Source: Eubacteriaceae bacterium (GTDB lineage: Bacteria; Bacillota; Clostridia; Eubacteriales; Eubacteriaceae). Taken from it: a stretch of 64,000 nt of DNA. Every line of letters starts with the position of its first letter. Position 1 is the stretch's first letter. Below the pieces are notes generated by a model. The model was not told the DNA's origin. It saw nothing but the letters and a program-made list of their open reading frames with translations, and made no database searches. This document shows positions 1 through 64,000 of the stretch, piece after piece. The stretch lies in assembly GCA_012522805.1 (NCBI GenBank), contig JAAYJS010000016.1:1-64000 (forward strand), read 5' to 3'. Both the position numbers and the translations under genes were made by a program.

Positions 1-20
1 AGTTCTGGTTCGTTTGTTTT

Positions 21-40
21 AGAAGTGTTCGCTCACTTCT
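21..40. other. short hairpin in rRNA-type leader
   Basis: Inverted repeat AGAAGTG / CACTTCT with a 6-base loop. It lies downstream of the two leftward promoters, so it would sit in the leader of their transcript. A processing or antitermination stem is possible, but that is inference. Confidence 0.4.
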
Positions 41-113
41 TGAATTAACTTGGTTTTATGGTACTATTCTCTTTTCTATGACCTCATGCCCACCACAATG
101 GGTGAACTTCTTA

Positions 114-143
114 AGTATAAACCAACTGACCTCGCCTTGTCAA
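114..143 (-). promoter_or_regulatory. leftward sigma-A promoter P2 (rRNA-type pair)
   Basis: On the minus strand TTGACA (138-143) and TATACT (114-119) are separated by 18 bases. It is the downstream member of a tandem pair. Two near-consensus promoters about 95 bases apart, firing into a long leader, are typical of rRNA operons. The transcribed gene lies beyond the left edge and cannot be confirmed. Confidence 0.7.
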
Positions 144-209
144 GTGCTTTTTTAAACTTTTTAAGGATTGAGTTGGTTGGCCTCGCTCTCAGTTTTTGAA
201 AGCTTACAC

Positions 210-238
210 AGTATACATGGGTATTCTAGGTTTGTCAA
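210..238 (-). promoter_or_regulatory. leftward sigma-A promoter P1 (rRNA-type pair)
   Basis: On the minus strand TTGACA (233-238) and TATACT (210-215) are separated by exactly 17 bases, which is close to ideal. It is the upstream partner of the promoter at 114-143. Between the two the leader contains an AAGCTTTCAAAAACTGAG-like stretch, resembling sequence often found just upstream of clostridial and bacillar 16S genes. Confidence 0.7.
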
Positions 239-396
239 GGTTTTTTTACTTATATTTTACTTTATTTTAATTTTATAATTTTTCTTGATAATCCAGCGTC
301 ATTTTGGATCTTTTTCTCATTTCTACCTTGCCGGTTTTATGGTGAACTGGCAAATAGAAGTTTTTGGCAACGCATCACAGGAAGGAAAGAACCGTT

Positions 397-1467
397 ATGT
401 CTATACAAGCGAAGGAAGAAAACACCATACCTAATAATAAGGATAATCAGAATGATAACAAGCAATGGCATGATGCCCAAGGGCGTGTATTTTCGTACTT
501 AGGATTTATAACCCTCATGTTTACTGCAATCTCGTTAATCGTTGGTTCTCTTGCTGAACTTGTTTTTCCCTATATTTCAAAATCCTTACCACCTTTATTA
601 AGTCATGCCATGGTAACCACTTTTATCCCCTTATATGTTGTCACCGTTCCTTTTATTTATTGGAAGCTGCGTCGCAAAGAAACCCGACCTCTCGAAAAAA
701 AGCATTTGTCTGCAAGTTTTTATATTCAAGTGGTGATCGTATCCTTTGGAACGGTATATGTCGGCAACTATCTATCCTTGGGGTTGGCATCTTTATTAGC
801 CCGTTTTGGTTTGCCCTCAGTGAATCCCTTGGAAGCCTTGCTGGGTTCTATCAACATGTGGGAAGCTGCCTTTTATACGGTCATTGCGGCTCCCATAGCC
901 GAAGAGCTTATTTTTAGAAAAGGGATGATGTCTCTTTTGCTTCCCTATGGTGAAAAAACAGCCATTTTCGTTTCCGCACTGTTCTTCGCACTTGTCCATG
1001 GCAACCTTTACCAATTGATCTATGCTTTTGGCTTGGGTTGTGTTTTAGGGTATCTATACGTTAAAAGCGGTCGTTTAAGAGATGTTATCGCCGTACATGC
1101 TTTGGTTAATTTTACCGGCGGGGTCTTTCCCTTGGTACTGATGAAACAGATCGACGATCAATTTTTAGATCGTATGGAAACTTTTTCTCAAATGATGGAA
1201 CAAGCACCGAAGGAAAGCCTGGAATTACTCATGGACAATATCCTTCCATTATTAGGGTTGTTGTTTTTAAGTTTCTTGACGATTTTTTCCATTGTCGGCG
1301 CTGTGATCATTTTGCTGCGAAACCGTAAGAAGATCCAATTGGAACGCGGCGAAACCCCTTTGAAGAAAGGCCATCGTTTTAAAACAATTTTCTCAAATCC
1401 CGGTGTGATGATTTCTATTCTATTTTATTTTGTCTTGATCGCTGTGAGAATTATTTGGAAGTTTTAA
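397..1467 (+). CDS. CPBP-family (CAAX) intramembrane metalloprotease
   Basis: This is a polytopic membrane protein of 356 residues. It carries the three hallmark motifs of the CPBP/Abi family: EExxxR (E169, E170, R174), a conserved histidine after a hydrophobic stretch (H201), and HxxxN (H234, N238). These form the metal and catalytic site inside the membrane. The first ~30 residues are hydrophilic and charged. I chose the ATG at 397 because GGAAGGAAAG lies just upstream; an in-frame TTG at 364 lacks such a site. Bacterial members process prenylated or other membrane peptides or act in bacteriocin self-immunity. No bacteriocin gene is visible here, so the substrate is unknown. It appears monocistronic. 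Confidence 0.88.
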   Translation: MSIQAKEENTIPNNKDNQNDNKQWHDAQGRVFSYLGFITLMFTAISLIVGSLAELVFPYISKSLPPLLSHAMVTTFIPLYVVTVPFIYWKLRRKETRPLEKKHLSASFYIQVVIVSFGTVYVGNYLSLGLASLLARFGLPSVNPLEALLGSINMWEAAFYTVIAAPIAEELIFRKGMMSLLLPYGEKTAIFVSALFFALVHGNLYQLIYAFGLGCVLGYLYVKSGRLRDVIAVHALVNFTGGVFPLVLMKQIDDQFLDRMETFSQMMEQAPKESLELLMDNILPLLGLLFLSFLTIFSIVGAVIILLRNRKKIQLERGETPLKKGHRFKTIFSNPGVMISILFYFVLIAVRIIWKF

Positions 1468-1834
1468 TTGAAAAAAATGAACACCATACCGGTGCTCCCT
1501 CCATTGTTATCCATTATCTATAAGGCATCTCCTCCTTTTTTCTGTGCGTTTTGAATAAATTGTCGGTGAGCGAATGTTGCAAGCCACCGGTGCAGCACCG
1601 GTTGGCAATGCGCATAAAGTGTCTGGCCATTGTCGGGATAACGCTGGATCCGGTCGATTTTGGATTGGTGGCAGCTTGTTATCATGGATATGGCCTGCGT
1701 TAACAACGCGATGGTAAAAGATAATGGGACAAGGATTTTTGGGTTCTACTGCATAAAAAAAATGCGACCGGCACGGCTGCATTTAAAATTTACCTGCTTG
1801 CCGCAGGTTTTTCTTTACCAACTAAAAGATGTGT
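1468..1834. other. gap without a convincing gene
   Basis: This is a 367-base space between two converging genes. Its 1520-1700 part is richer in G+C than its surroundings and has a short minus-strand frame of about 62 codons (1518-1706). That frame starts with TTG and has no clear ribosome site. I recognise no protein in it; it may be a remnant of a lost gene. The inverted repeat CCTGC-TTGC-CGCAGG near 1793-1807 is too weak to call a terminator. Confidence 0.4.
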
Positions 1835-2260
1835 TTAGTGTTGTACCTTGCGCTCAAAAATATCTCTGCTGATATCGCCAACGGTAATTTCCTCGTATCT
1901 TTTCTCACACAAAACATTCAATTCCTCCACTAAGTTGTCCACGATGGTACTCATCGAAATAGCGAGCAGGCACAAATCTTTTTGATTACCGGAGCGCCAC
2001 ACCTTGGCAATCGGTTTGTCGGCGACCGCCTTGCTGATCATAGCTAGATTAATCTGATCGGGGTCACCATCAAAGTAGTAACCACCTACAGCACCTTCCT
2101 TAGATTTTACCAAACCTGCCTTCTTCAATTGCGACATCACTTTGCGAACACGGGCAGAATTTGTGCAAATATTTTCTGCCAAACGTTCGCTGGACAATAT
2201 TTCCTTGCGATGGTTTAAAAACACCAAGGCATGAATTGCTATAATAAATTCTCCCGTCAT
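1835..2260 (-). CDS. Rrf2-family transcriptional regulator
   Basis: This 141-residue protein has the Rrf2 layout: an N-terminal winged helix (first ~65 residues, including the SSERLAENICTN and KVMSQLKKAGLV helices), then the wing with GAVGGY and a C-terminal helix. Iron-sulfur Rrf2 proteins have three closely spaced cysteines. Here the cysteines are scattered, so a cluster is doubtful and it may sense through another mechanism. A GAGAGGATAG ribosome site precedes the ATG. It is transcribed away from the unknown gene at 2755 across a ~500-base intergenic region, which might hold its operator. Target genes are unknown. Confidence 0.85.
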   Translation of the reverse strand: MTGEFIIAIHALVFLNHRKEILSSERLAENICTNSARVRKVMSQLKKAGLVKSKEGAVGGYYFDGDPDQINLAMISKAVADKPIAKVWRSGNQKDLCLLAISMSTIVDNLVEELNVLCEKRYEEITVGDISRDIFERKVQH

Positions 2261-2754
2261 ACTTCTATCCTCTCTTCCAATAAAAAAATCGTTCTACTTC
2301 TAAAATTTTAGCTTATGATATCAAGAATTGAAAGCATGACTCCACAAACGTTTACTGTTTATATCTTTTGTAGATGTTTATTGCGTCACAGGCCATTTGT
2401 TAGCTATTGTTTAATTACCTACTTTCGCTTTTTAAGAGAAATCATGCACCACACGTTATCTGCATCTGCCATTTTAAATTTATTGCGAACCTGTCTATGC
2501 CTTTGAGCCTTACCATTATTATAAGGTTCAATGCTTAAAATAAACCTTTTTTCACGGTGCACTCACTCTCCCATATATACTATTTTAGTGCTCTCAGCTT
2601 TATTTTTGTATCCTATTTATTTCTTTAAATCCAGTGTAGTTTCGGATTTTTTGCACAATTTATTTTTTTAATATTTTTATTTTTTTCTGAGTGTGATATG
2701 ATATTGATTACTATCTTAATAAAATAGATAAGTGTACCCATTTAAAAAGGAAAT
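2261..2754. other. AT-rich divergent intergenic region with possible extended -10
   Basis: About 490 bases lie between the divergent Rrf2 gene and the gene at 2755. No convincing reading frame is present. A TGxTATGAT-type extended -10 (2694-2702) lies about 50 bases before the downstream start, with no good -35. I see no strong inverted repeat. Confidence 0.35.
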
Positions 2755-3606
2755 ATGATGAATTTATTTGACATTTTAAAACGGTCTTCTCCTCAAGAAA
2801 GGCTGCGCATTTTATTTTTAGTTATGATTATTCTCTTTACCAGTTATTTTACTGTATTGAGTTTTGTCGATACCCCTTCGTCCAATTACGAAAAAGTCCT
2901 TGAATTGGTGGACGCGTTATACACCGAAGACGGGCAATCGGTTTCTGAAAAAGCCATTCAAAACTCCGGACTGTTTGCTGAAGCTACAAAATCTGCTAAC
3001 CGCATCCGAGATCCGCAACTCAAGTCGGAGCAATTGCAACGTATCGATACTGCAAAAAAAATGGCGGATATCGTTAACGCCATCGATGCCATGTATACAA
3101 CCGTTAATAACGAACGCGTCTTGGTCAGAGATATCACGGACAACCAAATGTCTGCCATCAATCAAAAACTAGATGTGATTCAAAACATGGGGCTGGAAGC
3201 TTTTGTAACCAAACATCGGGAGTTGCTCTCTCCGGCGGAAAAGCAATACCATGCGCGCCAACACATCAATGCCGGTTTAGATGCTTTCTTTGAAGATGGC
3301 GCCAATCGAAAAGAATTGTTGTACCATGCAGACTCCGACGATTGCGAAGCGTTGCGAGAATTTTTAAACGATGTACAAAATCCGACTTTAAAAGAGGAGT
3401 TGAACACGGAAATCAATCGGATAAAATCCATGATTGAAGAACAAGAGGAACGCCAGTATCGGGAATGGCTTCGCCAAGAAGAAGAGCGAAAACGTCTAGA
3501 AGAAGAGCAACGTTTAAAAGAAGAAGATGAGAAGAAAAAAGAAGATGAGAAAAAATTCGAAGATGGTGGCCCGGCACCCATGCCTGCACCTCCAGCGTCG
3601 GAATAA
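2755..3606 (+). CDS. unknown membrane-anchored protein with charged coiled-coil tail
   Basis: I do not recognise this 283-residue protein. It has one N-terminal membrane segment (about residues 17-38) and a mostly helical, hydrophilic body. Its C-terminal ~60 residues are extremely rich in Glu, Lys and Arg and likely form a coiled coil, ending in a short proline/alanine-rich tail (PAPMPAPPASE). The arrangement suggests an anchored extracytoplasmic or cytoplasmic scaffold protein. The start follows AAAAAGGAA; ATG 2755 and 2758 are both possible. It ends just before a clear terminator, so it is transcribed alone. Confidence 0.7.
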   Translation: MMNLFDILKRSSPQERLRILFLVMIILFTSYFTVLSFVDTPSSNYEKVLELVDALYTEDGQSVSEKAIQNSGLFAEATKSANRIRDPQLKSEQLQRIDTAKKMADIVNAIDAMYTTVNNERVLVRDITDNQMSAINQKLDVIQNMGLEAFVTKHRELLSPAEKQYHARQHINAGLDAFFEDGANRKELLYHADSDDCEALREFLNDVQNPTLKEELNTEINRIKSMIEEQEERQYREWLRQEEERKRLEEEQRLKEEDEKKKEDEKKFEDGGPAPMPAPPASE

Positions 3607-3616
3607 ATTGACGATT

Positions 3617-3646
3617 ACCGCTTTTATCAATAAAAGCGGTTTTTTA
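3617..3646 (+). terminator. rho-independent terminator
   Basis: ACCGCTTTTA / TAAAAGCGGT hairpin followed by a T-run, directly downstream of the gene ending at 3606. It precedes the promoter of the zinc regulator gene. Confidence 0.85.
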
Positions 3647-3647
3647 T

Positions 3648-3676
3648 TTGACAAAGTTCATTGAAAACATTATATT
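3648..3676 (+). promoter_or_regulatory. sigma-A promoter of the zinc module
   Basis: TTGACA (3648-3653) and TATATT (3671-3676) are separated by 17 bases. The predicted start of transcription is near 3683, about 35 bases before the Fur-family gene. Confidence 0.8.
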
Positions 3677-3681
3677 GAATT

Positions 3682-3696
3682 TGAAATCTGTTTTCA
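3682..3696. promoter_or_regulatory. candidate Fur/Zur-type operator dyad
   Basis: TGAAA-N5-TTTCA inverted repeat placed at the predicted transcription start of the regulator gene. The position would suit autorepression. The match to known Zur or Fur boxes is loose, so this is inference from symmetry and position. Confidence 0.4.
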
Positions 3697-3716
3697 TTTT
3701 GGCCAAGGAGGTAACG

Positions 3717-4121
3717 ATGAAGAAAAGAGGCCCCTATCATACCAAGCAGCAACAAACAATCCTAATTTTTTTAAAAGAAAATGCCGAGGCATATCATACC
3801 GTTCAAGATGTTTATGAAGCACTGAAGGCTGCCCATAAAGCCATCGGCCACACGACGGTTTACCGGTCTCTTGAAAAGTTTAGCGAGAAAGGCATTGTTA
3901 CCAGAATACCCGGCATTAACGGCAAACCCACCCAATACAAATACGAGATTACTTCTCAACATGCGCCCAAGGGCGAATTATACTGTAAGAAATGCGGTAC
4001 CGTTACCCCTTTGCACTGCAATGAAATTGAATCCTTTACCAAACATTTAAGTACGAAACATCACTTTATAATGAATGTTGAAGATATTGTTCTTTACGGT
4101 TATTGCGATACTTGTTTCTAA
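3717..4121 (+). CDS. Fur-family metalloregulator, probably zinc (Zur-like)
   Basis: This 134-residue protein has a winged-helix N-terminus containing the HTTVYRSLEKF recognition segment. Its C-terminal dimerisation domain has two CxxC pairs (CKKC and CDTC) that form the structural zinc site. The ATG at 3717 has a perfect AAGGAGG five bases upstream; an upstream in-frame TTG at 3648 would overlap the promoter and is rejected. The next genes encode a complete ZnuABC-type importer, so the likely job is zinc-dependent repression of that operon. Manganese or peroxide sensing cannot be excluded. Length is normal for the family. Confidence 0.85.
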   Translation: MKKRGPYHTKQQQTILIFLKENAEAYHTVQDVYEALKAAHKAIGHTTVYRSLEKFSEKGIVTRIPGINGKPTQYKYEITSQHAPKGELYCKKCGTVTPLHCNEIESFTKHLSTKHHFIMNVEDIVLYGYCDTCF

Positions 4122-4182
4122 CCGATATGAGTAAAGCGAACGCAAAATATCCAATGCCTCTTGCATCCCTTAAGGAGAGACC

Positions 4183-5112
4183 ATGAAAATAAAAAGTTTA
4201 ATTGTCCTTACCCTCTGTATGGCAATGCTGTGTCTTGCTGGTTGCTCTATGAAAGCACCTGAAAAAGTATCCACCGATGATTCCCCATTAAAAGTCATCG
4301 CCTCTTTTTACCCTATGGCAGATTTTGCAGATAAGATTGGGGGCGACAACATTGCGGTGCAATGCTTAGTGTCGCTTGGAATGGAAGCCCACGATTGGGA
4401 ACCTACCACAGCCGACATCGCACTCTTAGAAGAGGCCGATCTCTTCATTATTAACGGCGCAGGAATGGAGCCTTGGGCAACGGATTTGTTGCAAACTTTA
4501 TCCAACAAAAATTTGGTGGTCGTCAACACCTCTGAAGGACTGGACCTATTGGAAAATGACGAAAGCCACGACGGTCATGATCATGGCGATCAGGACCCCC
4601 ACGTTTGGTTAAATCCCCTCTACGCTAAACAGCAAATGTCGATGATCATGGAGGCCTTAAAAGAACTTGATGCCACAAACAGCAAAACCTATCAAGACAA
4701 TTACGAAAAATGGGCCAACAAATGCGAAGAGCTGGATCAAAATTATCGAGAAACTTTAAGTCCTTTGAACCACAAGGATATTTTAGTTTCCCATCAAGCC
4801 TTTGGCTATCTATGTAACGCCTATGGGCTCAATCAAATTGCCATAGAGGGATTGTCGCCTGAAGGCGAACCCAATCCCGCTAGAATGGCAGAAATCATCG
4901 ATTTTATGAACAAACACCAGACAAAAGTTATTTTTTATGAAGAAAACACATCTTCAAAGGTTGCTGAAGCTATCGCTAGAGATACCGGCGCCAAGACCAT
5001 GGTCTTAAACCCTCTGGAAAGCTTAAGCCAAGAGCAATTGGACGCAGGCGAAGACTACTTTTCGATTATGACAGCCAACTTAAAGGGCTTGCAGGAAGCC
5101 CTCTCCGATTGA
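4183..5112 (+). CDS. znuA: zinc/manganese ABC transporter binding lipoprotein
   Basis: This is a cluster A-I metal-binding protein of 309 residues. It starts with a lipoprotein signal ending in LAGC (Cys21). Visible metal ligands include His70 (EAHDWEP), a histidine-rich loop (about residues 126-140, several H and D) and the DPHVWLNP motif, followed by a later SHQAFGYL histidine. A His-rich loop is typical of zinc-specific ZnuA rather than manganese homologues. It would capture metal outside the membrane and pass it to ZnuB. It lies 61 bases after the Fur-family gene. Its stop overlaps the region holding the ribosome site of znuC, so the genes are translated as one operon. Confidence 0.9.
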   Translation: MKIKSLIVLTLCMAMLCLAGCSMKAPEKVSTDDSPLKVIASFYPMADFADKIGGDNIAVQCLVSLGMEAHDWEPTTADIALLEEADLFIINGAGMEPWATDLLQTLSNKNLVVVNTSEGLDLLENDESHDGHDHGDQDPHVWLNPLYAKQQMSMIMEALKELDATNSKTYQDNYEKWANKCEELDQNYRETLSPLNHKDILVSHQAFGYLCNAYGLNQIAIEGLSPEGEPNPARMAEIIDFMNKHQTKVIFYEENTSSKVAEAIARDTGAKTMVLNPLESLSQEQLDAGEDYFSIMTANLKGLQEALSD

Positions 5113-5120
5113 GGTGTGAA

Positions 5121-5873
5121 ATGACAATCTTGGAAATCAAAGATGTATGCTTTGCTTACGACCGTTTAGAGATACTGCACCAGGCCAACTTAAGGATTGA
5201 AGAAGGAGATTTCGTTCTCTTACAAGGTCCCAACGGCGCCGGAAAATCCACGCTTTTAAAGCTGATATTGGGAGAGTTGGCCCCCCTAAAAGGGCATATC
5301 TCTGTTTTTAACACCGACGTGAAAATTTTCAAGAATTGGAATCAAATCTCTTATGTGCCGCAGAGGGGCTACGATCATCTGGCGCATTTCCCGGCGACGG
5401 TTTCTGAAATCGTGGCTACCGGTTCATACAGCCGGTCAGGGCGTTTCCGCTTTCAGAGTAAAAAGAAAGAGCAAAGGATTGGCCATGCTTTAGAAGCCGT
5501 CGAGATGCAACCCTACGCCAGAAGATTAATCGGAGAACTTTCCGGTGGTCAGCGACAACGGGTACTCTTAGCCCAAGCCCTCATTTCAAACCCCAAGCTA
5601 CTCATTTTAGACGAACCGGTAACCGGCATCGACGCAACAAACACCGCTACTTTTTATCGGCTGTTGCAACGTTTAAATAAAGAAGAAGGTCTGACCGTGT
5701 TAATGGTGACCCATGATATCCTCGGGGCTGTTGATTTGGCAAATAAGCACTTTTGCATTGAAGAAGGCAATTTACTCCAATTGACACCAGAAGTATTGGA
5801 AAAAGAAAGACTGCACCGACACGTGCACACACCGGGAGCCTGCCATGACCTTGATGAGCTTATTTCAATATGA
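5121..5873 (+). CDS. znuC: zinc/manganese ABC transporter ATPase
   Basis: This is an ABC ATPase of 250 residues with Walker A GPNGAGKST (residues 36-44), signature LSGGQRQR, Walker B LLILDEP and an H-loop in MVTHD. It energises metal import together with the neighbouring permease. The ATG at 5121 follows GAGGTG; a TTG at 5109 overlaps the znuA stop and is less likely. The last ~30 bases overlap znuB, a sign of tight translational coupling. Confidence 0.92.
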   Translation: MTILEIKDVCFAYDRLEILHQANLRIEEGDFVLLQGPNGAGKSTLLKLILGELAPLKGHISVFNTDVKIFKNWNQISYVPQRGYDHLAHFPATVSEIVATGSYSRSGRFRFQSKKKEQRIGHALEAVEMQPYARRLIGELSGGQRQRVLLAQALISNPKLLILDEPVTGIDATNTATFYRLLQRLNKEEGLTVLMVTHDILGAVDLANKHFCIEEGNLLQLTPEVLEKERLHRHVHTPGACHDLDELISI

Positions 5874-6654
5874 TTTTATGCGACGCGCCTTTATCGTCGC
5901 CATCGCTTTAGGAATTGTCGTACCCTGTATTGGGGTCATCGTCGTTTTAAAACGCCTATCCATGATAGGAGACGCCCTTGCCCATACTTCTTTAGCCGGA
6001 GTAGCCGGTGGCTTGTTGGTGAATATCAACCCGGTTCTTGGTGCAGGCATCACCTGTATCGGCGCAGCCTTTACCATCGAATGGATTCGAAAAAAATTGC
6101 CACAATATGCGGAAATGTCCACTGCCATTGTTCTTTCTGCCGGGGTGGGGTTGGCCGGCGTCCTGTCCGGCTTTATTCAAAATGCCACCAGCTTCAATGC
6201 CTTTTTATTCGGTAGCATTGTGGCCATCTCCAACGCGGAGTTGATCGCCGTCGTAGCCATTGCTCTTTTAGTGCTTATTTTGTTTTTTTTGATGTACCAA
6301 GAATTGTTTTACATCGCCTTGGATGAGCGCTCAGCGACTTTGTCCGGCGTACCGATCAACACCGTTAATTTTATTTTTACATTGTTGACAGCTGTTACCG
6401 TCGCCATCGCTGCCCGCACGGTGGGCGCATTGATCGTGTCCTCCATGATGGTATTGCCTGTTGCCTGCAGCTTACAGATAGCAAAAAGTTATCGGCAAAC
6501 GGTTTGGTTTTCGGTTCTCTTCGGGTTGAGTTTTACCCTGATCGGCTTGACGATTTCTTTTTATGCCGCTCTACGCCCCGGTGGTGCCATCGTGTTGACC
6601 GGTGTCTGTTGTCTGCTTTTAGTGTTCAACTTGAAAAAGATGGTGTGCCGCTAA
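5845..6654 (+). CDS. znuB: zinc/manganese ABC transporter permease
   Basis: This 269-residue ABC-3 family permease has about eight hydrophobic segments. The N-terminal motif GDALAHTSLAGVAGG, a family hallmark, contains conserved His and Asp. It forms the membrane channel of the importer with znuA and znuC. It begins inside the end of znuC (29-base overlap) and is the last gene before a strong terminator, so the zinc operon is Fur-type regulator, znuA, znuC, znuB. Confidence 0.92.
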   Translation: MTLMSLFQYDFMRRAFIVAIALGIVVPCIGVIVVLKRLSMIGDALAHTSLAGVAGGLLVNINPVLGAGITCIGAAFTIEWIRKKLPQYAEMSTAIVLSAGVGLAGVLSGFIQNATSFNAFLFGSIVAISNAELIAVVAIALLVLILFFLMYQELFYIALDERSATLSGVPINTVNFIFTLLTAVTVAIAARTVGALIVSSMMVLPVACSLQIAKSYRQTVWFSVLFGLSFTLIGLTISFYAALRPGGAIVLTGVCCLLLVFNLKKMVCR

Positions 6655-6663
6655 AAATTGTCA

Positions 6664-6703
6664 ACACAAGCAACCGTAAGCTTACGGTTGCTTGTGTTTT
6701 TTT
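6664..6703 (+). terminator. strong terminator of the zinc operon
   Basis: Perfect 17-base-arm palindrome (6664-6680 / 6681-6697) followed by T residues, nine bases after the znuB stop. Confidence 0.9.
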
Positions 6704-7081
6704 AGTCCATCTTCTTGATCGCTCAGCCCACTGAGCACCCTTCTACGATTGGTATTGAGATTTGCTCATCAATCGTGGAGCTGTTCCATCTCGCTAAGTC
6801 ACTCAATCCGATTCGTTGTCAGCGTACGTCAGCCTAGTCAAGATTTTCTTTAAAAGACTGGCTGTAATCCTTAAAATCAAAACTTATCTCATACACATCA
6901 ATATCGATTCAAAAGGTCTCACAGACTTTTATAAGTGGTTTTTATTTTTTTACTAATTTTTTTGTTTTTATATCTGTTGATTTCCCAATTTACGCACTTA
7001 AAAAATGTCCCATTTCTTGTACATTTTTGCATAAAAACATTTTTCCTATCCCATTAACTTTACCTTTTTCTAATACCGTGC
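6704..7081. other. gap with no recognised gene
   Basis: This AT-rich spacer lies between the zinc operon terminator and the regulatory region of the sugar operon. I find no credible reading frame or known RNA family in it. Confidence 0.4.
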
Positions 7082-7132
7082 TATCCTTTATTTAAATAGG
7101 ATACAATTGTTAACATTTATTTTACGTATCCT
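7082..7132. promoter_or_regulatory. three TATCCT/AGGATA half-sites upstream of sugar operon
   Basis: TATCCT at 7082-7087 and AGGATA at 7098-7103 form a dyad with a 10-base spacer. A further GTATCCT at 7126-7132 pairs with the central AGGATAC. All lie just upstream of the probable -10 at 7158, so they resemble an operator cluster. No regulator gene is adjacent. Confidence 0.45.
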
Positions 7133-7140
7133 TAATCATT

Positions 7141-7174
7141 CTACACCAATCATTCTCTATAATGAGCGGTGTAG
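7141..7174 (+). promoter_or_regulatory. probable promoter -10 inside a 34-base dyad
   Basis: A consensus TATAAT (7158-7163) sits in the middle of an interrupted palindrome: CTACACC (7141-7147), CATT, AATG, GGTGTAG (7168-7174). A -35 match is weak (ATCATT at 7135-7140), so an activator or repressor probably works here. Confidence 0.5.
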
Positions 7175-7205
7175 CTAGTTAAAATCAATACGGAGGAGAA
7201 AGAAA

Positions 7206-8507
7206 ATGAAAAAGAAATTTGCGGTAATTCTATCGATGCTGATGGTAGCATTGATAACATTAAGTGCCTGTGGAGGTGGCTCATCTCAAAAGGATGCTAC
7301 CACATCGGCAGACGGTAAAATAAAAATCGAATACTGGCATGTCAATGCTGAAACCCAAGGGGGAATCACCGTTGACGAATTGGTCAAAACATTTAATGAA
7401 AGTCAAGACGATATCGAAGTGGTCGCTAAGTACAACCCGGACATGTACAAAGGCTTAATGCAAAACCTTCAAGCGGAAATTGCTGCCGGAAACCACCCCG
7501 CAATTGTACAAGTCGGTTGGGCATTTTTGGATTATTTTTCCAATAACTTCGAATACCAGGATCCCGTTGCAGTCAATGAAAAGTACGATCAAGAAGATCC
7601 CACTTTCTTAAAAGACAATTTTATGCCGAACATTTTGGATTTGGCTAAAGACAGCAAAGGCAACCAAGTAGGTGTTCCCTACTCTTTATCCACGCCTGTG
7701 CTCTACTTAAACAGAGATTTATTAAAAGAAGCCGGATTGGATCCCGCAGGTCCGAAAACTTGGGAAGAACTGAACGAATTCTCTAAAACCATCAAAGAAA
7801 AAACCGGCAAATACGGTTTTTACTTCCAAGAACCTGCAGACAACTGGGCTACTCAAGGATTACTCGAAAGTAACGGTGCAAAATTTATCACCGACGGTAA
7901 AGCTACCATCGCTTCAAAAGAAGGGATTGCCGCTTACCAATTTTGGGCAGACATGGTTGCAGACGGTACCGCACTTCATACCTCTTGGGACGAAGGGATG
8001 CAAAGTTTTGTAGACGGCAATGTCGCTATGGCTTATACCACCATTGCTCGTCGGGAATCCGTTCAAAAAGGTGCCCAATTTGATGTTGCCACCACCACCT
8101 CTCCCGCTTGGGAAGGCAAAGAAATTAATATTCCCGCCGGCGGTTGCTTCTTGGGCATTACCGCTGTAGATGACGAACAAATCGAAGCAGCTTGGAAATT
8201 TGAAAAATTCTTATACTCTGTGGAATCCGTTGCGAAATGGACCATGGGAACCGGCTATGTACCACCGAGAACCGGTGTTGACACAGCGGAAGACGGTTTA
8301 AAGAAGTTCTACGAAGAAAACCACATGATGAAGGCCGCAACCGATCAAATGGATAAGGTTGTACCTTGGGCAAGCTTCCCCGGAGATGCCGGCTTACAAG
8401 CGGAACAAATTCTACTGGACGTTCGAGATCAAATTTTAGGCGGTCAAGTCAGTGCCGAAGAAGGATTGACGGACGCACAAAACAAAATCAACGAATTGTT
8501 GAAATAA
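7206..8507 (+). CDS. carbohydrate ABC transporter binding lipoprotein (family 1, UgpB-like)
   Basis: This 433-residue extracytoplasmic solute-binding protein has a lipoprotein signal with lipobox LSAC near residues 18-21 and a Gly/Ser-rich linker. The N-terminal EYWHVNAETQGG strand and later SLSTPVLYLNRDLLKEAGLDP and TTIARRES segments are typical of sugar and glycerol-3-phosphate binding proteins. It would deliver its ligand to the two permeases encoded downstream. The ribosome site GGAGGAG precedes the ATG. Family 1 binders recognise oligosaccharides, polyols or glycerophosphate esters; the exact ligand cannot be read from sequence. A hairpin follows the gene and may let it be expressed above the membrane components. 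Confidence 0.9.
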   Translation: MKKKFAVILSMLMVALITLSACGGGSSQKDATTSADGKIKIEYWHVNAETQGGITVDELVKTFNESQDDIEVVAKYNPDMYKGLMQNLQAEIAAGNHPAIVQVGWAFLDYFSNNFEYQDPVAVNEKYDQEDPTFLKDNFMPNILDLAKDSKGNQVGVPYSLSTPVLYLNRDLLKEAGLDPAGPKTWEELNEFSKTIKEKTGKYGFYFQEPADNWATQGLLESNGAKFITDGKATIASKEGIAAYQFWADMVADGTALHTSWDEGMQSFVDGNVAMAYTTIARRESVQKGAQFDVATTTSPAWEGKEINIPAGGCFLGITAVDDEQIEAAWKFEKFLYSVESVAKWTMGTGYVPPRTGVDTAEDGLKKFYEENHMMKAATDQMDKVVPWASFPGDAGLQAEQILLDVRDQILGGQVSAEEGLTDAQNKINELLK

Positions 8508-8575
8508 TTTTATCTATGACAGTGCATCGCTTTGCCCCTAGTTGCATGGCGGTGCCCTTCTTCCATTTTATTCAA

Positions 8576-8612
8576 ATATGGCATCGGGTAGCTATCGTGC
8601 TCGGTGCCATAT
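8576..8612 (+). other. intercistronic stem-loop between binding protein and permease genes
   Basis: ATATGGCA (8576-8583) pairs with TGCCATAT (8605-8612) around a 21-base loop. There is no T-run, so it is more likely an mRNA 3'-end stabiliser or partial attenuator than a terminator. Such structures are common after the first gene of sugar ABC operons. Confidence 0.5.
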
Positions 8613-8673
8613 TCCGATTAAGTCAACTGTGCTTTCTAATTTTTAATGATAGCTGTTAAACAGGAGTTTTTTT

Positions 8674-9573
8674 ATGCAGAAACGAACTAAAAAAGGAAAA
8701 TGGGATCATATCAAAGCATTCGGTTTTTTTATACCGGTTCTCCTTGTCTTTACAATTTTTGTGTTTACACCCTTCTTCAAAACGCTGTACTTAAGCTTTT
8801 TTGAATGGAACCTCATCAGTCCAAAAAAAACCTTTGTGGGACTCAGCAACTATATCGCCCTTTTTCAAGATCCCGTTACAGTTAAAGTTTTGAGCAACAC
8901 CTTTGTTTATATTTTGATTATGTTGGTTGTCAACTTTATCGTTCCCTATATCATGTCGTATATGATGGCCATCATGCTTAAAAAAGGACAAAATTTTTAT
9001 AAAGGCGCCATCTTTTTACCTTATGTAATTTCCCTCGTCGTCGGCTCTATTTTATACTTATGGATTTTAAATCCCGTGTCCGGACCCATTGGACTGATTG
9101 CCCGTACTTTCGGTATTCGGCTGCCCATTTGGTCTAAAACCGATGGCTTGGTCTTGCTTATTCTATCCTTGATTACATCTTGGAAACTTTTCGGGTACAA
9201 CTTTATTGTCCTATTTGCGGCAGTCAATAACATCCCGAAGGAAATCATAGAAGTGGCAAAACTGGATGGGATCTCCAACTGGCATATCTTTAAGGACATC
9301 GTGACACCCATGAGCTCCGCAACCGGTATTTATGTCTTAATTATCACCATTGTTCAGGGGTTGCAACAAGGGTTTACGCCGATTAAGGTCGTCACCCAAG
9401 GGGGACCCAACTACGGCTCCGCCTCATTGACTTACCAAAGTTACCACGAGGCCTTTACCCTTTACCACATCGGCAAATCGTCGGCATTATCCGTCCTAAC
9501 CATGGTCTTATTTATGGTTCTATTGGCCTTGGAGTTTTACTTCGTAGAAAGGAACGTGTACTATGAAAATTAA
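8674..9573 (+). CDS. carbohydrate ABC transporter permease 1 (UgpA/MalF type)
   Basis: This is an integral membrane protein of 299 residues with six predicted spans. The EAA-type cytoplasmic loop (AAVNNIPKEIIEVAKLDG) couples it to the ATPase. A GTTAAACAGGAG ribosome site lies before the ATG. It overlaps the next permease gene by 11 bases, so the two membrane subunits are co-translated. It pairs with the downstream UgpE/MalG-type subunit to form the translocation pore. Confidence 0.9.
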   Translation: MQKRTKKGKWDHIKAFGFFIPVLLVFTIFVFTPFFKTLYLSFFEWNLISPKKTFVGLSNYIALFQDPVTVKVLSNTFVYILIMLVVNFIVPYIMSYMMAIMLKKGQNFYKGAIFLPYVISLVVGSILYLWILNPVSGPIGLIARTFGIRLPIWSKTDGLVLLILSLITSWKLFGYNFIVLFAAVNNIPKEIIEVAKLDGISNWHIFKDIVTPMSSATGIYVLIITIVQGLQQGFTPIKVVTQGGPNYGSASLTYQSYHEAFTLYHIGKSSALSVLTMVLFMVLLALEFYFVERNVYYEN

Positions 9574-10384
9574 AGAACACCAACTGGGGTTGCACTTTCT
9601 GTTTATCCTGACGGTGCTCGTGTTGCTCTTTCCTTTAGTCTACGCTTTGTCCAACTCTTTTAAAACACTCAACGATGCTTTTAACAATGTCTTTTCTCTC
9701 ATTCCCAGGGAATTCACTTTGCAAAACTACATCCACGTGTTTACCCGTTTAGACTTTATGCGTATTGTCGGCAATACCTTTTTTATCTCGACCACGGTTA
9801 CTATTTTTAAAATCATCACCTCCTTGTTGGCGGCTTATTCCTTAGTGTTTTTTAACTTTAAAGGTAAAAACACGCTATACTTTATACTGCTGAGTACGAT
9901 GTTTATCCCCTTTACCGTTACCATGATTCCCAACTACTTAACCATTTCCTCTTGGGGGTTAGGAGACAGCCTTATCGGGGTTTTAATTCCTCAATTGGCG
10001 GACGTACTGGGTATCTTTTTGCTGAGACAATCCATGAGAGGTATTCCGAGATCCTTGATCGAATACGCACAATTAGAAGGAGCAAGTACTTATAACATTA
10101 TAACGGGTATCGTCATTCCCTTAATTCGTCCCAATATCATCTCTACGGGAATTTTATTTTTCGTCAACTCTTGGAACGAATACGTGTGGCCGGTACTCAT
10201 TTTAAAAACCAAATCCAAGTTTACTTTGTCTTTGGCCTTGCAAATGTTTATCAGCTCCGAAGGAGGAACGGATTTTACCATTGCCATGGCGGTATCCGTT
10301 ATGACGATGATCATTCCCATTACCCTCTATCTGATTTTCCAACGCTATATCTTGGATACTTTTACAACTTCAGGTGTTAAATAA
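9563..10384 (+). CDS. carbohydrate ABC transporter permease 2 (UgpE/MalG type)
   Basis: This 273-residue permease has about six spans and the EAA loop around RSLIEYAQLEGAS. It starts within the last codons of the preceding permease. The second permease of family 1 sugar importers is normally of this length. It ends ten bases before the ATPase gene. Confidence 0.9.
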   Translation: MKIKEHQLGLHFLFILTVLVLLFPLVYALSNSFKTLNDAFNNVFSLIPREFTLQNYIHVFTRLDFMRIVGNTFFISTTVTIFKIITSLLAAYSLVFFNFKGKNTLYFILLSTMFIPFTVTMIPNYLTISSWGLGDSLIGVLIPQLADVLGIFLLRQSMRGIPRSLIEYAQLEGASTYNIITGIVIPLIRPNIISTGILFFVNSWNEYVWPVLILKTKSKFTLSLALQMFISSEGGTDFTIAMAVSVMTMIIPITLYLIFQRYILDTFTTSGVK

Positions 10385-10394
10385 AAGGTGAACC

Positions 10395-11480
10395 ATGAAA
10401 TCTATTCAATTAAAAAATATTGTTAAACGATACGGCAACAACACGGTTGTCAGTCAATTAAATTTAGACTTTGAGGCCGGAAAACGAACCATTTTACTTG
10501 GACCTTCCGGTTGCGGAAAATCCACTATCCTGCGCATGATTGCCGGTTTGGAAGACATCTCCGAAGGAGATTTGTTGATGGGCGGCGAGCGCATGAACGA
10601 CGTGGTACCCGGAGACAGAGATGTCGCCATGGTATTTCAAAACTACGCACTGTTTCCCCATATGACCGTCGAAGAGAATATCGGCTACGCGTTGAAAATT
10701 CATAAAGTGAACGAAAAAGAACGTCAGGACAGGGTCAGCAGCGCCATTAAAATGTTGGAACTGGAGGGGTACGAAAAAAGAACCCCACGAGAGCTCTCCG
10801 GTGGTCAACGCCAAAGGGTCGCCTTAGCCAGAGCCGTTGTCAAACAATCCCACTACTTTTTATTGGACGAACCGCTTTCCAATCTGGATGCCCAATTGCG
10901 TGTCCATGCCCGTAAGGAATTGTTAAATCTCCACGAAACCTACAAACAAACCTTTATCTACGTGACCCACGATCAAATCGAAGCGATGACCTTAGGTCAT
11001 AACATCGCTTTACTCTACAATGGAGATTTACAAATGTACGGTACACCGGTGGATTTTTACAATAAACCGGCCAATGTCTTTACCGCAACCTTTATCGGAT
11101 CGCCTTCTGCCAATATCTCTCATGTCACCTTCCGAAACGGTCGTGTTTTTATCGGCAACCAAAACTTGGTTTTACCGGAAGTCTGGCAAGCCCATCTGAC
11201 CGCCACGGGTATGGAGGAAATGTTTATCGGCATTCATCCGGAAACTGTTTGGATCAGCGATACGCCGACGGAAAACAGCTTGTCAGGTCTAGTTACCACC
11301 GTTGAAAACTACGGCGGCCGCTGGGGCATTCACATCGATATCGACAACGAAAACTGGATCGTCGTTATGAAAGAAGACGTGCCGGTAAAGGGCAGCACCG
11401 TTTATTTAGCGCCCGACTTCAAGAAAATGCACTTCTTCCATCCGGAAACGGAACTCAATTTGGGATCCCCTTTCCACTAA
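10395..11480 (+). CDS. carbohydrate ABC transporter ATPase (UgpC/MsmX type)
   Basis: This 361-residue ATPase has Walker A GPSGCGKST near residue 36, signature LSGGQRQR, Walker B in YFLLDEPLSNLD, and the VTHDQIEAMT H-loop. About 120 C-terminal residues form the TOBE/regulatory domain typical of MalK, UgpC and MsmX, where inducer or regulator proteins bind. In many Firmicutes one MsmX serves several importers; here a dedicated copy sits in the operon. Confidence 0.92.
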   Translation: MKSIQLKNIVKRYGNNTVVSQLNLDFEAGKRTILLGPSGCGKSTILRMIAGLEDISEGDLLMGGERMNDVVPGDRDVAMVFQNYALFPHMTVEENIGYALKIHKVNEKERQDRVSSAIKMLELEGYEKRTPRELSGGQRQRVALARAVVKQSHYFLLDEPLSNLDAQLRVHARKELLNLHETYKQTFIYVTHDQIEAMTLGHNIALLYNGDLQMYGTPVDFYNKPANVFTATFIGSPSANISHVTFRNGRVFIGNQNLVLPEVWQAHLTATGMEEMFIGIHPETVWISDTPTENSLSGLVTTVENYGGRWGIHIDIDNENWIVVMKEDVPVKGSTVYLAPDFKKMHFFHPETELNLGSPFH

Positions 11481-11489
11481 GAGGCTGAT

Positions 11490-12284
11490 ATGACCATTTA
11501 TATTTCAACCAATATTTATACCCGGTCCGAGGATTTGCCTAAAATTTTGGAACTGATGCCCCTTCTTCCCAAGGATTGCGGCATCGAACTTTTCCCATTA
11601 AACGGAAAGGAAGGTTATCCTCAAATCTTGGAAAACTTGGAGGCTTCCCTAAGCGCCATACCGCTGACCTTTCACGGCCCCTACTACGGTTGTGAGCCCT
11701 CCGCCCCCAAGGGTACCCCGGCCTACGATCAAATGAAGGCATTGTATTTAGAAACCTTCCAATGGTCCAAACGACTGGGCATCACCAAAGTAGTGCACCA
11801 TTTTAACAATTGCAACCTGACCAAGCCCGTCAGCGCTATGCGGCAACAAGCCTTAGATAACTACCGAGAGCTTCAGGAGTTAGCAGATGGTTACGGTGTG
11901 ACCCTCCTCGTAGAAAATGTGGGTATCGGCCACCGAGGCGATTTGCTCTACGACCAGGCGGAATTTACAGAAAGCGCTCTCAAAAACAACTGGCCTATCT
12001 TGATCGATATCGGACATGCCCATTGCAATCAATGGCATTTCGATACCCTACTGGAGGATTTAAAGGACTTAATCGATTCCTACCATCTCCACAACAACGA
12101 TGGCATCGCCGACAGCCACAACCGCATTCTAGACGGAACTCTGGACTTTCAGCACTTCGTACAACTCTATCAAACCCACACCCCGGGACGAGACGTCATT
12201 TTTGAATATGCCGCCAACTACAGCGGGCCCTTTCAAGATTTTGTCGATGATGTCAACACTTTTAAAACTCTGTTAAAAAAATAA
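11490..12284 (+). CDS. sugar phosphate isomerase/epimerase-family TIM-barrel protein
   Basis: This 264-residue protein belongs to the xylose-isomerase-like/AP-endonuclease-2 fold. Visible likely metal ligands are Glu in LLVENVGIG, Asp and His in LIDIGHAHCNQ, His in SYHLHNND and Glu near DVIFEYA. The family includes isomerases, epimerases and some nucleases that use a divalent metal. It is the last gene of the sugar importer operon, nine bases after the ATPase, so it probably acts on the imported compound. It could instead cleave a phosphodiester if the ligand is a glycerophosphodiester; that is speculation. Confidence 0.8.
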   Translation: MTIYISTNIYTRSEDLPKILELMPLLPKDCGIELFPLNGKEGYPQILENLEASLSAIPLTFHGPYYGCEPSAPKGTPAYDQMKALYLETFQWSKRLGITKVVHHFNNCNLTKPVSAMRQQALDNYRELQELADGYGVTLLVENVGIGHRGDLLYDQAEFTESALKNNWPILIDIGHAHCNQWHFDTLLEDLKDLIDSYHLHNNDGIADSHNRILDGTLDFQHFVQLYQTHTPGRDVIFEYAANYSGPFQDFVDDVNTFKTLLKK

Positions 12285-12291
12285 ATAAGAT

Positions 12292-12339
12292 AAGAACAAG
12301 CGCCTCTGACCGCTACGGTCAGAGGCGCTTGTTCTTTGT
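12292..12339 (+). terminator. strong terminator of sugar operon, shared with pepA
   Basis: 21-base perfect arms (12292-12312 / 12316-12336) with a three-base loop CTA. It lies between two converging genes and can serve both directions. Confidence 0.9.
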
Positions 12340-12378
12340 TAATTTATTGAGACGTAGGTTGATTCAAACAGCGGAATT

Positions 12379-13794
12379 TTATTTTTTCGCCAAGGCCACT
12401 AGGGTTTTAACACCGTGACCTGTGGCACCGAAGGGGTAAATGTCCCTGGCTTTATCGAGAAAAGCAGTTCCGGCAATATCTAAATGGACCCATGGGGTGT
12501 TATTGATGACAAATTCACCGACAAAGTACCCGGCGGTAATGGCACCGCCCCAACGTCCGCCGGTGTTTTTAAGATCCGCTACCTGGGATTTGTTCAGTTC
12601 TTTATAGGCATCGTCCATGGGGAAAGCCCATAGTTTTTCATCGACTTGTTTTGCCGCTGCCAATACTTTGTCCTTGAGGGCTTCGTCATTTGCAACCATA
12701 CCGGTGTACAAATCACCCAAGGCTACCACACAAGCACCGGTTAAGGTGGCTAAATCCACCACGGCTTCGGGTTTGTAGTTGTCGGTCACATAAGTAATAG
12801 CGTCAGCTAAGGTTAAACGACCTTCGGCATCGGTGTTATCCACCTCGATGGTTTTACCGAGAAGTGAGTGGATCACATCGCCGGGTTTGTAGGAATCGCC
12901 GGAGACCATGTTCTCACAAGCCGCTACCACCGCTACCACAGGGCGATCGATGCCATGTCTGGCAATGGCTTGCATCGCACCGATGACGGTTGCAGCACCG
13001 GACATATCACTCTGCATGGTTTTCATGGAATCGGAAGGCTTTAAACTGTAACCGCCGGAGTCATAAGTCATCCCTTTACCCACCAACGCCAAGGGTGCAA
13101 CGCCCTCTTTTAAATTGTAGGTCATCACGATGAACCTCGGCGGTTTTGCAGAACCCTTTGCCACGGATAGGTAAGCCGACATACCGATGTCTTCAATTTG
13201 TTTTTCATCGTATACGCGTACCTCGACACCGTGGGGCTCCAAAGCTTCTTGAGCTGCTTGAGCCAAGGTTTCCGGATAGATGACCCTTGCCGGTTCGTTG
13301 ATTAAGTTTCTGGTCAGGGCAACCGCTTCCATATCGATACCTACACTGTTGGTGAAGGCTTCCCAATCGGCCATTGTGTCCTTTAGTTGAAAGGAGACTT
13401 CTTTTAAGGTTAAGGGGTCCTTGTCGCTGAGGTATTTGTCAAAACGATACATGGACAGGTAAAGCCCTTCCATGAATGCCCTCAGAGCTTGATGCTGGGG
13501 TATGTCGTTGTAGGTGTTGAATTTCACATTGGCTTTATCGATGTTCGCTTTGTTTAAGGCGACACCCGCATGGTACCCGGCTTGGCGCAAGGACTCGGTG
13601 GTGTCTTTGTTTTTTGGACCGACACCGATGAAAAGCATGGCGCCGTCTTCCAATAAGTGATGATAGGTTTCTCCACTTTTTCCTTTGAAGACGCCGCTAT
13701 CCATCACTCTGCGTAGGGGTTTAAACTCGCAGGCACTCTCTTCATGTACCAAGTACACCGGGGTATTGTTTGTTTTTTCTTGTATAAATTTCAT
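12379..13794 (-). CDS. pepA: leucyl aminopeptidase (M17)
   Basis: This 471-residue enzyme of peptidase family M17 removes N-terminal residues from peptides in the cytoplasm using two metal ions. The C-terminal catalytic domain holds the metal and active-site motifs GKGMTYDSGGYSLKP (Lys, Asp), MQSDMSGAA and NTDAEGRLTLADA. The family usually has F/V-DSGG; here it is TYDSGG. The smaller N-terminal domain occupies roughly the first 165 residues. AAGGAGAAACG precedes the ATG. It stands alone on the minus strand, converging with the sugar operon. The molecule is the usual length and all expected ligands are present. Confidence 0.93.
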   Translation of the reverse strand: MKFIQEKTNNTPVYLVHEESACEFKPLRRVMDSGVFKGKSGETYHHLLEDGAMLFIGVGPKNKDTTESLRQAGYHAGVALNKANIDKANVKFNTYNDIPQHQALRAFMEGLYLSMYRFDKYLSDKDPLTLKEVSFQLKDTMADWEAFTNSVGIDMEAVALTRNLINEPARVIYPETLAQAAQEALEPHGVEVRVYDEKQIEDIGMSAYLSVAKGSAKPPRFIVMTYNLKEGVAPLALVGKGMTYDSGGYSLKPSDSMKTMQSDMSGAATVIGAMQAIARHGIDRPVVAVVAACENMVSGDSYKPGDVIHSLLGKTIEVDNTDAEGRLTLADAITYVTDNYKPEAVVDLATLTGACVVALGDLYTGMVANDEALKDKVLAAAKQVDEKLWAFPMDDAYKELNKSQVADLKNTGGRWGGAITAGYFVGEFVINNTPWVHLDIAGTAFLDKARDIYPFGATGHGVKTLVALAKK

Positions 13795-14049
13795 CGTTTC
13801 TCCTTATTGTTTATCAATGGTTATGATTTTAATTTTGCTCCTACCATTGTATCAGAAGTTTCGAGATAGATCTTTAATGCTTGAAACTTTTTCTGACTGC
13901 ACAGCCCATCATCTTTAAAAAAAACAGGCCGCTTGGACCTCAGTCCTATCAACCGCTTTAAGGGAAGAAAGGACCTTTTCATGTTATGATAATATAACCA
14001 TTGTAATCAATTGTCTAAAAATTTAACTGTTGTAAAGGGAGGTAACGGG

Positions 14050-14343
14050 ATGAATAAACGTAAATTAATTAGAGAAATTTCAAAAAAAACCGGCGTGAGT
14101 AAACGTCAATGCCGTGCTGTGTACAATGCTCTTGAGGACGCCGTTGAGGATTCCATAGATACCTTTGACGATTTTAAAAGTCGAGCTTCAAATCTTGCCT
14201 ATGATGTCGTCGATGATGTCAAGTCTTTCACCAATAGAGGTAAAAAGAATATGTCTCTTATTGCCGTGGGCATTGCCAGTGGTGTCGCTATGGGTTTGAT
14301 TGTCGCCGCCAGTCTTTATGTATGGAGAGGGTCCGAAAGGTGA
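14050..14343 (+). CDS. small membrane protein with HU-like N-terminus
   Basis: This 97-residue protein starts with a stretch that closely resembles the first helices of HU (MNKRKLIREIS, KKTGVSKRQ, then a short helix). The beta-arm DNA-binding region of HU is absent. An acidic middle part follows, and the C-terminus is one membrane segment (about residues 68-92) ending in a short basic tail. The ATG at 14050 has AAGGGAGGT upstream. The next gene begins four bases after the stop. I cannot give a function; a membrane-bound HU-dimerisation mimic or simple resemblance are both possible. Confidence 0.65.
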   Translation: MNKRKLIREISKKTGVSKRQCRAVYNALEDAVEDSIDTFDDFKSRASNLAYDVVDDVKSFTNRGKKNMSLIAVGIASGVAMGLIVAASLYVWRGSER

Positions 14344-14347
14344 AACT

Positions 14348-14674
14348 ATGAAGATTGCCGTCGCATGTCAGGATGGAAAGCAAATTTCCGATAACTTGTA
14401 TACAACTGACACCTACAGATTATATAAGGTAGAAAACGGCTATCCCATTTATCAAGGGGAGGTGCGCACCCGATCCGTCGATTACGAAGCGTTAGGTCGC
14501 TTGCTGAGCGGTTTGGATGTAGAAACTCTGCTCTGTGGTGGCATCAGTAAAACAGCCTCCATCTTATTAGCGGAATCGGTGATCATGGTCTATCCCGGTC
14601 TTCAAGGAGATGCGGATGCACAAATTCAGGCTTTCTTAGATGGCGAATTGATCTATCATCCAAGAAACGATTAA
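14348..14674 (+). CDS. NifX/NafY-like (dinitrogenase cofactor family) protein
   Basis: This 108-residue single-domain protein has the ribonuclease-H-like fold of the NifX/NifB-C family. It opens with MKIAVACQDGKQISDNL, and the central segment TLLCGGISKTASILL matches the family's loop. Free-standing homologues occur in many anaerobes without nitrogenase and are thought to bind metal clusters or act with radical or corrinoid enzymes; the role is not settled. It follows the HU-like membrane gene by four bases, so the two form an operon ending at a strong terminator. Confidence 0.72.
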   Translation: MKIAVACQDGKQISDNLYTTDTYRLYKVENGYPIYQGEVRTRSVDYEALGRLLSGLDVETLLCGGISKTASILLAESVIMVYPGLQGDADAQIQAFLDGELIYHPRND

Positions 14675-14677
14675 ATT

Positions 14678-14727
14678 AAAAACGCCAAACTCATCTATGC
14701 AACACATGCATGAGTTTGGCGTTTTTG
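14678..14727 (+). terminator. terminator after NifX-like gene
   Basis: 17-base arms AAAAACGCCAAACTCAT (14678-14694) and its complement (14710-14726), ending in a T-run. Confidence 0.88.
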
Positions 14728-14807
14728 TCCTACGCTCAAACCGAACGACAACCTGTCGACCTTTTGGTTAATCTGATTGCGCTTAGTCCAATCGAATTAT
14801 CAAAACT

Positions 14808-15701
14808 TTATTGAATTCTATTTCTCAACAAACCGATTTTCTCTATTTCCGATTCGATGATGTCCCCGCGTTTTAAAAAGAGGGGCGGATCTTGGGCCGC
14901 ACCGACACCGGCGGGGGTTCCTGTTAGAATGATATCTCCGGGGTATAAAGTCATGCCTTGGGAGAGATCGTTGATGATGGTGGGTATATCAAAGATCATT
15001 TTATCTGTATAGGAAGACTGCATGGTCACACCATTGACGCGACAATCCAGTTTTAAATTAAAGGGCAAGGGCAAAGCGCTTTTGTGTAGGATGCCCGGGC
15101 CTAAGGGACAAAAAGTATCCAGAGATTTACCTTTGTACCATTGGCTGTGTTTGCGCTGCAGGTCTCTGGCCGTAATATCGTTGGCAACGGTATAACCGAA
15201 AATGTGTTCCTCTGCTTTGCGTTTGGAGATGTTCTCCCCTTTTTTTCCGATGATGATGGCCAGCTCCACCTCGTAGTCCACTTGTTTCGTAGCATTGACG
15301 TGGGACATGATGATGGAATCGGGTCCGGTAACAGACGATGAGAGTTTGGAAAAATAAATAGGACTCTCCGGCACATCTTCTTGAGTGGCCAGGTGCTTAA
15401 TTTCCTGAGCGTGGTCCGCATAGTTTTTTCCAAGACAGAAGATATTTCTCTCCGGTTTGGGAATCGGCGCCAACAGGTTGAGCATTTCTTTTTTAATACC
15501 CATATTGGGGTGCTCTCTTAAGACTTCCGCGATTGCGGCAATGGGTGCTTCGTTTTCTAATTGAATGAATTCAACCATGGTTTCGGGTAATTTTCTGCCC
15601 AACATCATCCCTATTGTGGATAGGGGAATAACCTTCTGCCTGTCTTCACTAAGAACTCCGGCTTCAGAAAATGAGGCATATTGATAAGTGACAAAGTACA
15701 T
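14808..15701 (-). CDS. fumarylacetoacetate hydrolase-family protein
   Basis: This 297-residue enzyme has a variable N-terminal ~85 residues followed by the FAH catalytic domain. The domain contains FCLGKNYADHAQE, VDYEVELAIIIGK (acidic metal ligands), the TARDLQ segment and GDIILTGTPAGVG. Members cleave or decarboxylate beta-keto acids such as acylpyruvates or oxaloacetate with Mg2+ or Mn2+. The substrate is not evident. AAGGAGGAAACC precedes the ATG. It is transcribed alone, facing away from the pyrimidine operon. Confidence 0.85.
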   Translation of the reverse strand: MYFVTYQYASFSEAGVLSEDRQKVIPLSTIGMMLGRKLPETMVEFIQLENEAPIAAIAEVLREHPNMGIKKEMLNLLAPIPKPERNIFCLGKNYADHAQEIKHLATQEDVPESPIYFSKLSSSVTGPDSIIMSHVNATKQVDYEVELAIIIGKKGENISKRKAEEHIFGYTVANDITARDLQRKHSQWYKGKSLDTFCPLGPGILHKSALPLPFNLKLDCRVNGVTMQSSYTDKMIFDIPTIINDLSQGMTLYPGDIILTGTPAGVGAAQDPPLFLKRGDIIESEIEKIGLLRNRIQ

Positions 15702-16175
15702 GGTTTCCTCCTTGGGTTTTCTTTTATTTTATCACATTTTAATCCTTTGCAATAGTTAAACCCATTCAAACTTCATCTCAGCCATCGATGCCCCCCCGTT
15801 TTGCTAATGAGTGACACCGAAGGGGTAGTGAAGTCGCAGTGAATGCCTGAACGAAGACAAGCGGCAAAACGGCACACAGTGCGTTGGTTTTTGAAACCAT
15901 CATGATCAAATAAAAAACAAGGCACTGTGAACATTAAAGACGATCCTTGAGCTCATTGACGGATACCTATATGAATTCTATAATTCTTACTCTTTTTGGG
16001 GCTTGTTTGTTCAATGCACTGTATAAGAAATGCAGCATGTCCGAGCATTCGCTCCACTTCGTTGCGCTCATTGACGGACACGCCATATGAAACATTGCGA
16101 AAAAGTAATCCCTTATGTGCAAGCACAACGGTTTTACTTTTCTTATGTTTCGCATTTCTTATGTCTGCGCCCACC
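15702..16175. other. gap with repeated remnants, no clear gene
   Basis: This space holds structure but no convincing gene. CCGTTTTGC near 15795 and GCAAAACGG near 15863 form an inverted repeat about 60 bases apart. A motif around CTCATTGACGGA occurs twice, near 15954 and near 16068, each followed by a TATGAA-type end. A minus-strand frame of ~73 codons (15953-16174) spans the second part but has no ribosome site. It looks like debris of an inserted or duplicated element. Confidence 0.4.
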
Positions 16176-16204
16176 TTGACATTTATTTTTGGTTCAAGTA
16201 TTAT
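16176..16204 (+). promoter_or_regulatory. promoter of the pyrimidine operon
   Basis: TTGACA (16176-16181), a 17-base spacer and TATTAT (16199-16204). The leader to pyrB is about 100 bases and contains a 14-base palindrome (16236-16249, TTTTGTGCACAAAA). I do not see a PyrR-type attenuator with terminator in the leader. Confidence 0.8.
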
Positions 16205-16312
16205 TTAGAGAATAGGGCAGATTTTCGAATGCCGATTTTGTGCACAAAAAAATCCTCTCTTCGATCACTCTACTGGACCCATTTATTCCTAAACGTAAAC
16301 AAGGAGGTATGC

Positions 16313-17233
16313 ATGTTAAAAGGTAGAAACCTGATAGAACCGGGTGATTTTTCTATACAAGAATTAGATGAGATTTTTAGGCTGGCTGATACTATCATTG
16401 CAGAACAAGGTCGTTTTATTGACATTTGCAAAGGAAAGTTATTAGCCAGTCTTTTTTACGAGCCATCCACCAGAACGCGCTTTTCCTTTGAATCCGCCAT
16501 GCTCCGCTTAGGCGGTCAAGTCATTGGCTTTGATAATCCGAGCAACTCCTCCGTCTCTAAAGGGGAAACCATTGGGGATACCATTCGCACCGTCGCCTGT
16601 TACGCCGACATTGCAGTCATCCGTCACCCTCGGGAAGGTACCGCCAAATTAGTATCCGAATTTTCAAACGGTATGCCCATCATCAATGCCGGGGACGGCG
16701 GCCACGAGCACCCGACACAAACCTTAACCGACCTGTTGACCATCCACTACGAAAAGAAGCGGCTCAGCAACCTGAAAATCGGTGTATGCGGCGACCTTCT
16801 CTTCGGTCGGACCATTCATTCCTTCGTCAAGACCATGAATCGTTATCCGGACAACCAATTTGTTTTTATCAGTCCCAAGGAATTGCAGATGCCGGAGCAT
16901 TTTCTCAATTTATTGCCTAAAAACGCCTATGTTGAAACCGACGATTTGGCCAACGCCATAAGCGATCTGGATATTTTATATATGTCTCGGGTGCAAAGAG
17001 AGCGTTTTGTCAACGAAGCGGAGTATATGCGCTTAAAGGATTATTATATACTGACAAGGAAAAAGCTGTCCCTTGCCAAGGAGGACATGATCGTTATGCA
17101 CCCCCTACCCCGGGTCAACGAAATTGCCAGAGAGGTCGACTCGGATCCTCGGGCGGTGTATTTTGAGCAAGCCCGCTACGGTATGTACGTGCGCATGGCT
17201 TTAATTGCAAAATTGTTGGGAGTACTCTCATGA
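16313..17233 (+). CDS. pyrB: aspartate carbamoyltransferase catalytic subunit
   Basis: This 306-residue enzyme joins carbamoyl phosphate and aspartate, the first committed step of pyrimidine synthesis. It shows the carbamoyl-phosphate site [13 protein letters not shown], the [11 protein letters not shown] motif and the C-terminal [10 protein letters not shown] loop. The start at ATG 16313 has a perfect AAGGAGG; longer upstream frames run through the promoter and are rejected. It overlaps pyrI by four bases, as expected for a two-subunit ATCase. Confidence 0.95.
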
Positions 17234-17661
17234 TCAATGTATCCAAATTAAAAAAAGGCATCGTCATCGATCACATCGAAGAAGGCCGAGGTTACTACAT
17301 TTTTAAAGAACTAAAACTGAACGAAATCAAAGATCCGGTGGTTTTAATGCAAAATATTCCCTCCAGAAAAATGGGTAAAAAAGACTTGATTAAAATTGAA
17401 ACCGACTTGGATTTAGATTTAAACGCTCTGGGGTTGATCAATCCCAATGCGACCATCAACATCGTCAAAAATGGCGAGTTGGTCCGAAAATTTAAATTGA
17501 CCCTTCCTAAAAAAGTCAGCGGTTTGCTGGTTTGCAAAAACCCCCGTTGCATTACCCAGTCGGAGTACATTCCTTCCATCGATTTTTATTTAGTCGATGA
17601 AGATAAAAAAACCTACCGTTGCGAGTATTGCGACACCTACACCACCTATATGGAAAAATAG
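17230..17661 (+). CDS. pyrI: aspartate carbamoyltransferase regulatory subunit
   Basis: This 143-residue subunit has an N-terminal allosteric nucleotide domain and a C-terminal zinc domain with four cysteines in the order C-x4-C and C-x2-C (CKNPRC, CEYC). The zinc domain contacts PyrB. Its presence implies feedback control of ATCase by nucleotides. It starts in an ATGA overlap with pyrB and ends with TAG nine bases before pyrC. Confidence 0.95.
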
Positions 17662-17669
17662 GAGTATCT

Positions 17670-18839
17670 ATGAAACAACTCATTACCCATGTCCGTTTAG
17701 TGGATGCATCCACCGATAGCCCCGGCGCTTTATTGATAGAAAATGGACGTATCGCTAAAATTTATTACAACGAAACCAATCCTCACCTAGAAGGTGTTGC
17801 CATCATTGACGGCGGCGGCCATGTATTGATGCCCGGCTTTATCGACACCCACTGCCATTTGCGCGATCCCGGACTCACTTATAAAGAGGATATGGAAAGC
17901 GGCATGAAGGCTGCTTTAAAAGGCGGCTTTACCACCCTTGTAGCCATGGCCAACACCGCACCTGTCGTGGACAATGCCGACAAACTCAAGGCCAATCTCG
18001 ATAAAGCAAAGGCTTTGGATTTATGTACTTTGGTGCAAAACTCCGCACTAACTGAAAACTTCTCTAAGGACCGATTGGTTGATTTTGAAAGTACCCGAAA
18101 GTACACGCAGGCCTATTCCAACGACGGCCTCAATATCGACGATACCGACACCATGGCCAAGGGGCTTGCAGCATCGACAACCTACGACTTTATATTGGCC
18201 ACCCATTGCGAACCGGAGACAGCCACCGTCCAGCGGGACATCGAACTGTTAAAAGAAAAGGGCGGTCATTTACACGTCTGCCATATCTCCAAAAAAGCGA
18301 CCTTGGATGCCATCGTCAAAGCAAAAAAAGAAGGCTTGGACATCACTTGCGAAGTGACCCCGCACCACCTTTACGCATCGGGGGTCGACTACAAAGTCCA
18401 CCCACCCTTTAGAAGCGAAGAGGACCGTTTGGCCCTGATCCAAGGCTGTGCCGACGGAACCATCGATTGCTGCGGCACCGACCACGCACCCCACAGCCAT
18501 GAAGACAAGGCAAAGGGATCGCCGGGGATCAACAACTTCGAAACCGCCTTTGCCATGTACCACAAAGTATTTTCTGACCACAGCATTCCCTTAACCCGTC
18601 TATCGGAGATGATGAGCGCCACACCGGCCAAACGCTACGGCCTGCAAGGCGGCCTACTTGCGGAAGGCAGCGTCGCCGACTTGGTTTTAGTCGATCCACA
18701 GGCTGAGTTTATTGTAGAACCCAACACATTCGTTTCAAAAAGCAACAACACCCCCTTTGCCGGCGAACACTTACAAGGGCGTGTATTATGGACCATGAAG
18801 GGAGGCGCCATTCGCTATGATTATGGACAAACTTTATAG
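17670..18839 (+). CDS. pyrC: dihydroorotase
   Basis: This class I dihydroorotase of 389 residues catalyses ring closure of carbamoyl aspartate. The metal motif is DTHCHLRDPG (HxH), with later histidines in ATHCEPE and HVCHISKK and the catalytic Asp in GTDHAPH. The ATG at 17670 follows AGGAG. It ends with TAG and overlaps pyrF by 23 bases. Confidence 0.95.
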   Translation: MKQLITHVRLVDASTDSPGALLIENGRIAKIYYNETNPHLEGVAIIDGGGHVLMPGFIDTHCHLRDPGLTYKEDMESGMKAALKGGFTTLVAMANTAPVVDNADKLKANLDKAKALDLCTLVQNSALTENFSKDRLVDFESTRKYTQAYSNDGLNIDDTDTMAKGLAASTTYDFILATHCEPETATVQRDIELLKEKGGHLHVCHISKKATLDAIVKAKKEGLDITCEVTPHHLYASGVDYKVHPPFRSEEDRLALIQGCADGTIDCCGTDHAPHSHEDKAKGSPGINNFETAFAMYHKVFSDHSIPLTRLSEMMSATPAKRYGLQGGLLAEGSVADLVLVDPQAEFIVEPNTFVSKSNNTPFAGEHLQGRVLWTMKGGAIRYDYGQTL

Positions 18840-19671
18840 AGAAGCACTGAAAAGCCCGGTCTGTTTGGGCTTGGATACCAAGGAAAACTTTTTGCCCGCA
18901 ACCTTAAAAGCAAAGGACTGGTCCCTCGGCGAAAAGTACACCGCCTTTAATAAAGCCATTATCGATGCCACCGAGGACATCGTCGCCTGCTACAAACTGC
19001 AAATTGCCTGTTACGAAGCCTTAGGCTTAGACGGGTTAACCAGTTACAGAGATACCTTGGCTTATTTAAAACAAAAAGGTAAGATTGCCATCGGCGATGC
19101 AAAGCGGGGCGATATCAGCTCCACTGCCGAGCTCTACGCTCAAGGGCACTTTACCGGAGATTTCGAGGTGGATTTGCTCACCGTCAACGCCTATATGGGT
19201 GAAGATGCCGTCAGCCCCTACTACCCCTATTTAACCGAAAAGAACAAAGGGTTGTTTGTGTTGCTGCACACCTCTAACCAAAGCGCCCGGGATTTCCAAG
19301 AACAGGAAATGAAAAATGGCGAAAAGCTCTACGAAATGGTGGCCGATGCCATCGACCGATGGGGTGCAGCCACCCGGGGTGAAGAAGGGTTTTCCGCCAT
19401 CGGCGCAGTGGTGGGCCTAACCTATCCCGAAGCCTTTCTCGAACTCTTGCAACGTCTGCCCCACACCTTCTTTTTGGTACCGGGTTACGGCGCCCAAGGG
19501 GGTACGGGCAAGGACATTGCCGCCATTTTTAAACAATCCCGCTGTGCAGTGGTCAACAGCTCCAGAGGGTTGATCGGCGCCCATTGTCAGATATGCGAAG
19601 ACGATGGTTTCGTGCACATCGTTCGCGAGAAAACTCTGGCAATGAGGGAGGATATTTTCCAATGGCTATAA
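18817..19671 (+). CDS. pyrF: orotidine-5'-phosphate decarboxylase (type 2)
   Basis: This 284-residue enzyme forms UMP from OMP. The catalytic Asp/Lys array is seen in GDAKRGDISSTAELYA. Its length and the PGYGAQGGTGKD phosphate loop place it in the longer type 2 (mycobacterial-like) group rather than the short E. coli type. It begins inside pyrC and ends overlapping the pyrK start by ten bases. ATG 18817 or 18823 could be used. Confidence 0.93.
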   Translation: MIMDKLYREALKSPVCLGLDTKENFLPATLKAKDWSLGEKYTAFNKAIIDATEDIVACYKLQIACYEALGLDGLTSYRDTLAYLKQKGKIAIGDAKRGDISSTAELYAQGHFTGDFEVDLLTVNAYMGEDAVSPYYPYLTEKNKGLFVLLHTSNQSARDFQEQEMKNGEKLYEMVADAIDRWGAATRGEEGFSAIGAVVGLTYPEAFLELLQRLPHTFFLVPGYGAQGGTGKDIAAIFKQSRCAVVNSSRGLIGAHCQICEDDGFVHIVREKTLAMREDIFQWL

Positions 19672-20363
19672 TTTTATCCAACGAATACGTCGCCACCGAC
19701 ATTTACCATATGAAGGTTGCCTACACCGGCAATGTTGCACCCGGACAATTTTTCATGGTGCGCACTTGGCTCAAGGAACCGCTTTTAAGCCGTCCCCTTT
19801 CCGTCTTCAATTATAACGAAGATGTCATCGAATTTTTATACCAGAAGGTCGGTGAGGGTACCCGTTTGTTAAAAAATGCCAAAGCGGGAGAACGGATCGA
19901 ACTGCAAGGTCCCTACGGCCAAGGGTTTCCCATAACCCGCTCAAACTATGTGGCTGTGGGCGGCGGTATCGGTATTGCACCGCTTTACTTCGCCTGCAAA
20001 CGCATCAAAGACAAATACCCCCGAAAGCATCTGACCGTATACTTAGGGTTTTCCGATCAACCCTACATGGTCGAAGCCTTTGAAAAAATTGCCGACGACG
20101 TACACGTCGATGTCGGCGGTCGCATTACCGACCTCGTTCAAGTCAGCAAAGATGACGTCGTCATCACCTGTGGCCCGGAGATCATGATGGCGGCCCTGTG
20201 CCGTCAAATCCCTGAAGAAAACACCGTCTACGTCTCTTTGGAAGAGCATATGGCCTGCGGCGTTGGGGCTTGCTTGGGCTGCAGTCGCGAAGGCGCCCAG
20301 GGTAAAAATGTGCGCATTTGCAAGGACGGCCCCGTATTTAACAGAGAGGTGATTTACCGATGA
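19662..20363 (+). CDS. pyrK: dihydroorotate dehydrogenase B electron-transfer subunit
   Basis: This 233-residue flavoprotein has an FAD domain (RPLSVFN), an NAD-binding region (GGGIGIAPLYFACKR) and a C-terminal [2Fe-2S] site made of C-x4-C-x2-C plus one more cysteine (ACGVGACLGC, RICKDG). It links PyrD to NAD+. The ATG at 19662 is preceded by GAGGGAGGAT inside the end of pyrF. It overlaps pyrD by four bases. Confidence 0.94.
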   Translation: MAIILSNEYVATDIYHMKVAYTGNVAPGQFFMVRTWLKEPLLSRPLSVFNYNEDVIEFLYQKVGEGTRLLKNAKAGERIELQGPYGQGFPITRSNYVAVGGGIGIAPLYFACKRIKDKYPRKHLTVYLGFSDQPYMVEAFEKIADDVHVDVGGRITDLVQVSKDDVVITCGPEIMMAALCRQIPEENTVYVSLEEHMACGVGACLGCSREGAQGKNVRICKDGPVFNREVIYR

Positions 20364-21268
20364 GCAATCCTTTAGCCACGACCTTTGCCGGTATTCCTTT
20401 TAAAAATCCGGTAACTACTGCCTCCGGAACCTTCGGTTTCGGAGACGAATACGCCAACTTTTACGACTTAACCGAATTGGGCGGTCTCTGCACCAAGGGG
20501 CTTACCTTGGAACCGCGATTAGGCAACAAAGGCCAACGCCTGTACGAAACTCCCAGCGGCCTGATCAACTCCATCGGGTTGGAAAACCCGGGCATTGATC
20601 ATTTTGTTGAGCGCATTTGGCCTCATTTAAAAACCCTACCCTCGGTCACCATTGCCAATGTCAGCGGTAGCGATGAGAACTCCTACTTAGAAGCCCTGAG
20701 GCGTTTAAATGCCATCGATGTACCGCTGATCGAACTGAACATCTCCTGCCCCAATGTGAAAGCCGGCGGCATGGCTTACGGCACCTCGCCGGACAGCGCC
20801 GCAAATTTAACGGCGAAAGCTGTGGCCGTCTCGCGTCATCCCATTATGGTCAAGTTGACACCCAACGTCTCCGACATTGTGTCCATAGCAAAAGCTTGCG
20901 AAGAAGCCGGCGCGGTGGGTTTGAGTCTGATCAATACCATTCAGGCCATGGCTGTGGATGTACATCAAAAGAAAATTGTCTTCGACAATATTTATGCCGG
21001 CCTTTCCGGCCCGGCGGTCTTTCCCATTGCCCTGCGCATGGTGCATCAAGTATGCAAAGCTGTCGACATTCCCGTTATGGGGGTCGGCGGTATCGCCACA
21101 TGGGAGGATGCCTTGGCCATGATGATGGTCGGTGCTACCTGCATACAAGTCGGCGTGATGAACTTTATCGACCCCTACAGACCGATCAAAATCATTGAAG
21201 GTTTAAAAAACTACTGTGAAGAGGAAGGTTTAAAGAGCATTGAGGAGATTAGAGGAATTCTTTTATAA
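20360..21268 (+). CDS. pyrD: dihydroorotate dehydrogenase B catalytic subunit
   Basis: This 302-residue FMN TIM barrel of class 1B has the catalytic cysteine in NISCPNVK, with KLTPNVSD and GVGGIATWEDALAMMMVGA around the flavin phosphate. With PyrK it oxidises dihydroorotate using NAD+. It is the last gene of the operon. The operon lacks pyrE and carAB, so those must lie elsewhere if the pathway is complete. Confidence 0.95.
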   Translation: MSNPLATTFAGIPFKNPVTTASGTFGFGDEYANFYDLTELGGLCTKGLTLEPRLGNKGQRLYETPSGLINSIGLENPGIDHFVERIWPHLKTLPSVTIANVSGSDENSYLEALRRLNAIDVPLIELNISCPNVKAGGMAYGTSPDSAANLTAKAVAVSRHPIMVKLTPNVSDIVSIAKACEEAGAVGLSLINTIQAMAVDVHQKKIVFDNIYAGLSGPAVFPIALRMVHQVCKAVDIPVMGVGGIATWEDALAMMMVGATCIQVGVMNFIDPYRPIKIIEGLKNYCEEEGLKSIEEIRGILL

Positions 21269-21302
21269 AATATCTCTGCGATATGCTCATCTTTAAAATC
21301 AT

Positions 21303-21333
21303 AAAAGGACGGGAGAAATCCCGTCCTTTTGTT
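21303..21333 (+). terminator. terminator of the pyrimidine operon
   Basis: AAAAGGACGGGA / TCCCGTCCTTTT hairpin with loop GAAA. It lies 34 bases after pyrD and also faces the converging dctQ gene. Confidence 0.9.
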
Positions 21334-21360
21334 GATTCTAATCATTATCTATGCGTTTGC

Positions 21361-21885
21361 TCACTTTCTTAACTTTTCAAGAGAACCTTCTTCTTCGTTT
21401 TCTTGGATCTGTCCTGTTAAGATACCGACCAAGTTTCTAATTTCATAGATCGATACCAAGGCGAAACCCAAGGGTACGGCACAATAGGTAAACTGATAGG
21501 GTAAATTCATAGATGGTGTCACGCGGCTTCCGGCGCTGAGTACCAATTTAATCCCCAGTAGGAAGACCGTTACCACGGAAATGACAATGACGTATTGGAC
21601 GATGACGGTTACGACTTCCCTCGTTTTCTCGGGAAGCTTGCTTTTGAAAATGGTAATGGCAACATGGTCTTTATTTGCCGAGAGGGTACTCATCGACAAC
21701 ATACCGAACCACACCAAAGACGTTCTTAAAAATTCGTCCGACCAGGTTAAAGAATTGTTCAGCACATAGCGAAAGAAAATATGAATGCAGGTGATCAGTA
21801 ACATAATCGTACCCATGGCGACAATGACACCCATCGAAACCTGTCTCAATTTTTCCGCAAATGCGTTAAGTTTTTGATATAACAT
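21361..21885 (-). CDS. TRAP transporter small permease (DctQ)
   Basis: This 174-residue protein has four membrane spans typical of DctQ. The conserved segment RYVLNNSLTWSDEFLRTSLVWFGMLS lies in the first half and identifies the family. DctQ normally works with a large permease DctM and a binding protein DctP. Here the upstream dctP is only a fragment and no dctM follows; the pyr operon terminator comes next. The gene itself looks intact but probably has no partner at this locus. Confidence 0.85.
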   Translation of the reverse strand: MLYQKLNAFAEKLRQVSMGVIVAMGTIMLLITCIHIFFRYVLNNSLTWSDEFLRTSLVWFGMLSMSTLSANKDHVAITIFKSKLPEKTREVVTVIVQYVIVISVVTVFLLGIKLVLSAGSRVTPSMNLPYQFTYCAVPLGFALVSIYEIRNLVGILTGQIQENEEEGSLEKLRK

Positions 21886-21917
21886 CGCTAACCTCTTTTC
21901 TCAATGCCCCGTCGGCA

Positions 21918-22078
21918 CTAATTGTCCAAGCCTGCCGAAACATCTTTTTGAACCCTTTCGATTCCACCTAAAAACAGATCGATCGGTTCTTTTCCAATTT
22001 CGCCTTCGATGATTTCACGAACTTGCGGCTGAGTAGCTTTTCTCATTTTTTCTTTGTTTTCTAAGGAGACTTCGTTCA
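21918..22078 (-). pseudogene. 3' remnant of a TRAP solute-binding protein gene (dctP)
   Basis: About 50 codons on the minus strand match the C-terminal end of DctP-type binding proteins (ENKEKMRKATQPQVREI and following helix), ending in TAG. Upstream (rightward) the reading frame merges into the reverse strand of an enolase-like fragment. The N-terminal ~280 residues expected for the family are missing. Its position directly before dctQ is the normal TRAP order, so this is a truncated native gene. The exact right boundary is uncertain by about ten bases. Confidence 0.7.
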
Positions 22079-22449
22079 CTTTAAAAGATACTTTAATTAT
22101 TGCCGATGATTTAACTGTGACCAACCCTGAAAAATTACGTCAGGCCAAAGAGTTAAATGCCATTGACGGCTTTATCTTAAAACCGAACCAAATCGGCACC
22201 ATTACCGAAGCCATGGATGCCTACAACTTTGCCAAAGAGCAAAATTGGGTGGCCATTCCTTCCGGACGTTCCGGAGGTGTGATCGACGACGTGGTCATGG
22301 ACTTTTCCGTCGGATTGGGTGTGCCTTTCCAGAAAAACGGCTGCCCCAGATCGGGAGAACGCATTGAAAAATTGAATTTCTTAATGCGCGCTGCAGATTT
22401 ACATCCGGGCTGTACCATGACGGATATCACTCCGTGGATCAAAAAATAA
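22079..22449 (+). pseudogene. 3' remnant of an enolase-like gene
   Basis: About 120 codons encode the C-terminal part of an enolase-family barrel: IADDLTVTNPEKL, ILKPNQIGTITEAM with the catalytic Lys, then SGRSGGVIDD and RSGERIEKLNFLM. Canonical enolase has SHRSGE at the second motif; here SGRSGG, so the family member is divergent. The first ~290 residues are absent, and the frame starts abruptly where the opposite-strand dctP fragment ends. It is not expected to make a functional enzyme. Confidence 0.75.
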
Positions 22450-22536
22450 AAAAGTATGTACTGCTTTTTAAGAAAACTTGCTAATCACATCGCACTTCGA
22501 TAAAATAGAATCAAACAACCATTAAAGATAAGAAAG

Positions 22537-23124
22537 ATGATTAAAGTTTATTTATTAAAGACACAAGACGGCCAAAACATTGAAAAAATGGCGGATACCA
22601 TGCTTAAAAAATTGGTTCAGAAGTATTCGCAGGCAGATACGCCCATTCTTAGAGCAAATCCTTACGGCAAACCCTTTGTGGAAAACGATCCGGATTTTCA
22701 CTTTAATATGAGCCTAGCGCCACCATGGGTTGGCATTGCCATCTCCAATCGCTCCATTGGCTACACTCTGATGCATCAAAAAAAGGATGAAGATGTTTTG
22801 GCAACGGCAAAAGATCTCTTGACTAAAGATGAATACAAAAATCTTTGCCAAATTTCACCGACATCTCAGAACGAGTATTTTTGTTCATTATGTGCTGAAA
22901 AGGAAAGTTATTTAAAATACACCGGTTTGGGGCGGGTATTACCCTTAAACAATATCCATATCGCCAACAACAGCGGCGAGCACGTTCTTCTGCAAGATGG
23001 CAATCCTTTAAAGGATATCCAGCTCCATTCTTGGACATGGCGTGAGGATCTCGTCATGGCGGTTTGTGCGGAAGAGTTGTCCAAACCGGAAGTGATCGAA
23101 GTAAAAACTTTAGATGAGATTTAA
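22537..23124 (+). CDS. degenerate 4'-phosphopantetheinyl transferase-like protein
   Basis: This 195-residue protein follows the Sfp/AcpT layout: an early GKPFV segment, FNMS at the place of FNISHS, and KESYLKYTGLG at the place of the KEAYxKxxGxGL motif. The strand that normally carries the Mg2+ ligands (G-I/V-D-x-E) reads GYTLM, so both acidic ligands are missing. It may be an inactive or repurposed relative. It is monocistronic with a strong terminator. A short copy of its 3' end occurs again near 30150. Confidence 0.68.
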   Translation: MIKVYLLKTQDGQNIEKMADTMLKKLVQKYSQADTPILRANPYGKPFVENDPDFHFNMSLAPPWVGIAISNRSIGYTLMHQKKDEDVLATAKDLLTKDEYKNLCQISPTSQNEYFCSLCAEKESYLKYTGLGRVLPLNNIHIANNSGEHVLLQDGNPLKDIQLHSWTWREDLVMAVCAEELSKPEVIEVKTLDEI

Positions 23125-23130
23125 GCAAAC

Positions 23131-23177
23131 AAAATAGGTTGGAAAGTAAGTACTTACTTTCCAACCTATTTTTACTT
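23131..23177 (+). terminator. terminator of the phosphopantetheinyl-like gene
   Basis: 20-base arms (23131-23150 / 23153-23172) with a two-base loop. It also faces the convergent small gene at 23202-23339. Confidence 0.88.
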
Positions 23178-23201
23178 TAATCAACATCCAACCTTGAAGA
23201 T

Positions 23202-23339
23202 TTACAGATGTGCAGAGACCATTTTGAAAACTTCCATCTCAATTTTTTCAAAAATATCTAACAAATAAACCTGATCATCTTCGGTGAGATCGTACGCTTC
23301 GATCAATTCTTCTCTGGTTCGAACTATTTTCTTCTTCAT
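23202..23339 (-). CDS. 45-residue acidic small protein after methyltransferase gene
   Basis: This is a short gene with an excellent ribosome site (AAAGGAGATATCAAC before ATG). The product of 45 residues begins MKKKIVRTREELIEAYD, continues with an acidic LTEDDQ stretch, and ends in two short amphipathic helices. It starts 17 bases after the stop of the UroD-fold methyltransferase gene on the same strand, so it is co-transcribed. I do not recognise the family. A small partner or regulator of the methyltransferase is inference. Confidence 0.65.
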   Translation of the reverse strand: MKKKIVRTREELIEAYDLTEDDQVYLLDIFEKIEMEVFKMVSAHL

Positions 23340-23356
23340 GTTGATATCTCCTTTAA

Positions 23357-24505
23357 TTAGTACTTCCCATACTCTTGTACAGTTTCGATAAATACTTTTA
23401 GATTTTCTAAGTTTAAATCATTGTCGCGAATGAAACGTTTATTCGGATTGAGTATTAAGTTTCCTTCAGGTCCTAGAATATCAATGATACGTTTCGCCTC
23501 ATCTACAACTTCTTCTTTAGTACCATATCGAATGACATCAAATGGATAAACCCCTGCGATTACATTTCTTGAAGGTACTTTCTCTTTAAGTAACTCAGCT
23601 GTGGGGGCTTCAAATTTTGCTACGTGCATTCCAGGCATATCTTCCAATAAATCTAAGTGTGGACTCCAATCATGTTCATAGAAAACATAAGGCGTAAACC
23701 CTTTTTCTTGAATTGCCATGACAAATTTTTTATAAGTCGGCCAATAGAATTTGATAACATCTTTCGTTCTCATATAGGGTGCCATATGCAAGGGCATAAA
23801 TACTTCTTCCAATTTTTCTGGATTGGGATCCGGCAGTGCATTGATTTTATCAATTTCATAAGCTAGAGCACCTTCGCATGCATCCAGAACCCATTGCGGC
23901 TTTCTTCTCATATCGATAAGCATCGTGGAAAAGCTACGGATATAATCTGCAATATAGTCAAAGGGTGCAAACCCACGACAGACAATTTGCGTTATATCGG
24001 CTCTATCGTGCTTATCCATCAGCTTTTGATTCATACCGTCGTGTAGTTCTCGTACTACCTTCTTTGCTGCAATCATTCGGACATATCCCAATTCCGGCTC
24101 TGTATCGAAAACTTTGTTGACTCTTGGAATTACCTTGTCAACGATAAAAGCCAGTGGATCTTCATTAAATTCAGGGTACTCTTCCATTTCCATTGGGGCA
24201 ATGTCCGGATGTTGAAAAAAACCGTCCGCACCGGGAACCATAAATGAATTTTTAACATAACGATGCACAGCTGCATTCGTCGACGCTGGAGATACAGGTA
24301 TTTGGTCACTGTCCAACTCTTCTGCTATACGATCCGCTGCTTCATAACAATGCTCTATGCTGTATTGTTCTCTAAGTAATGAATAACCATAGTGTTCTAA
24401 CGCTGATTCAATATTCATCGTAATAGTTGTGGGTATTCTTGTCGGTCTTTTCCCCGTATAAAGATCCTTAAATATTTGGTTTCTTTCTTTTTGTTTTGAA
24501 CTCAT
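23357..24505 (-). CDS. UroD-fold methyltransferase, corrinoid-linked type
   Basis: This 382-residue protein belongs to the uroporphyrinogen decarboxylase/MtaA/CmuA superfamily of TIM barrels. The conserved core is FDYIADYIRSFSTML, MPLHMAPYMRTKD (about residues 237-249) and EHDW (277-280). The HxC zinc motif of MtaA/MtbA is absent; Glu277 and Glu299 stand where ligands would be expected and are conserved in the two paralogues at 60-63 kb. It is not a true UroD, since there is no haem pathway here and the fingerprints differ. The ATG at 24505 follows GAAGGAGAGG; an upstream in-frame start is rejected because it overlaps the promoter. It is divergent from an anion transporter gene with a shared dyad motif. 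Confidence 0.8.
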   Translation of the reverse strand: MSSKQKERNQIFKDLYTGKRPTRIPTTITMNIESALEHYGYSLLREQYSIEHCYEAADRIAEELDSDQIPVSPASTNAAVHRYVKNSFMVPGADGFFQHPDIAPMEMEEYPEFNEDPLAFIVDKVIPRVNKVFDTEPELGYVRMIAAKKVVRELHDGMNQKLMDKHDRADITQIVCRGFAPFDYIADYIRSFSTMLIDMRRKPQWVLDACEGALAYEIDKINALPDPNPEKLEEVFMPLHMAPYMRTKDVIKFYWPTYKKFVMAIQEKGFTPYVFYEHDWSPHLDLLEDMPGMHVAKFEAPTAELLKEKVPSRNVIAGVYPFDVIRYGTKEEVVDEAKRIIDILGPEGNLILNPNKRFIRDNDLNLENLKVFIETVQEYGKY

Positions 24506-24551
24506 TGTCTCTGAACCTCTCCTTCTCGGCATTGATGCCTGTTTTGATGCT

Positions 24552-24580
24552 ATTATACCTAGCCAATGTTGAGATCTCAA
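24552..24580 (-). promoter_or_regulatory. promoter of the methyltransferase gene
   Basis: Minus-strand TTGAGA (24575-24580), 17-base spacer, TATAAT (24552-24557). The predicted start near 24545 leaves a ~40-base leader before the ATG at 24505. Confidence 0.72.
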
Positions 24581-24595
24581 TGCAAGGTCAACCAT

Positions 24596-24616
24596 TGTCC
24601 ATTACAAAAATGGACA
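24596..24616. promoter_or_regulatory. dyad operator, copy 1 (TGTCCATT-N5-AATGGACA)
   Basis: Perfect 8-base arms around a 5-base centre. The centre (24606) is about 61 bases upstream of the predicted methyltransferase transcription start, a classical activator position. The same dyad recurs at 24934-24954. Confidence 0.7.
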
Positions 24617-24924
24617 GTTTTTTGAACGCCCTATTTAATATGAATTTTAAATAGTTTTGTAAACACATATTTTTTATGAAGCCTGAAGGCTGCGTATACT
24701 TTAGAGTTTCTTATGCTTTTCGTAATTTATTTGTATCCAATATTTTAGTAAATTCGTCTTTTATGCTTATTATAAAAAGAAAATACTCTTTTTTCTTTTT
24801 ATTAGTATGTATAATCATCAGTGTGACTATCTATCGTCATCCAACACGAGTTCGATAAATCGCCACAACTCGTAGTTTTTTTTGTGGATTGAGTTCTTTT
24901 CTTATATTCTTCTTAAGAATTTGT
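24617..24924. other. AT-rich spacer between divergent promoters
   Basis: Central part of the divergent region between methyltransferase and transporter genes. It contains a plus-strand frame of about 60 codons (24676-24858) with no ribosome site, which I do not regard as a gene. Confidence 0.4.
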
Positions 24925-24933
24925 CCAAAGAAG

Positions 24934-24954
24934 TGTCCATTTTTAAAATGGACA
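24934..24954. promoter_or_regulatory. dyad operator, copy 2 (TGTCCATT-N5-AATGGACA)
   Basis: Same 8-base arms and 5-base spacing as copy 1, embedded in a longer palindrome (24925-24963, outer arms CCAAAGAAG / CTTCTTTGG). The centre (24944) lies about 61 bases upstream of the predicted transporter transcription start. Confidence 0.72.
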
Positions 24955-24969
24955 CTTCTTTGGATCGTA

Positions 24970-24998
24970 TTGCTTTGTATTTCGTAAGTATTTATAAT
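24970..24998 (+). promoter_or_regulatory. promoter of the first DASS transporter gene
   Basis: TTGCTT (24970-24975), 17-base spacer, TATAAT (24993-24998). The weak -35 together with an upstream dyad suggests activator dependence. The leader to the ATG is about 100 bases. Confidence 0.65.
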
Positions 24999-25105
24999 TA
25001 ACCAAATATTGTAAACTTGTGATGCTGAATTGCTTGATAGTAATTTACAATTATAAGTGCAGTAAGTTCGAAAATTGTCAAAAATAATTTCTGCGAGGTT
25101 AAGAA

Positions 25106-26488
25106 ATGTCTAAAAGAGAATTCAACACATCGGACGCGATAAAATGGCTAATCGTAATCGGATTACCCCTCATAGCTTTTTTTGTGCCAACAAGTGGTGT
25201 TTATACTTCTGTCATTAAAAAATTTACAATCGTTACTTTATTTGTAATCGCTGTTTTTGGAACGGAAGTCATACCTAACGTTATCGCGGCATCCATACTT
25301 CCGGTATTTTACATTATTTTAAATATAGCGCCACCGGAAACAGCTTTTGCAGGATGGACAGGCTCAGTTCCTTGGATGGTGTTGGGTGGTTTGCTCATGG
25401 CCGAAATTATGCTCCGATCCGGCATTTTAAACCGTTTATCTTATTGGATCATCGTACGAACGGGTGGATCGTACATGGGTCTACTATTTGGTCTTACGAT
25501 TGCCGGTATTATCGGTCATATCTTAATTCCGGGACAAGCAGTCTATCCTTTTGCTTTTATTACCTTTGGGCTATGTGTTGCCCTCAATTATGGTAAATCC
25601 TTACAATCCGCCGGAATTATGCTGACCGGCTTGTTCTCCACATTTAGTGCCCATTATTTTATTTATAACCCTACTTACGGTATTATTCAAGGTATCGCTG
25701 CAACAGTTGGCGACACCTCCATTACATGGTTTCAGTATCTTTTTCATAACCTTCCTACCATCTTATACGTATTCATTTTAACATTTATTGTAGGAATAGT
25801 GTGTAAACCGAAAAACCACAATGAAAACCCAAGCGTATACGCTAAAACGGAACTGGAGAAAATGGGAAAAATGAGTGTTCAAGAAAAAAAATGTCTGCTG
25901 ATATCCATTCTATTATTAGCCTACTTGATGACAGCGCAATGGCACGGTATAGATCCAGCTTGGGGATTTTTATTTGCAGGTGCCCTGTTTTTCTTACCAG
26001 GCTTCGCTCTCGGTACAAGCGACGACTTAAAAAATGTAAACTACGGTTTGATTATCTTTTGCGCATCTTGTATCAGTATTGGTGTTGTAGCGAATTATGT
26101 CGGTATTGGTCAAGTCTTAGCCGATACTCTCATCCCTGTTGTCGAAAATTTAGGTACAGCTGGTTTCTTTACCATGATCTTTGCGATGTTATTTCTTGGC
26201 AATTTCGTTATGACACCTCTTGGACTCTATGCAGCTCTCACTGTACCGCTAGCACAGATCGGCTTAACCATGGGTGTATCCGTTCTAACCATCAGCTATG
26301 CCATCATGCAACTAGGAACAGAAGTTATTCTTCCCTATGAGTGGGCCCTCGCATTGCTATTTTTTTCTTTCGATGTGATCGATCTCAAAAGTTTTGTAAA
26401 ATTATTTGGCATTCGAACCCTATTGAGTTTCGTATTCTTGCAATTAATAACGATTCCCTATTGGAAGCTCATCGGTCTTATCGTATAG
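25106..26488 (+). CDS. DASS (SLC13)-family anion symporter 1
   Basis: This 460-residue membrane protein has about 11-12 spans. It resembles divalent anion:Na+ symporters (SLC13/CitT/DASS), with AFAGWTGSVPWMVLGG in the first half and a repeated pattern (LGNFVMTPLGLYAALTVPL) in the second. The family imports di- and tricarboxylates or sulfate; the actual ligand is unknown. It is divergent from the methyltransferase gene and shares its dyad motif, so it may import the methyltransferase substrate. It is homologous to the second transporter at 28621 but clearly diverged. Confidence 0.85.
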   Translation: MSKREFNTSDAIKWLIVIGLPLIAFFVPTSGVYTSVIKKFTIVTLFVIAVFGTEVIPNVIAASILPVFYIILNIAPPETAFAGWTGSVPWMVLGGLLMAEIMLRSGILNRLSYWIIVRTGGSYMGLLFGLTIAGIIGHILIPGQAVYPFAFITFGLCVALNYGKSLQSAGIMLTGLFSTFSAHYFIYNPTYGIIQGIAATVGDTSITWFQYLFHNLPTILYVFILTFIVGIVCKPKNHNENPSVYAKTELEKMGKMSVQEKKCLLISILLLAYLMTAQWHGIDPAWGFLFAGALFFLPGFALGTSDDLKNVNYGLIIFCASCISIGVVANYVGIGQVLADTLIPVVENLGTAGFFTMIFAMLFLGNFVMTPLGLYAALTVPLAQIGLTMGVSVLTISYAIMQLGTEVILPYEWALALLFFSFDVIDLKSFVKLFGIRTLLSFVFLQLITIPYWKLIGLIV

Positions 26489-26536
26489 TAATCGGCTCAT
26501 TGATGTATCCGTGGCACCAAGGCAATAAAATTAATA

Positions 26537-26598
26537 GCAAATAGGGATGTCCCCCGGGTTGTGACTCAAGTCACAACCCGGGGGACATCCCTATTTGC
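26537..26598. repeat. 62-base perfect palindrome (REP-like)
   Basis: Two 30-base arms (26537-26566 and 26569-26598) are exact complements around a two-base loop CA. The element is GC-rich (CCCCCGGG core) in an AT-rich setting and begins 49 bases after the transporter stop. It could end transcription from both sides but lacks a good T-run. Such GC-rich palindromes resemble REP elements moved by RAYT transposases; no RAYT gene is in the window. Confidence 0.75.
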
Positions 26599-26613
26599 TT
26601 TATGTTTTGATCG

Positions 26614-28125
26614 TCATTCTTTTTCTTGAATGTGGAATTGCACCAATCGATTGATTTTTTCTTCAACAACCTCTCTGTTTTTTTCATATTGACTCATTTT
26701 ATTCCACAACTCATCATAATATGCGTAGAGTGTGCTGTGTAAAATCGGTTGATTGCTGTGGATGGCATCAAAATTTTCACCCATTACAAAAGATGCCCGA
26801 TGTTGTTTGATAAAGATACACATCTGATTAAAAAAATCGTTTTTGCGATAAGTTCCGAAACCCAATTCAAAATTTTGATAAGAATTCATTAAGTCTACCA
26901 TGTATTTTAAATGATAACAATAATACTCTTTTTTTACATATACAGGCTCTCCCACGAGTATCGAAAGGTGTTTGTGTATCAGGCTTTTTTGATTAATTAA
27001 TATATTTTCAATGAAAATTTCATCTAAAAAAATACGATGTCTAAAATGACGGATATGTTTTTCAAACAACCTATTAAAGCCTTCATAATGATATAACAAC
27101 TTTTGAGTTTTTTCTTCCGGCACACCATTGTCTTGTAAAATACTCACCAGGATCTCTTTAGATGAAAACAACCAGAAAGGAACTTCACATTTAAAGATCA
27201 CTTCACCCGTATGTAAATATAAATTTAAATCTTTGTCGATCAATGTGTGAATATCCATGTTTTTTATATGTTCAAACATGGGATTGCATTGCGATTTTGC
27301 GGCTTCAAATAAGGTAGTACAATGATCGACAAGTGTTTGATCAGAGGTGATTTGAACATTCATCTTACTTGTAAAACCTCTTGCAGACATACCAAATAAT
27401 GCAACTTTACCTTTTAAAACCAATAAACTTGGCTTAAAGAGATCGGAGCCTTCTTGGCTGATGCAATAAGCTTCTACCTTTCCTCGAAGATAAAACTCCA
27501 ACCAATCCTTAATATTGAGTAGTCTTTCCTCTAATTTTCGATCAACATAACTTAAAGTTGTTATTTTGTGACCCTTTTCAATAATTCGCTCATACTTTTG
27601 AAACCATTTTTCATGATATTCCTGGTCCTTATATTTCTATGAAAATCGATCATAATCCATAATCATCAGCTCTTCTTGATATGGCGACTCCAACATTAAA
27701 TCTACGATATCCAGCGCTGCTTTTTGTCGACCATCTTCACCTTTATACAAAACATTTTGAGTTATATTTACATTCCGGTTGTTAATCCGCTTTGACAAAA
27801 AATAATTCTTTTTTTCTTCCTCTAACAGCCATTTTTTAAATAAAATTTTTAATTTTTCGTCCGAAACATCTATATTGACGGAAGGATAAGCTGTACGCAA
27901 AATACTTAGAATATTTTGATATTCTACACTAGAATCCAAGGCAATAAAAAAATTAACAATCGCGTCCAAAACTTGATTATCTGGTGTTAATCGACGCTTT
28001 CCGGTTCTCCATTTGCTAATTAACGAATCGTCAACATGAAGATAATTTGCCATATCTATGCCTTTTACTCGAAATAAATCCATTAAATAACCTAGTTTTG
28101 ATTTATTTTTTTGCACTTTACTCAC
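26614..28125 (-). pseudogene. HTH regulator with one in-frame amber codon
   Basis: This is one continuous frame of 504 codons broken by a single TAG at 27637-27639 (codon 163). The first part (162 residues) has an XRE-like HTH (MANYLHVDDSLISKWRTGKRR, about residues 25-45). After the TAG the same frame runs on through KYKDQEYHEKWF to a 295-residue region rich in aromatic and charged residues that I do not recognise. No ribosome site or good start follows the TAG. Nonsense mutation, sequencing error or programmed readthrough are possible. The gene sits between two anion transporters and probably regulated them. The GTG at 28125 is almost at the predicted transcription start; GTG 28116 is an alternative. 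Confidence 0.65.
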
Positions 28126-28133
28126 CTCTTACA

Positions 28134-28162
28134 ATTTTAGCACACAAGAAAAATGGTGTCAA
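28134..28162 (-). promoter_or_regulatory. promoter of the HTH regulator gene
   Basis: Minus-strand TTGACA (28157-28162), 17-base spacer, TAAAAT (28134-28139). Transcription would begin near 28127, only a few bases before the possible GTG starts, so the message may be nearly leaderless. Confidence 0.7.
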
Positions 28163-28620
28163 TTTTATGTCTATTTTATAACTTGACAATTGATTCCAAG
28201 CTCTTGTTTAACTACAAATACTCCTATATAATCGCTTTAACAATTGGATGCTTCGCAATTTACTAAAAGAGGCGCCCTTTCACGGCTTATATGAGCATTA
28301 AAATTGTAAATGAATTTGGTTTTTAGATGATCTGTTAATGTTGAATGATTGTTTTACCACTATTGTTGTGTTTTAAAATTTGACACTAACTGGTCAATTT
28401 GAAATCATATCCTCCATTATTTTCATAGTACAGGGTCGTGAACGAGTCGCCCACGAAAACCAAATCTTTTAAGATAGTACATCTCTTTTAATAGATTAAG
28501 ACTTTTTTTTATTCAAAAAATAATATCGATACCGATTCGATAAAATGCGGACGACATCATTAAGTTGTTATCAAGATGATTTTTATCATCTCAGATAAAT
28601 ATTAGAAAGGGAGTTTTACT
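28163..28620. other. leader region of second transporter gene
   Basis: This AT-rich spacer has no gene. It has no copy of the TGTCCATT dyad. A small hairpin AGATGAT-TTTT-ATCATCT (28574-28591) lies just before the ribosome site (AGAAAGGGAG) of the transporter gene. I could not pick a confident promoter. Confidence 0.4.
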
Positions 28621-30006
28621 ATGTCAGAAATCTCAAAAACTAAAACCTCGAGAAAAGAGATCATCATGTGGGCAGTCGTTATCATTATACCGATTATCAT
28701 TATGATGACACCAACTTCGGAAAGCTTTACACCGGAACTGCGAAAATATGCAGCAATTACCTTGCCATCGATTCTGTTATTTGTGTTTAATATTATCCCA
28801 AATGCAGTTACTGCAATCGGATTGATGATTCTGTATACTGTATTTAACGTTGTTCCGAGCACAGTTGCCTTTGCCGCATGGACGGGCTTTATACCTTGGA
28901 TGGTTATCGGTGGGTTTCTATTAGCAAATGTACTTGACAGAATAGGATTGCTCAATCGCATCGCCTATTGGAGTATTCTGAAAACCGGAGGTACCTACAA
29001 CGGAATTATTGCCGGTTTAGGACTTGGTGGTATCATCCTGAATATACTGGCGCCAGGACGTGTGTACGTTGCCTTTGCCGCTTTGGCTTATGGTATCTGT
29101 CGTGCACTCAATTTAAGCATTTCAAAAGAAAGCGCCGGAATTATGATGACTGGATTTATATCCTCATGGTTCCCCACATTTTTCTTATATAATTCAAACT
29201 TTGCAACCATACAAAGTATCGGTTCAGCTGTAACGGATATTCCTGTTACTTACATTCAGTACTTATACCATAATGTACCTTATGTGATTTGGTATTTTCT
29301 AGTTTTATGGATGATCGCAAAAATCACCAAGCCAAAACAAGAGTTGGATGTTAAAGATTTTGTAGCCGAAGAATATGAAAAGTTAGGAAAGACCACTGTA
29401 GAAGAATACCAAGGTATAGCAGTAACCGGAATCTTGCTCTTATTCCTTTTAACAACGAACATTCATAAAATTAATATCGGTTGGGGATTTGCCTTTATTC
29501 CGTTTTTATTCTTTTTACCCGGATTTAAAATCGGTACAGTAGAGGACTTGAGAACGATTAATTATCAAATGGTTATCTTTTCTACCGGTGCCTTGGGCAT
29601 TGGGCAAGCAGCCAGCCACTTGGGCTTAGGTACCATGATTGCAGAGGCCTTGATGCCCATCTTAGTTGGGAAAAGCGCGTTTTTCGTCTTCGCTGCCGTA
29701 TGGGTTACGGTTGTCATTGCAAAGTTCTTCCTAACACCTTTGGCGGTTTATGCAACTCTAATTGTACCACTGACTGAAATTGCATTGAGTTTAAACATCG
29801 ATCCATTACCGGTTTATTATGCCGTAAATGTCGCAACATCGGAATTGTTGTTGCCATACCAATGGGCATTGGTCTTGATCTTTACTGGTTATGGTCTGGT
29901 GGCTACAAAAGACTTTATCAAAATCTGGGGGATAAAGATGGCCATGAGTATCGTTTTCCTCCTAGCCATCGCCGTTCCCTATTGGATGTTTATCGGTCTT
30001 ATTTAA
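28621..30006 (+). CDS. DASS (SLC13)-family anion symporter 2
   Basis: This 461-residue transporter is a paralogue of the one at 25106. Matching blocks include AFAAWTGFIPWMVIGG, LLNRIAYW, and FFLTPLAVYATLIVPL, in the same positions. About 11-12 membrane spans are expected. The substrate is a carboxylate or similar anion by family, otherwise unknown. AAAGGGAG precedes the ATG. It is separated from the first transporter by the amber-interrupted regulator. Confidence 0.85.
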   Translation: MSEISKTKTSRKEIIMWAVVIIIPIIIMMTPTSESFTPELRKYAAITLPSILLFVFNIIPNAVTAIGLMILYTVFNVVPSTVAFAAWTGFIPWMVIGGFLLANVLDRIGLLNRIAYWSILKTGGTYNGIIAGLGLGGIILNILAPGRVYVAFAALAYGICRALNLSISKESAGIMMTGFISSWFPTFFLYNSNFATIQSIGSAVTDIPVTYIQYLYHNVPYVIWYFLVLWMIAKITKPKQELDVKDFVAEEYEKLGKTTVEEYQGIAVTGILLLFLLTTNIHKINIGWGFAFIPFLFFLPGFKIGTVEDLRTINYQMVIFSTGALGIGQAASHLGLGTMIAEALMPILVGKSAFFVFAAVWVTVVIAKFFLTPLAVYATLIVPLTEIALSLNIDPLPVYYAVNVATSELLLPYQWALVLIFTGYGLVATKDFIKIWGIKMAMSIVFLLAIAVPYWMFIGLI

Positions 30007-30122
30007 AAACCGTAACATCATATCAAGTTTTGTAGCATTCTAACCATCTCAGAGTATACTTTGAGATGGTTTTTCTTTTTAATTGAAATGTCCATCCTTA
30101 ACTATCAACCAATAGCTTAATT

Positions 30123-30191
30123 ATGGTGGCTTTTGTTGTGAAACCGTCTAAACTGGAAGTTGTAGAAATAAAAACTTTAGATGAAATTTAA
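30123..30191 (+). pseudogene. orphan 3' end of a phosphopantetheinyl-like gene
   Basis: The last 22 codons and stop (ending KLEVVEIKTLDEI) closely match the C-terminus of the gene at 22537-23124 (KPEVIEVKTLDEI), including bases just past the stop. Nothing upstream continues the match. It looks like the leftover of a second copy or a repeat made when the intervening ~7 kb was inserted. Confidence 0.65.
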
Positions 30192-30200
30192 GCAAATATA

Positions 30201-30241
30201 AAAACCTCTAGGCAACATCCATAGATGTATCTAGAGGTTTT
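30201..30241 (-). terminator. terminator of the tsaC-pncB unit
   Basis: AAAACCTCTAG (30201-30211) pairs with CTAGAGGTTTT (30231-30241), with an inner ACATC/GATGT stem. It directly follows the minus-strand gene ending at 30246. Confidence 0.8.
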
Positions 30242-30245
30242 TGAT

Positions 30246-31277
30246 TTATAAAAATTGAAAGCCACAGGCTCGATACAAACGGTTGATCAAAGCCAAAGTA
30301 TCCGGGCTTATGGGAATCTCTTCTGCAAAAATAATATCGACACCGGCATCATCAAAACGCCTAAGAGCTGCGTAGAGATTGTGCGCCATCTCCTCAGGGG
30401 CTGCTAATGCACCTAAAGAAATAATAAAGCCATCGTCATAGTCTTTCATATGTTCATCGACGGTTAAAATTCCAAAGTTTTGATAACCCCGGGTGCTTTT
30501 TTTTACTTTTTCTGTCACCTTCTCGGAAGATGCCTTGACCACAACCATTTCCGCTACAGGAGCGTAGTGTTTGTATTTAACACCAGGAGAGAGCGGTTGC
30601 TTCTCATCACTCTCTCGAAGAATGGCATCATCTAAAACCACATCGCCAATTATTTCTGAAATCATTTCTAGGGTTATCGCACCTGGTCGATAGATGACCG
30701 GAGGCTTTTTTGTAACGTCCAACACCGTTGATTCCAAGCCTACTTGCGTATCCTCGGCTAAAATAATCGCTGCCACGCGCCCCTTCATATCCTGCAAAAC
30801 ATGATCAGCCGTTGTGGGACTGGGACGTCCGGACAAGTTGGCAGAGGGTGCTGCAATGGCACAACTGCTTTCATTGATCAAGGCTTGTGCCACAGGGTGG
30901 CTGGGGTAACGTATTCCCACAGTTTCAAGCCCGGCCGTAACGGCTTTGGGCAGGAGAGCGTTTTTCTTCATGATGATGGTCAGTGGTCCCGGCCAGTAGG
31001 CATGCATCAGCTTCCTGGCGGTCTCCGGCATTTCTTCCACCAAAGATGTCAGTGCGTCCGTATCTGCGATATGCACAATTAACGGGTTGTCGCCGGGGCG
31101 GCCCTTGGCTTTATAAATTTTTTCAACTCCGCTGGGATTCTGTGCATCCGCACCCAAACCGTAGACTGTTTCTGTAGGGAATACAACCGTCTCCCCTTTT
31201 TGTATCAGTTTTGCACAGTGAGCAATTACTTGCGGATCAGGATGCTTGGAATCGATCGAAAATACCGCCGTATCCAC
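30246..31277 (-). CDS. threonylcarbamoyl-AMP synthase (Sua5 type)
   Basis: This 343-residue protein comprises a YrdC domain (about 1-190; KGETVVFPTETVYGLGADA, SANLSGRPSPT) followed by the Sua5 extension (LSPGVKYKHYAP and a ~130-residue C-terminal domain). It makes threonylcarbamoyl-AMP from Thr, bicarbonate and ATP for tRNA t6A37. It starts with GTG at 31277, two bases after the pncB stop, so it is translated downstream of pncB. Confidence 0.92.
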   Translation of the reverse strand: MDTAVFSIDSKHPDPQVIAHCAKLIQKGETVVFPTETVYGLGADAQNPSGVEKIYKAKGRPGDNPLIVHIADTDALTSLVEEMPETARKLMHAYWPGPLTIIMKKNALLPKAVTAGLETVGIRYPSHPVAQALINESSCAIAAPSANLSGRPSPTTADHVLQDMKGRVAAIILAEDTQVGLESTVLDVTKKPPVIYRPGAITLEMISEIIGDVVLDDAILRESDEKQPLSPGVKYKHYAPVAEMVVVKASSEKVTEKVKKSTRGYQNFGILTVDEHMKDYDDGFIISLGALAAPEEMAHNLYAALRRFDDAGVDIIFAEEIPISPDTLALINRLYRACGFQFL

Positions 31278-31278
31278 T

Positions 31279-32715
31279 TTATTCAGAACCCTTTGGCAAT
31301 AGATTGTGTCTTAAATCCCATAGTTCTTGACTGAGATCCACATGATAAACGTGAGGGTTGATCATCCGCTTAAAGGTTGGCCAGAGGGTTGCCATTTCCT
31401 TTTCTCGATGAGCAACAATGCTCTCCAATTCGGGTTGATCGTAGACCAGTTCTCCCTTTTTAAAGATCGGTTGCAACAACTCTTTGATGTAAAAATCTTT
31501 AATTTCTCTTTGTTTCCAAGTATGCACCGGATGGAAGATGGTAAGCGGTGCGCTTTCGTCTATGGTTTCGTGATCCAACATCAATAAATCCGCCAAGGCC
31601 ATATCGTTGCTTTTACCATAAATGCGAGAGATCTTTTTAAAGCCCGGGTTGGTAATTTTCCAAGGATCATTGGAAATTTTGATCCTCGGTTTGCCGTCGA
31701 TTTCCACTAATTTATAAACCCCGCCTAAAGCCGGCCAATCGTAAGCGGTAATCAGTTTTGTACCGATACCCCAAGAGTCGATTTTAGCCCCTTGAGCACG
31801 TAAATCTTTAATCAAATATTCATCTAAGTCAGAAGAAGCTACAATTCTGGCATCCTTCAGTCCGGCTTCATCCAACATACAGCGCGCTTCCGCCGACAGA
31901 TAAGCTAAATCTCCGGAGTCGATACGAATTCCGTAGGTACCTTTAATTTTGTCCTCCGCCAATGCTTTTTTAAAAACTTCGATGGCATTGGGAATGCCAA
32001 TGTCTAAAGTATCGTAGGTGTCAACCAAGAGGGTTGCGGAGCTTGGGCTATGTTGGATATATTTCTCAAAGGCTTCTTTCTCATCATCAAAGGAAAGTAC
32101 ATAGCTGTGGGCCATTGTTCCCATAGAAGGTCTGCCTAAAAGTTCTTCGGTTTCCACCACCGATGTACCCACGCATCCACCAATGACGGCGGCACGTGCA
32201 CCAAAATACCCTGCTTCCGTACCGTGGGCACGGCGCAAACCAAACTCCATCACCGGATCGTCGCCGGCTTCTTCGCAAATACGAGCGGCTTTGGTGGCGA
32301 TGAGGGTTTGATGATTGATGATGGCAAGCATGGTGGTCTCGATCAATTGTGCCTGAATTAATGGCGCTTTGACGCGCAGTATCGGTTCGTAGGGGAAAAA
32401 TACGGTTCCCTCGGGTATGGCATCAATTTGTCCTTCAAATTTAAAGTTCAACAAATAATTTAAAAAATCCTCTGTAAAATCGGGATGATTTTTTTTCAAC
32501 AATTGGATGTCTTCTTCTTCAAATTTTAATTTTTGGATATACTCGATGACTTGCTCCAACCCGGCAAAGATGGTATAACCACCGTTAAAGGGGTTGCGCC
32601 TCGTAAACATATCAAATACGGCGATTTCATTCGCTTTGTCTTCTGCTAGATAAACATTGCCCATGGAAAGTTGATAGAGGTCTGTTGCTAATTGCAGCTT
32701 TCGTTCAAAATGCAT
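31279..32715 (-). CDS. pncB: nicotinate phosphoribosyltransferase
   Basis: This 478-residue enzyme salvages nicotinate to nicotinate mononucleotide for NAD synthesis. It shows the N-terminal ATDLYQLSMGNVY signature, the EFGLRRAHG segment and YGIRIDSGDLAYLS near the phosphate site. AAGGAAG precedes the ATG. It is the first gene of a two-gene unit with the Sua5-type gene. Confidence 0.93.
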   Translation of the reverse strand: MHFERKLQLATDLYQLSMGNVYLAEDKANEIAVFDMFTRRNPFNGGYTIFAGLEQVIEYIQKLKFEEEDIQLLKKNHPDFTEDFLNYLLNFKFEGQIDAIPEGTVFFPYEPILRVKAPLIQAQLIETTMLAIINHQTLIATKAARICEEAGDDPVMEFGLRRAHGTEAGYFGARAAVIGGCVGTSVVETEELLGRPSMGTMAHSYVLSFDDEKEAFEKYIQHSPSSATLLVDTYDTLDIGIPNAIEVFKKALAEDKIKGTYGIRIDSGDLAYLSAEARCMLDEAGLKDARIVASSDLDEYLIKDLRAQGAKIDSWGIGTKLITAYDWPALGGVYKLVEIDGKPRIKISNDPWKITNPGFKKISRIYGKSNDMALADLLMLDHETIDESAPLTIFHPVHTWKQREIKDFYIKELLQPIFKKGELVYDQPELESIVAHREKEMATLWPTFKRMINPHVYHVDLSQELWDLRHNLLPKGSE

Positions 32716-32793
32716 GAATCTTCCTTCTTTCTTCTGTATAAGCTTATTTTAACACAAACCCCGCCGTTGTTGACAAGGGAAGGGCCGATTTAT

Positions 32794-33594
32794 TTACCGA
32801 ATGAGTCCCAGATAAGCGGATATAATTTGATCCCCGGCAATCAGGGCGACAAAAATACCCAAACTTAAGTACGGCCCAAAGGGCATATAGGTTTCTTCGT
32901 ATTGATTGACAAGGCGATAAATAGCACCTAGAGAACCGGTCATCAGAGCAACAAATATGGCCAAAAGTACTTTCGGAAAGCCCAACAGCATTCCGGCAGC
33001 GACGGCCACTTTAACATCTCCCAAACCAAATCCGTGAAAGGCAACGTGAAAAAAAATCATCGGTCCCGATACGGCAATTACCCCTACTAAATAGGAAAGC
33101 CCGTCAAACTCCGGTATCCAATAGAAACGCACCCATGCTAATACAACCAACAAAGCTACCAATGAATTCGGTATGATGCAGTGGTCGTGGTCTATCAATG
33201 CAATGGTCAACAGGGTACACGAAACAGCAAAGATCCAGAGCATATCCCAAGTAAAGTCATAATTATAATAATAAACCAGGATAACGGCTAAAAGACCCGT
33301 GAACAATTCTACCGCCGGATAACGCCACGCAATGGGCTCTTGACACCGTGCACATTGCCCACGTAACCAAAAATAAGACAAAGCCGGTATGCGAAGGTAA
33401 AAAGGGATGGGTTTGCCACAGTGGGGGCAAAAAGAGCGTCCTCTTAATAGAGGGAGCCCTAAGGGAATGCGGTAAACCGCCTTGTTGATAAAACTTCCCA
33501 ACCATGTACCCAGACCGAAAATAGTCAGATACATGACAAAAATAACGAGTGATAAAGGCATAGAAATCACCGCAAGAACTTGCACAAAGTTCAT
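32794..33594 (-). CDS. prepilin peptidase / N-methyltransferase (A24)
   Basis: This 266-residue membrane enzyme has an N-terminal cytoplasmic domain with two CxxC zinc pairs (CPHCGKP, CARCQEP) for methylation. It is followed by the aspartyl protease region with the first Asp in ALIDHDHC and the second in GLGDVK. It cleaves and methylates type IV pilin-like or competence pseudopilin leaders. No pilin genes are adjacent. Confidence 0.92.
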   Translation of the reverse strand: MNFVQVLAVISMPLSLVIFVMYLTIFGLGTWLGSFINKAVYRIPLGLPLLRGRSFCPHCGKPIPFYLRIPALSYFWLRGQCARCQEPIAWRYPAVELFTGLLAVILVYYYNYDFTWDMLWIFAVSCTLLTIALIDHDHCIIPNSLVALLVVLAWVRFYWIPEFDGLSYLVGVIAVSGPMIFFHVAFHGFGLGDVKVAVAAGMLLGFPKVLLAIFVALMTGSLGAIYRLVNQYEETYMPFGPYLSLGIFVALIAGDQIISAYLGLIR

Positions 33595-33614
33595 TTCCTT
33601 TTAATACTTCAAGT

Positions 33615-34973
33615 TTAAATGCCCAAAATCGCTTGTGCGATTCCAAAATAAACCACTAAAGCCAAAGCATCGACGATGGTGGTAATCAAGGGACCCGCCA
33701 TGATAGCCGGATCCATCTTTAATTTGTGAGCCAGCAAGGGTAAAAGACCACCCACCAATTTTGAAGCCACAACCGTTAAGATTAAAGTTGCGCACACGGT
33801 CACTGCAATCGGCATGGGAATCCGTTCCAAAACCAAAAGTCTCAAAAAATTGACGGAGGCCAAAATCGTACCGACCAGTAGGGAAATTCGCGTTTCCTTC
33901 CAAAATACTCTAAGCCAATCCTTAGAGGTGATTTCGCCGGTGGCCAAACCCCGAATCATTAAAGTGGAGGATTGGCTGCCGCTGTTACCGCCGGTATCCA
34001 TCAACATCGGAATAAATGCCGCCAGTACGGCTACTTGGGACAATAAACTTTCGAAGTGCATCATGATGCGCCCGGTAAAAGTCGCCGACAACATCAGCAG
34101 CAACAACCAAGGCAAACGGTTTTTGGCCAGAGTGACAACGGAAGTATCTAGATATTCCTCTTCCGTAGGGCTCATGGCTGCCATAAGTTGAAAGTCTTCC
34201 GTTGCCTCTTGTTCCATGATATCCATGATATCGTCAACGGTAATGATCCCTATTAATCGATGTTCGTTATCGACTACCGGGATGGCGATAAAACCATAGC
34301 GTTTAAATAAGGCCGCGACATCTTCCTGATCGGCAAAGGTGTTGGTGTAAATGATGTCCGTCTCCATGAGATCTTTTACTTTGACATCTTCATCGGAGGT
34401 GATGAGTTTTCTCAAAGAGACAATGCCTTCTAAATGGCGTTGAGCATCGGTCACATAGCAGGTATAAATGGTTTCTTTGGTTAAACCTGTTTCTCTGATA
34501 TGTTTAATCGCCTGGCCCACCGTATCTTCTTTTTTGAGATGTACCATCTCGATGGTCATAATGCTCCCGGCGGAATCCTCAGGGTAGCACAAAAACTGAT
34601 TGATCAGTTTTCGTTCCTGTATGGGGGTGTTTTTAATGACCCGTTTGACGACATTGGCCGGCATTTCTTCTAGTAGATCGATCATATCGTCAAAGTACAA
34701 TTCTTGAACAATTTCTTCTACTTCTGTATCGGTAATGGCATTGATAATGCCCAATTGTCGGTCTTTATTGATATGCGCAAAGGTATCCGCCGCCAAATCC
34801 TTCGGCAACATTCTGAAAATCAATAATGTATGAGTCGTATCTAAGGGATTTAAAAGTTCCGCTACATCCACTTCATTCATTGAGGATAATCGAAGTTTAA
34901 TCTCTGCATAATTCTTTTTTTCTAATAAATCGTCAAGGGTTTCTTCATCTAGTCTTTGCATCTGTTCACTCAT
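33615..34973 (-). CDS. mgtE: magnesium transporter MgtE
   Basis: This 452-residue channel has an N-terminal superhelical domain, two CBS domains (about 130-255; LEGIVSLRKL, IIGIITVDDIMDIME) and five C-terminal membrane helices with MLMDTGGNSGSQSSTL, the pore signature. CBS domains close the channel when Mg2+ is high. AAAGGAGGATAGAA precedes the ATG. I do not see a long leader with an obvious Mg2+ riboswitch. Confidence 0.93.
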   Translation of the reverse strand: MSEQMQRLDEETLDDLLEKKNYAEIKLRLSSMNEVDVAELLNPLDTTHTLLIFRMLPKDLAADTFAHINKDRQLGIINAITDTEVEEIVQELYFDDMIDLLEEMPANVVKRVIKNTPIQERKLINQFLCYPEDSAGSIMTIEMVHLKKEDTVGQAIKHIRETGLTKETIYTCYVTDAQRHLEGIVSLRKLITSDEDVKVKDLMETDIIYTNTFADQEDVAALFKRYGFIAIPVVDNEHRLIGIITVDDIMDIMEQEATEDFQLMAAMSPTEEEYLDTSVVTLAKNRLPWLLLLMLSATFTGRIMMHFESLLSQVAVLAAFIPMLMDTGGNSGSQSSTLMIRGLATGEITSKDWLRVFWKETRISLLVGTILASVNFLRLLVLERIPMPIAVTVCATLILTVVASKLVGGLLPLLAHKLKMDPAIMAGPLITTIVDALALVVYFGIAQAILGI

Positions 34974-35104
34974 TTCTATCCTCCTTTATAAAAAAGCTAC
35001 ATTGTCGTTTTAACAGTTTTAATTGTAACACGAGTCTTGTCCTGAAGTCATCTAAGATTGAAAAGTAAAGATTTCATCAATACAGTGATCGCTTATTTTC
35101 AGTT

Positions 35105-35132
35105 AAAAAAACACGTCTTTCACGTGTTTTTT
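35105..35132. terminator. hairpin with T-run upstream of mgtE
   Basis: AAAAAACACG / CGTGTTTTTT palindrome with a five- to seven-base loop and T-run on the plus strand. No plus-strand gene reads into it from the left, since mgtE is on the opposite strand. Confidence 0.6.
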
Positions 35133-35226
35133 TAAGATAGCCGAGTTGATGATAAACGGCACATATGTCATTGGTCTTGAATGCGTTCTTATAAGGTTTG
35201 TACAAAACTATTTTAGATGGTACCTT

Positions 35227-35258
35227 AAAAGTCATGATCGGACGATCATGACTTTTTC
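35227..35258. terminator. bidirectional hairpin before SAM methyltransferase end
   Basis: AAAAGTCATGATCG / CGATCATGACTTTT with a two-base loop. It can terminate the minus-strand methyltransferase gene ending at 35275, and has TTTTTC on the plus side. Confidence 0.75.
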
Positions 35259-35274
35259 TTTGCTTGGCTTAACT

Positions 35275-36081
35275 TTATTCAGAATTCTTTCCCCAAAAAA
35301 ACCACACAGCCTTTGCCTTTACTTTTTCCGTTATCATCCCATCTATGACGTAGGGTTCCAAAAAGCTGCGCACTTTTTCCGTTGCTTCACGCAGTTTTTG
35401 CCTATCATCCTTTTCTTTTATAAAATCTTCCCCATAGACCCGGGAAATAATATCTAAAGGAAGTACTTTATCGTATGCTTTATCATGGTAGCTGATTTCG
35501 GGATAGTATCCGTAATTCCACAAAAATTCGAAAATTTTAAAAACAAAATTTCGTTTTTTATCTTTTTTGACTTGAAATAATTTTCGCGCAACCTTTAATT
35601 GGTATTCATCTTTTCGTTTGGCATAAATGCTGACAAAAACGTGTTTTTTTGCGAGCTCACTCAATTGATAAAAAGAATCCCTGTTTTTTATGGCGCCACA
35701 CTCGAAAGAAATAACCAAATCAAAGTTTTGATAATACTGCGAACAGTCTTCTTTGAGCTTTTCCCAAGGCATTTGAATGAATTCAATGTTGTCGACGCCT
35801 TCATCTTGGGCATATCTTTGAGCTGCTTCAATCATTTTGGGCGATATATCGACGGCAACAACTGATTGCACCCGTTTGGCTACGGGTATGGTAATTCTGC
35901 CGGCGCCACAGCCAATTTCCAAAACCTTATAATCTTTTTTTAAGACATTTTTGCTTTCCAAATAAGCGATAACTTCAGCAGTTTCTTCTTGAACCCTTTT
36001 TAAGTTACGGGTTTTTTCAAATTCTTCTGCCCGTAAGTCCCAAAAGTCTGCTGTTTCTTCCAATAGCAATTCTTTACTCAT
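35275..36081 (-). CDS. class I SAM-dependent methyltransferase
   Basis: This 268-residue protein has the SAM-binding motif VLEIGCGAGRITIP (about residues 55-68), the acidic motif II VVAVDISPKMIE and FDLVISFECGA at motif IV. The substrate domain does not identify a target. It is a single gene between a terminator and a long upstream spacer. It is unrelated in fold to the UroD-type methyltransferases. Confidence 0.82.
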   Translation of the reverse strand: MSKELLLEETADFWDLRAEEFEKTRNLKRVQEETAEVIAYLESKNVLKKDYKVLEIGCGAGRITIPVAKRVQSVVAVDISPKMIEAAQRYAQDEGVDNIEFIQMPWEKLKEDCSQYYQNFDLVISFECGAIKNRDSFYQLSELAKKHVFVSIYAKRKDEYQLKVARKLFQVKKDKKRNFVFKIFEFLWNYGYYPEISYHDKAYDKVLPLDIISRVYGEDFIKEKDDRQKLREATEKVRSFLEPYVIDGMITEKVKAKAVWFFWGKNSE

Positions 36082-36429
36082 ATTTAAAAATCCTTTATAG
36101 ATGTTTTAAGACAATTTTTGTCACTTAATTATAAACTTTTATCAACTTTCTGTCAAAACTTAGATGACCCAACCACGATTGTCTCCTCGTCTAAGGTACT
36201 TGTTCCAACCATACAAAATAAAACCTTACCTTTTTTTCGTAAAGATCTGTATGTTTCATAATAAGTATTGCCAAAAAATAAATACTATCAGCACGATTCA
36301 TCCCATTTTAAGCTGTCTGGCCACTTAAACCGTCATTTCTTGAAATTATTGCGTTACTCTTATAAAACCTCTTTGCTTTCTTAATTTCTTAAGAATTAGG
36401 GTAATTTTTTGTTATTTGAACAGAATGTA
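36082..36429. other. AT-rich gap, no gene seen
   Basis: Divergent region between the SAM methyltransferase gene and the corrinoid protein gene. No reading frame or recognisable RNA is visible apart from the promoter that follows. Confidence 0.45.
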
Positions 36430-36458
36430 TTGACACTTTGAGCAATCTCCTTTATGAT
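36430..36458 (+). promoter_or_regulatory. strong promoter of corrinoid protein gene
   Basis: TTGACA (36430-36435), 17-base spacer, TATGAT (36453-36458). Predicted start near 36465, giving a ~60-base leader. Confidence 0.82.
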
Positions 36459-36469
36459 AAGGTTAATCA

Positions 36470-36485
36470 ACATGTGCACACATGT
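36470..36485. promoter_or_regulatory. palindrome ACATGTG-CA-CACATGT just after start site
   Basis: Perfect 7-base arms around CA, starting about five bases after the predicted transcription start. It could be a repressor operator or a 5'-end hairpin that protects the message. Confidence 0.5.
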
Positions 36486-36527
36486 GTTTTAAAAATGGTT
36501 TATTAAATGAAGGGATGGTAATTATTT

Positions 36528-37160
36528 ATGGCAGATTGGACAAAATTAACACAAGCAGTTGGCGATTTGGAAGAGGATGATGTATTAGATATCCTTAACG
36601 AGTTCATGGCAACAAACCCGAGCGAAGAAGAAGCACAAGAAGTTGTAGCAGCTTGCCAAGCAGGTATGGGAATTGTTGGTGATCTTTTCGAAGAAGGCGA
36701 ATATTTCGTAGGAGACTTAATTTTCGCTGGCGAATTGTTAACAGATGCTATCAATGTAGTTAAACCGGCTTTAGGTGGAGATACCGCTGGTAATGTTGGT
36801 ACGATTTTATTAGGAACCGTACACGGTGACCTTCACGATATCGGCAAAAACATTTTCAGAAGTATGTCTGAAGCTGCAGGCTTTGAAGTTGTAGACTTAG
36901 GCATTGACGTAGCAGTAGATACTTTTGTTGAAAAAGCAAAAGAAATTAAACCGGATATCATCGGTATGTCAGGCGTTTTAACATTAGCGATTGACTCCAT
37001 GAAAGAAACCGCAGAAGCTATCAAAGGCGCAGGCGTTGAAGCTAAAATGATCATCGGTGGAAACCCTGTTACTCAAGAAGCTATGGAATATGTCGGCTCT
37101 GACGCATTTACAACCAATGCTGCAGAAGGCGTAAAAATTTGCCAAGGCTGGGCAGAATAA
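36528..37160 (+). CDS. corrinoid (methyltransferase cognate) protein
   Basis: This 210-residue protein has an N-terminal helical cap domain (about 1-90) and a C-terminal Rossmann B12-binding domain with DLHDIGKN (DxHxxG, residues 101-106, His103 the lower cobalt ligand), SGVLT and GGNPV. It matches MtaC/MtbC/MttC-type proteins, which carry a methyl group between a substrate methyltransferase and a second methyltransferase to folate or CoM. It is a lone gene with a strong promoter and terminator, so it may serve several methyltransferases. The UroD-fold genes in this window are candidate partners. Confidence 0.92.
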   Translation: MADWTKLTQAVGDLEEDDVLDILNEFMATNPSEEEAQEVVAACQAGMGIVGDLFEEGEYFVGDLIFAGELLTDAINVVKPALGGDTAGNVGTILLGTVHGDLHDIGKNIFRSMSEAAGFEVVDLGIDVAVDTFVEKAKEIKPDIIGMSGVLTLAIDSMKETAEAIKGAGVEAKMIIGGNPVTQEAMEYVGSDAFTTNAAEGVKICQGWAE

Positions 37161-37180
37161 TATTAACAACTCTAACGAGA

Positions 37181-37217
37181 AAACAAAAGCCACTGAGAAA
37201 TCAGTGGCTTTTGTTTA
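37181..37217 (+). terminator. terminator of the corrinoid protein gene
   Basis: 16-base arms (37181-37196 / 37201-37216) with loop GAAA and T-rich end, 20 bases after the stop. Confidence 0.9.
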
Positions 37218-37242
37218 ATTCTATCAAAAATAGTAAGATAGT

Positions 37243-37275
37243 AAGGCTGATTCTTTCCGGAATCAGCCTTTTTGT
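37243..37275. terminator. second hairpin with T-run, converging
   Basis: AAGGCTGATT / AATCAGCCTT with an eight-base loop and TTTTT. It lies between the corrinoid gene and the minus-strand gene ending at 37288 and could serve both. Confidence 0.75.
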
Positions 37276-37287
37276 ATCTTTTCTCAT

Positions 37288-37887
37288 TCAGTTTTTATCT
37301 ATTGTCAGATTTAATGTCGGGCGGTGTTCCATAGCGGGCATATAGCGCAAATCCAAGTTGCTGCCGACCTCCAACAATTTATAACGATTGTCCCGCACTC
37401 TTTTAATATGGAACATTTGATGGATGCGTAAATCCCGATCTGCACGACTTTGACCATCTAAAATTTTTCTTGTCGGTTTAACCGATACAGGATCAAAGGA
37501 AACATCGATAATAAAGTCGTCGATCGACCCTGCAACCATCACGATGTGGTCATCTTGCAACTCCGCATAACCTTCGTTGTTGCCATCTTTTATAAGGTTT
37601 ACTTTGTATTGTTCTAAAATAGCTCGGGCAATATCTTTTATGTGCCGATGGTTGACTTCGATTTCCGTTGACCGATAGGGAAACTCCAATAGAATGCTTT
37701 CATAAGAATCTCCTTTTAAAGACGAGATGCGATAGTCTTCCGGTGCACCCTGCCATGTACAAAAGCTGCATGAATCTTCATTTTGATGGCTTGTGCCTAC
37801 AATGGCTGGATAGATCAATAGAAGAAATGCTCCGATCAGCGCTATACCGTTGCCCCCTAACAGCAAGCTCCATCTCAATGCTTTCAT
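37288..37887 (-). CDS. unknown exported or membrane-anchored protein
   Basis: I do not recognise this 199-residue protein. It has one N-terminal hydrophobic segment (about residues 8-30) and then a soluble domain of ~165 residues. The domain contains a CSFC pair soon after the membrane segment and a beta-rich middle (GYAELQDDHIVMVAGSIDDFIIDVSF). GGAGGTTGTG precedes the ATG at 37887. It is a single gene with its own promoter. A cell-surface role is likely from topology only. Confidence 0.65.
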   Translation of the reverse strand: MKALRWSLLLGGNGIALIGAFLLLIYPAIVGTSHQNEDSCSFCTWQGAPEDYRISSLKGDSYESILLEFPYRSTEIEVNHRHIKDIARAILEQYKVNLIKDGNNEGYAELQDDHIVMVAGSIDDFIIDVSFDPVSVKPTRKILDGQSRADRDLRIHQMFHIKRVRDNRYKLLEVGSNLDLRYMPAMEHRPTLNLTIDKN

Positions 37888-37922
37888 CACAACCTCCAGT
37901 TTTTAGATTGTTTTGTTTTCTT

Positions 37923-37951
37923 ATCGTACCGTGTTCAATGGTATTTGTCAA
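37923..37951 (-). promoter_or_regulatory. promoter of the exported protein gene
   Basis: Minus-strand TTGACA (37946-37951), 17-base spacer, TACGAT (37923-37928). Confidence 0.65.
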
Positions 37952-38307
37952 AAATATAGCGGTTTTTTAGGTTTTTTTAAGTATAAGTGAAGAGCTTTGG
38001 CCCTTGCCATCGGTTGTTGATCTTCATTCTATCAGACAAAATTTCGCCACTGTTTCTTTTCATAAATACACACGCCTCTCACCTATCGTTTGTTTTAAAG
38101 TAGAGAGGTATCCTCAAGATGTTGGTATACAAGCATTGCCAAGGGATGTGGAAACAATAACCAATTTTTATAAACAAATTGTTTGCGACTGCCGTCATTT
38201 CAATCCTTTTAAAGTCGCGTTTTAAGGAACTGTTCAGCAACATCTTTACATCGAAGTGAACATAACCATTAAGAATGACCGCCCCATCGTGGCACATAGA
38301 ATATACA
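37952..38307. other. gap with no recognised gene
   Basis: About 350 bases between the exported protein promoter and the ferredoxin terminator. Overlapping short frames exist on both strands (about 72 codons) without ribosome sites. I cannot assign a function. Confidence 0.4.
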
Positions 38308-38310
38308 AAA

Positions 38311-38348
38311 AAACCTCGTGTAAGGATTGTGTCTCCTTACCGAGGTTT
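38311..38348 (-). terminator. terminator of the ferredoxin gene
   Basis: AAACCTCG / CGAGGTTT with inner GTAAGGA / TCCTTAC stem. The T-run is on the minus-strand 3' side. Confidence 0.85.
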
Positions 38349-38363
38349 GTGAATGCCTGATTA

Positions 38364-38534
38364 TTAATCTTCTTCGCTGATAGCCTCTACCGGGCAATTT
38401 TCTGCGCAATTACCGCAGTCAGTGCAAAGATCCGGATCGATTTCGTAGATTGCTCCTTCAGAAATTGCATCTACCGGACAGTCATCTAAGCATGTACCGC
38501 AAGCAATACACTCATCAGAAATTACATATGCCAT
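38364..38534 (-). CDS. 2[4Fe-4S] ferredoxin
   Basis: This 56-residue clostridial-type ferredoxin has two CxxCxxCxxxCP motifs ([12 protein letters not shown] and [12 protein letters not shown]), each binding one cubane. It is a low-potential electron carrier for fermentation and for reductive activation of corrinoid or radical enzymes. The ATG at 38534 follows GAAAGGAG. It has its own promoter and terminator. Confidence 0.95.
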
Positions 38535-38566
38535 GGTTGTGTCTCCTTTCACTACTAGTTAAAACT

Positions 38567-38594
38567 ATTATAACCAAATATAAAATTATTTCAA
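38567..38594 (-). promoter_or_regulatory. promoter of the ferredoxin gene
   Basis: Minus-strand TTGAAA (38589-38594), 16-base spacer, TATAAT (38567-38572). Confidence 0.72.
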
Positions 38595-38628
38595 GAAACA
38601 AACACAAAAAACTTGTTTTTCCAGTGCT

Positions 38629-39651
38629 TTATTTGTCTTTTCGACGATATCTGGGCTTTCTGGCACTGCGATTTCTTTTTTTGTCTTGATTTTGAGGTTG
38701 TTTCTCTTCTCTTCGCTGAGCTGTTTCGCGGCTTCTCTGCGGTTTTTGTTTTTTCCCTGCGACCACTTCCCTTCCCTCTTTTCTTGGTGCTCCTTGATCT
38801 TGAAAGGAATCCAAAACCTCTTGAGGAGGTCTTCTGCCCAAGTCTTTGATATCGTCTAAAGGGTACTGCCTGATCTCCATGTCCCCATCTTCGTTTTTCA
38901 TGCGAATGGACACGGTTTCTTTTAAAAAGTATTGTTTTAAAACTTCGCCATAGCCGTCTTTCGTTTCGACATAATTTCTAATTTTCGGCATGCGTTTGCC
39001 AACGCTTTGATAAAATTCTTTTTCAAAGCTTAAGCAACATAACAATCTGCCACAAACGCCCGAAATTTTAGTGGAATTCAACGAAAGGTTTTGCTCCTTG
39101 GCCATTCTAATGGAGATAGGCGAAAAATCTCCCATCCATTGGGCACAGCAGGTTGTTCGACCACAGCAGCCTAAGGTTTTAAAGTTACGGGTTTCATCCC
39201 GTACACCGATTTGTCTGAGTTCGATGCGCATCCGAAATACTGCAGCCAAATCCTTAACTAATTTTCTGAAGTCCACTCGACCTTCCGAAGAAAAATAAAA
39301 AATAGCTTTTTTATCGTCAAAGGTATATTCCACTTCGATGAGTTTCATATCCAAATTATTTTCTTTGACTTTGGCATTAAAGACTTCCCGGGCTTCTTCC
39401 GCTTTCTCCTTTAACCAGCTCCAATGGGCAGTATCCTCCATGGTGGCTAGACGCAGCACCGGTTTTAAAGGTGTCGGATACTCGTAGTCTTCGGGTAAGG
39501 CGCGGGGACCAATGGCTATTTCTCCATATTTTAAACCCTTGGATGTATCCACGATCACATGATCGTATTGTTCCAGTACCAATCCGTTGGCATCAAAATT
39601 ATAAATTTTGCCAACCGGACGAAACCGAACACCAACTATACTATTTGACAT
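38629..39651 (-). CDS. ricT: PSP1-domain protein RicT (YaaT)
   Basis: This 340-residue protein has a PSP1 domain with clustered cysteines (CCGRTTCCAQW, CGRLLCCLSFE), followed by a ~70-residue very basic and Gln-rich tail (KKRNRSARKPRYRRK). In B. subtilis RicT forms an Fe-S complex with RicA and RicF that directs RNase Y. The start overlaps the end of holB by 11 bases. The gene order tmk-DUF2007-holB-ricT matches the Firmicutes pattern. The long basic tail is longer than I expect for B. subtilis YaaT. Confidence 0.9.
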   Translation of the reverse strand: MSNSIVGVRFRPVGKIYNFDANGLVLEQYDHVIVDTSKGLKYGEIAIGPRALPEDYEYPTPLKPVLRLATMEDTAHWSWLKEKAEEAREVFNAKVKENNLDMKLIEVEYTFDDKKAIFYFSSEGRVDFRKLVKDLAAVFRMRIELRQIGVRDETRNFKTLGCCGRTTCCAQWMGDFSPISIRMAKEQNLSLNSTKISGVCGRLLCCLSFEKEFYQSVGKRMPKIRNYVETKDGYGEVLKQYFLKETVSIRMKNEDGDMEIRQYPLDDIKDLGRRPPQEVLDSFQDQGAPRKEGREVVAGKKQKPQRSRETAQRREEKQPQNQDKKRNRSARKPRYRRKDK

Positions 39652-40630
39652 CTATATTCGCTCCTATTGCGTATATTCTCATTAAGGTGGCTTCCCACCC
39701 CAGTCTTTGGTTCATATTATAAGTTAAACAGTTCTTCAATTCAAATAAAGTTTCGCTGATCAACTGCAGTTGACGACGGCTCAGAATCGCCAATAAATCT
39801 TGCTGATGGGGTTGGCTTTCCCCTCGATAATGACGGCGCAGGGCATTTAAAAAGAAATAGAGCAACTCGTCGGTTAAAGGCTCCGACAGCTCTTTGTCCT
39901 TGGCGATAGCTTCCCCCAAGGCAAAAAGAACTGAGGGTTTACCTTTAAAGGCTGTCAGCAATCCTTCCAAGATGCGATTGCTCATCTCTAAGACAGCGGT
40001 ATCTTTTAAATTTTCGACCAGCCAACCGGGAGATCCCTTAGCCCTTTGTAAAAGAGCCCTTGCCCTCTGCAAATCCTCTGGAAAATATTTCTGTACAAAT
40101 TGTCCCATCTGCTCGTCGGTGAGGTGTGGAACATTCAAAATTTGACATCGTGAACGAATGGTTGCCAAGAGGGCATCCGGCCGTTCGCTGGTAATGAGGA
40201 TGACCTGCCCCCTACCCGGCTCTTCCAAGGTTTTTAACAGGGCGTTTTGTGCCTCCACCGTCATGGTGTGTCCTTCTTCGATGAGGTGTACATGGCGGTC
40301 ACCAAAGGGTTTGTACACCATGGTGGCGATCATTTCACGGATAGCCCCGATACGGATGGCGCTTTCCCCTTCTTTGGCGGCGATAACAGCCCATCCCGGA
40401 TGGGAGCCTGACTCAAACAGCGTGCAACTTCGGCATCGGCCGCAGGGTTTCTCTTCACTTCCCGTACACAAAAGAGCCTTAGCAAAATAACGGGCGGCGG
40501 TTTTTTTTCCACAGCCCTTTGGCCCATACAGTAAATAAGCATGGCTCGGTCGGTCTTCAGCAATGGTCATCTCCAAATAGGAGAGCAGTTTTTCCTGTCC
40601 GATCATGCCTGTCCGTTCTATTCTTTCCAC
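39641..40630 (-). CDS. holB: DNA polymerase III delta' subunit
   Basis: This 329-residue clamp-loader subunit has a P-loop GPKGCGKKTA (about residues 36-45), a zinc module of four cysteines (LLC, CGRCRSC) and the sensor region ITSERPDALLATIRSRC. It helps load the beta clamp. The start is ambiguous: GTG 40630 overlaps the preceding gene by 13 bases; ATG 40606 is an alternative. Confidence 0.92.
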   Translation of the reverse strand: MERIERTGMIGQEKLLSYLEMTIAEDRPSHAYLLYGPKGCGKKTAARYFAKALLCTGSEEKPCGRCRSCTLFESGSHPGWAVIAAKEGESAIRIGAIREMIATMVYKPFGDRHVHLIEEGHTMTVEAQNALLKTLEEPGRGQVILITSERPDALLATIRSRCQILNVPHLTDEQMGQFVQKYFPEDLQRARALLQRAKGSPGWLVENLKDTAVLEMSNRILEGLLTAFKGKPSVLFALGEAIAKDKELSEPLTDELLYFFLNALRRHYRGESQPHQQDLLAILSRRQLQLISETLFELKNCLTYNMNQRLGWEATLMRIYAIGANIDVK

Positions 40631-40866
40631 TGATCCTCTACCAGTTGGGAGTGGTCTTCAGCTAATAGACGTAGGGCTTCCTCGTAATGTTTTTCCGAAA
40701 CCAAAAGTCGGATATCCGTCAGGCCCGTATCTCCCATATATACTTTTCCGGCAAACCCCTTTTCAATTTGAATAACGGGAATGCCATTTGCTTCCAAATA
40801 GGTTTGAAGGACCGAGGCATCGATGACATCGGTTGCGCGGGCCACTTCTTTTAAATCTTTATCCAT
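40618..40866 (-). CDS. DUF2007-type small protein
   Basis: This 82-residue protein has the ferredoxin-like DUF2007 pattern: VARATDVIDASVLQTYLEANGIPV near the N-terminus and VSEKHYEEALRLL near the end. This family is described as a putative signal-transducing or PII-like fold; its function is unknown. It replaces yaaQ, the PII-like gene normally found between tmk and holB in Bacillus. It overlaps both neighbours, so it is translated as part of the operon. Confidence 0.72.
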   Translation of the reverse strand: MDKDLKEVARATDVIDASVLQTYLEANGIPVIQIEKGFAGKVYMGDTGLTDIRLLVSEKHYEEALRLLAEDHSQLVEDQWKE

Positions 40867-41530
40867 TGAGCACCTCCGTTACTTTTTGATAAATATCCTT
40901 ATGGATCTCTTCGACCCCTCTCATGTTGCCGTTTCGAGCACAATGGATCATCTCCCATTGTTTCTCTTCCGCTATGGCCAAGGCAGCCTCTCTGGATGCC
41001 TGCAAGTGGGCTTGTGAATTTTCATGAATATCTTTATCGGCTTTGCCGGTTATTTTATTGGCACGCTCCGCCATTAATCGACAACTCACCGCTAAGGGAA
41101 GGTTTAAGAAAAAAACAATGTCCGGTTGGGGCAAACCCAACAGGTTGTACTCGTAATCCTCAAGCCAGCGAATGAACGCCGCTCTCTCTTGAGCGTCCTT
41201 TATTTTTCCCGCTTGATGCACCATATTGGCCGTCGTATAACGGTCCGCAATGACCAAACCTCCCGCCTTTAAAAATTCTTCCAGCTCCTCTTTATAGGAG
41301 GCGTAACGATCGGTGGCGTAAAAGGTCGAGGCGATGTAGGGACTGACAGCGTCGGGGTCCGACCCGAAGTCTCCGGCCAAATAAGCCTTGACCATCGCAG
41401 AGGAGGGTTTGTCATAACGGGGGTAGGACACCAGTTTAACGGGAACCCCTTCTTTTTTAAGTCTTTGATAGAGGGACATGCTCTGGGTTTGCTTGCCACA
41501 GCCGTCCAATCCTTCAATCACCACTAACAT
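40859..41530 (-). CDS. tmk: thymidylate kinase
   Basis: This 223-residue enzyme phosphorylates dTMP. The P-loop is GLDGCGKQTQS near residue 7; a Gln in place of the common Thr/Ser after GK is seen in some clostridial kinases. The DR motif (VIADRYTTANMVHQ) and a short LID follow. It overlaps the decarboxylase-family gene upstream and the DUF2007 gene downstream. Confidence 0.92.
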   Translation of the reverse strand: MLVVIEGLDGCGKQTQSMSLYQRLKKEGVPVKLVSYPRYDKPSSAMVKAYLAGDFGSDPDAVSPYIASTFYATDRYASYKEELEEFLKAGGLVIADRYTTANMVHQAGKIKDAQERAAFIRWLEDYEYNLLGLPQPDIVFFLNLPLAVSCRLMAERANKITGKADKDIHENSQAHLQASREAALAIAEEKQWEMIHCARNGNMRGVEEIHKDIYQKVTEVLNG

Positions 41531-42920
41531 CCATTGACCTGCTTTCTGATCCTATCGGCACGGATACCATCAATTGCCCATGGTGAACACCTAAAACGGT
41601 GTCGCCCCGGGCCACCATTCCCTGTATGCCCGCAACCAACTCTTCGGTGAGCAGACTTCCGGGCACAGCGCAGGGAACCCCAGGGGGGTAAGGAATGACG
41701 AAATCAGCGCTGATTTTACCCACAGCTTCCCCAAAAGAACACTTTTTTTTAGGTCGGCGCAAACCTTCTTCCAAACTTATTATAAGCTGTGGCACGGAAA
41801 AGAAAAAGCTTTCTTTTTTTGCAATTTCTTTCTGCCCGAAGCCCTTGTCTTTTAACCGAGCGACGGTTTCGACTAAATCGCCGATTTCCGCAGGGTCCGT
41901 GCCCATACCGGTCATGGCGAGGACGACGTTTTCCAAGGCCAATTCACATAGAAAGCCCTCGGCTTCCAAGTGGCGATAAATCTCTCTGCCCTCTCCGGGG
42001 AAGACCAATAGAAATTTACTTCTGTCATAATGCTCCTCGGCATACAAAGCCTCACCTAAGCGTTCACATGCTCGGCGGTGAGCTGCATCTACAGCTTTCC
42101 AATGCATAGGACCCTCAGTCCTACCTTGATCAACTGCAGCTTCTAAGGAAGCCAACAGCAAATAAGAGGGGCTTGAGGTCGAGAGCATGGCGCGATAAAG
42201 CGCTAGGCGCTCTCGGTCTACCCGATTGCCTTGGAGGTGGATGAGGGCGGTTTGGTTGAAACCACCTAAAATTTTATGAACCGATTGCACTACGATATCC
42301 GCCCCGGCAGACAAAGCACTTTCCGGACCTTCCGGATAAAAAGCCAAATGGGCGCCGTGGGCCTCGTCGACCAACAGCCACTTATTGTGTGCATGGAGCA
42401 CATCGGCAATGGCGCGAACCTCCGACACCGTCCCGTAATAGGTGGGCGAGGTCAGCACCATGCCCGACACATCGGGGTGGCGACCCAAGGCTTCGGTAAC
42501 GGTATTTTTCGAAACGGCTTTTGCAAAACCCAAAGGGCTGATGTCCGGTTTAATGAAAACGGGGTTGGCGCCACACATCGCCAAACCGGAGTATACGCTG
42601 CGATGGCTGTCTGTGGGAAGGAGGATTTGATCTCCGGGGTTGAGCAAGGCATGTAAAGCGGTGAGCAACCCACCGGTGGCACCGTTGATGCCCATATAGG
42701 AAGCCTCCGCTCCGTAGGTATGGGCTATTTTTTCTTCGACTCTTTTTAAAAGGCCCTCGGCCTCGTAAAGGTTATCGGTATCGGAGAGCTCCGTTACGTC
42801 CAGAGCCGTCATCCCCACTTCCGTTAAAAGTGGCCGTCCCTTATGACCGGGCATATAAAAACGACGATTTTTATCTTTGTTTTGTAAAGTTTTTTCGATT
42901 AAATGTTTTCCCTCAGACAT
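41514..42920 (-). CDS. Orn/Lys/Arg decarboxylase-family PLP enzyme (YaaO-like)
   Basis: This 468-residue fold-type I PLP enzyme has its Schiff-base Lys in VQSVHKILGGFNQTA, the DEAHGAHLAF Asp and His near the cofactor, and a C-terminal domain with PYPPGVP. It lacks the N-terminal wing domain of inducible biodegradative decarboxylases, like B. subtilis YaaO. Possible substrates are arginine, lysine or ornithine. It heads the tmk-DUF2007-holB-ricT operon. The ribosome site is weak. Confidence 0.88.
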   Translation of the reverse strand: MSEGKHLIEKTLQNKDKNRRFYMPGHKGRPLLTEVGMTALDVTELSDTDNLYEAEGLLKRVEEKIAHTYGAEASYMGINGATGGLLTALHALLNPGDQILLPTDSHRSVYSGLAMCGANPVFIKPDISPLGFAKAVSKNTVTEALGRHPDVSGMVLTSPTYYGTVSEVRAIADVLHAHNKWLLVDEAHGAHLAFYPEGPESALSAGADIVVQSVHKILGGFNQTALIHLQGNRVDRERLALYRAMLSTSSPSYLLLASLEAAVDQGRTEGPMHWKAVDAAHRRACERLGEALYAEEHYDRSKFLLVFPGEGREIYRHLEAEGFLCELALENVVLAMTGMGTDPAEIGDLVETVARLKDKGFGQKEIAKKESFFFSVPQLIISLEEGLRRPKKKCSFGEAVGKISADFVIPYPPGVPCAVPGSLLTEELVAGIQGMVARGDTVLGVHHGQLMVSVPIGSESRSMDVSGD

Positions 42921-43038
42921 GGTTTCTCATTTACTCCGTTGATGTCTTTATTCTAACACAAACAGGTGGGGATGGTGGAAAAAGGTGTTGGCTCTCCCAG
43001 ATTGATCGACAAAAGTTTTAAGTTAAGGCATTAAAAAA

Positions 43039-43068
43039 ACATCGCCGGGGCAACCCCTTGCGATGTGA
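43039..43068 (-). terminator. terminator of the glycosyltransferase unit
   Basis: ACATCGC (43039-43045) / GCGATGT (43060-43066) with inner GGGG/CCCC stem. The minus-strand 3' side reads into TTTTTTT. Confidence 0.82.
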
Positions 43069-43127
43069 CTGTTCCTCCATATCAGAGCCTCAGAACGATC
43101 TGTGCAAAACCGATTTTTTCCTTTAAT

Positions 43128-44255
43128 TTAAGCGGCCTTCATGCTTTTTTGTACCAGATAGTGGCCTACCAATTCTTCAAAGATATGATCCCAGCTTCTG
43201 GTCAGGGCGTAGGCCCGTGCATTGACTCCCAATTGTTTTCTAAAGGCCCCATGTTGTAAAAGTGCTTCCATCTTTTCAATCAGGCTGGAAATCTCGCCGC
43301 TTTTAAAATGCAGGCCGGTTTCTTCATGGCTGATGTTTTCGCCGACACCGCCGGCATCGGCACCGATCACCGCCAATCCGGAGGCCATGGCCTCTTGAAT
43401 CACATTGCCGAAAGTTTCTGTTCCGGAGGGGCAGATGAAAATATCGGAGGAGGCATAGCATTCTGCCAAAGCATCTCCTTTCTTAAAGCCGGTAAAAACG
43501 GTATCTTCGGGTAAATGTGCCTTGCAAAAATCCAAGTAAGGGCCTTCGCCGGTCATCACCAAGGCTATTTGTTTGCCATAACGGCGGTACACCGTATTGT
43601 AGGCCTCTATCAACACATCCAGTCCCTTTTCCGCGGAGATGCGCCCCACATAGGCAAAGACCACTTTGTCCGTCAGCTTGTGTGTTTCTCTGAAGGATTG
43701 ATTTCTTTGCATAGGGTTGAAAAGCTCCGTGTCGATTCCCCGGGAGAATATTTCCGTTCTGTGAATACCCAATTGGTTTAATTTTTCTCGAGTGCCTTTT
43801 GTGGCGCATAGGGTTCGATCGTGCTGATCGTGAAACCATTTCATATAATCATCCACAAAACCCTCCAACCATTCGAGATTGTAGTATCTGAGATATTGAG
43901 AAAAATGGGTGGTGTAGGTGGAAAGTGAGGGCAACCCGCACTTTTGTGCCTGCTTAAGCCCCGCCAGCCCCATACCGAATTCCGTCATGTTGTGAACAAT
44001 ATCCGGTTTGAAATCTTCGAAGATTTGGTTGATATTAAAAATATTCGGCAGGGCCAAGCGGCATTCCGGATAAAGAAAAAATTTTAAACTGTAGTATTGC
44101 CTGACGGTTTCCGGTACGACCGCGTCTTCGTACTTGGGTGCAAAGACGCGATAGGCAATGCCCTGACGGTCAAAATAGTCGAGCATCTTTGCCATCGTAT
44201 TGGTGACCCCGTTAATTTGGGGCATAAATGTGTCAGTGAAAAGTGCCACTCTCAT
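43128..44255 (-). CDS. GT4-family glycosyltransferase
   Basis: This 375-residue GT-B enzyme begins MRVALFTDTFMPQINGV, a start typical of GT4 enzymes that glycosylate lipids. The donor-site motif is GTETFGNVIQEAMASGLAVIG in the C-terminal half. Homologues make glycolipid anchors from diacylglycerol or phosphatidylinositol. The ATG at 44255 overlaps the upstream stop as ATGA; the longer frame above it is rejected. Confidence 0.9.
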   Translation of the reverse strand: MRVALFTDTFMPQINGVTNTMAKMLDYFDRQGIAYRVFAPKYEDAVVPETVRQYYSLKFFLYPECRLALPNIFNINQIFEDFKPDIVHNMTEFGMGLAGLKQAQKCGLPSLSTYTTHFSQYLRYYNLEWLEGFVDDYMKWFHDQHDRTLCATKGTREKLNQLGIHRTEIFSRGIDTELFNPMQRNQSFRETHKLTDKVVFAYVGRISAEKGLDVLIEAYNTVYRRYGKQIALVMTGEGPYLDFCKAHLPEDTVFTGFKKGDALAECYASSDIFICPSGTETFGNVIQEAMASGLAVIGADAGGVGENISHEETGLHFKSGEISSLIEKMEALLQHGAFRKQLGVNARAYALTRSWDHIFEELVGHYLVQKSMKAA

Positions 44256-44845
44256 CGAAAACCTCCACCTTTGACAAAAGCCGGTTGCGCAAGGTACGGG
44301 TCGCAACCAACATAGCTTTTTGTCGCATAATAGGCGATGGATTCGCAGGCGACCTTGCACACTCTGTAAGCATAGAAGATGTCCAATTCAAATTGATGTT
44401 TTTCAGAAAGATAAGACTCTTGTTTGTCACAAATATATGTTTTCAAATCGCCAATCGGATTTTGATGAAAAGAAAAAACAGATTGCAGGTCGGTCATTTT
44501 TGCGTGATGTTTATTCAATCGCGCCTCGTAAACCCAGTGGCTGACCAATCGATGGAATTTCTCCTCCTTGGCATGGTAAAAACAAAAGAAGTCGCAAAGA
44601 TAGTGGCAGCATTCACCCAGCTTTTCCGAAAAATCCGCCCTAGACCACGCTTCGTTGACGAGTTGATCCACCAAATCCAAAACCGTGTCCAAGTGATTGC
44701 TCAAGGTATGGGGGCGCAGCAGGGCCTTCGGTGTACAGTCGGGTTTGATATTGCCGTAAATAAAAGCATCTGCATCTAAATCGATGGCATGGGACAATTG
44801 CCGATACAGTGTTTTTGCCATTTGTATATGTGTTGGAAAGTTCAA
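44252..44845 (-). CDS. zinc-dependent phospholipase C-like (PF00882-type) protein
   Basis: This 197-residue helical protein is rich in His and Asp (FPTHIQMAK, YGNIKPDC, GECCHYLCDFFCFYH), fitting the zinc-dependent phospholipase C/S1-P1 type fold. I choose the TTG at 44845 because AGGAGG lies six bases upstream; the frame extends further to 44878 but that would place the ribosome site inside the gene. It overlaps the glycosyltransferase by four bases, so both may act on membrane lipids. Confidence 0.78.
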   Translation of the reverse strand: MNFPTHIQMAKTLYRQLSHAIDLDADAFIYGNIKPDCTPKALLRPHTLSNHLDTVLDLVDQLVNEAWSRADFSEKLGECCHYLCDFFCFYHAKEEKFHRLVSHWVYEARLNKHHAKMTDLQSVFSFHQNPIGDLKTYICDKQESYLSEKHQFELDIFYAYRVCKVACESIAYYATKSYVGCDPYLAQPAFVKGGGFR

Positions 44846-44954
44846 GGTGTGCCTCCTATTCTTGTAATTCAGCTCCAACCTTGTTTTTATCTTACAACAA
44901 CAATAAACAGATCCTTTTAATACTAGGTTAAATCTAAGAAAAAAACCATTATAA

Positions 44955-45011
44955 AAACGCCCTTACCCGAGGCTGGTGCTTTTACACAGCACTCCGGGAA
45001 AGGGCGTTTGC
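44955..45011 (-). terminator. terminator of the alpha/beta hydrolase gene
   Basis: AAACGCCCTT / AAGGGCGTTT outer arms with inner GGTGCT/AGCACT-type stem. Confidence 0.8.
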
Positions 45012-45061
45012 TTTAGTGAGATTCTTTCGATTCACCCACCGTTTGAAATCTAATCTGTTTT

Positions 45062-46084
45062 TTATTTTGAATGCCACAGGGCTAAGCGTTCCGAGAGAAT
45101 GCGATCGCTCTCTGCTCCGGCTTTGCGGTTTGCCTCTTCATCACCACCTATAGCCAAAACACCGAAGTCGCTTGCGACAACCGTATAGGGTCGAAAGATG
45201 TGTCCCGCTTCCGGGTAAATATGCACTTCTGCCCGATCTCCCAATGCTTTACCGATTTCTTCTGCCGCACGTTCACTTTGCCACATCAAATCTTTTCCGC
45301 CGGCAAAAATGAGGGCGTTGCCTTTAAATGTTTCGATGGGAATGCGCGCCGCCTCTCGATTGGAGGCTTTTTCCGACAGGATTTCGTAGGTCGGACGGTA
45401 GGCCACGGGGGCACCGGTCATCATTTGCCACATCATTTTCATCGAAGCGCCGAAATCGCCATCTCTAAAATTGAGATAAGGCAATTCCTCGCCACCGTAG
45501 GTCCAAGACCCGGCTTGTTTTTCAAAATCCAGACCGGTGTAGTTGTAAGCCGAGGGTGCATAAAGGACGATATTATCAATTTCGGGATAGAGGATCGCCA
45601 AATTAGCGGTGAGTTCCGCGCCTTTGGAGTTGCCGATCACGGTTAGGGTCTCGGTGTTCAACCCATGGGCTTGGGCGTAATCCAAAACTTCACTGAAAAA
45701 ATCCAAGGGTATTTCGGAAAGGGTTGCTTGTTGGTTGGGTTGTCCAAAAAAGGTCAACGCCAACACCTCGTAGCCCTGTTTGGCAATAGCCGCAGCCAAC
45801 ATCTGGTTGGGTGAGCCCTCGGAACCACCGAAGGTAACCACCAAGCCGACGTGTTGTGGATCTGTGGGTTTTAAATGATAGCCGTTTAAAGTACCTTCTT
45901 GGATGGACGTCGTTGTGAATCCGGATTCGGCACTTAAAAAGGTTTGTGGATCCGCCACAGCCTGTTGCTCTGCTGCTAACTTTTTATATCGCCAATGATT
46001 GACCCCTCTTAATCCAAAAATGATGACGATGGGAATTAAAATCAACAGCAATAAAACGAGTAAAATTCTTTTTAAAATTTTCAT
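45062..46084 (-). CDS. membrane-anchored alpha/beta hydrolase (BAAT_C-like)
   Basis: This 340-residue protein has one N-terminal membrane segment (about residues 7-27) and an alpha/beta hydrolase domain. The nucleophile elbow is GNSKG with Ser near residue 150, and the catalytic His lies in YPEAGHIF. The C-terminal part resembles the acyl-CoA thioester hydrolase/bile acid-CoA acyltransferase group. Substrate unknown; acyl ester or thioester is likely by family. Single gene. Confidence 0.8.
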   Translation of the reverse strand: MKILKRILLVLLLLILIPIVIIFGLRGVNHWRYKKLAAEQQAVADPQTFLSAESGFTTTSIQEGTLNGYHLKPTDPQHVGLVVTFGGSEGSPNQMLAAAIAKQGYEVLALTFFGQPNQQATLSEIPLDFFSEVLDYAQAHGLNTETLTVIGNSKGAELTANLAILYPEIDNIVLYAPSAYNYTGLDFEKQAGSWTYGGEELPYLNFRDGDFGASMKMMWQMMTGAPVAYRPTYEILSEKASNREAARIPIETFKGNALIFAGGKDLMWQSERAAEEIGKALGDRAEVHIYPEAGHIFRPYTVVASDFGVLAIGGDEEANRKAGAESDRILSERLALWHSK

Positions 46085-46175
46085 CTTTTCCTTTTTGATA
46101 GACCGTCATGGCCATCACTCCAGATGCAAACCGAAACATCAACACACCAGAATAAAGGAGGTTGATTCGGTAACC

Positions 46176-48113
46176 TTAGCTGACTTTTGCGCCGACTTTC
46201 ATCTCTGGGTCGTCCACAGTTAAGACGGTTAATTTCTTGCCTTTGGTTGCACAGAGAATCATACCGTCGGAACGCACGCCTCTTAAGTTGACCGGTTTTA
46301 AATTGGTCACGACGATTACTTTTTTGCCGATGAGGTCTGAGGATTGGTAATGCTCGGCAATGCCGGAAACAATTTGACGTTTTTCTGAACCCAAATCCAA
46401 TTGGAAAACCAGCAAGCGATCGGCGTCCGGGTGTTGGTCACAGCTCAATACCTCTGCCACCTTCATCTCCACAGCGGCAAAATCGTCAATGGTAATTTTA
46501 CCTTCCCCTTGATCCTGAGATGTGGGTTGCTTTTTTGGAGCCGGTGCTTTTTTCTTTTCTTCCTTTTCTTTCTTAGGCAACTCCACCCTGGGGAAGAGCG
46601 GATCGTGTCGGACAACGGTTACCCCTTCGGGGTACCTGCCAAAGCTTTGTAGGCTTTCCCAAGTCTGTGCTGTTTCCGGAACCTCGAGTTGCTCCAGAAT
46701 CGCGCTGCCGGTTTGAGGCAAGAAGGGTTGAAGCAAAACCGCCACCATGCGCAGGGTCTCGGTTAAGTGGTACATCACGTTGGCCAAGAGGGGGTGTTTG
46801 TCCTCTTCCTTGATCAAGAGCCACGGTGTATTTTCGTCGATGTATTTGTTGGCTCTGGACACCAGTTTCCAAATATGTTCCAAGGCTTTGCTGCAGTCCG
46901 GCAGCTCCATGGCTTCCGCCACCGACTTCGGTGTTTGAAGTGCCAATGCCTGTAGGTCTTCATCGAAGTCGCCACCGGTTCGTTTTTCCGGAATGGTCCC
47001 TTCAAAGTATTTAACCGTCATGGCAACCGTACGGCTTAACAGATTTCCCAAGTCGTTGGCCAAGTCGGCGTTGATGTGGGAGACCAACAAGTCCTCGTTG
47101 TAAATACCGTCGGAGCCAAAGGTCATCTCGCGCAATACGTGGTAGCGCAAGGCATCGACCCCGTATTTATCCGCTAATACCACGGGATCCACCACGTTGC
47201 CGACGGATTTTGACATCTTGCCGCCTTTCAATAAGATCCAGCCGTGGCCGTACACTTTTTTAGGTAAGGGCAAGCCCGCCGCCATCAACAAGATGGGCCA
47301 ATAAATGGTGTGAAAACGGATGATGTCTTTACCAACCATGTGGATATCTGCCGGCCAGTACTTGTCCATGAGTTGGGGTTTATCGTTTCGATAACCCAAA
47401 GCGGAAATATAGTTGGGCAAAGCGTCGATCCAAACATAAACCACGTGGCCCGGATCGAAGCTGACGGGAACACCCCAGTTAAAGGAGGTACGGGAAACGC
47501 AAAGGTCTTGCAAGCCCGGTTTGATGAAATTGTTGATCATTTCATTTTTTCGGGATTCCGGTGTGATGAAATCCGGATTTTCTTCGATGTGCTTTAAGAG
47601 GCGATCGGCGTAGTTGGACAGTTTTAGAAAGTAGGCCTCCTCCGATGCTTGTTGCACCTCTCTATGGCAGTCGGGGCATTTGCCGTCGACCAATTGGCCG
47701 TCCGTCCAAAAACTCTCGCAGGGTGTGCAATAAGCCCCTTCGTATTGACCTTTGTAAATATCTCCCTGATCGTACAATTGTTTGAAAATCGCTTGAACCG
47801 TTTTAATATGTTCCGGGTCCGTGGTTCGGATGTATTGATCGTAGTCGATATCCAATTTTTCCCAAAGTGCTTTGATGGTGACCGTCGCTTCGTCCACAAA
47901 GGTTTGGGGATCCTTGCCGGCTTCTTCAGCACTTTGCTGAATTTTTTGTCCGTGCTCATCGGTGCCGGTTAAAAAATACGCATCGTATCCCAATAGTTTT
48001 TTAAAACGACAAATAGAATCCGACGCCACCGTGGTATAGGTGTGTCCGATGTGCAAATCGCCGCTGGGGTAATAGATCGGCGTCGTGATGTAAAATGTTT
48101 TCTTTTCTGCCAT
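46176..48113 (-). CDS. metG: methionyl-tRNA synthetase
   Basis: This 645-residue class I synthetase has the HIGH motif in PSGDLHIGHTYT, a zinc finger with CTPCES and CPDC, GGKMSKSVGN (KMSKS), an anticodon domain and a C-terminal tRNA-binding (Trbp/OB) domain from about residue 545. A GAAGGAAGGA ribosome site lies upstream of the ATG. It is preceded by a T-box leader and its own promoter. Confidence 0.96.
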   Translation of the reverse strand: MAEKKTFYITTPIYYPSGDLHIGHTYTTVASDSICRFKKLLGYDAYFLTGTDEHGQKIQQSAEEAGKDPQTFVDEATVTIKALWEKLDIDYDQYIRTTDPEHIKTVQAIFKQLYDQGDIYKGQYEGAYCTPCESFWTDGQLVDGKCPDCHREVQQASEEAYFLKLSNYADRLLKHIEENPDFITPESRKNEMINNFIKPGLQDLCVSRTSFNWGVPVSFDPGHVVYVWIDALPNYISALGYRNDKPQLMDKYWPADIHMVGKDIIRFHTIYWPILLMAAGLPLPKKVYGHGWILLKGGKMSKSVGNVVDPVVLADKYGVDALRYHVLREMTFGSDGIYNEDLLVSHINADLANDLGNLLSRTVAMTVKYFEGTIPEKRTGGDFDEDLQALALQTPKSVAEAMELPDCSKALEHIWKLVSRANKYIDENTPWLLIKEEDKHPLLANVMYHLTETLRMVAVLLQPFLPQTGSAILEQLEVPETAQTWESLQSFGRYPEGVTVVRHDPLFPRVELPKKEKEEKKKAPAPKKQPTSQDQGEGKITIDDFAAVEMKVAEVLSCDQHPDADRLLVFQLDLGSEKRQIVSGIAEHYQSSDLIGKKVIVVTNLKPVNLRGVRSDGMILCATKGKKLTVLTVDDPEMKVGAKVS

Positions 48114-48140
48114 GATATTCTGATATTCCTTCCTTCATAT

Positions 48141-48372
48141 AAAAAACCTCCGTCAACAAAGGACGAAGGTCTCGTGGTACCACCTTATTTTGTGGCTTGC
48201 GCCACCTCATGCCATAACGTCGGCCAACGTCCCTCCCTCACCGCTCCTATTTGGATCGGCTTGAAAGGGCAGCTCCAAGACCATGTTCAAGGGGTTTACT
48301 CATCGACTCACACCGACCGTCGACTCTCTGGAGATGCCACCCACTTTACTCTTCTCTTCTCTGCCTTTATGT
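48141..48372 (-). promoter_or_regulatory. T-box leader (methionine specifier) of metG
   Basis: Minus-strand RNA from about 48372 contains a stem I with AGAGAG and GGTGTGAG segments, an AUG that can act as specifier (48282-48284), the conserved T-box AAGGTGGTACCACG (within 48171-48186), and a terminator (ACCTTCGTC / GACGGAGGT) with U-run at 48141-48170. Uncharged tRNA-Met would stabilise the antiterminator and let metG be transcribed. Confidence 0.93.
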
Positions 48373-48377
48373 GCTTC

Positions 48378-48406
48378 ATTATAACGGATAGATCGCAACC
48401 TGTAAA
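48378..48406 (-). promoter_or_regulatory. promoter of metG T-box transcript
   Basis: Minus-strand TTTACA (48401-48406), 17-base spacer, TATAAT (48378-48383), immediately downstream of rsmI. Confidence 0.82.
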
Positions 48407-48420
48407 GGCTGAGGGAGCAT

Positions 48421-49251
48421 TTAGCATTTTAATTGTTTGTAAATTTCCCGTCTGGGGCGTCCGGTATTTTGCGCGATGCGCCTCATCGCCTCTTTCTCTG
48501 TCAGGCCTTGGGCACAATAATAGTCCCTCTGCTCCTCGATGGTTTTCCCGGCAAGGGGATCGGTTTTTTCACCGGCTGTCCCCCCTTCCACCACGATGAC
48601 AAATTCTCCTCTTGGCGCTTTCTCCGTAAAGTAGGCCAAAAGTTCTGCCACCGATCCTCTCAAAGTCTCCTCGTAGCGTTTGGTTATTTCCCGGGAAATA
48701 CTGATGCGCCGCTCTCCAATTCCGGCTTCTAAAGCCTTTAATGTTTTTAAAAGCCGGTGGGGGCTTTCATAGAGAATCACCGTGTCGCAACAGGACACTA
48801 CCCGCTGGATCCCTTCTTTAAAACCTTTGGTCTGTTTGGGCAAAAATCCGAGAAATAAAAAACTCTCCGTGCTGAGACCGGACAAGAGCAAGGCGCACAA
48901 ACCCGCATTGGCACCGGGAATCACCTCGATGGGAATATGCTCTTCGATACACTTGCTGCTCAAGCGATAGCCCGGGTCCGAAATAAGGGGCATACCAGCA
49001 TCGGAAACCAAAGCGATGTTCTCCCCTTTTTTTAAACGTTGAATCAAGGGCACCATGGCCTTCTCTTCATTGAATTTTTGATAGGCGATGAGCTTGTTTT
49101 TAATCTCATAATGGTTGAGTAGTTTGATGGTTTGTCTGGTATCTTCCGCCGCAATCACATCGACTTCACCTAAAATGCGCAAAGCCCTTAGGGTGATGTC
49201 TTCTAGGTTGCCGATGGGTGTGGCGACCAGATACAACTTTCCGGTGCTCAT
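48421..49251 (-). CDS. rsmI: 16S rRNA (cytidine-1402-2'-O)-methyltransferase
   Basis: This 276-residue SAM enzyme of the tetrapyrrole-methylase superfamily has LYLVATPIGNLEDITLRAL at the N-terminus, AAEDTRQT, and SDAGMPLISDPGYRL. It methylates the ribose of C1402 in 16S rRNA. The start is an ATGA overlap with the FAD oxidoreductase gene. It ends the dnaB-oxidoreductase-rsmI block. Confidence 0.95.
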   Translation of the reverse strand: MSTGKLYLVATPIGNLEDITLRALRILGEVDVIAAEDTRQTIKLLNHYEIKNKLIAYQKFNEEKAMVPLIQRLKKGENIALVSDAGMPLISDPGYRLSSKCIEEHIPIEVIPGANAGLCALLLSGLSTESFLFLGFLPKQTKGFKEGIQRVVSCCDTVILYESPHRLLKTLKALEAGIGERRISISREITKRYEETLRGSVAELLAYFTEKAPRGEFVIVVEGGTAGEKTDPLAGKTIEEQRDYYCAQGLTEKEAMRRIAQNTGRPRREIYKQLKC

Positions 49252-50642
49252 TTCTCCAAGAGACAATGGGCTACGTACACACCATTGGCGGAGGCCTGCA
49301 TCAACCCACGGGTGATACCTGCACCGTCTCCCAATACATAGAGATTTTGAATGTTGGTTTCGAAACGATCGTCGATCAGAACTTTATTGGAGTAAAATTT
49401 AACCTCCACACCGTACAACAAGGTTTCTTCACTGGCCAAACCCGGAGATACCTGGTCCAGGGCTTGAATCATCTCGTCGATGTCTTTCATGATGCGGTAG
49501 GGCAAGACCAAGCCCAAGTCGCCGGGAACTGCGTCCAATAAGGTCGGTACGATATTGTTTCGGTAAAGACGCTCGCCGTCGGTTCGTCTTCCCCGGATAA
49601 AGTCGCCGTAGCGTTGCACCAAAATTTTGTTGCCCGTCAGCATGTTGCCGAGACTGGCAATGTGTTGCCCATAGGCAATGGGAGCGTTAAAGGGTTTGGT
49701 AAACCCTTTGGAGACCAAAAGCGCAAAATTGGTATTATCGGTCTTCAATTCTTTTGCTTTGTAGCTGTGTCCGTTTACCACCGCCAGATTGTTGTCGTAA
49801 ATTTCTGTGGAGACGACACCGCCGGGGTTGGAGCAGAAGGTCCGCACCTTGTCGTCGAAGGTGGGGGTATAGTACACCAGTTTGCCCTCGTAGAGGGATT
49901 CGTTGATTTCTTCCATGATTTCGTTTCGGGTTTCTACGCGAACACCGATATCCACTTTGCCGACTTCCGTCGAAATCTCGTAGGTATCGCACATGGTTTT
50001 AAACCACTCGGAGCCATCTCGGCCAATGGCTACCAGCACATTGTCGCCGTAAAAGGCTTCATCCTTCTCGGTTATCACCCCCATCGCTTGTCCCCCCTCG
50101 ACGATTAAGCTTTTAGCCGGGGTTCTAAAACGAATTTCGACGCCCAATTCTTCGATGAGGTGCTTTTCAATGCTGCCGTAAATCTCGTAACCCACTTCCG
50201 TTCCCATATGGCGGATCGGGCATTCGATGAGTTTTAAATTGGCTTTAATGGCCTTGGTACGGATGTTGCGGATTTTTTCCGGATTGTCCAGTCCATGTAC
50301 TTTGGGGTCGGCACCGAATTGAATGTAGTGATCGTCGACATAGGAGATCAACTCCTTGGTTTTTTGGTATCCGATGATTTCAGGCAGTTCGCCACCTACA
50401 TCGGGAGACAAGGACAACTTACCGTCGGAATAAGCCCCTGCACCGGCAAAGCCGGTGGTAATGTTACAGGGTTTGCAGCCGATACACACATTGGTTTTGC
50501 GTTTCGGACAGATCCGCTTTTTCATGGCGTTGCCCTTTTCCAACATCAGTACTTTTAAATCAGGTTTGTTTTTTTTCAGTTCCAGAGCTGCAAAGATACC
50601 TGCAGGGCCGGCACCGATAATGATCACATCGTAAGAGTTCAT
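49248..50642 (-). CDS. FAD-dependent oxidoreductase, unknown substrate
   Basis: This 464-residue flavoprotein has the dinucleotide motif VIIIGAGPAGIFAALEL near the N-terminus and VLGDGAGITRGLMQA near the C-terminus. A Cys-rich loop (CPKRKTNVCIGCKPC) at about 50-70 is notable and may bind metal or be redox active. This subfamily is widespread in Clostridia but its reaction is unclear. ATG 50642 follows AAAGGA; a start at 50669 overlapping the dnaB stop is also possible. Confidence 0.85.
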   Translation of the reverse strand: MNSYDVIIIGAGPAGIFAALELKKNKPDLKVLMLEKGNAMKKRICPKRKTNVCIGCKPCNITTGFAGAGAYSDGKLSLSPDVGGELPEIIGYQKTKELISYVDDHYIQFGADPKVHGLDNPEKIRNIRTKAIKANLKLIECPIRHMGTEVGYEIYGSIEKHLIEELGVEIRFRTPAKSLIVEGGQAMGVITEKDEAFYGDNVLVAIGRDGSEWFKTMCDTYEISTEVGKVDIGVRVETRNEIMEEINESLYEGKLVYYTPTFDDKVRTFCSNPGGVVSTEIYDNNLAVVNGHSYKAKELKTDNTNFALLVSKGFTKPFNAPIAYGQHIASLGNMLTGNKILVQRYGDFIRGRRTDGERLYRNNIVPTLLDAVPGDLGLVLPYRIMKDIDEMIQALDQVSPGLASEETLLYGVEVKFYSNKVLIDDRFETNIQNLYVLGDGAGITRGLMQASANGVYVAHCLLEK

Positions 50643-50668
50643 TTTATATTCCTTTGGCTTTCTAATCA

Positions 50669-51997
50669 TCAATATTCTTCTAAAATCAAGTCGTTAAAAC
50701 GCGTATGTTCAGGCATCCAACCCAATTTAAAACGGGTGGTGGGACCGTTACGCTGTTTGGCGATCTCTAATTCTGCCAGGTAGGGATTGCCGTTTTCTTT
50801 ATCGTAGTAATGTTCTCTGTATAAAAACATAACGACGTCGGCATCCTGCTCGATAGAGCCGGACTCCCTTAAGTCGGACAACATGGGGTGGTGGTCTTTT
50901 CTGGCCTCCGGCATACGACTGAGTTGAGACAAACACACCACGGGGCATTGCATTTCCCGGGCTAAAATTTTAAGTCCTCGGGACATTTCCGACACCTCTT
51001 GCTGTCTGTTTTCCGTAAAACTCTTGGAAGCCATCAATTGCAAGTAGTCGATGACAATTAAGTCCAATCCTTTTTCCATTTTCATGCGGCGACACTTGCT
51101 GCGTATCTCACTCACCGAAATACCCGGGGTATCGTCGATTTCGATGGTGGTTTTAAACAATCTGGTATAAGCGTTGGCCAAATCGGTCCAATCCTTTTCT
51201 TCCAGCTCTCCGGTTCGCAATTTATTGCTGTCGATGAGGCCAACAGAGCACAAGATACGCTGCACCAATTGAATCTCCGACATTTCTAAGGAAAATATGG
51301 CCACCTTGGTGCCCTCCGCTAAAGCTGTATTGGTAGCGATGTTCAACGCCAAGGCCGTTTTACCCATAGAAGGCCTTGCCGCAATAAAGATAAGGTCGGA
51401 GGGTTGCAAGCCGGCGGTGTACATATCCAATTCGGAAAACCCCGTGGACAATCCCGTCAGCTTCCCTTTGTTTTTTGAAATTTCTTCAATTTTTTGCAGA
51501 GTCTCTCCCAAGACGTCCTGGATGCTTTTAAAATCTCGGTTGTAGGTGCCCTGACTGATGGAGAAAATGCTTTTTTCCGCCTCTTCCATGATGTCCTCTA
51601 GTTCTTCCGGGCGGGTATAACAATCTTCTACGATTTTTTGCGCCATGGCGATCATCGCTCTGAGAACCGATTTCGATTTGACGATTTCGCAATAATGCTC
51701 GCAATTGCGCTCCAAGGGCACCTGGTAGATTTGCTCCGCTAGGGTTTCGGCACCCCCCACCTCCTCCAGGACACCGCGGCTTTCCAACAACGCCACCAGG
51801 GTGACGGGATCTATGGGTTTTGCATCTTCATGGAGGTCTACCATAGCTTGGTAAATCGTCGCGTTTGCTTTGTCGAAAAAATCATCGGCACGGAGAATTT
51901 GCATCGCCGTCACTAAGTTTTCCTCATTCATGAGAATGGCACCTAAAACCGATTTTTCAGCCTCTCTGCTGTAGGGGGCTTTTCCTTTTTGTACCAT
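50669..51997 (-). CDS. dnaB: replicative DNA helicase
   Basis: This 442-residue hexameric helicase has the N-terminal DnaB domain (PYSREAEKSVLGAIL), RecA-like domain with Walker A ARPSMGKTALALN, Walker B DLIVIDYLQLM and the C-terminal Arg finger region. It unwinds DNA at the fork. Gene order rplI-dnaB follows the Firmicutes pattern. Confidence 0.96.
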   Translation of the reverse strand: MVQKGKAPYSREAEKSVLGAILMNEENLVTAMQILRADDFFDKANATIYQAMVDLHEDAKPIDPVTLVALLESRGVLEEVGGAETLAEQIYQVPLERNCEHYCEIVKSKSVLRAMIAMAQKIVEDCYTRPEELEDIMEEAEKSIFSISQGTYNRDFKSIQDVLGETLQKIEEISKNKGKLTGLSTGFSELDMYTAGLQPSDLIFIAARPSMGKTALALNIATNTALAEGTKVAIFSLEMSEIQLVQRILCSVGLIDSNKLRTGELEEKDWTDLANAYTRLFKTTIEIDDTPGISVSEIRSKCRRMKMEKGLDLIVIDYLQLMASKSFTENRQQEVSEMSRGLKILAREMQCPVVCLSQLSRMPEARKDHHPMLSDLRESGSIEQDADVVMFLYREHYYDKENGNPYLAELEIAKQRNGPTTRFKLGWMPEHTRFNDLILEEY

Positions 51998-52118
51998 TGT
52001 GCTTTCCTCGTTGGTTTGAATCTTACATAAACACAGCCCATGGACCGTATCTCACAAAAGATAAAAATGTCATCATGGGCTTTTACATGGTTCGGGTCTT
52101 ATTTGTGTTGTTAACGGA

Positions 52119-52565
52119 TTATTCCGCCTCGACTTTAACGGTTAATTGTCCTTCAATCCCTGTGTACACTTTAACGGGAATGGTAAAGCTGCCGATGTTT
52201 CGGATGGGGTCGACTAAAACGATTTTGCGTTTATCGATGGCAATATCTTTTTGATCTTTCAGAGCTTCGGCCACATCTTTATTGGTGACAGAGCCAAAGA
52301 GGGTACCTTCCGGGGAAGATTTTTTAGAAATGTTCAACGTAATATCGTTGATTTGTGCTGCCAAATCTTCAGCGGCTGCTTTTTCCGCTTCTAATTGTGC
52401 CGCTCTTTCTTCCTTTGCCTTTTCTGCATTGGCGATATTTTCTTTGGTCCCTTCTAGAGCCAAACCGCTGGGTATCAGGTAATTTCGACCATAACCCATT
52501 TTAACATCCACAATGTCTCCTGCATTGCCTAGTTTTTCTACATCTTGTAACAGTACTACTTTCAT
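52119..52565 (-). CDS. rplI: 50S ribosomal protein L9
   Basis: This 148-residue protein has the N-terminal rRNA-binding domain (VILLQDV-type start, GYGRNYLIPSGLA) followed by a long helix and a C-terminal domain. It overlaps gdpP by four bases. Length and motifs are standard. Confidence 0.96.
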   Translation of the reverse strand: MKVVLLQDVEKLGNAGDIVDVKMGYGRNYLIPSGLALEGTKENIANAEKAKEERAAQLEAEKAAAEDLAAQINDITLNISKKSSPEGTLFGSVTNKDVAEALKDQKDIAIDKRKIVLVDPIRNIGSFTIPVKVYTGIEGQLTVKVEAE

Positions 52566-54583
52566 TTGTCATTTTCTCCTTTAGATTTTTCTTTTGCTTC
52601 TGCAGCTTCTTTTTCTTCTTTTATAAAATCATCGATGGCGTTCAGGATCAAGGTCCGTGCTTCGTCTAAATCGTTTATGTCGTCTAATTGTGCACCGGCC
52701 ATGGTCAAGTGACCGCCACCACCTAATTTTTCTAAAATCAATTGTACGTTGACATCGCCGTTGGAACGGGCGGATATTTTGATCACACCTTCGCTTTTAA
52801 GTAAAACAAAGGAAGCTTGAATACCCTTAATATTGATCAGCTCGTCTGCAGCTTGAGCTGCCACAACCCGACCGCCGGCACCATTGTCTTGGAAGGCCGT
52901 TACCGCGATGCGGTTGTGAAGGATTTCTGCTTTCTCGATCACCTTGCTGCGACGAAGGTAAGTGTCCAAATCGTCCTGCAGAAGAACCTTGGCAATCTGC
53001 GTATCGGCTCCTTGTCGTTTTAAGTAGGATGCGGCTTCAAAGGTTCGAACCCCGGTTTTGGTGGTGAACATTTTTGTATCCATGCAAATGCCGGCCAATA
53101 AAGCATTGGCTTCAGTTTCGTTTAGGATGTCCTTATCGTCGAAATACTGAAGCAGTTCCGTTACCAGTTCGCTGGTCGAGGACGCATAGGGTTCCGTATA
53201 ATTGAGAACCGTTTGGGAAATCGTCGTTCCCGAGCGGCGATGATGGTCGATGACAACCACTTTATTGGTGAGTTCTGCCAAATGTGGCGCTGCCAACATT
53301 TCTGTATTTTGTGTATCTACGACAATCAGTAAGGTGTTGCGCCCGATGCGCTCCTCCGCTACCTCCGGTACGATAAAAATATCTTCGTAAAGGTCCGTTT
53401 CTTCAATGTACTGGAGCATCATCTCAATACTGTAATTGACTGCTTCCAAAACATAGTTGACCGGTGTTTCCAGTGCACGACATGCGCCCACTAAGCCCAT
53501 ACCTGCCCCGATACAATCCATATCCGGTGTTTTATGCCCCATGATCAATACATTGTCCGCTTCGCGAATCAATTCTCTTAAGCCGTGAGCTTTAACCCTG
53601 GCCTTGACCTTCGTTCGTTTTTCTGTTGCTTCGGTTTTACCACCATAAAAGAACATCACCTCGTCCTTGCGAACCACAGCTTGGTCACCACCTCGTGCCA
53701 AGGCAATGTCCAAGGCGGCATAGGACAGGTCATTGGATTTGCTGATTCCCGTCACTTCTTCGGAGACACCGATACCGATGCTCAAGGTTACTTGAGATTT
53801 TTCGCCGGCATCGATACTTCTGATATCATCGAGAATTTTAAATTGATCCTTTTCCAAGTCTACCAATTTGTATTTTTCGAAGACCACAATGTAATGGTCT
53901 TTCTCGTATTCTATGAGCAAAGCGTCCAAAGCTTTGGCCCACTCGTTTAATCGAACGTCTATTTTTGAAAGAACCGTTGCCCTCTCGTGGGGTGGCAATT
54001 GCTCAATGATGTCATCGTAATTATCGATGGTCAAATAAGCAAAAACCGGTTCGTTTTGTTTATAAACATCCTGATATTCCTTTTGGCTGGTCACGTCGAA
54101 GAAATACAGGAGCAGCATATCTTGATCGGATTCGGAAATACCGGAAGCTTCTACGATATAGTGGCGATCGTTGTAGGAAGTTTCGCAAGTCTTTCCGACT
54201 AAAACGAGATCTAAATCCAATTCCAATTCTTTGCGCAATAAATCTTTTAAAGGGACGTCGGGGTTTCTTTCTTCTAAAAAATGTTGTTCAAATTGTTGAT
54301 TAAACCACAAAAAATCGCCCTTCAAACCGATTAATGCCAAGGGAACCGATAAACCAAAAATTTTTTTACTACTTGCATCGTCAATATCCTGGTACAGTTT
54401 ATCCATATCTTGGTACTTTTTTTCTACGTCCAACATACGGGAAAAACGGTAAAAGACCAAGGTCAGCGCTGATAACAAAATAAATGTCACGCCGATTAGG
54501 ATCTTACCCTTCACCACAAAAATGAGGGCTTGAACTAGGGATAATAGCAACAATACCAAGTAGATCTTAGAGTGTACTTCCAT
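52562..54583 (-). CDS. gdpP: cyclic-di-AMP phosphodiesterase
   Basis: This 673-residue membrane protein has two N-terminal spans, a PAS-like domain, a degenerate GGDEF domain (about 170-310) and a C-terminal DHH/DHHA1 phosphodiesterase with GHKTPDMDCIGAG, VVDTQ, DHHRR and GGGGHLTMAGAQL. It hydrolyses c-di-AMP, controlling osmolyte and cell-wall functions. It lies between the yybS-type gene and rplI, as in Bacillus. Confidence 0.94.
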   Translation of the reverse strand: MEVHSKIYLVLLLLSLVQALIFVVKGKILIGVTFILLSALTLVFYRFSRMLDVEKKYQDMDKLYQDIDDASSKKIFGLSVPLALIGLKGDFLWFNQQFEQHFLEERNPDVPLKDLLRKELELDLDLVLVGKTCETSYNDRHYIVEASGISESDQDMLLLYFFDVTSQKEYQDVYKQNEPVFAYLTIDNYDDIIEQLPPHERATVLSKIDVRLNEWAKALDALLIEYEKDHYIVVFEKYKLVDLEKDQFKILDDIRSIDAGEKSQVTLSIGIGVSEEVTGISKSNDLSYAALDIALARGGDQAVVRKDEVMFFYGGKTEATEKRTKVKARVKAHGLRELIREADNVLIMGHKTPDMDCIGAGMGLVGACRALETPVNYVLEAVNYSIEMMLQYIEETDLYEDIFIVPEVAEERIGRNTLLIVVDTQNTEMLAAPHLAELTNKVVVIDHHRRSGTTISQTVLNYTEPYASSTSELVTELLQYFDDKDILNETEANALLAGICMDTKMFTTKTGVRTFEAASYLKRQGADTQIAKVLLQDDLDTYLRRSKVIEKAEILHNRIAVTAFQDNGAGGRVVAAQAADELINIKGIQASFVLLKSEGVIKISARSNGDVNVQLILEKLGGGGHLTMAGAQLDDINDLDEARTLILNAIDDFIKEEKEAAEAKEKSKGENDK

Positions 54584-54584
54584 A

Positions 54585-55526
54585 CTATTTCGTTATTCTC
54601 CCTTTCAAATCGATAAAAAAATCAAACATGCCAACCATCGTCAACAAGAGTGTGACGGGCTGAAAAAGAACTGTGGCCACCACCGTCAGTACTTTTAACA
54701 ACATGCTGGGTTTCTTAGTTTTTGTCTCTATTAAATGATAGATAAAGGACAATCCCATGACGCCGTAAATCGTGTACATGATGAGATTAAAAGTCATTTT
54801 ATAGACTTCGCCGATCGGCAACCATCCCACAACAAACAACACGACCACAAAAACCTTTTGGGGCATATCCGCTTTCCAGTAGGACAACGGCAATACCGGC
54901 GCTATGGGCATTCTAAGCCTTTTAAATGTAAAGCCGGTTAAGAGGTTAATCCACCAAGACATCACAAAGGGTAAAATGAGCAACATCGCCGGAATGGTCA
55001 TCGGAATTGTTTTGATAAAGACTTGTGCCGCTTCACCCATCAGGTTTTCTTGTTCCGCATCAAAGACACCTAATTTCTGATAGGTTTCTAAGACCGCATC
55101 CATGGCCACTTTGGCCTCCGATGCAATCATTTCGATATAACGTTGACCGGTGATGATCTCAAACAAACCAATGCCTGCAAAGATTATAAAAACCAAGACC
55201 AACCCAACGGTGATGATGCGACGGGCGGTATTCCAACCCTTGCTCAGACCGTACACCAAAGTGTTGCCGATGGCACAAAAATAAACGCCCAAGCTCAAAG
55301 CAGAGATTGGATTGACAAACAAAAACATAATCAACATGGCGGTTACCCCTGAGATCACAGAGGTCATCAAATTGTGACGCCTGCCCAGCACCACGATGGG
55401 TACCGGTAAAAACAGAGTTAACAACAAGGTCAACGTCATGGAAAACGGAAAATAGATCGATATCAAAGCGATGACGACGACCAACCCGGAGACAATGCCT
55501 CCCTCCGCAACACCTTTTGTTTTCAT
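54585..55526 (-). CDS. YybS-family (DUF2232) membrane protein
   Basis: This 313-residue protein has about eight hydrophobic segments and lies directly before gdpP with a one-base gap, matching the yybS-gdpP order of Firmicutes. Function is not established; DUF2232 resembles transporter membrane domains. GAAAGGAGGGTC precedes the ATG. It is the first gene of a unit that probably runs to dnaB and rsmI. Confidence 0.85.
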   Translation of the reverse strand: MKTKGVAEGGIVSGLVVVIALISIYFPFSMTLTLLLTLFLPVPIVVLGRRHNLMTSVISGVTAMLIMFLFVNPISALSLGVYFCAIGNTLVYGLSKGWNTARRIITVGLVLVFIIFAGIGLFEIITGQRYIEMIASEAKVAMDAVLETYQKLGVFDAEQENLMGEAAQVFIKTIPMTIPAMLLILPFVMSWWINLLTGFTFKRLRMPIAPVLPLSYWKADMPQKVFVVVLFVVGWLPIGEVYKMTFNLIMYTIYGVMGLSFIYHLIETKTKKPSMLLKVLTVVATVLFQPVTLLLTMVGMFDFFIDLKGRITK

Positions 55527-55868
55527 TTGACCCTCCTTTCCTAGCAGTATAGCACCTAAATCTATAAAAGGAATTAACCTTTATTCCACTATATCCACAC
55601 AAAATTCCCTATTTAGAGTCGATCTCCAAATACTGGAATAGTTTGAAACGGTGTAGGAAATTGTATATTCCTACGCTCTTCAGACGCTTTATTTTATCAA
55701 TTAAGCGGACACTTGTCAAAAACTATAGTGTTTGACGTGTTCAAGCCCAATATGACAGGATAAAAAACACACCCTTGCCTTAGTTCATAGAATTGTCGGG
55801 ATTATGATTTAAAATTTAAATCATTTGAGATATACTAAAAGTAACAATAGCATTATGAAAGTTTAAAA
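55527..55868. other. divergent intergenic region
   Basis: This region separates the yybS unit from the plus-strand gene at 55869. It holds the leftward promoter and a small leader hairpin (GTAGGAA / TTCCTAC, about 55653-55674). On the plus strand a TATACT near 55832 may be a -10 without a good -35. No gene is seen. Confidence 0.45.
55691..55719 (-). promoter_or_regulatory. promoter of yybS-gdpP-rplI unit
   Basis: Minus-strand TTGACA (55714-55719), 17-base spacer, TAAAAT (55691-55696), giving a leader of about 155 bases. Confidence 0.78.
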
Positions 55869-56612
55869 ATGAATTTTATTAGAGAATTAAAACATAAAAT
55901 TAAAGAAATACCTTCCCACTACGTGGTGATGGGGGTCATCCTCATTGTCATGTTGGTCATCGGTTCTTTTATATCCCGCACCATTAAGGAAAGAAATCGG
56001 TTGGATAACCATACCTATCAAGATGCTGCAAAGGTTTATGAACAACGCACTTTCGACGAAGCCATTCAACGAGATGGTCATATTTTAGCACAAGGGCTGT
56101 TAAAGGCCATCTCACCGATCAGCGACAAAACCACCGGAGAACAATATTTAATTGCCCAAGTCTTGCTTGAAAAATATAAAGTACCTGAAAAGTTTGCCGA
56201 CGGGAGCGATGCCTATTACGAAGACTTGAGGAATAAGAAAGAGGGAACTTGGCACGAAATCAGCCGTGAGGACCATACTTCAAAGTACTTGGAATTTATG
56301 GGGCATCATTTCTTATTGGAGGATTTGCATCTCGCCACAAAGAAGACCATGAGGGATATCGATGAATATACCCGAGAAACTTTTTCTTATCTTCCCGCCA
56401 CGGTACAAGGCACCCTCTATTTGGAAATCCGAGATGGGGAAATTAAAACCATGGTCTTTAACAGCGAACAAACCATCGAGGATTTGTCCCAAGGGACAAA
56501 TCCCAACAAAGGTGTTCTGGGATTTTGGATTTTTTGGTGGGTGTTGATCGCAGCTTTATTATCCGCAGTATTTTTCTTCCACCACCGCATTCGTAGCTTC
56601 ATCGAAAAATAA
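55869..56612 (+). CDS. unknown membrane protein with extracytoplasmic domain
   Basis: I do not recognise this 247-residue protein. One hydrophobic segment near the N-terminus (about 20-37) and one near the C-terminus (about 218-238) flank a soluble domain of ~180 residues, which likely lies outside. The ribosome site is weak. It is followed ten bases later by a lipoprotein gene, so the two may work together at the cell surface. Confidence 0.65.
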   Translation: MNFIRELKHKIKEIPSHYVVMGVILIVMLVIGSFISRTIKERNRLDNHTYQDAAKVYEQRTFDEAIQRDGHILAQGLLKAISPISDKTTGEQYLIAQVLLEKYKVPEKFADGSDAYYEDLRNKKEGTWHEISREDHTSKYLEFMGHHFLLEDLHLATKKTMRDIDEYTRETFSYLPATVQGTLYLEIRDGEIKTMVFNSEQTIEDLSQGTNPNKGVLGFWIFWWVLIAALLSAVFFFHHRIRSFIEK

Positions 56613-56622
56613 GAGGAACACT

Positions 56623-57225
56623 ATGAGAAGTCAAATGTACAAAGGCATTGCCATATTGTTGACGCTCCTTTGCTTGTTGGGTACCGGCTGTCAAGGAGCA
56701 CCCATGCACAAGAGTAACACCCCCACCGACGTGGTTCGCTCTTTTCTCATCGCCGTTAAAAATCGACGTTTTGAGGAAGCGGATACCTATCTGCTCGGCC
56801 ATCAAGACAGCTATCTGCTGTTATCTGCTCAAGGTATTTTCAAAGAAACACAGGATTTTCATTTTTCTGAAGACACCCTAAAAAAACTCGATGAAAGCTT
56901 TGCCGATTATATCTTCAGCCTTCAAGCTGAAACGATACAAGATCAAAGCGCTACCGTTTATGTTTCCATTAACAGTTATGATATGAAACACACCTTTGAC
57001 CTAGTCAAATCTAAAATATTTGACGATGCAAAAGAAGCCGACACCCCCCTAGATGCGATCACTTTGGATACCCAAGTTGATCCCGTCTTGAATAAACTGC
57101 TAAAAAATGGTGACCATCAACGCATGAATACCGGGCTGAGGGTTTACTTGGTCAAAAAAGACCACCGTTGGCTCATCGACAACAACAGCAACCAAGGGTT
57201 CTTCAACGCTTTAATCGGCAAGTGA
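56623..57225 (+). CDS. unknown lipoprotein
   Basis: This 200-residue protein has a lipoprotein signal ending in LGTGC near residue 24. The mature part begins with a segment like DUF4878/NTF2-type domains (TDVVRSFLIAVKNRRFEEADTYLL). AGAGGAACACT precedes the ATG. It is the second gene of a two-gene unit that ends at a terminator. Confidence 0.75.
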   Translation: MRSQMYKGIAILLTLLCLLGTGCQGAPMHKSNTPTDVVRSFLIAVKNRRFEEADTYLLGHQDSYLLLSAQGIFKETQDFHFSEDTLKKLDESFADYIFSLQAETIQDQSATVYVSINSYDMKHTFDLVKSKIFDDAKEADTPLDAITLDTQVDPVLNKLLKNGDHQRMNTGLRVYLVKKDHRWLIDNNSNQGFFNALIGK

Positions 57226-57253
57226 TTTTTCTTGAACAACTCACGTACATAAA

Positions 57254-57285
57254 AAAAGCCTCGATCATTCGAGGCTTTTGTTTGT
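57254..57285. terminator. terminator shared by lipoprotein gene and metF
   Basis: AAAAGCCTCGA (57254-57264) / TCGAGGCTTTT (57269-57279) with loop TCAT. It lies between converging genes. Confidence 0.88.
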
Positions 57286-57300
57286 TTCTAGATTTTTTTA

Positions 57301-58167
57301 TTATTTAGCCAATGCAAATCCGGCTTGTTTCAATATTTCCGTCACATCTTCCCATTTATTGAGAGCATAAATGTGCAAGCCATCGATACCGGCATTCATG
57401 TATTGATAAATCTGATTGACGGTATAATCGATTCCGGCTTTTTTAAAGTCTTCAGGGTTGTCACCGTAACGTCCGATGATTTCCGCTAAATCTTTAGGAA
57501 TGGAGCTACCATTCATCAGAGCCATGCGGATGGTAGGATCTTTTGCCAGTACCGGCATCACGCCGACATCGATGGGTAAATAAACCCCGGCAGAGCGAAT
57601 TTTATCCACCCATTCAATATAGTTATCTACATCGTGGCACAATTGCGTCATGATGAAATCGCCACCGGCATCTTGTTTCATGCGAAGATGGGCAATATCT
57701 TTTTCAAGGCTCGATGCTTGAACGTGTTTTTCCGGGCTACCGGCAACGGCAATTGTAAATTCCGGAAAATTTTCCTTGATAAATGCTACCAGCTCGTTGG
57801 CAAAATCAAAATCGCCTCCCGTTTGGGTTGCACCCGGTGGGTAATCCCCTCTTAAGGCTAAAATATGATCGACACCCGCTGCTAAATAATTTCTTAATTC
57901 TTCGGAGATGATTTCTTTTGTATTGCCAATACAGGTGTAATGCGTCACGGGAATCGCTTTTCCACTGTTTTGAATCGCGGTAACAATTTCCAAGTTACGT
58001 CCCGCATTCGTTCCGCCCGCGCCGTAGGTACAGCTGACGAAGTCCGGATTGAATTTGTACAAATGCTCCAATGTTTCCAAGAGTGGTTCGACGGGTTGCT
58101 CCATCTTCGGTGGGAATACCTCAAACGATAGAGTCATTCTGTTATCCATGATATCTGTAATTTTCAT
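57301..58167 (-). CDS. metF: methylenetetrahydrofolate reductase
   Basis: This 288-residue FAD TIM barrel has the FEVFPPK N-terminal motif, the THYTCIGN and LALRGDYPPG segments and DFIMTQLCHDVDNY. It reduces methylene-THF to methyl-THF or, in methyl-group users, runs the reverse way. ATG 58167 is most likely; TTG 58179 lies inside a hairpin. The best ribosome site, AAGGAGG, is 30 bases before the ATG with that hairpin between. Relevant to the corrinoid system as the folate methyl branch. Confidence 0.93.
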   Translation of the reverse strand: MKITDIMDNRMTLSFEVFPPKMEQPVEPLLETLEHLYKFNPDFVSCTYGAGGTNAGRNLEIVTAIQNSGKAIPVTHYTCIGNTKEIISEELRNYLAAGVDHILALRGDYPPGATQTGGDFDFANELVAFIKENFPEFTIAVAGSPEKHVQASSLEKDIAHLRMKQDAGGDFIMTQLCHDVDNYIEWVDKIRSAGVYLPIDVGVMPVLAKDPTIRMALMNGSSIPKDLAEIIGRYGDNPEDFKKAGIDYTVNQIYQYMNAGIDGLHIYALNKWEDVTEILKQAGFALAK

Positions 58168-58177
58168 TGTCTCAAAC

Positions 58178-58204
58178 AAAGAACGCGAGTTCTTTATCCT
58201 CCTT
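58178..58204 (-). promoter_or_regulatory. ribosome site plus hairpin before metF
   Basis: AAGGAGG (minus, 58198-58204) is followed by AAAGAAC / GTTCTTT hairpin (58178-58195, four-base loop), then ten bases to the ATG. The stem would bring the distant ribosome site near the start. Confidence 0.5.
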
Positions 58205-58523
58205 AATGTTTTTTTTAATGTATCATAACATTCTTAGCTTTGGCTTATAAAATAGAAAAAAAGTTCAAAAATCCGATTTTTTGAATAAATTTTTCCATCA
58301 ACTGCAGCGACTTTTAAAACCGCGTTATTTGGTCTTGTAGCGCTTTGCTTCTCTCCGACAAAGTCCTTCAGGGCAGTTGCTGATCGTTTGTATACACGAG
58401 AATGTGCTTATGGGAGGGTTTGCCCCTTGCATGATCGACATTATCGCTACCTGAACTGTATCTCAACCGAACTTTCGTTACGTTATATTGTCCAATAAAA
58501 ATAATAATATCCTATTGATAAGG
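58205..58523. other. gap, no gene recognised
   Basis: About 320 bases between metF and the AI-2E-family gene on the same strand. A minus-strand TATGAT near 58218 may be the -10 of metF. The middle (58300-58450) is of higher complexity with possible stems (GGGCAGTTGC, GAGGGTTTGCCCC); I recognise no RNA family. Confidence 0.4.
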
Positions 58524-59693
58524 CTAAACATACTTTTTCGCATCAACCTTTTCCTGTAAAGCGTTGGCTTTTTCCTCTTCTTGAAGGGTCTTCTTGACCA
58601 GGAATTTATAGATGGTCGCAACGAGTGGAACCCCCAACAAGGTACCGCTGATCCCGAAAAGGGAACCCCCGACGACAACGGCAGCCATCACCCAAATGCC
58701 GGGTAAGCCGATTTTATCTCCCACCACCTTCGGGTAAATTAAACTACCCTCCAACTGCTGTAAAACAATTAAAAATATAACGAACAAACCACCTTGAACA
58801 GGGTTTTCCGATCCGATCATAATCAAACCGAAGGCACCACCGAGGTAAGCCCCGACAATGGGGATCAATGCGGTCAACCCTATAAAAGAACCGATCATGA
58901 GGGCGTAGGGAAAACGAAAAATGTACAATCCCACAGTACATAAGACGCCTAAAATAACGGCTTCGATCAATTGGCCGACAAAAAAATCAGAGAAGGTATC
59001 ATTTACGACCCGTAAAATACGATACAACTTGTTTTTTCTGGTGGGATTGATCAGCCAATTGAGCAATCTGTCCATTTGATTCTTTAAATCTTTCTTCCCT
59101 AGAACGATGTAAATAGAAAAGATAAAGGCAAACACCAAACTGAAGATATTGGAAAGCGTGGCCCCTAAAAAGTTTGCGGCACCACCTGCCCAATTGGTAA
59201 AGGCTGCGGTCAGTTCTTTAGGTATGCTCTCATCACTGGGAACACTTTGAGCAATCCGTGTCTGTATTTCCGGATATTCTTTCAGAACACGTTCCATTCC
59301 TTTGAGGATCAGTTCATAGGCTTCCGGTAATTTTCCGATAAAAACCGTCATAGACTCAACAACTTGAGGTACAATGAGATTGAGTATTGTCACAACGACA
59401 CCAATGCTGATGATCAATGCCAAAGCAAAGCTCAGCTCATGTTTGTATTTCTTGACGACAGGCTGCTGTACTTTTTCAAAAAGCTTTCTCTCAAAAAAAT
59501 CTGTGGGAATATCCAATACAAAGGCAATGATTGCACCTAAAAGCAAGGGATAAAGCGCTTTTGAAATCCGCGACAAGACTACTCGCACCGTCGAAAAGTT
59601 CATAACAAAGAGTAGAACGATTCCTGCTAAAAGAATCAAGTATTCTGTCCGATATCGCCTTTTGATGGGGGTATTTTCCGAGTCTTTATTCAT
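58524..59693 (-). CDS. AI-2E-family permease
   Basis: This 389-residue membrane protein of PF01594 has about eight spans, a large central soluble loop (about 120-215) and the conserved segment LIGSFIGLTALIPIVGAYLGGAFG near the C-terminal half. Members include autoinducer-2 exporter TqsA and Na+/H+ antiporters, so function is open. GAAAGGATTG precedes the ATG. Two dyads precede the gene. Confidence 0.87.
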   Translation of the reverse strand: MNKDSENTPIKRRYRTEYLILLAGIVLLFVMNFSTVRVVLSRISKALYPLLLGAIIAFVLDIPTDFFERKLFEKVQQPVVKKYKHELSFALALIISIGVVVTILNLIVPQVVESMTVFIGKLPEAYELILKGMERVLKEYPEIQTRIAQSVPSDESIPKELTAAFTNWAGGAANFLGATLSNIFSLVFAFIFSIYIVLGKKDLKNQMDRLLNWLINPTRKNKLYRILRVVNDTFSDFFVGQLIEAVILGVLCTVGLYIFRFPYALMIGSFIGLTALIPIVGAYLGGAFGLIMIGSENPVQGGLFVIFLIVLQQLEGSLIYPKVVGDKIGLPGIWVMAAVVVGGSLFGISGTLLGVPLVATIYKFLVKKTLQEEEKANALQEKVDAKKYV

Positions 59694-59723
59694 AACAATC
59701 CTTTCATTAGCGAATTTTTCTCA

Positions 59724-59751
59724 TATCGTCGGTAATCAAAATACGACGATA
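59724..59751. promoter_or_regulatory. dyad TATCGTCG-N12-CGACGATA upstream of AI-2E gene
   Basis: Perfect 8-base arms, within 30-60 bases upstream of the gene start. Paired with another dyad at 59760-59785; candidate operator. Confidence 0.45.
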
Positions 59752-59759
59752 CGGTATTA

Positions 59760-59785
59760 GTTTACCACAGAAAGATTTGGTAAAC
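59760..59785. promoter_or_regulatory. dyad GTTTACC-N12-GGTAAAC upstream of AI-2E gene
   Basis: Perfect 7-base arms with the same 12-base spacer as its neighbour at 59724-59751. A minus-strand TAATAC lies between the two and may be part of the -10. Confidence 0.45.
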
Positions 59786-59900
59786 ATAAAAGGTGTTTTT
59801 TTAGTGACTCTTTTCGATGCTCTGTTGAAAGAAAGCTCTATTCAACGAAACCATCGCCGACCTTTAATTTTTATATTCAATAACAAGATCGACAAATACA

Positions 59901-59936
59901 AAAGACACCTTGAAGCTTAGGTTTCAAGGTGTCTTT
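59901..59936 (-). terminator. terminator of left methyltransferase copy
   Basis: AAAGACACCTTGAA / TTCAAGGTGTCTTT perfect arms. A near-identical hairpin occurs at 61708-61743 after the right copy. Confidence 0.85.
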
Positions 59937-60004
59937 GTCAATATCTATACGCTATTGATATGCGGAGAACAGAATTCTCGATCCTTTGTTCCGCTTTCGT
60001 AGAA

Positions 60005-61405
60005 TTACATCAACAGTAACAAGTAGTAGCTGAGCATTTTTTTCATGTAGGACATCATATCGGCTTTTGCGGAGTCCGGTACCAATGGGTTTTCTTCTTT
60101 AAAGATACCGAAGTCGAACATGTAACCGTCGGAGTAATCCAATTCGATGCTGTTATCGACGGCAAAGTTTTCAGAGTTGAGCAATTGTCCGTTAGCTTTC
60201 TCCCCTGCGTTGTCGTAAACGCCGTATTCTCTAACCGTGTCGCAAATCGCAAACCAGTTTTCTAGGTTAACATCTTGCATGGACATGGGCGACTTATCGA
60301 AGTTAAAGATATAGTTGCCGCCCGGCATCATGATGTCTAAAAACTTTTTAGTTTCATCGATACATTCTTGCTTGGTTGCTTGCTTCATAATTGTTACAGG
60401 GAACATACCGTAAAGGATAAATTTATCTCCCAGTTTTTCCTTAACCAGTTTAGGGTCGCCCTTTTCCATCCAAAGGACAGAGCCGGCGGGGAAGGTATCG
60501 TGTACGATATCCAAGTAGCGATCCCAATCGTTTTCCAGGAAGGGGTTAGAACGAACGCCTCTGGCGGCATATTGTTCCATCATCTTTTGGAAGCTCGGCA
60601 ACCAAATTTCTAGAAAATCCTTCTCTCTCATATAGGTCGGCATGTGAAGTGGTATAAAGGTTGAGCCTAATGGATGGGGCTCAGCGGGCATACCCATTTC
60701 AAAGAGTAAAGGTAACAGGGCATCGCAAGCTTCAATGCATTTGTTGCGGTGACGGCGCACGTCCATCATGGAGCCCGAGAAACTTCTGAGTTGATCGGCT
60801 AAAAAATCGAAGGGTGCTTCGGTAAAGCCCATTCCGGTCGGTGGCGCTCCGGGATAAAATCCACCCTTTTCCATTATCTCTAAATGAGCAGGCAAGGTTT
60901 GTTCGACGGCTGTTTGCAAGAAGTCATTGGCCATTTGCATGTTACGAACGGTTTCAACGGGTTTTGACCAATCGATCCCTTTGTATTGGCGTGGTATAAC
61001 CGTATCCACTAAAAATTTGTAGGGTCTTTGGATGAGCTCATCGTACTCGTCATCGTACATAGCGGTGACTTCCGGGTGTTGCACTACCCCGTTATTGCCT
61101 AAAACAAAGGATTGGGATTTTAAAAGTTGAAAGAACCCAACGGGGCGATCCATGACTTGATTGGCGGGCATATAAGGTCCGACGTCGGTGTTTAATTTAG
61201 ATGAAAGCTCTAAGGCTGCATCGTGGATGAGATCTAAATGGTACTGAAACTCAAAAATGTCCACCCCTGCGTATTCGGCAATTAAATATTTCAGCAAGTT
61301 ACAGGCAATCGGTACCCTTTCCGGGATAACATTATTGTGTATATCCGAATACATTTGAATTCTTTTTTCACGTAAGCTGGCGGCTTCTTCTGGTGTTGGC
61401 CACAT
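60005..61405 (-). CDS. UroD-fold methyltransferase, left tandem copy
   Basis: This 466-residue TIM-barrel protein is of the UroD/MtaA superfamily, very similar along its whole length to the gene at 61811 and more distantly to the one at 23357. Shared blocks are FDFLADQLRSFSGSMMDVRRH, PLHMPTYMREKDF and LENDW. Instead of HxC, Glu291 and Glu314 are conserved. A C-terminal extension of ~60 residues, absent from the 382-residue relative, ends in a hydrophobic YYLLLLM. The ATG at 61405 follows GAGGAGG. It has its own promoter and terminator. Methyl transfer to a corrinoid protein is inferred from family. Confidence 0.82.
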   Translation of the reverse strand: MWPTPEEAASLREKRIQMYSDIHNNVIPERVPIACNLLKYLIAEYAGVDIFEFQYHLDLIHDAALELSSKLNTDVGPYMPANQVMDRPVGFFQLLKSQSFVLGNNGVVQHPEVTAMYDDEYDELIQRPYKFLVDTVIPRQYKGIDWSKPVETVRNMQMANDFLQTAVEQTLPAHLEIMEKGGFYPGAPPTGMGFTEAPFDFLADQLRSFSGSMMDVRRHRNKCIEACDALLPLLFEMGMPAEPHPLGSTFIPLHMPTYMREKDFLEIWLPSFQKMMEQYAARGVRSNPFLENDWDRYLDIVHDTFPAGSVLWMEKGDPKLVKEKLGDKFILYGMFPVTIMKQATKQECIDETKKFLDIMMPGGNYIFNFDKSPMSMQDVNLENWFAICDTVREYGVYDNAGEKANGQLLNSENFAVDNSIELDYSDGYMFDFGIFKEENPLVPDSAKADMMSYMKKMLSYYLLLLM

Positions 61406-61445
61406 ATCATTACCTCCTCTAATAATTTTTTGTAAACCATATCTC

Positions 61446-61474
61446 ATTATAAGGTTTTATAGTTGGCTTTTCAA
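61446..61474 (-). promoter_or_regulatory. promoter of left methyltransferase copy
   Basis: Minus-strand TTGAAA (61469-61474), 17-base spacer, TATAAT (61446-61451), about 40 bases before the ATG. Confidence 0.8.
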
Positions 61475-61707
61475 GTTTTTTTCGTATTTATGTATATGTT
61501 TATTAATTATAGGGGCTTTTTAGGGTGTTTATTTGTTTATAATTAATTTTATTTATTATTTTACAGTTTATCGGTTCAGCGATACATGGCAATCATCCTT
61601 AAAAAGCCTTTGTCTTCTTCTATACATGCCATGTTCTACAGGGATTTTTATAACTACCCACATGCTCTCCTAATACAAAAGCTTTCAATACAAGATCGAC
61701 AAATACA

Positions 61708-61743
61708 AAAGACACCTTGAAACTCAAGCTTCAAGATGTCTTT
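61708..61743 (-). terminator. terminator of right methyltransferase copy
   Basis: AAAGACACCTTGAA / TTCAAGATGTCTTT hairpin with one G-U position. Homologous to the hairpin at 59901-59936. Confidence 0.82.
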
Positions 61744-61810
61744 GTACATATTTATATAATCTTATTAGCGGAGATCAGAAATCTCCTATCCTTCTCTTGC
61801 TTTCCGGAAC

Positions 61811-63211
61811 CTACATCAACAGCATCATATAGAAGGTTAGCATTTTTTTCATGTAAGACATCATATCTTCTTTTGCAGAATCCGGTACCAATGGGTTTTC
61901 TTCTTTAAAGATACCGAAGTCGAACATGTAACCGTCGGAGTAATCCAATTCGATGCTGTTATCGACGGCAAAGTTTTCGGAGTTGAGCAATTGTCCGTTG
62001 GCTTTCTCCCCTGCGTTGTCGTAAACGCCGTATTCTCTAACCGTGTCGCAAATCGCAAACCAGTTTTCCAAGTTGACGTCACTGAGGGACATCGGCAATT
62101 TATCGAAATTAAAGATATAGTTGCCACCGGGCATCATAATATCTAAAAACTTCTTCGTTTCATCGATACACTCTTGCTTGGTTCCTTGCTTCATGGTCGA
62201 TATCGGGAACATTCCTTGGATTATAAATTTATCTCCCAGTTTTTCCTTAACCAGTTTCGGATCACCCTTTTCTACCCAAAGGACAGAGCCGGCCGGGAAG
62301 GTGTCGTGTACGATATCCAAGTAGCGGTCCCAATCGTTTTCCAGGAAGGGGCTGATGCGAGCGCTTCTGGCAGCGTATTGTTCCATCATCTTTTGGAAGC
62401 TTGGCAACCAAACTTCAACAAAATCTTTTTCTCTCATATAGGTTGGCATATGAAGCGGAATAAAGATCGTGCCTAATGGATGGGGCTCAGCGGGCATACC
62501 CGTTTCAAAAAGTAAGGGTAGTAGGGCGTCGCAGGCCTCAATACATTTGTTTCGGTGACGGCGCACGTCCATCATAGAGCCCGAGAAACTTCTGAGTTGA
62601 TCGGCTAAAAAGTCGAAAGGCGCTTCGGTCATACCCATTCCGCTTGCTGGCGCTCCGGGGTAAAATCCGCCTTTTTCCATTACCTCTAAAAAAGCAGGTA
62701 GGGTTTGTTCGACGGCTGTTTGCAAGAAGTCCTTGGCCATTTCGATATTGCGAACGGTTTCAACTGGCTTGGACCAATCGATCCCTTTATATTGACGGGG
62801 TACAACCGTATCCACTAAAAATTTGTAGGGTCTTTGTATGAGCTCGTCGTACTCGTCATCGTTCATGGCGGTGACTTCCGGATGTTGCACTACCCCGTTA
62901 TTGCCTAAAACAAAGGATTGGGATTTTAAAAGTTGAAAGAACCCCACAGGGCGGTCGCCTATTTGTTGGGCCGGCGCGTAGGGTGCGACGTCGGTGTTTA
63001 ATTTAGATGAAAGTTCTAAGGCTGCGTCATGGATAAGATCTAAATGGTATTGAAATTCAAAAATATCCACGCCAGCATATTCAGCAATTAAATATTTCGG
63101 TAAATTGCAGGCAATCGGTACCCTTTTCGGGATAATATTGTTATATATATCCGAATGTATTTGAATTCTTTCTTCACGTAATCGAGCTGCTTCTTCTGGT
63201 GTTGGCCACAT
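61811..63211 (-). CDS. UroD-fold methyltransferase, right tandem copy
   Basis: This 466-residue paralogue of the neighbour at 60005 has the same length, motifs (PLHMPTYMREKDF at 252-264, ENDW 291-294, Glu314) and C-terminal tail. Differences are scattered and mostly conservative (for example NQVMD versus QQIGD near residue 83, GVRSN versus SARIS near 283), with no frame damage, so both copies appear functional. The start at 63211 has GAGGAGG. Small changes around the barrel mouth could reflect different substrates. It has its own promoter. Confidence 0.82.
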   Translation of the reverse strand: MWPTPEEAARLREERIQIHSDIYNNIIPKRVPIACNLPKYLIAEYAGVDIFEFQYHLDLIHDAALELSSKLNTDVAPYAPAQQIGDRPVGFFQLLKSQSFVLGNNGVVQHPEVTAMNDDEYDELIQRPYKFLVDTVVPRQYKGIDWSKPVETVRNIEMAKDFLQTAVEQTLPAFLEVMEKGGFYPGAPASGMGMTEAPFDFLADQLRSFSGSMMDVRRHRNKCIEACDALLPLLFETGMPAEPHPLGTIFIPLHMPTYMREKDFVEVWLPSFQKMMEQYAARSARISPFLENDWDRYLDIVHDTFPAGSVLWVEKGDPKLVKEKLGDKFIIQGMFPISTMKQGTKQECIDETKKFLDIMMPGGNYIFNFDKLPMSLSDVNLENWFAICDTVREYGVYDNAGEKANGQLLNSENFAVDNSIELDYSDGYMFDFGIFKEENPLVPDSAKEDMMSYMKKMLTFYMMLLM

Positions 63212-63249
63212 ATCATTACCTCCTCAGGCATTTTATAAAATCATTCTCT

Positions 63250-63278
63250 ATTATAATATCTTCCAGTAAATTTGGCAA
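63250..63278 (-). promoter_or_regulatory. promoter of right methyltransferase copy
   Basis: Minus-strand TTGCCA (63273-63278), 17-base spacer, TATAAT (63250-63255). Confidence 0.75.
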
Positions 63279-63634
63279 CTATTTTTGTGCTAATTTGTTA
63301 ATTAATAGACATTTAAGCTTTTTTTTAGTAAATACGTGTTAAAACCAAGTAATTTTTTGTGCTTCTGCGGATATTTATTTTGATTAGAACCAAATCAACT
63401 ACATAGAAAAAATTGAAGCGCTAGTATACTCAATTGGATGTTGCGATAGTCAAAAAAGTTTAAGGTAAGTCCTAGTTGATCCATGTATAATTTTCTTAAC
63501 AATGGAGGGGGTATCGGATTGATATCTTTTAGAATCCTTTAAAAATAGAGGTTTCTTGAACCCTAAAGGGGTATACCCCATGTTTGATTCACATCATAGA
63601 TAGATCTTTCTATGATAGAAAAAGGAGTTTATTG
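63279..63634. other. divergent control region with palindromes
   Basis: This is the spacer between the right methyltransferase copy and the binding lipoprotein. It contains GGGGTATACCCC (63568-63579) and ATCATAGA-N8-TCTATGAT (63593-63616), the latter ending just before the ribosome site. I see no cobalamin riboswitch core. No gene is present. Confidence 0.5.
63568..63579. promoter_or_regulatory. palindrome GGGGTATACCCC
   Basis: Perfect 12-base GC-flanked palindrome about 55 bases before the lipoprotein start, preceded by ACCCTAAA. It resembles the general style of CsoR/RcnR-type metal operators but this is only similarity of composition. Confidence 0.4.
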
Positions 63635-64000
63635 ATGAAAAGAAAAGGAATTCTATTACTGACTTTTTTCTTGGTTCTTACGGTGCTGCTCACTGCATGT
63701 GGAACCCAAAATGGAAAAAATGACAAGGCCAAGGATACAGCAGGAGTTGTTGAATTGACAGATATGTTAGGCCGTAGCGTTACCATGGAAAAACCCGCTG
63801 AAAAAATAGTGGCCGTCAATCCATCAGCGTGCGAAATTCTCTATGCCATCGGCGCGCAAGATACCTTGATTGCCCGAGGCACCTATTGCGATTACCCCGA
63901 AGAGGTTCAAGCTTTACCGGAGGTGGAGTCCGGTAATAATTTAAATACCGAACAAATTATCGCTTTAGGTCCGGATTTGGTCATTATGAGCACCATGGCA
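63635..64000 (+). CDS. periplasmic-binding lipoprotein (BtuF/FhuD type), partial
   Basis: The first 122 codons are in the window; the gene runs off the right edge. A lipoprotein signal ends in LLTAC (Cys near residue 23). The mature part begins like PF01497 binding proteins: VELTDMLGRSVTMEKPAEKIVAVNPSACEILYAIGA and ALGPDLVIMS. Such proteins capture cobalamin, haem or iron-siderophores for ABC import. AAAAGGAG precedes the ATG. Its position next to corrinoid-dependent methyltransferases makes cobalamin attractive, but iron chelates are equally possible from sequence. Confidence 0.82.
   Translation, partial: MKRKGILLLTFFLVLTVLLTACGTQNGKNDKAKDTAGVVELTDMLGRSVTMEKPAEKIVAVNPSACEILYAIGAQDTLIARGTYCDYPEEVQALPEVESGNNLNTEQIIALGPDLVIMSTMA

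Follow-up and report, generated by a model that had tools for sequence, protein, structure and literature searches.

Acetogens carry dozens of methyltransferase systems. Regarding the control of these systems, a 2026 study calls it largely unexplored, and for one of them, the chloromethane system CdmBCA of Acetobacterium dehalogenans, no regulatory system was identified (PMC13222342). A described case comes from Methanosarcina acetivorans, in which MsrDE induces mtaCB2 and represses mtaCB3, as stated in a paper citing Bose and Metcalf 2008 (PMC11619418). As for the geometry of a bacterial activator site, class I activation by CRP, centred at -61.5 at the E. coli lac promoter, is the model (PMC6301791).

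The locus compared here with these systems lies in a window of 64,000 nucleotides from a Eubacteriaceae bacterium (assembly GCA_012522805.1, contig JAAYJS010000016.1). It contains the genes for a UroD-superfamily methyltransferase (MT1), two anion transporters (TR1 and TR2) and a helix-turn-helix (HTH) protein (REG), and it has three dyads, one of them degenerate, each placed in front of a predicted promoter. Judging from sequence, these dyads are likely to be operators of REG, which would activate its targets from about -61 and repress its own gene.

Dyads, predicted promoters and putative target genes

An earlier note on this DNA had described the pattern TGTCCATT-N5-AATGGACA as occurring twice between MT1 and TR1; both dyads were found with zero mismatch, at 24596-24616 (reverse strand, MT1 side) and 24934-24954 (forward strand, TR1 side), 338 bp apart. 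The two promoters assigned to them are also present: the leftward one (24552..24580, reverse strand) consists of TTGAGA (24580..24575), a 17-nt spacer and TATAAT (24557..24552), with an expected transcription start near 24545, and the rightward one (24970..24998, forward strand) of TTGCTT, a 17-nt spacer and TATAAT, with an expected start near 25005. Both are good sigma-70-type promoters with imperfect -35 boxes. Each dyad stops 15 bp short of its own -35 box, which starts 26 bp from the dyad centre, so that both centres fall at about -61, as had been proposed.

As for the frequency of the dyad, a search of the whole genome (2,017,464 bases) returned the exact pattern at these two positions only and the reversed control returned none; hence the dyad is not a scattered repeat, a reading that two copies per genome rule out. 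With up to three mismatches, four matches occurred in the window against 0.37 expected, a count that none of 100 shuffles reached, while a one-mismatch search of the genome for further targets gave just two extra matches, similar to the control.

The right dyad sits in a perfect palindrome of 41 bp (24924..24964), of which it forms the core; the arms of this palindrome measure 20 bp, against at most 10 in 500 shuffled sequences of that length, and a third half-site, TGTC (24922..24925, forward strand), stands 12 bp upstream of it; the left dyad has 8-bp arms, and its match to the upstream third half-site is weak.

Regarding the target genes, MT1 (23357..24505, reverse strand) encodes 382 amino acids and is 75% identical to its orthologue in Alkalibaculum sporogenes; it matches the URO-D family (PF01208) at the cut-off, and the orthologue scores well above it. 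The sole solved structure found by sequence was CdmB, with an E-value of 1.5e-16. Demethylation, the role proposed for MT1 in the earlier note, has its basis in this UroD-type methyltransferase fold. Since the genome encodes 13 corrinoid-binding proteins (B12-binding_2) and has 23 MT1-like matches, it is plausible that MT1 transfers methyl groups through a corrinoid partner, although none of the 13 adjoins it. Within the window, a B12-binding_2 corrinoid protein is encoded at 36543-36761 and is a possible partner for a methyltransferase of the window; two further MT1-like genes lie at 60.2-63.2 kb.

TR1 (25106..26488, forward strand, 460 aa) and TR2 (28621..30006, forward strand, 461 aa) are DASS/CitMHS-type anion transporters, with Na_sulph_symp/CitMHS Pfam domains above cut-off over their whole length. 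Their scores for the NCBIfam dass model, 74.6 and 63.5 bits respectively, are below its cut-off of 198.6 bits, for which reason they are placed in a divergent branch of DASS. Directly after TR1, at 26527-26608, there is an inverted repeat with 40-nt arms that are 90% complementary, a 2-nt loop and GGGGGACATCCCTATTT ends; a terminator and a REP-like element are both possible readings.

Conservation and spacing of the proposed operator

Among 61 related genomes, the exact dyad was found elsewhere once only, in A. sporogenes M08DMB, a species that GTDB assigns to another family and in which the orthologues of MT1 and TR1 flank it. The 15-nt gap is kept at both orthologous promoters, and the boxes in front of TR1 are identical (TTGCTT-N17-TATAAT). 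The remainder of the intergenic sequence has diverged. The same locus of A. sporogenes (L057) also has a second methyltransferase gene (MT2), TR2 and an uninterrupted REG of 500 aa. At 7769-7825 of L057, a perfect palindrome of 57 bp occupies the place of the 41-bp one of the window; the outer arms differ between the two, yet symmetry is perfect in each, a hint of arm-to-arm correction or of selection for symmetry.

Cassettes of the same types, with REG, UroD methyltransferases and DASS transporters, are found in Eubacterium-like genomes, for instance E. callanderi FD. Their REG proteins are 28-30% identical overall to that of Alkalibaculum in one clade and ~21% in the other, and their intergenic sites read TGTCAATT-N6-AATTGACA or TGTCAAAT-N5-ATTGACA; the half-site varies by REG clade, as TGTCCATT, TGTCAATT, TGTCAAAT or TGTCATTG. 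The genome of the window itself has a second cassette, composed of REG, methyltransferase, transporter and methyltransferase genes, with the same site geometry (L065, 5615-11375; cassette C4). In two Eubacterium genomes (L061, 8887-9460, and L059, 6050-6620), a decayed transporter gene was seen by eye between the operator and MT2.

This pattern of conservation bears on the idea that the inverted repeats are RNA or DNA hairpins (terminator, attenuator or cruciform) or a mobile repeat. Long perfect palindromes, of 41 bp here and of 57 bp at the equivalent position in A. sporogenes, speak for it, but the outer arms are not conserved between the two species, while the core and the gap to the promoter are. 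Moreover, both dyads of the MT1/TR1 region are upstream of their promoters, outside either predicted transcript and without a T-run behind them, the copy at 24596 is short, with arms of 8 bp, Rfam has no match in 20-32 kb, and a mobile repeat would be at odds with the lack of any further copy in the genome. This explanation is therefore given almost no weight.

With regard to spacing, offsets of 0-44 bp were scanned, and whenever a TTG...TA promoter followed a cassette dyad, it did so at 15 nt, on the methyltransferase or transporter side, or at 5 nt, on the REG side; one dyad of the A. sporogenes locus has both. All target promoters in the scanned cassettes thus have an upstream site near -61 with the 15-nt gap to the -35 box. 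The geometry was expressed as a composite rule, TGTC-N13/14-GACA-N15-TTG-N20-TANNNT, which gave 15 matches in the 61 genomes, 14 in REG cassettes and one elsewhere (G026), against four for the reversed control. Genomes with a close REG had the rule in 6/6 cases and the others in 1/55 (Fisher p ~1e-7), a co-occurrence that is not fully blind because the rule was derived from some of the same genomes. The count in 391 genomes of the class comes closer to a blind test; it gave 21 matches, compared with ~20 in the reversed control, meaning that the rule is specific only beside REG.

The dyad is extended by a third half-site: upstream of its left arm, at a distance of 11-12 bp, TGTC is exact in 16 of 21 sites, with a background of 0.0018 per position, and three more sites have three of the four letters; at the TR1 site of Alkalibaculum it is shifted to 15 bp. 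The full operator can be written as TGTCAAT-N4/5-TGTC[CA]ATT-N5/6-AAT[TG]GACA, followed after exactly 15 nt by TTGnnn-N17/18-TAnnnT. The dyad and gap kept in another GTDB family, and the co-occurrence with REG in the 61 genomes, give good support to the claim that the two promoters would have a common regulator acting from a fixed position.

The candidate regulator and its own promoter

The HTH gene at 26.6-28.1 kb, which the earlier note had put forward as the binder, is REG (26614..28125, reverse strand), a protein with a predicted N-terminal Xre-like HTH and a tandem phospholipase D (PLD)-like C-terminal part. No Pfam or NCBIfam family matched REG above cut-off: for Pfam HTH_3 the E-value was 0.043 for the A. 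sporogenes protein and 0.0026 for the best of 23 homologues, all under the cut-off, and profile matches in the PDB to Xre antitoxins had E-values of 0.04-0.08. In an AlphaFold2 model built with the 23 homologues (pLDDT 84.8), the N-terminal part, for DNA binding, is helical, and the rest forms two PLD-like halves. Foldseek aligned this model with phospholipases D (E 3e-8), NucT and TrmB (E 2e-4); overall TM-scores were low, presumably because the two PLD-like halves are arranged differently. Of the 23 homologues, 21 lack the HxK(x4)D (HKD) motif, and the two matches share one position in a predicted helix; this absence suggests that the PLD-like tandem domain of the model is a sensor rather than an enzyme. 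As for the TrmB family of Pfam (PF01978, sensor domain), it had no match in the 23 members, and the HTH resembles Xre proteins.

In the assembly, REG is split by an in-frame TAG (27637..27639, reverse strand) at codon 163, which is Trp in all nine aligned full-length cassette REG proteins (W162 in Alkalibaculum). Identity to the Alkalibaculum protein is 65% before the stop and 47% after it. Since the part behind the stop is still that similar, and its third codon positions still change most, the TAG is, as read from these alignments, a recent change or an assembly error. Read-through by pyrrolysine was considered and rejected: no PylS scored above cut-off (28 bits versus 178), and weak matches occurred in nearly all control genomes too. 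If the TAG is real, the strain makes an HTH fragment without the sensor, and the switch may be stuck on or off; in this strain, then, the interruption may have damaged or altered the switch. The genome encodes one other full-length member of the REG family, in cassette C4, 30% identical in the first 162 residues.

The interruption is also the point in favour of another regulator binding the dyads, with REG in the cassette by chance, because the operators of this genome are intact while REG is not. Remote homologues of REG argue otherwise. Two of them (G223 and G134), ~22% identical to the A. sporogenes regulator and from other families of the class, have the site layout directly upstream, with a TGTC or near-TGTC half-site 11 bp upstream. 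Both matches belong to the 391-genome test and lie outside the training genomes, and the surroundings of REG make up very little of the DNA searched. In G134 the divergent genes encode an isochorismatase and a hydantoinase, with no methyltransferase, and in G223 the contig stops just beyond the site. Such a site was nearby in two of the 17 remote loci scanned, most being without one. Since these homologues carry the layout without recognised methyltransferase or DASS neighbours, the site goes with REG and not with the target enzymes. Conversely, a genome with MT1 homologues (~46% identical) and no close REG, its REG match being remote and partial, has no such site (G040), and the half-site differs by REG clade. 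For these reasons, control by another protein appears improbable, and the assignment of the HTH gene as the probable binder is supported.

The third, degenerate dyad, TGTCTATTTTATAACTTGACA, which the earlier note had not listed, lies at 28168..28188 (forward strand) with the same geometry as the other two, in front of a promoter toward TR2 (28204..28232, forward strand; TTGTTT-17-TATAAT). The site corresponding to it in A. sporogenes precedes MT2, with TR2 behind MT2. In the window, tblastn found no remnant of MT2 before TR2, so that the TR2 leader would be ~380 nt long (28233-28620), where the MT2 gene fills the corresponding place in Alkalibaculum. On the other side of this dyad, and 5 nt from it, is the promoter of REG (28134..28162, reverse strand), with TTGACA (28162..28157), a 17-nt spacer and TAAAAT (28139..28134). 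The third half-site of this operator, TGTC (28157..28160, forward strand), is on the opposite strand part of this -35 box: in both the window and the A. sporogenes locus, the upstream TGTCAA is the TTGACA of REG. In a further cassette (L063), the -35 box of REG was read by eye as the left half-site. Because the upstream half-site is the -35 box of REG, binding of REG at the third operator should shut REG down.

Proposed mechanism and comparison with known systems

The mechanism proposed from these data is the following. REG would be a one-component regulator whose PLD-like tandem domain probably senses a ligand, in turn probably a methylated anion or the demethylated product. With its ligand, REG would bind the three half-sites as an oligomer near -61 and recruit RNA polymerase to the weak -35 boxes, in the manner of class I activators, so that uptake (TR1 and TR2) and methyl transfer (MT1) would be switched on jointly. 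At the third operator, REG would cover its own -35 box and limit its own synthesis, while the divergent gene is switched on.

Xre-type HTH proteins are often repressors, and the sign of regulation needs to be weighed, the term activator being based solely on the position of the sites and on the imperfect -35 boxes. The same protein at the same operators could be a repressor that occupies the -61 sites as long as no ligand is present, for instance through a loop between the two dyads, and releases them with the substrate. Besides that general tendency of the HTH type, the paired identical operators that flank the divergent promoter region fit with this possibility, and the overlap of the REG -35 box with a half-site makes repression likely, at least of the REG promoter. 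However, the promoter stays unobstructed when one site is centred near -61 at a constant distance of 15 nt, and a loop would not require an identical gap at isolated promoters, such as those of MT2 in Eubacterium and of cassette C4. In addition, many of the promoters have a poor -35 box (TTGAGA, TTGCTT, TTGTTT, TTGATT, TTGTGC), as expected if they need help. Repression of the target genes is thus deemed unlikely.

If REG is the activator, the operator is a probable on-switch for the uptake and use of methyl groups, and the rule allows base-by-base predictions of the methyltransferase and transporter genes that switch together and of the protein that switches them. Since each transporter-methyltransferase pair would have a common switch, the inducer, once found, would also reveal the substrate.

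In comparison with CdmBCA, the locus likewise has a methyltransferase of the UroD superfamily, but MT1 is a distant relative and has no corrinoid protein beside it. As in CRP-dependent promoters, the dyad is near -61 (22 bp for CRP), upstream of the -35 box and in fixed phase to RNA polymerase; in contrast, the REG family is unrelated to CRP, the arms are TGTC..GACA and not TGTGA..TCACA, there is an extra upstream half-site, the regulon is local and not global, and the contact with polymerase is putative. Accordingly, an activator site near -61 is of a known kind, while no description of the REG family or of its three-part operator was found in the open-access literature, so that these two appear to be undescribed. 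Whether REG defines a new family of the following kind is evenly balanced in our estimate: an autorepressor in which an Xre-like HTH is joined to a tandem PLD fold that has lost catalysis, which recognises three half-sites at a constant distance from the promoter, and which is spread through the class, with a half-site that drifts with the recognition helix per clade; such a family would provide the local control so far missing for many UroD methyltransferase/DASS cassettes in acetogens.

The Msr regulators probably belong to a different protein family from REG. They are archaeal, unlike REG, and they are similar in being dedicated regulators that switch isozymes of corrinoid methyltransferases. 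Finally, TrmB combines a winged helix with a single PLD-like domain. Although TrmB is archaeal, and REG differs from it in its Xre-like HTH, its two PLD-like halves and a global TM-score of 0.2-0.3, TrmB and TrmBL2 (PDB 3qph, 2f5t and 5box), as identified with Foldseek, share with the REG model the combination of an HTH and a PLD-like sensor fold in a transcription regulator.
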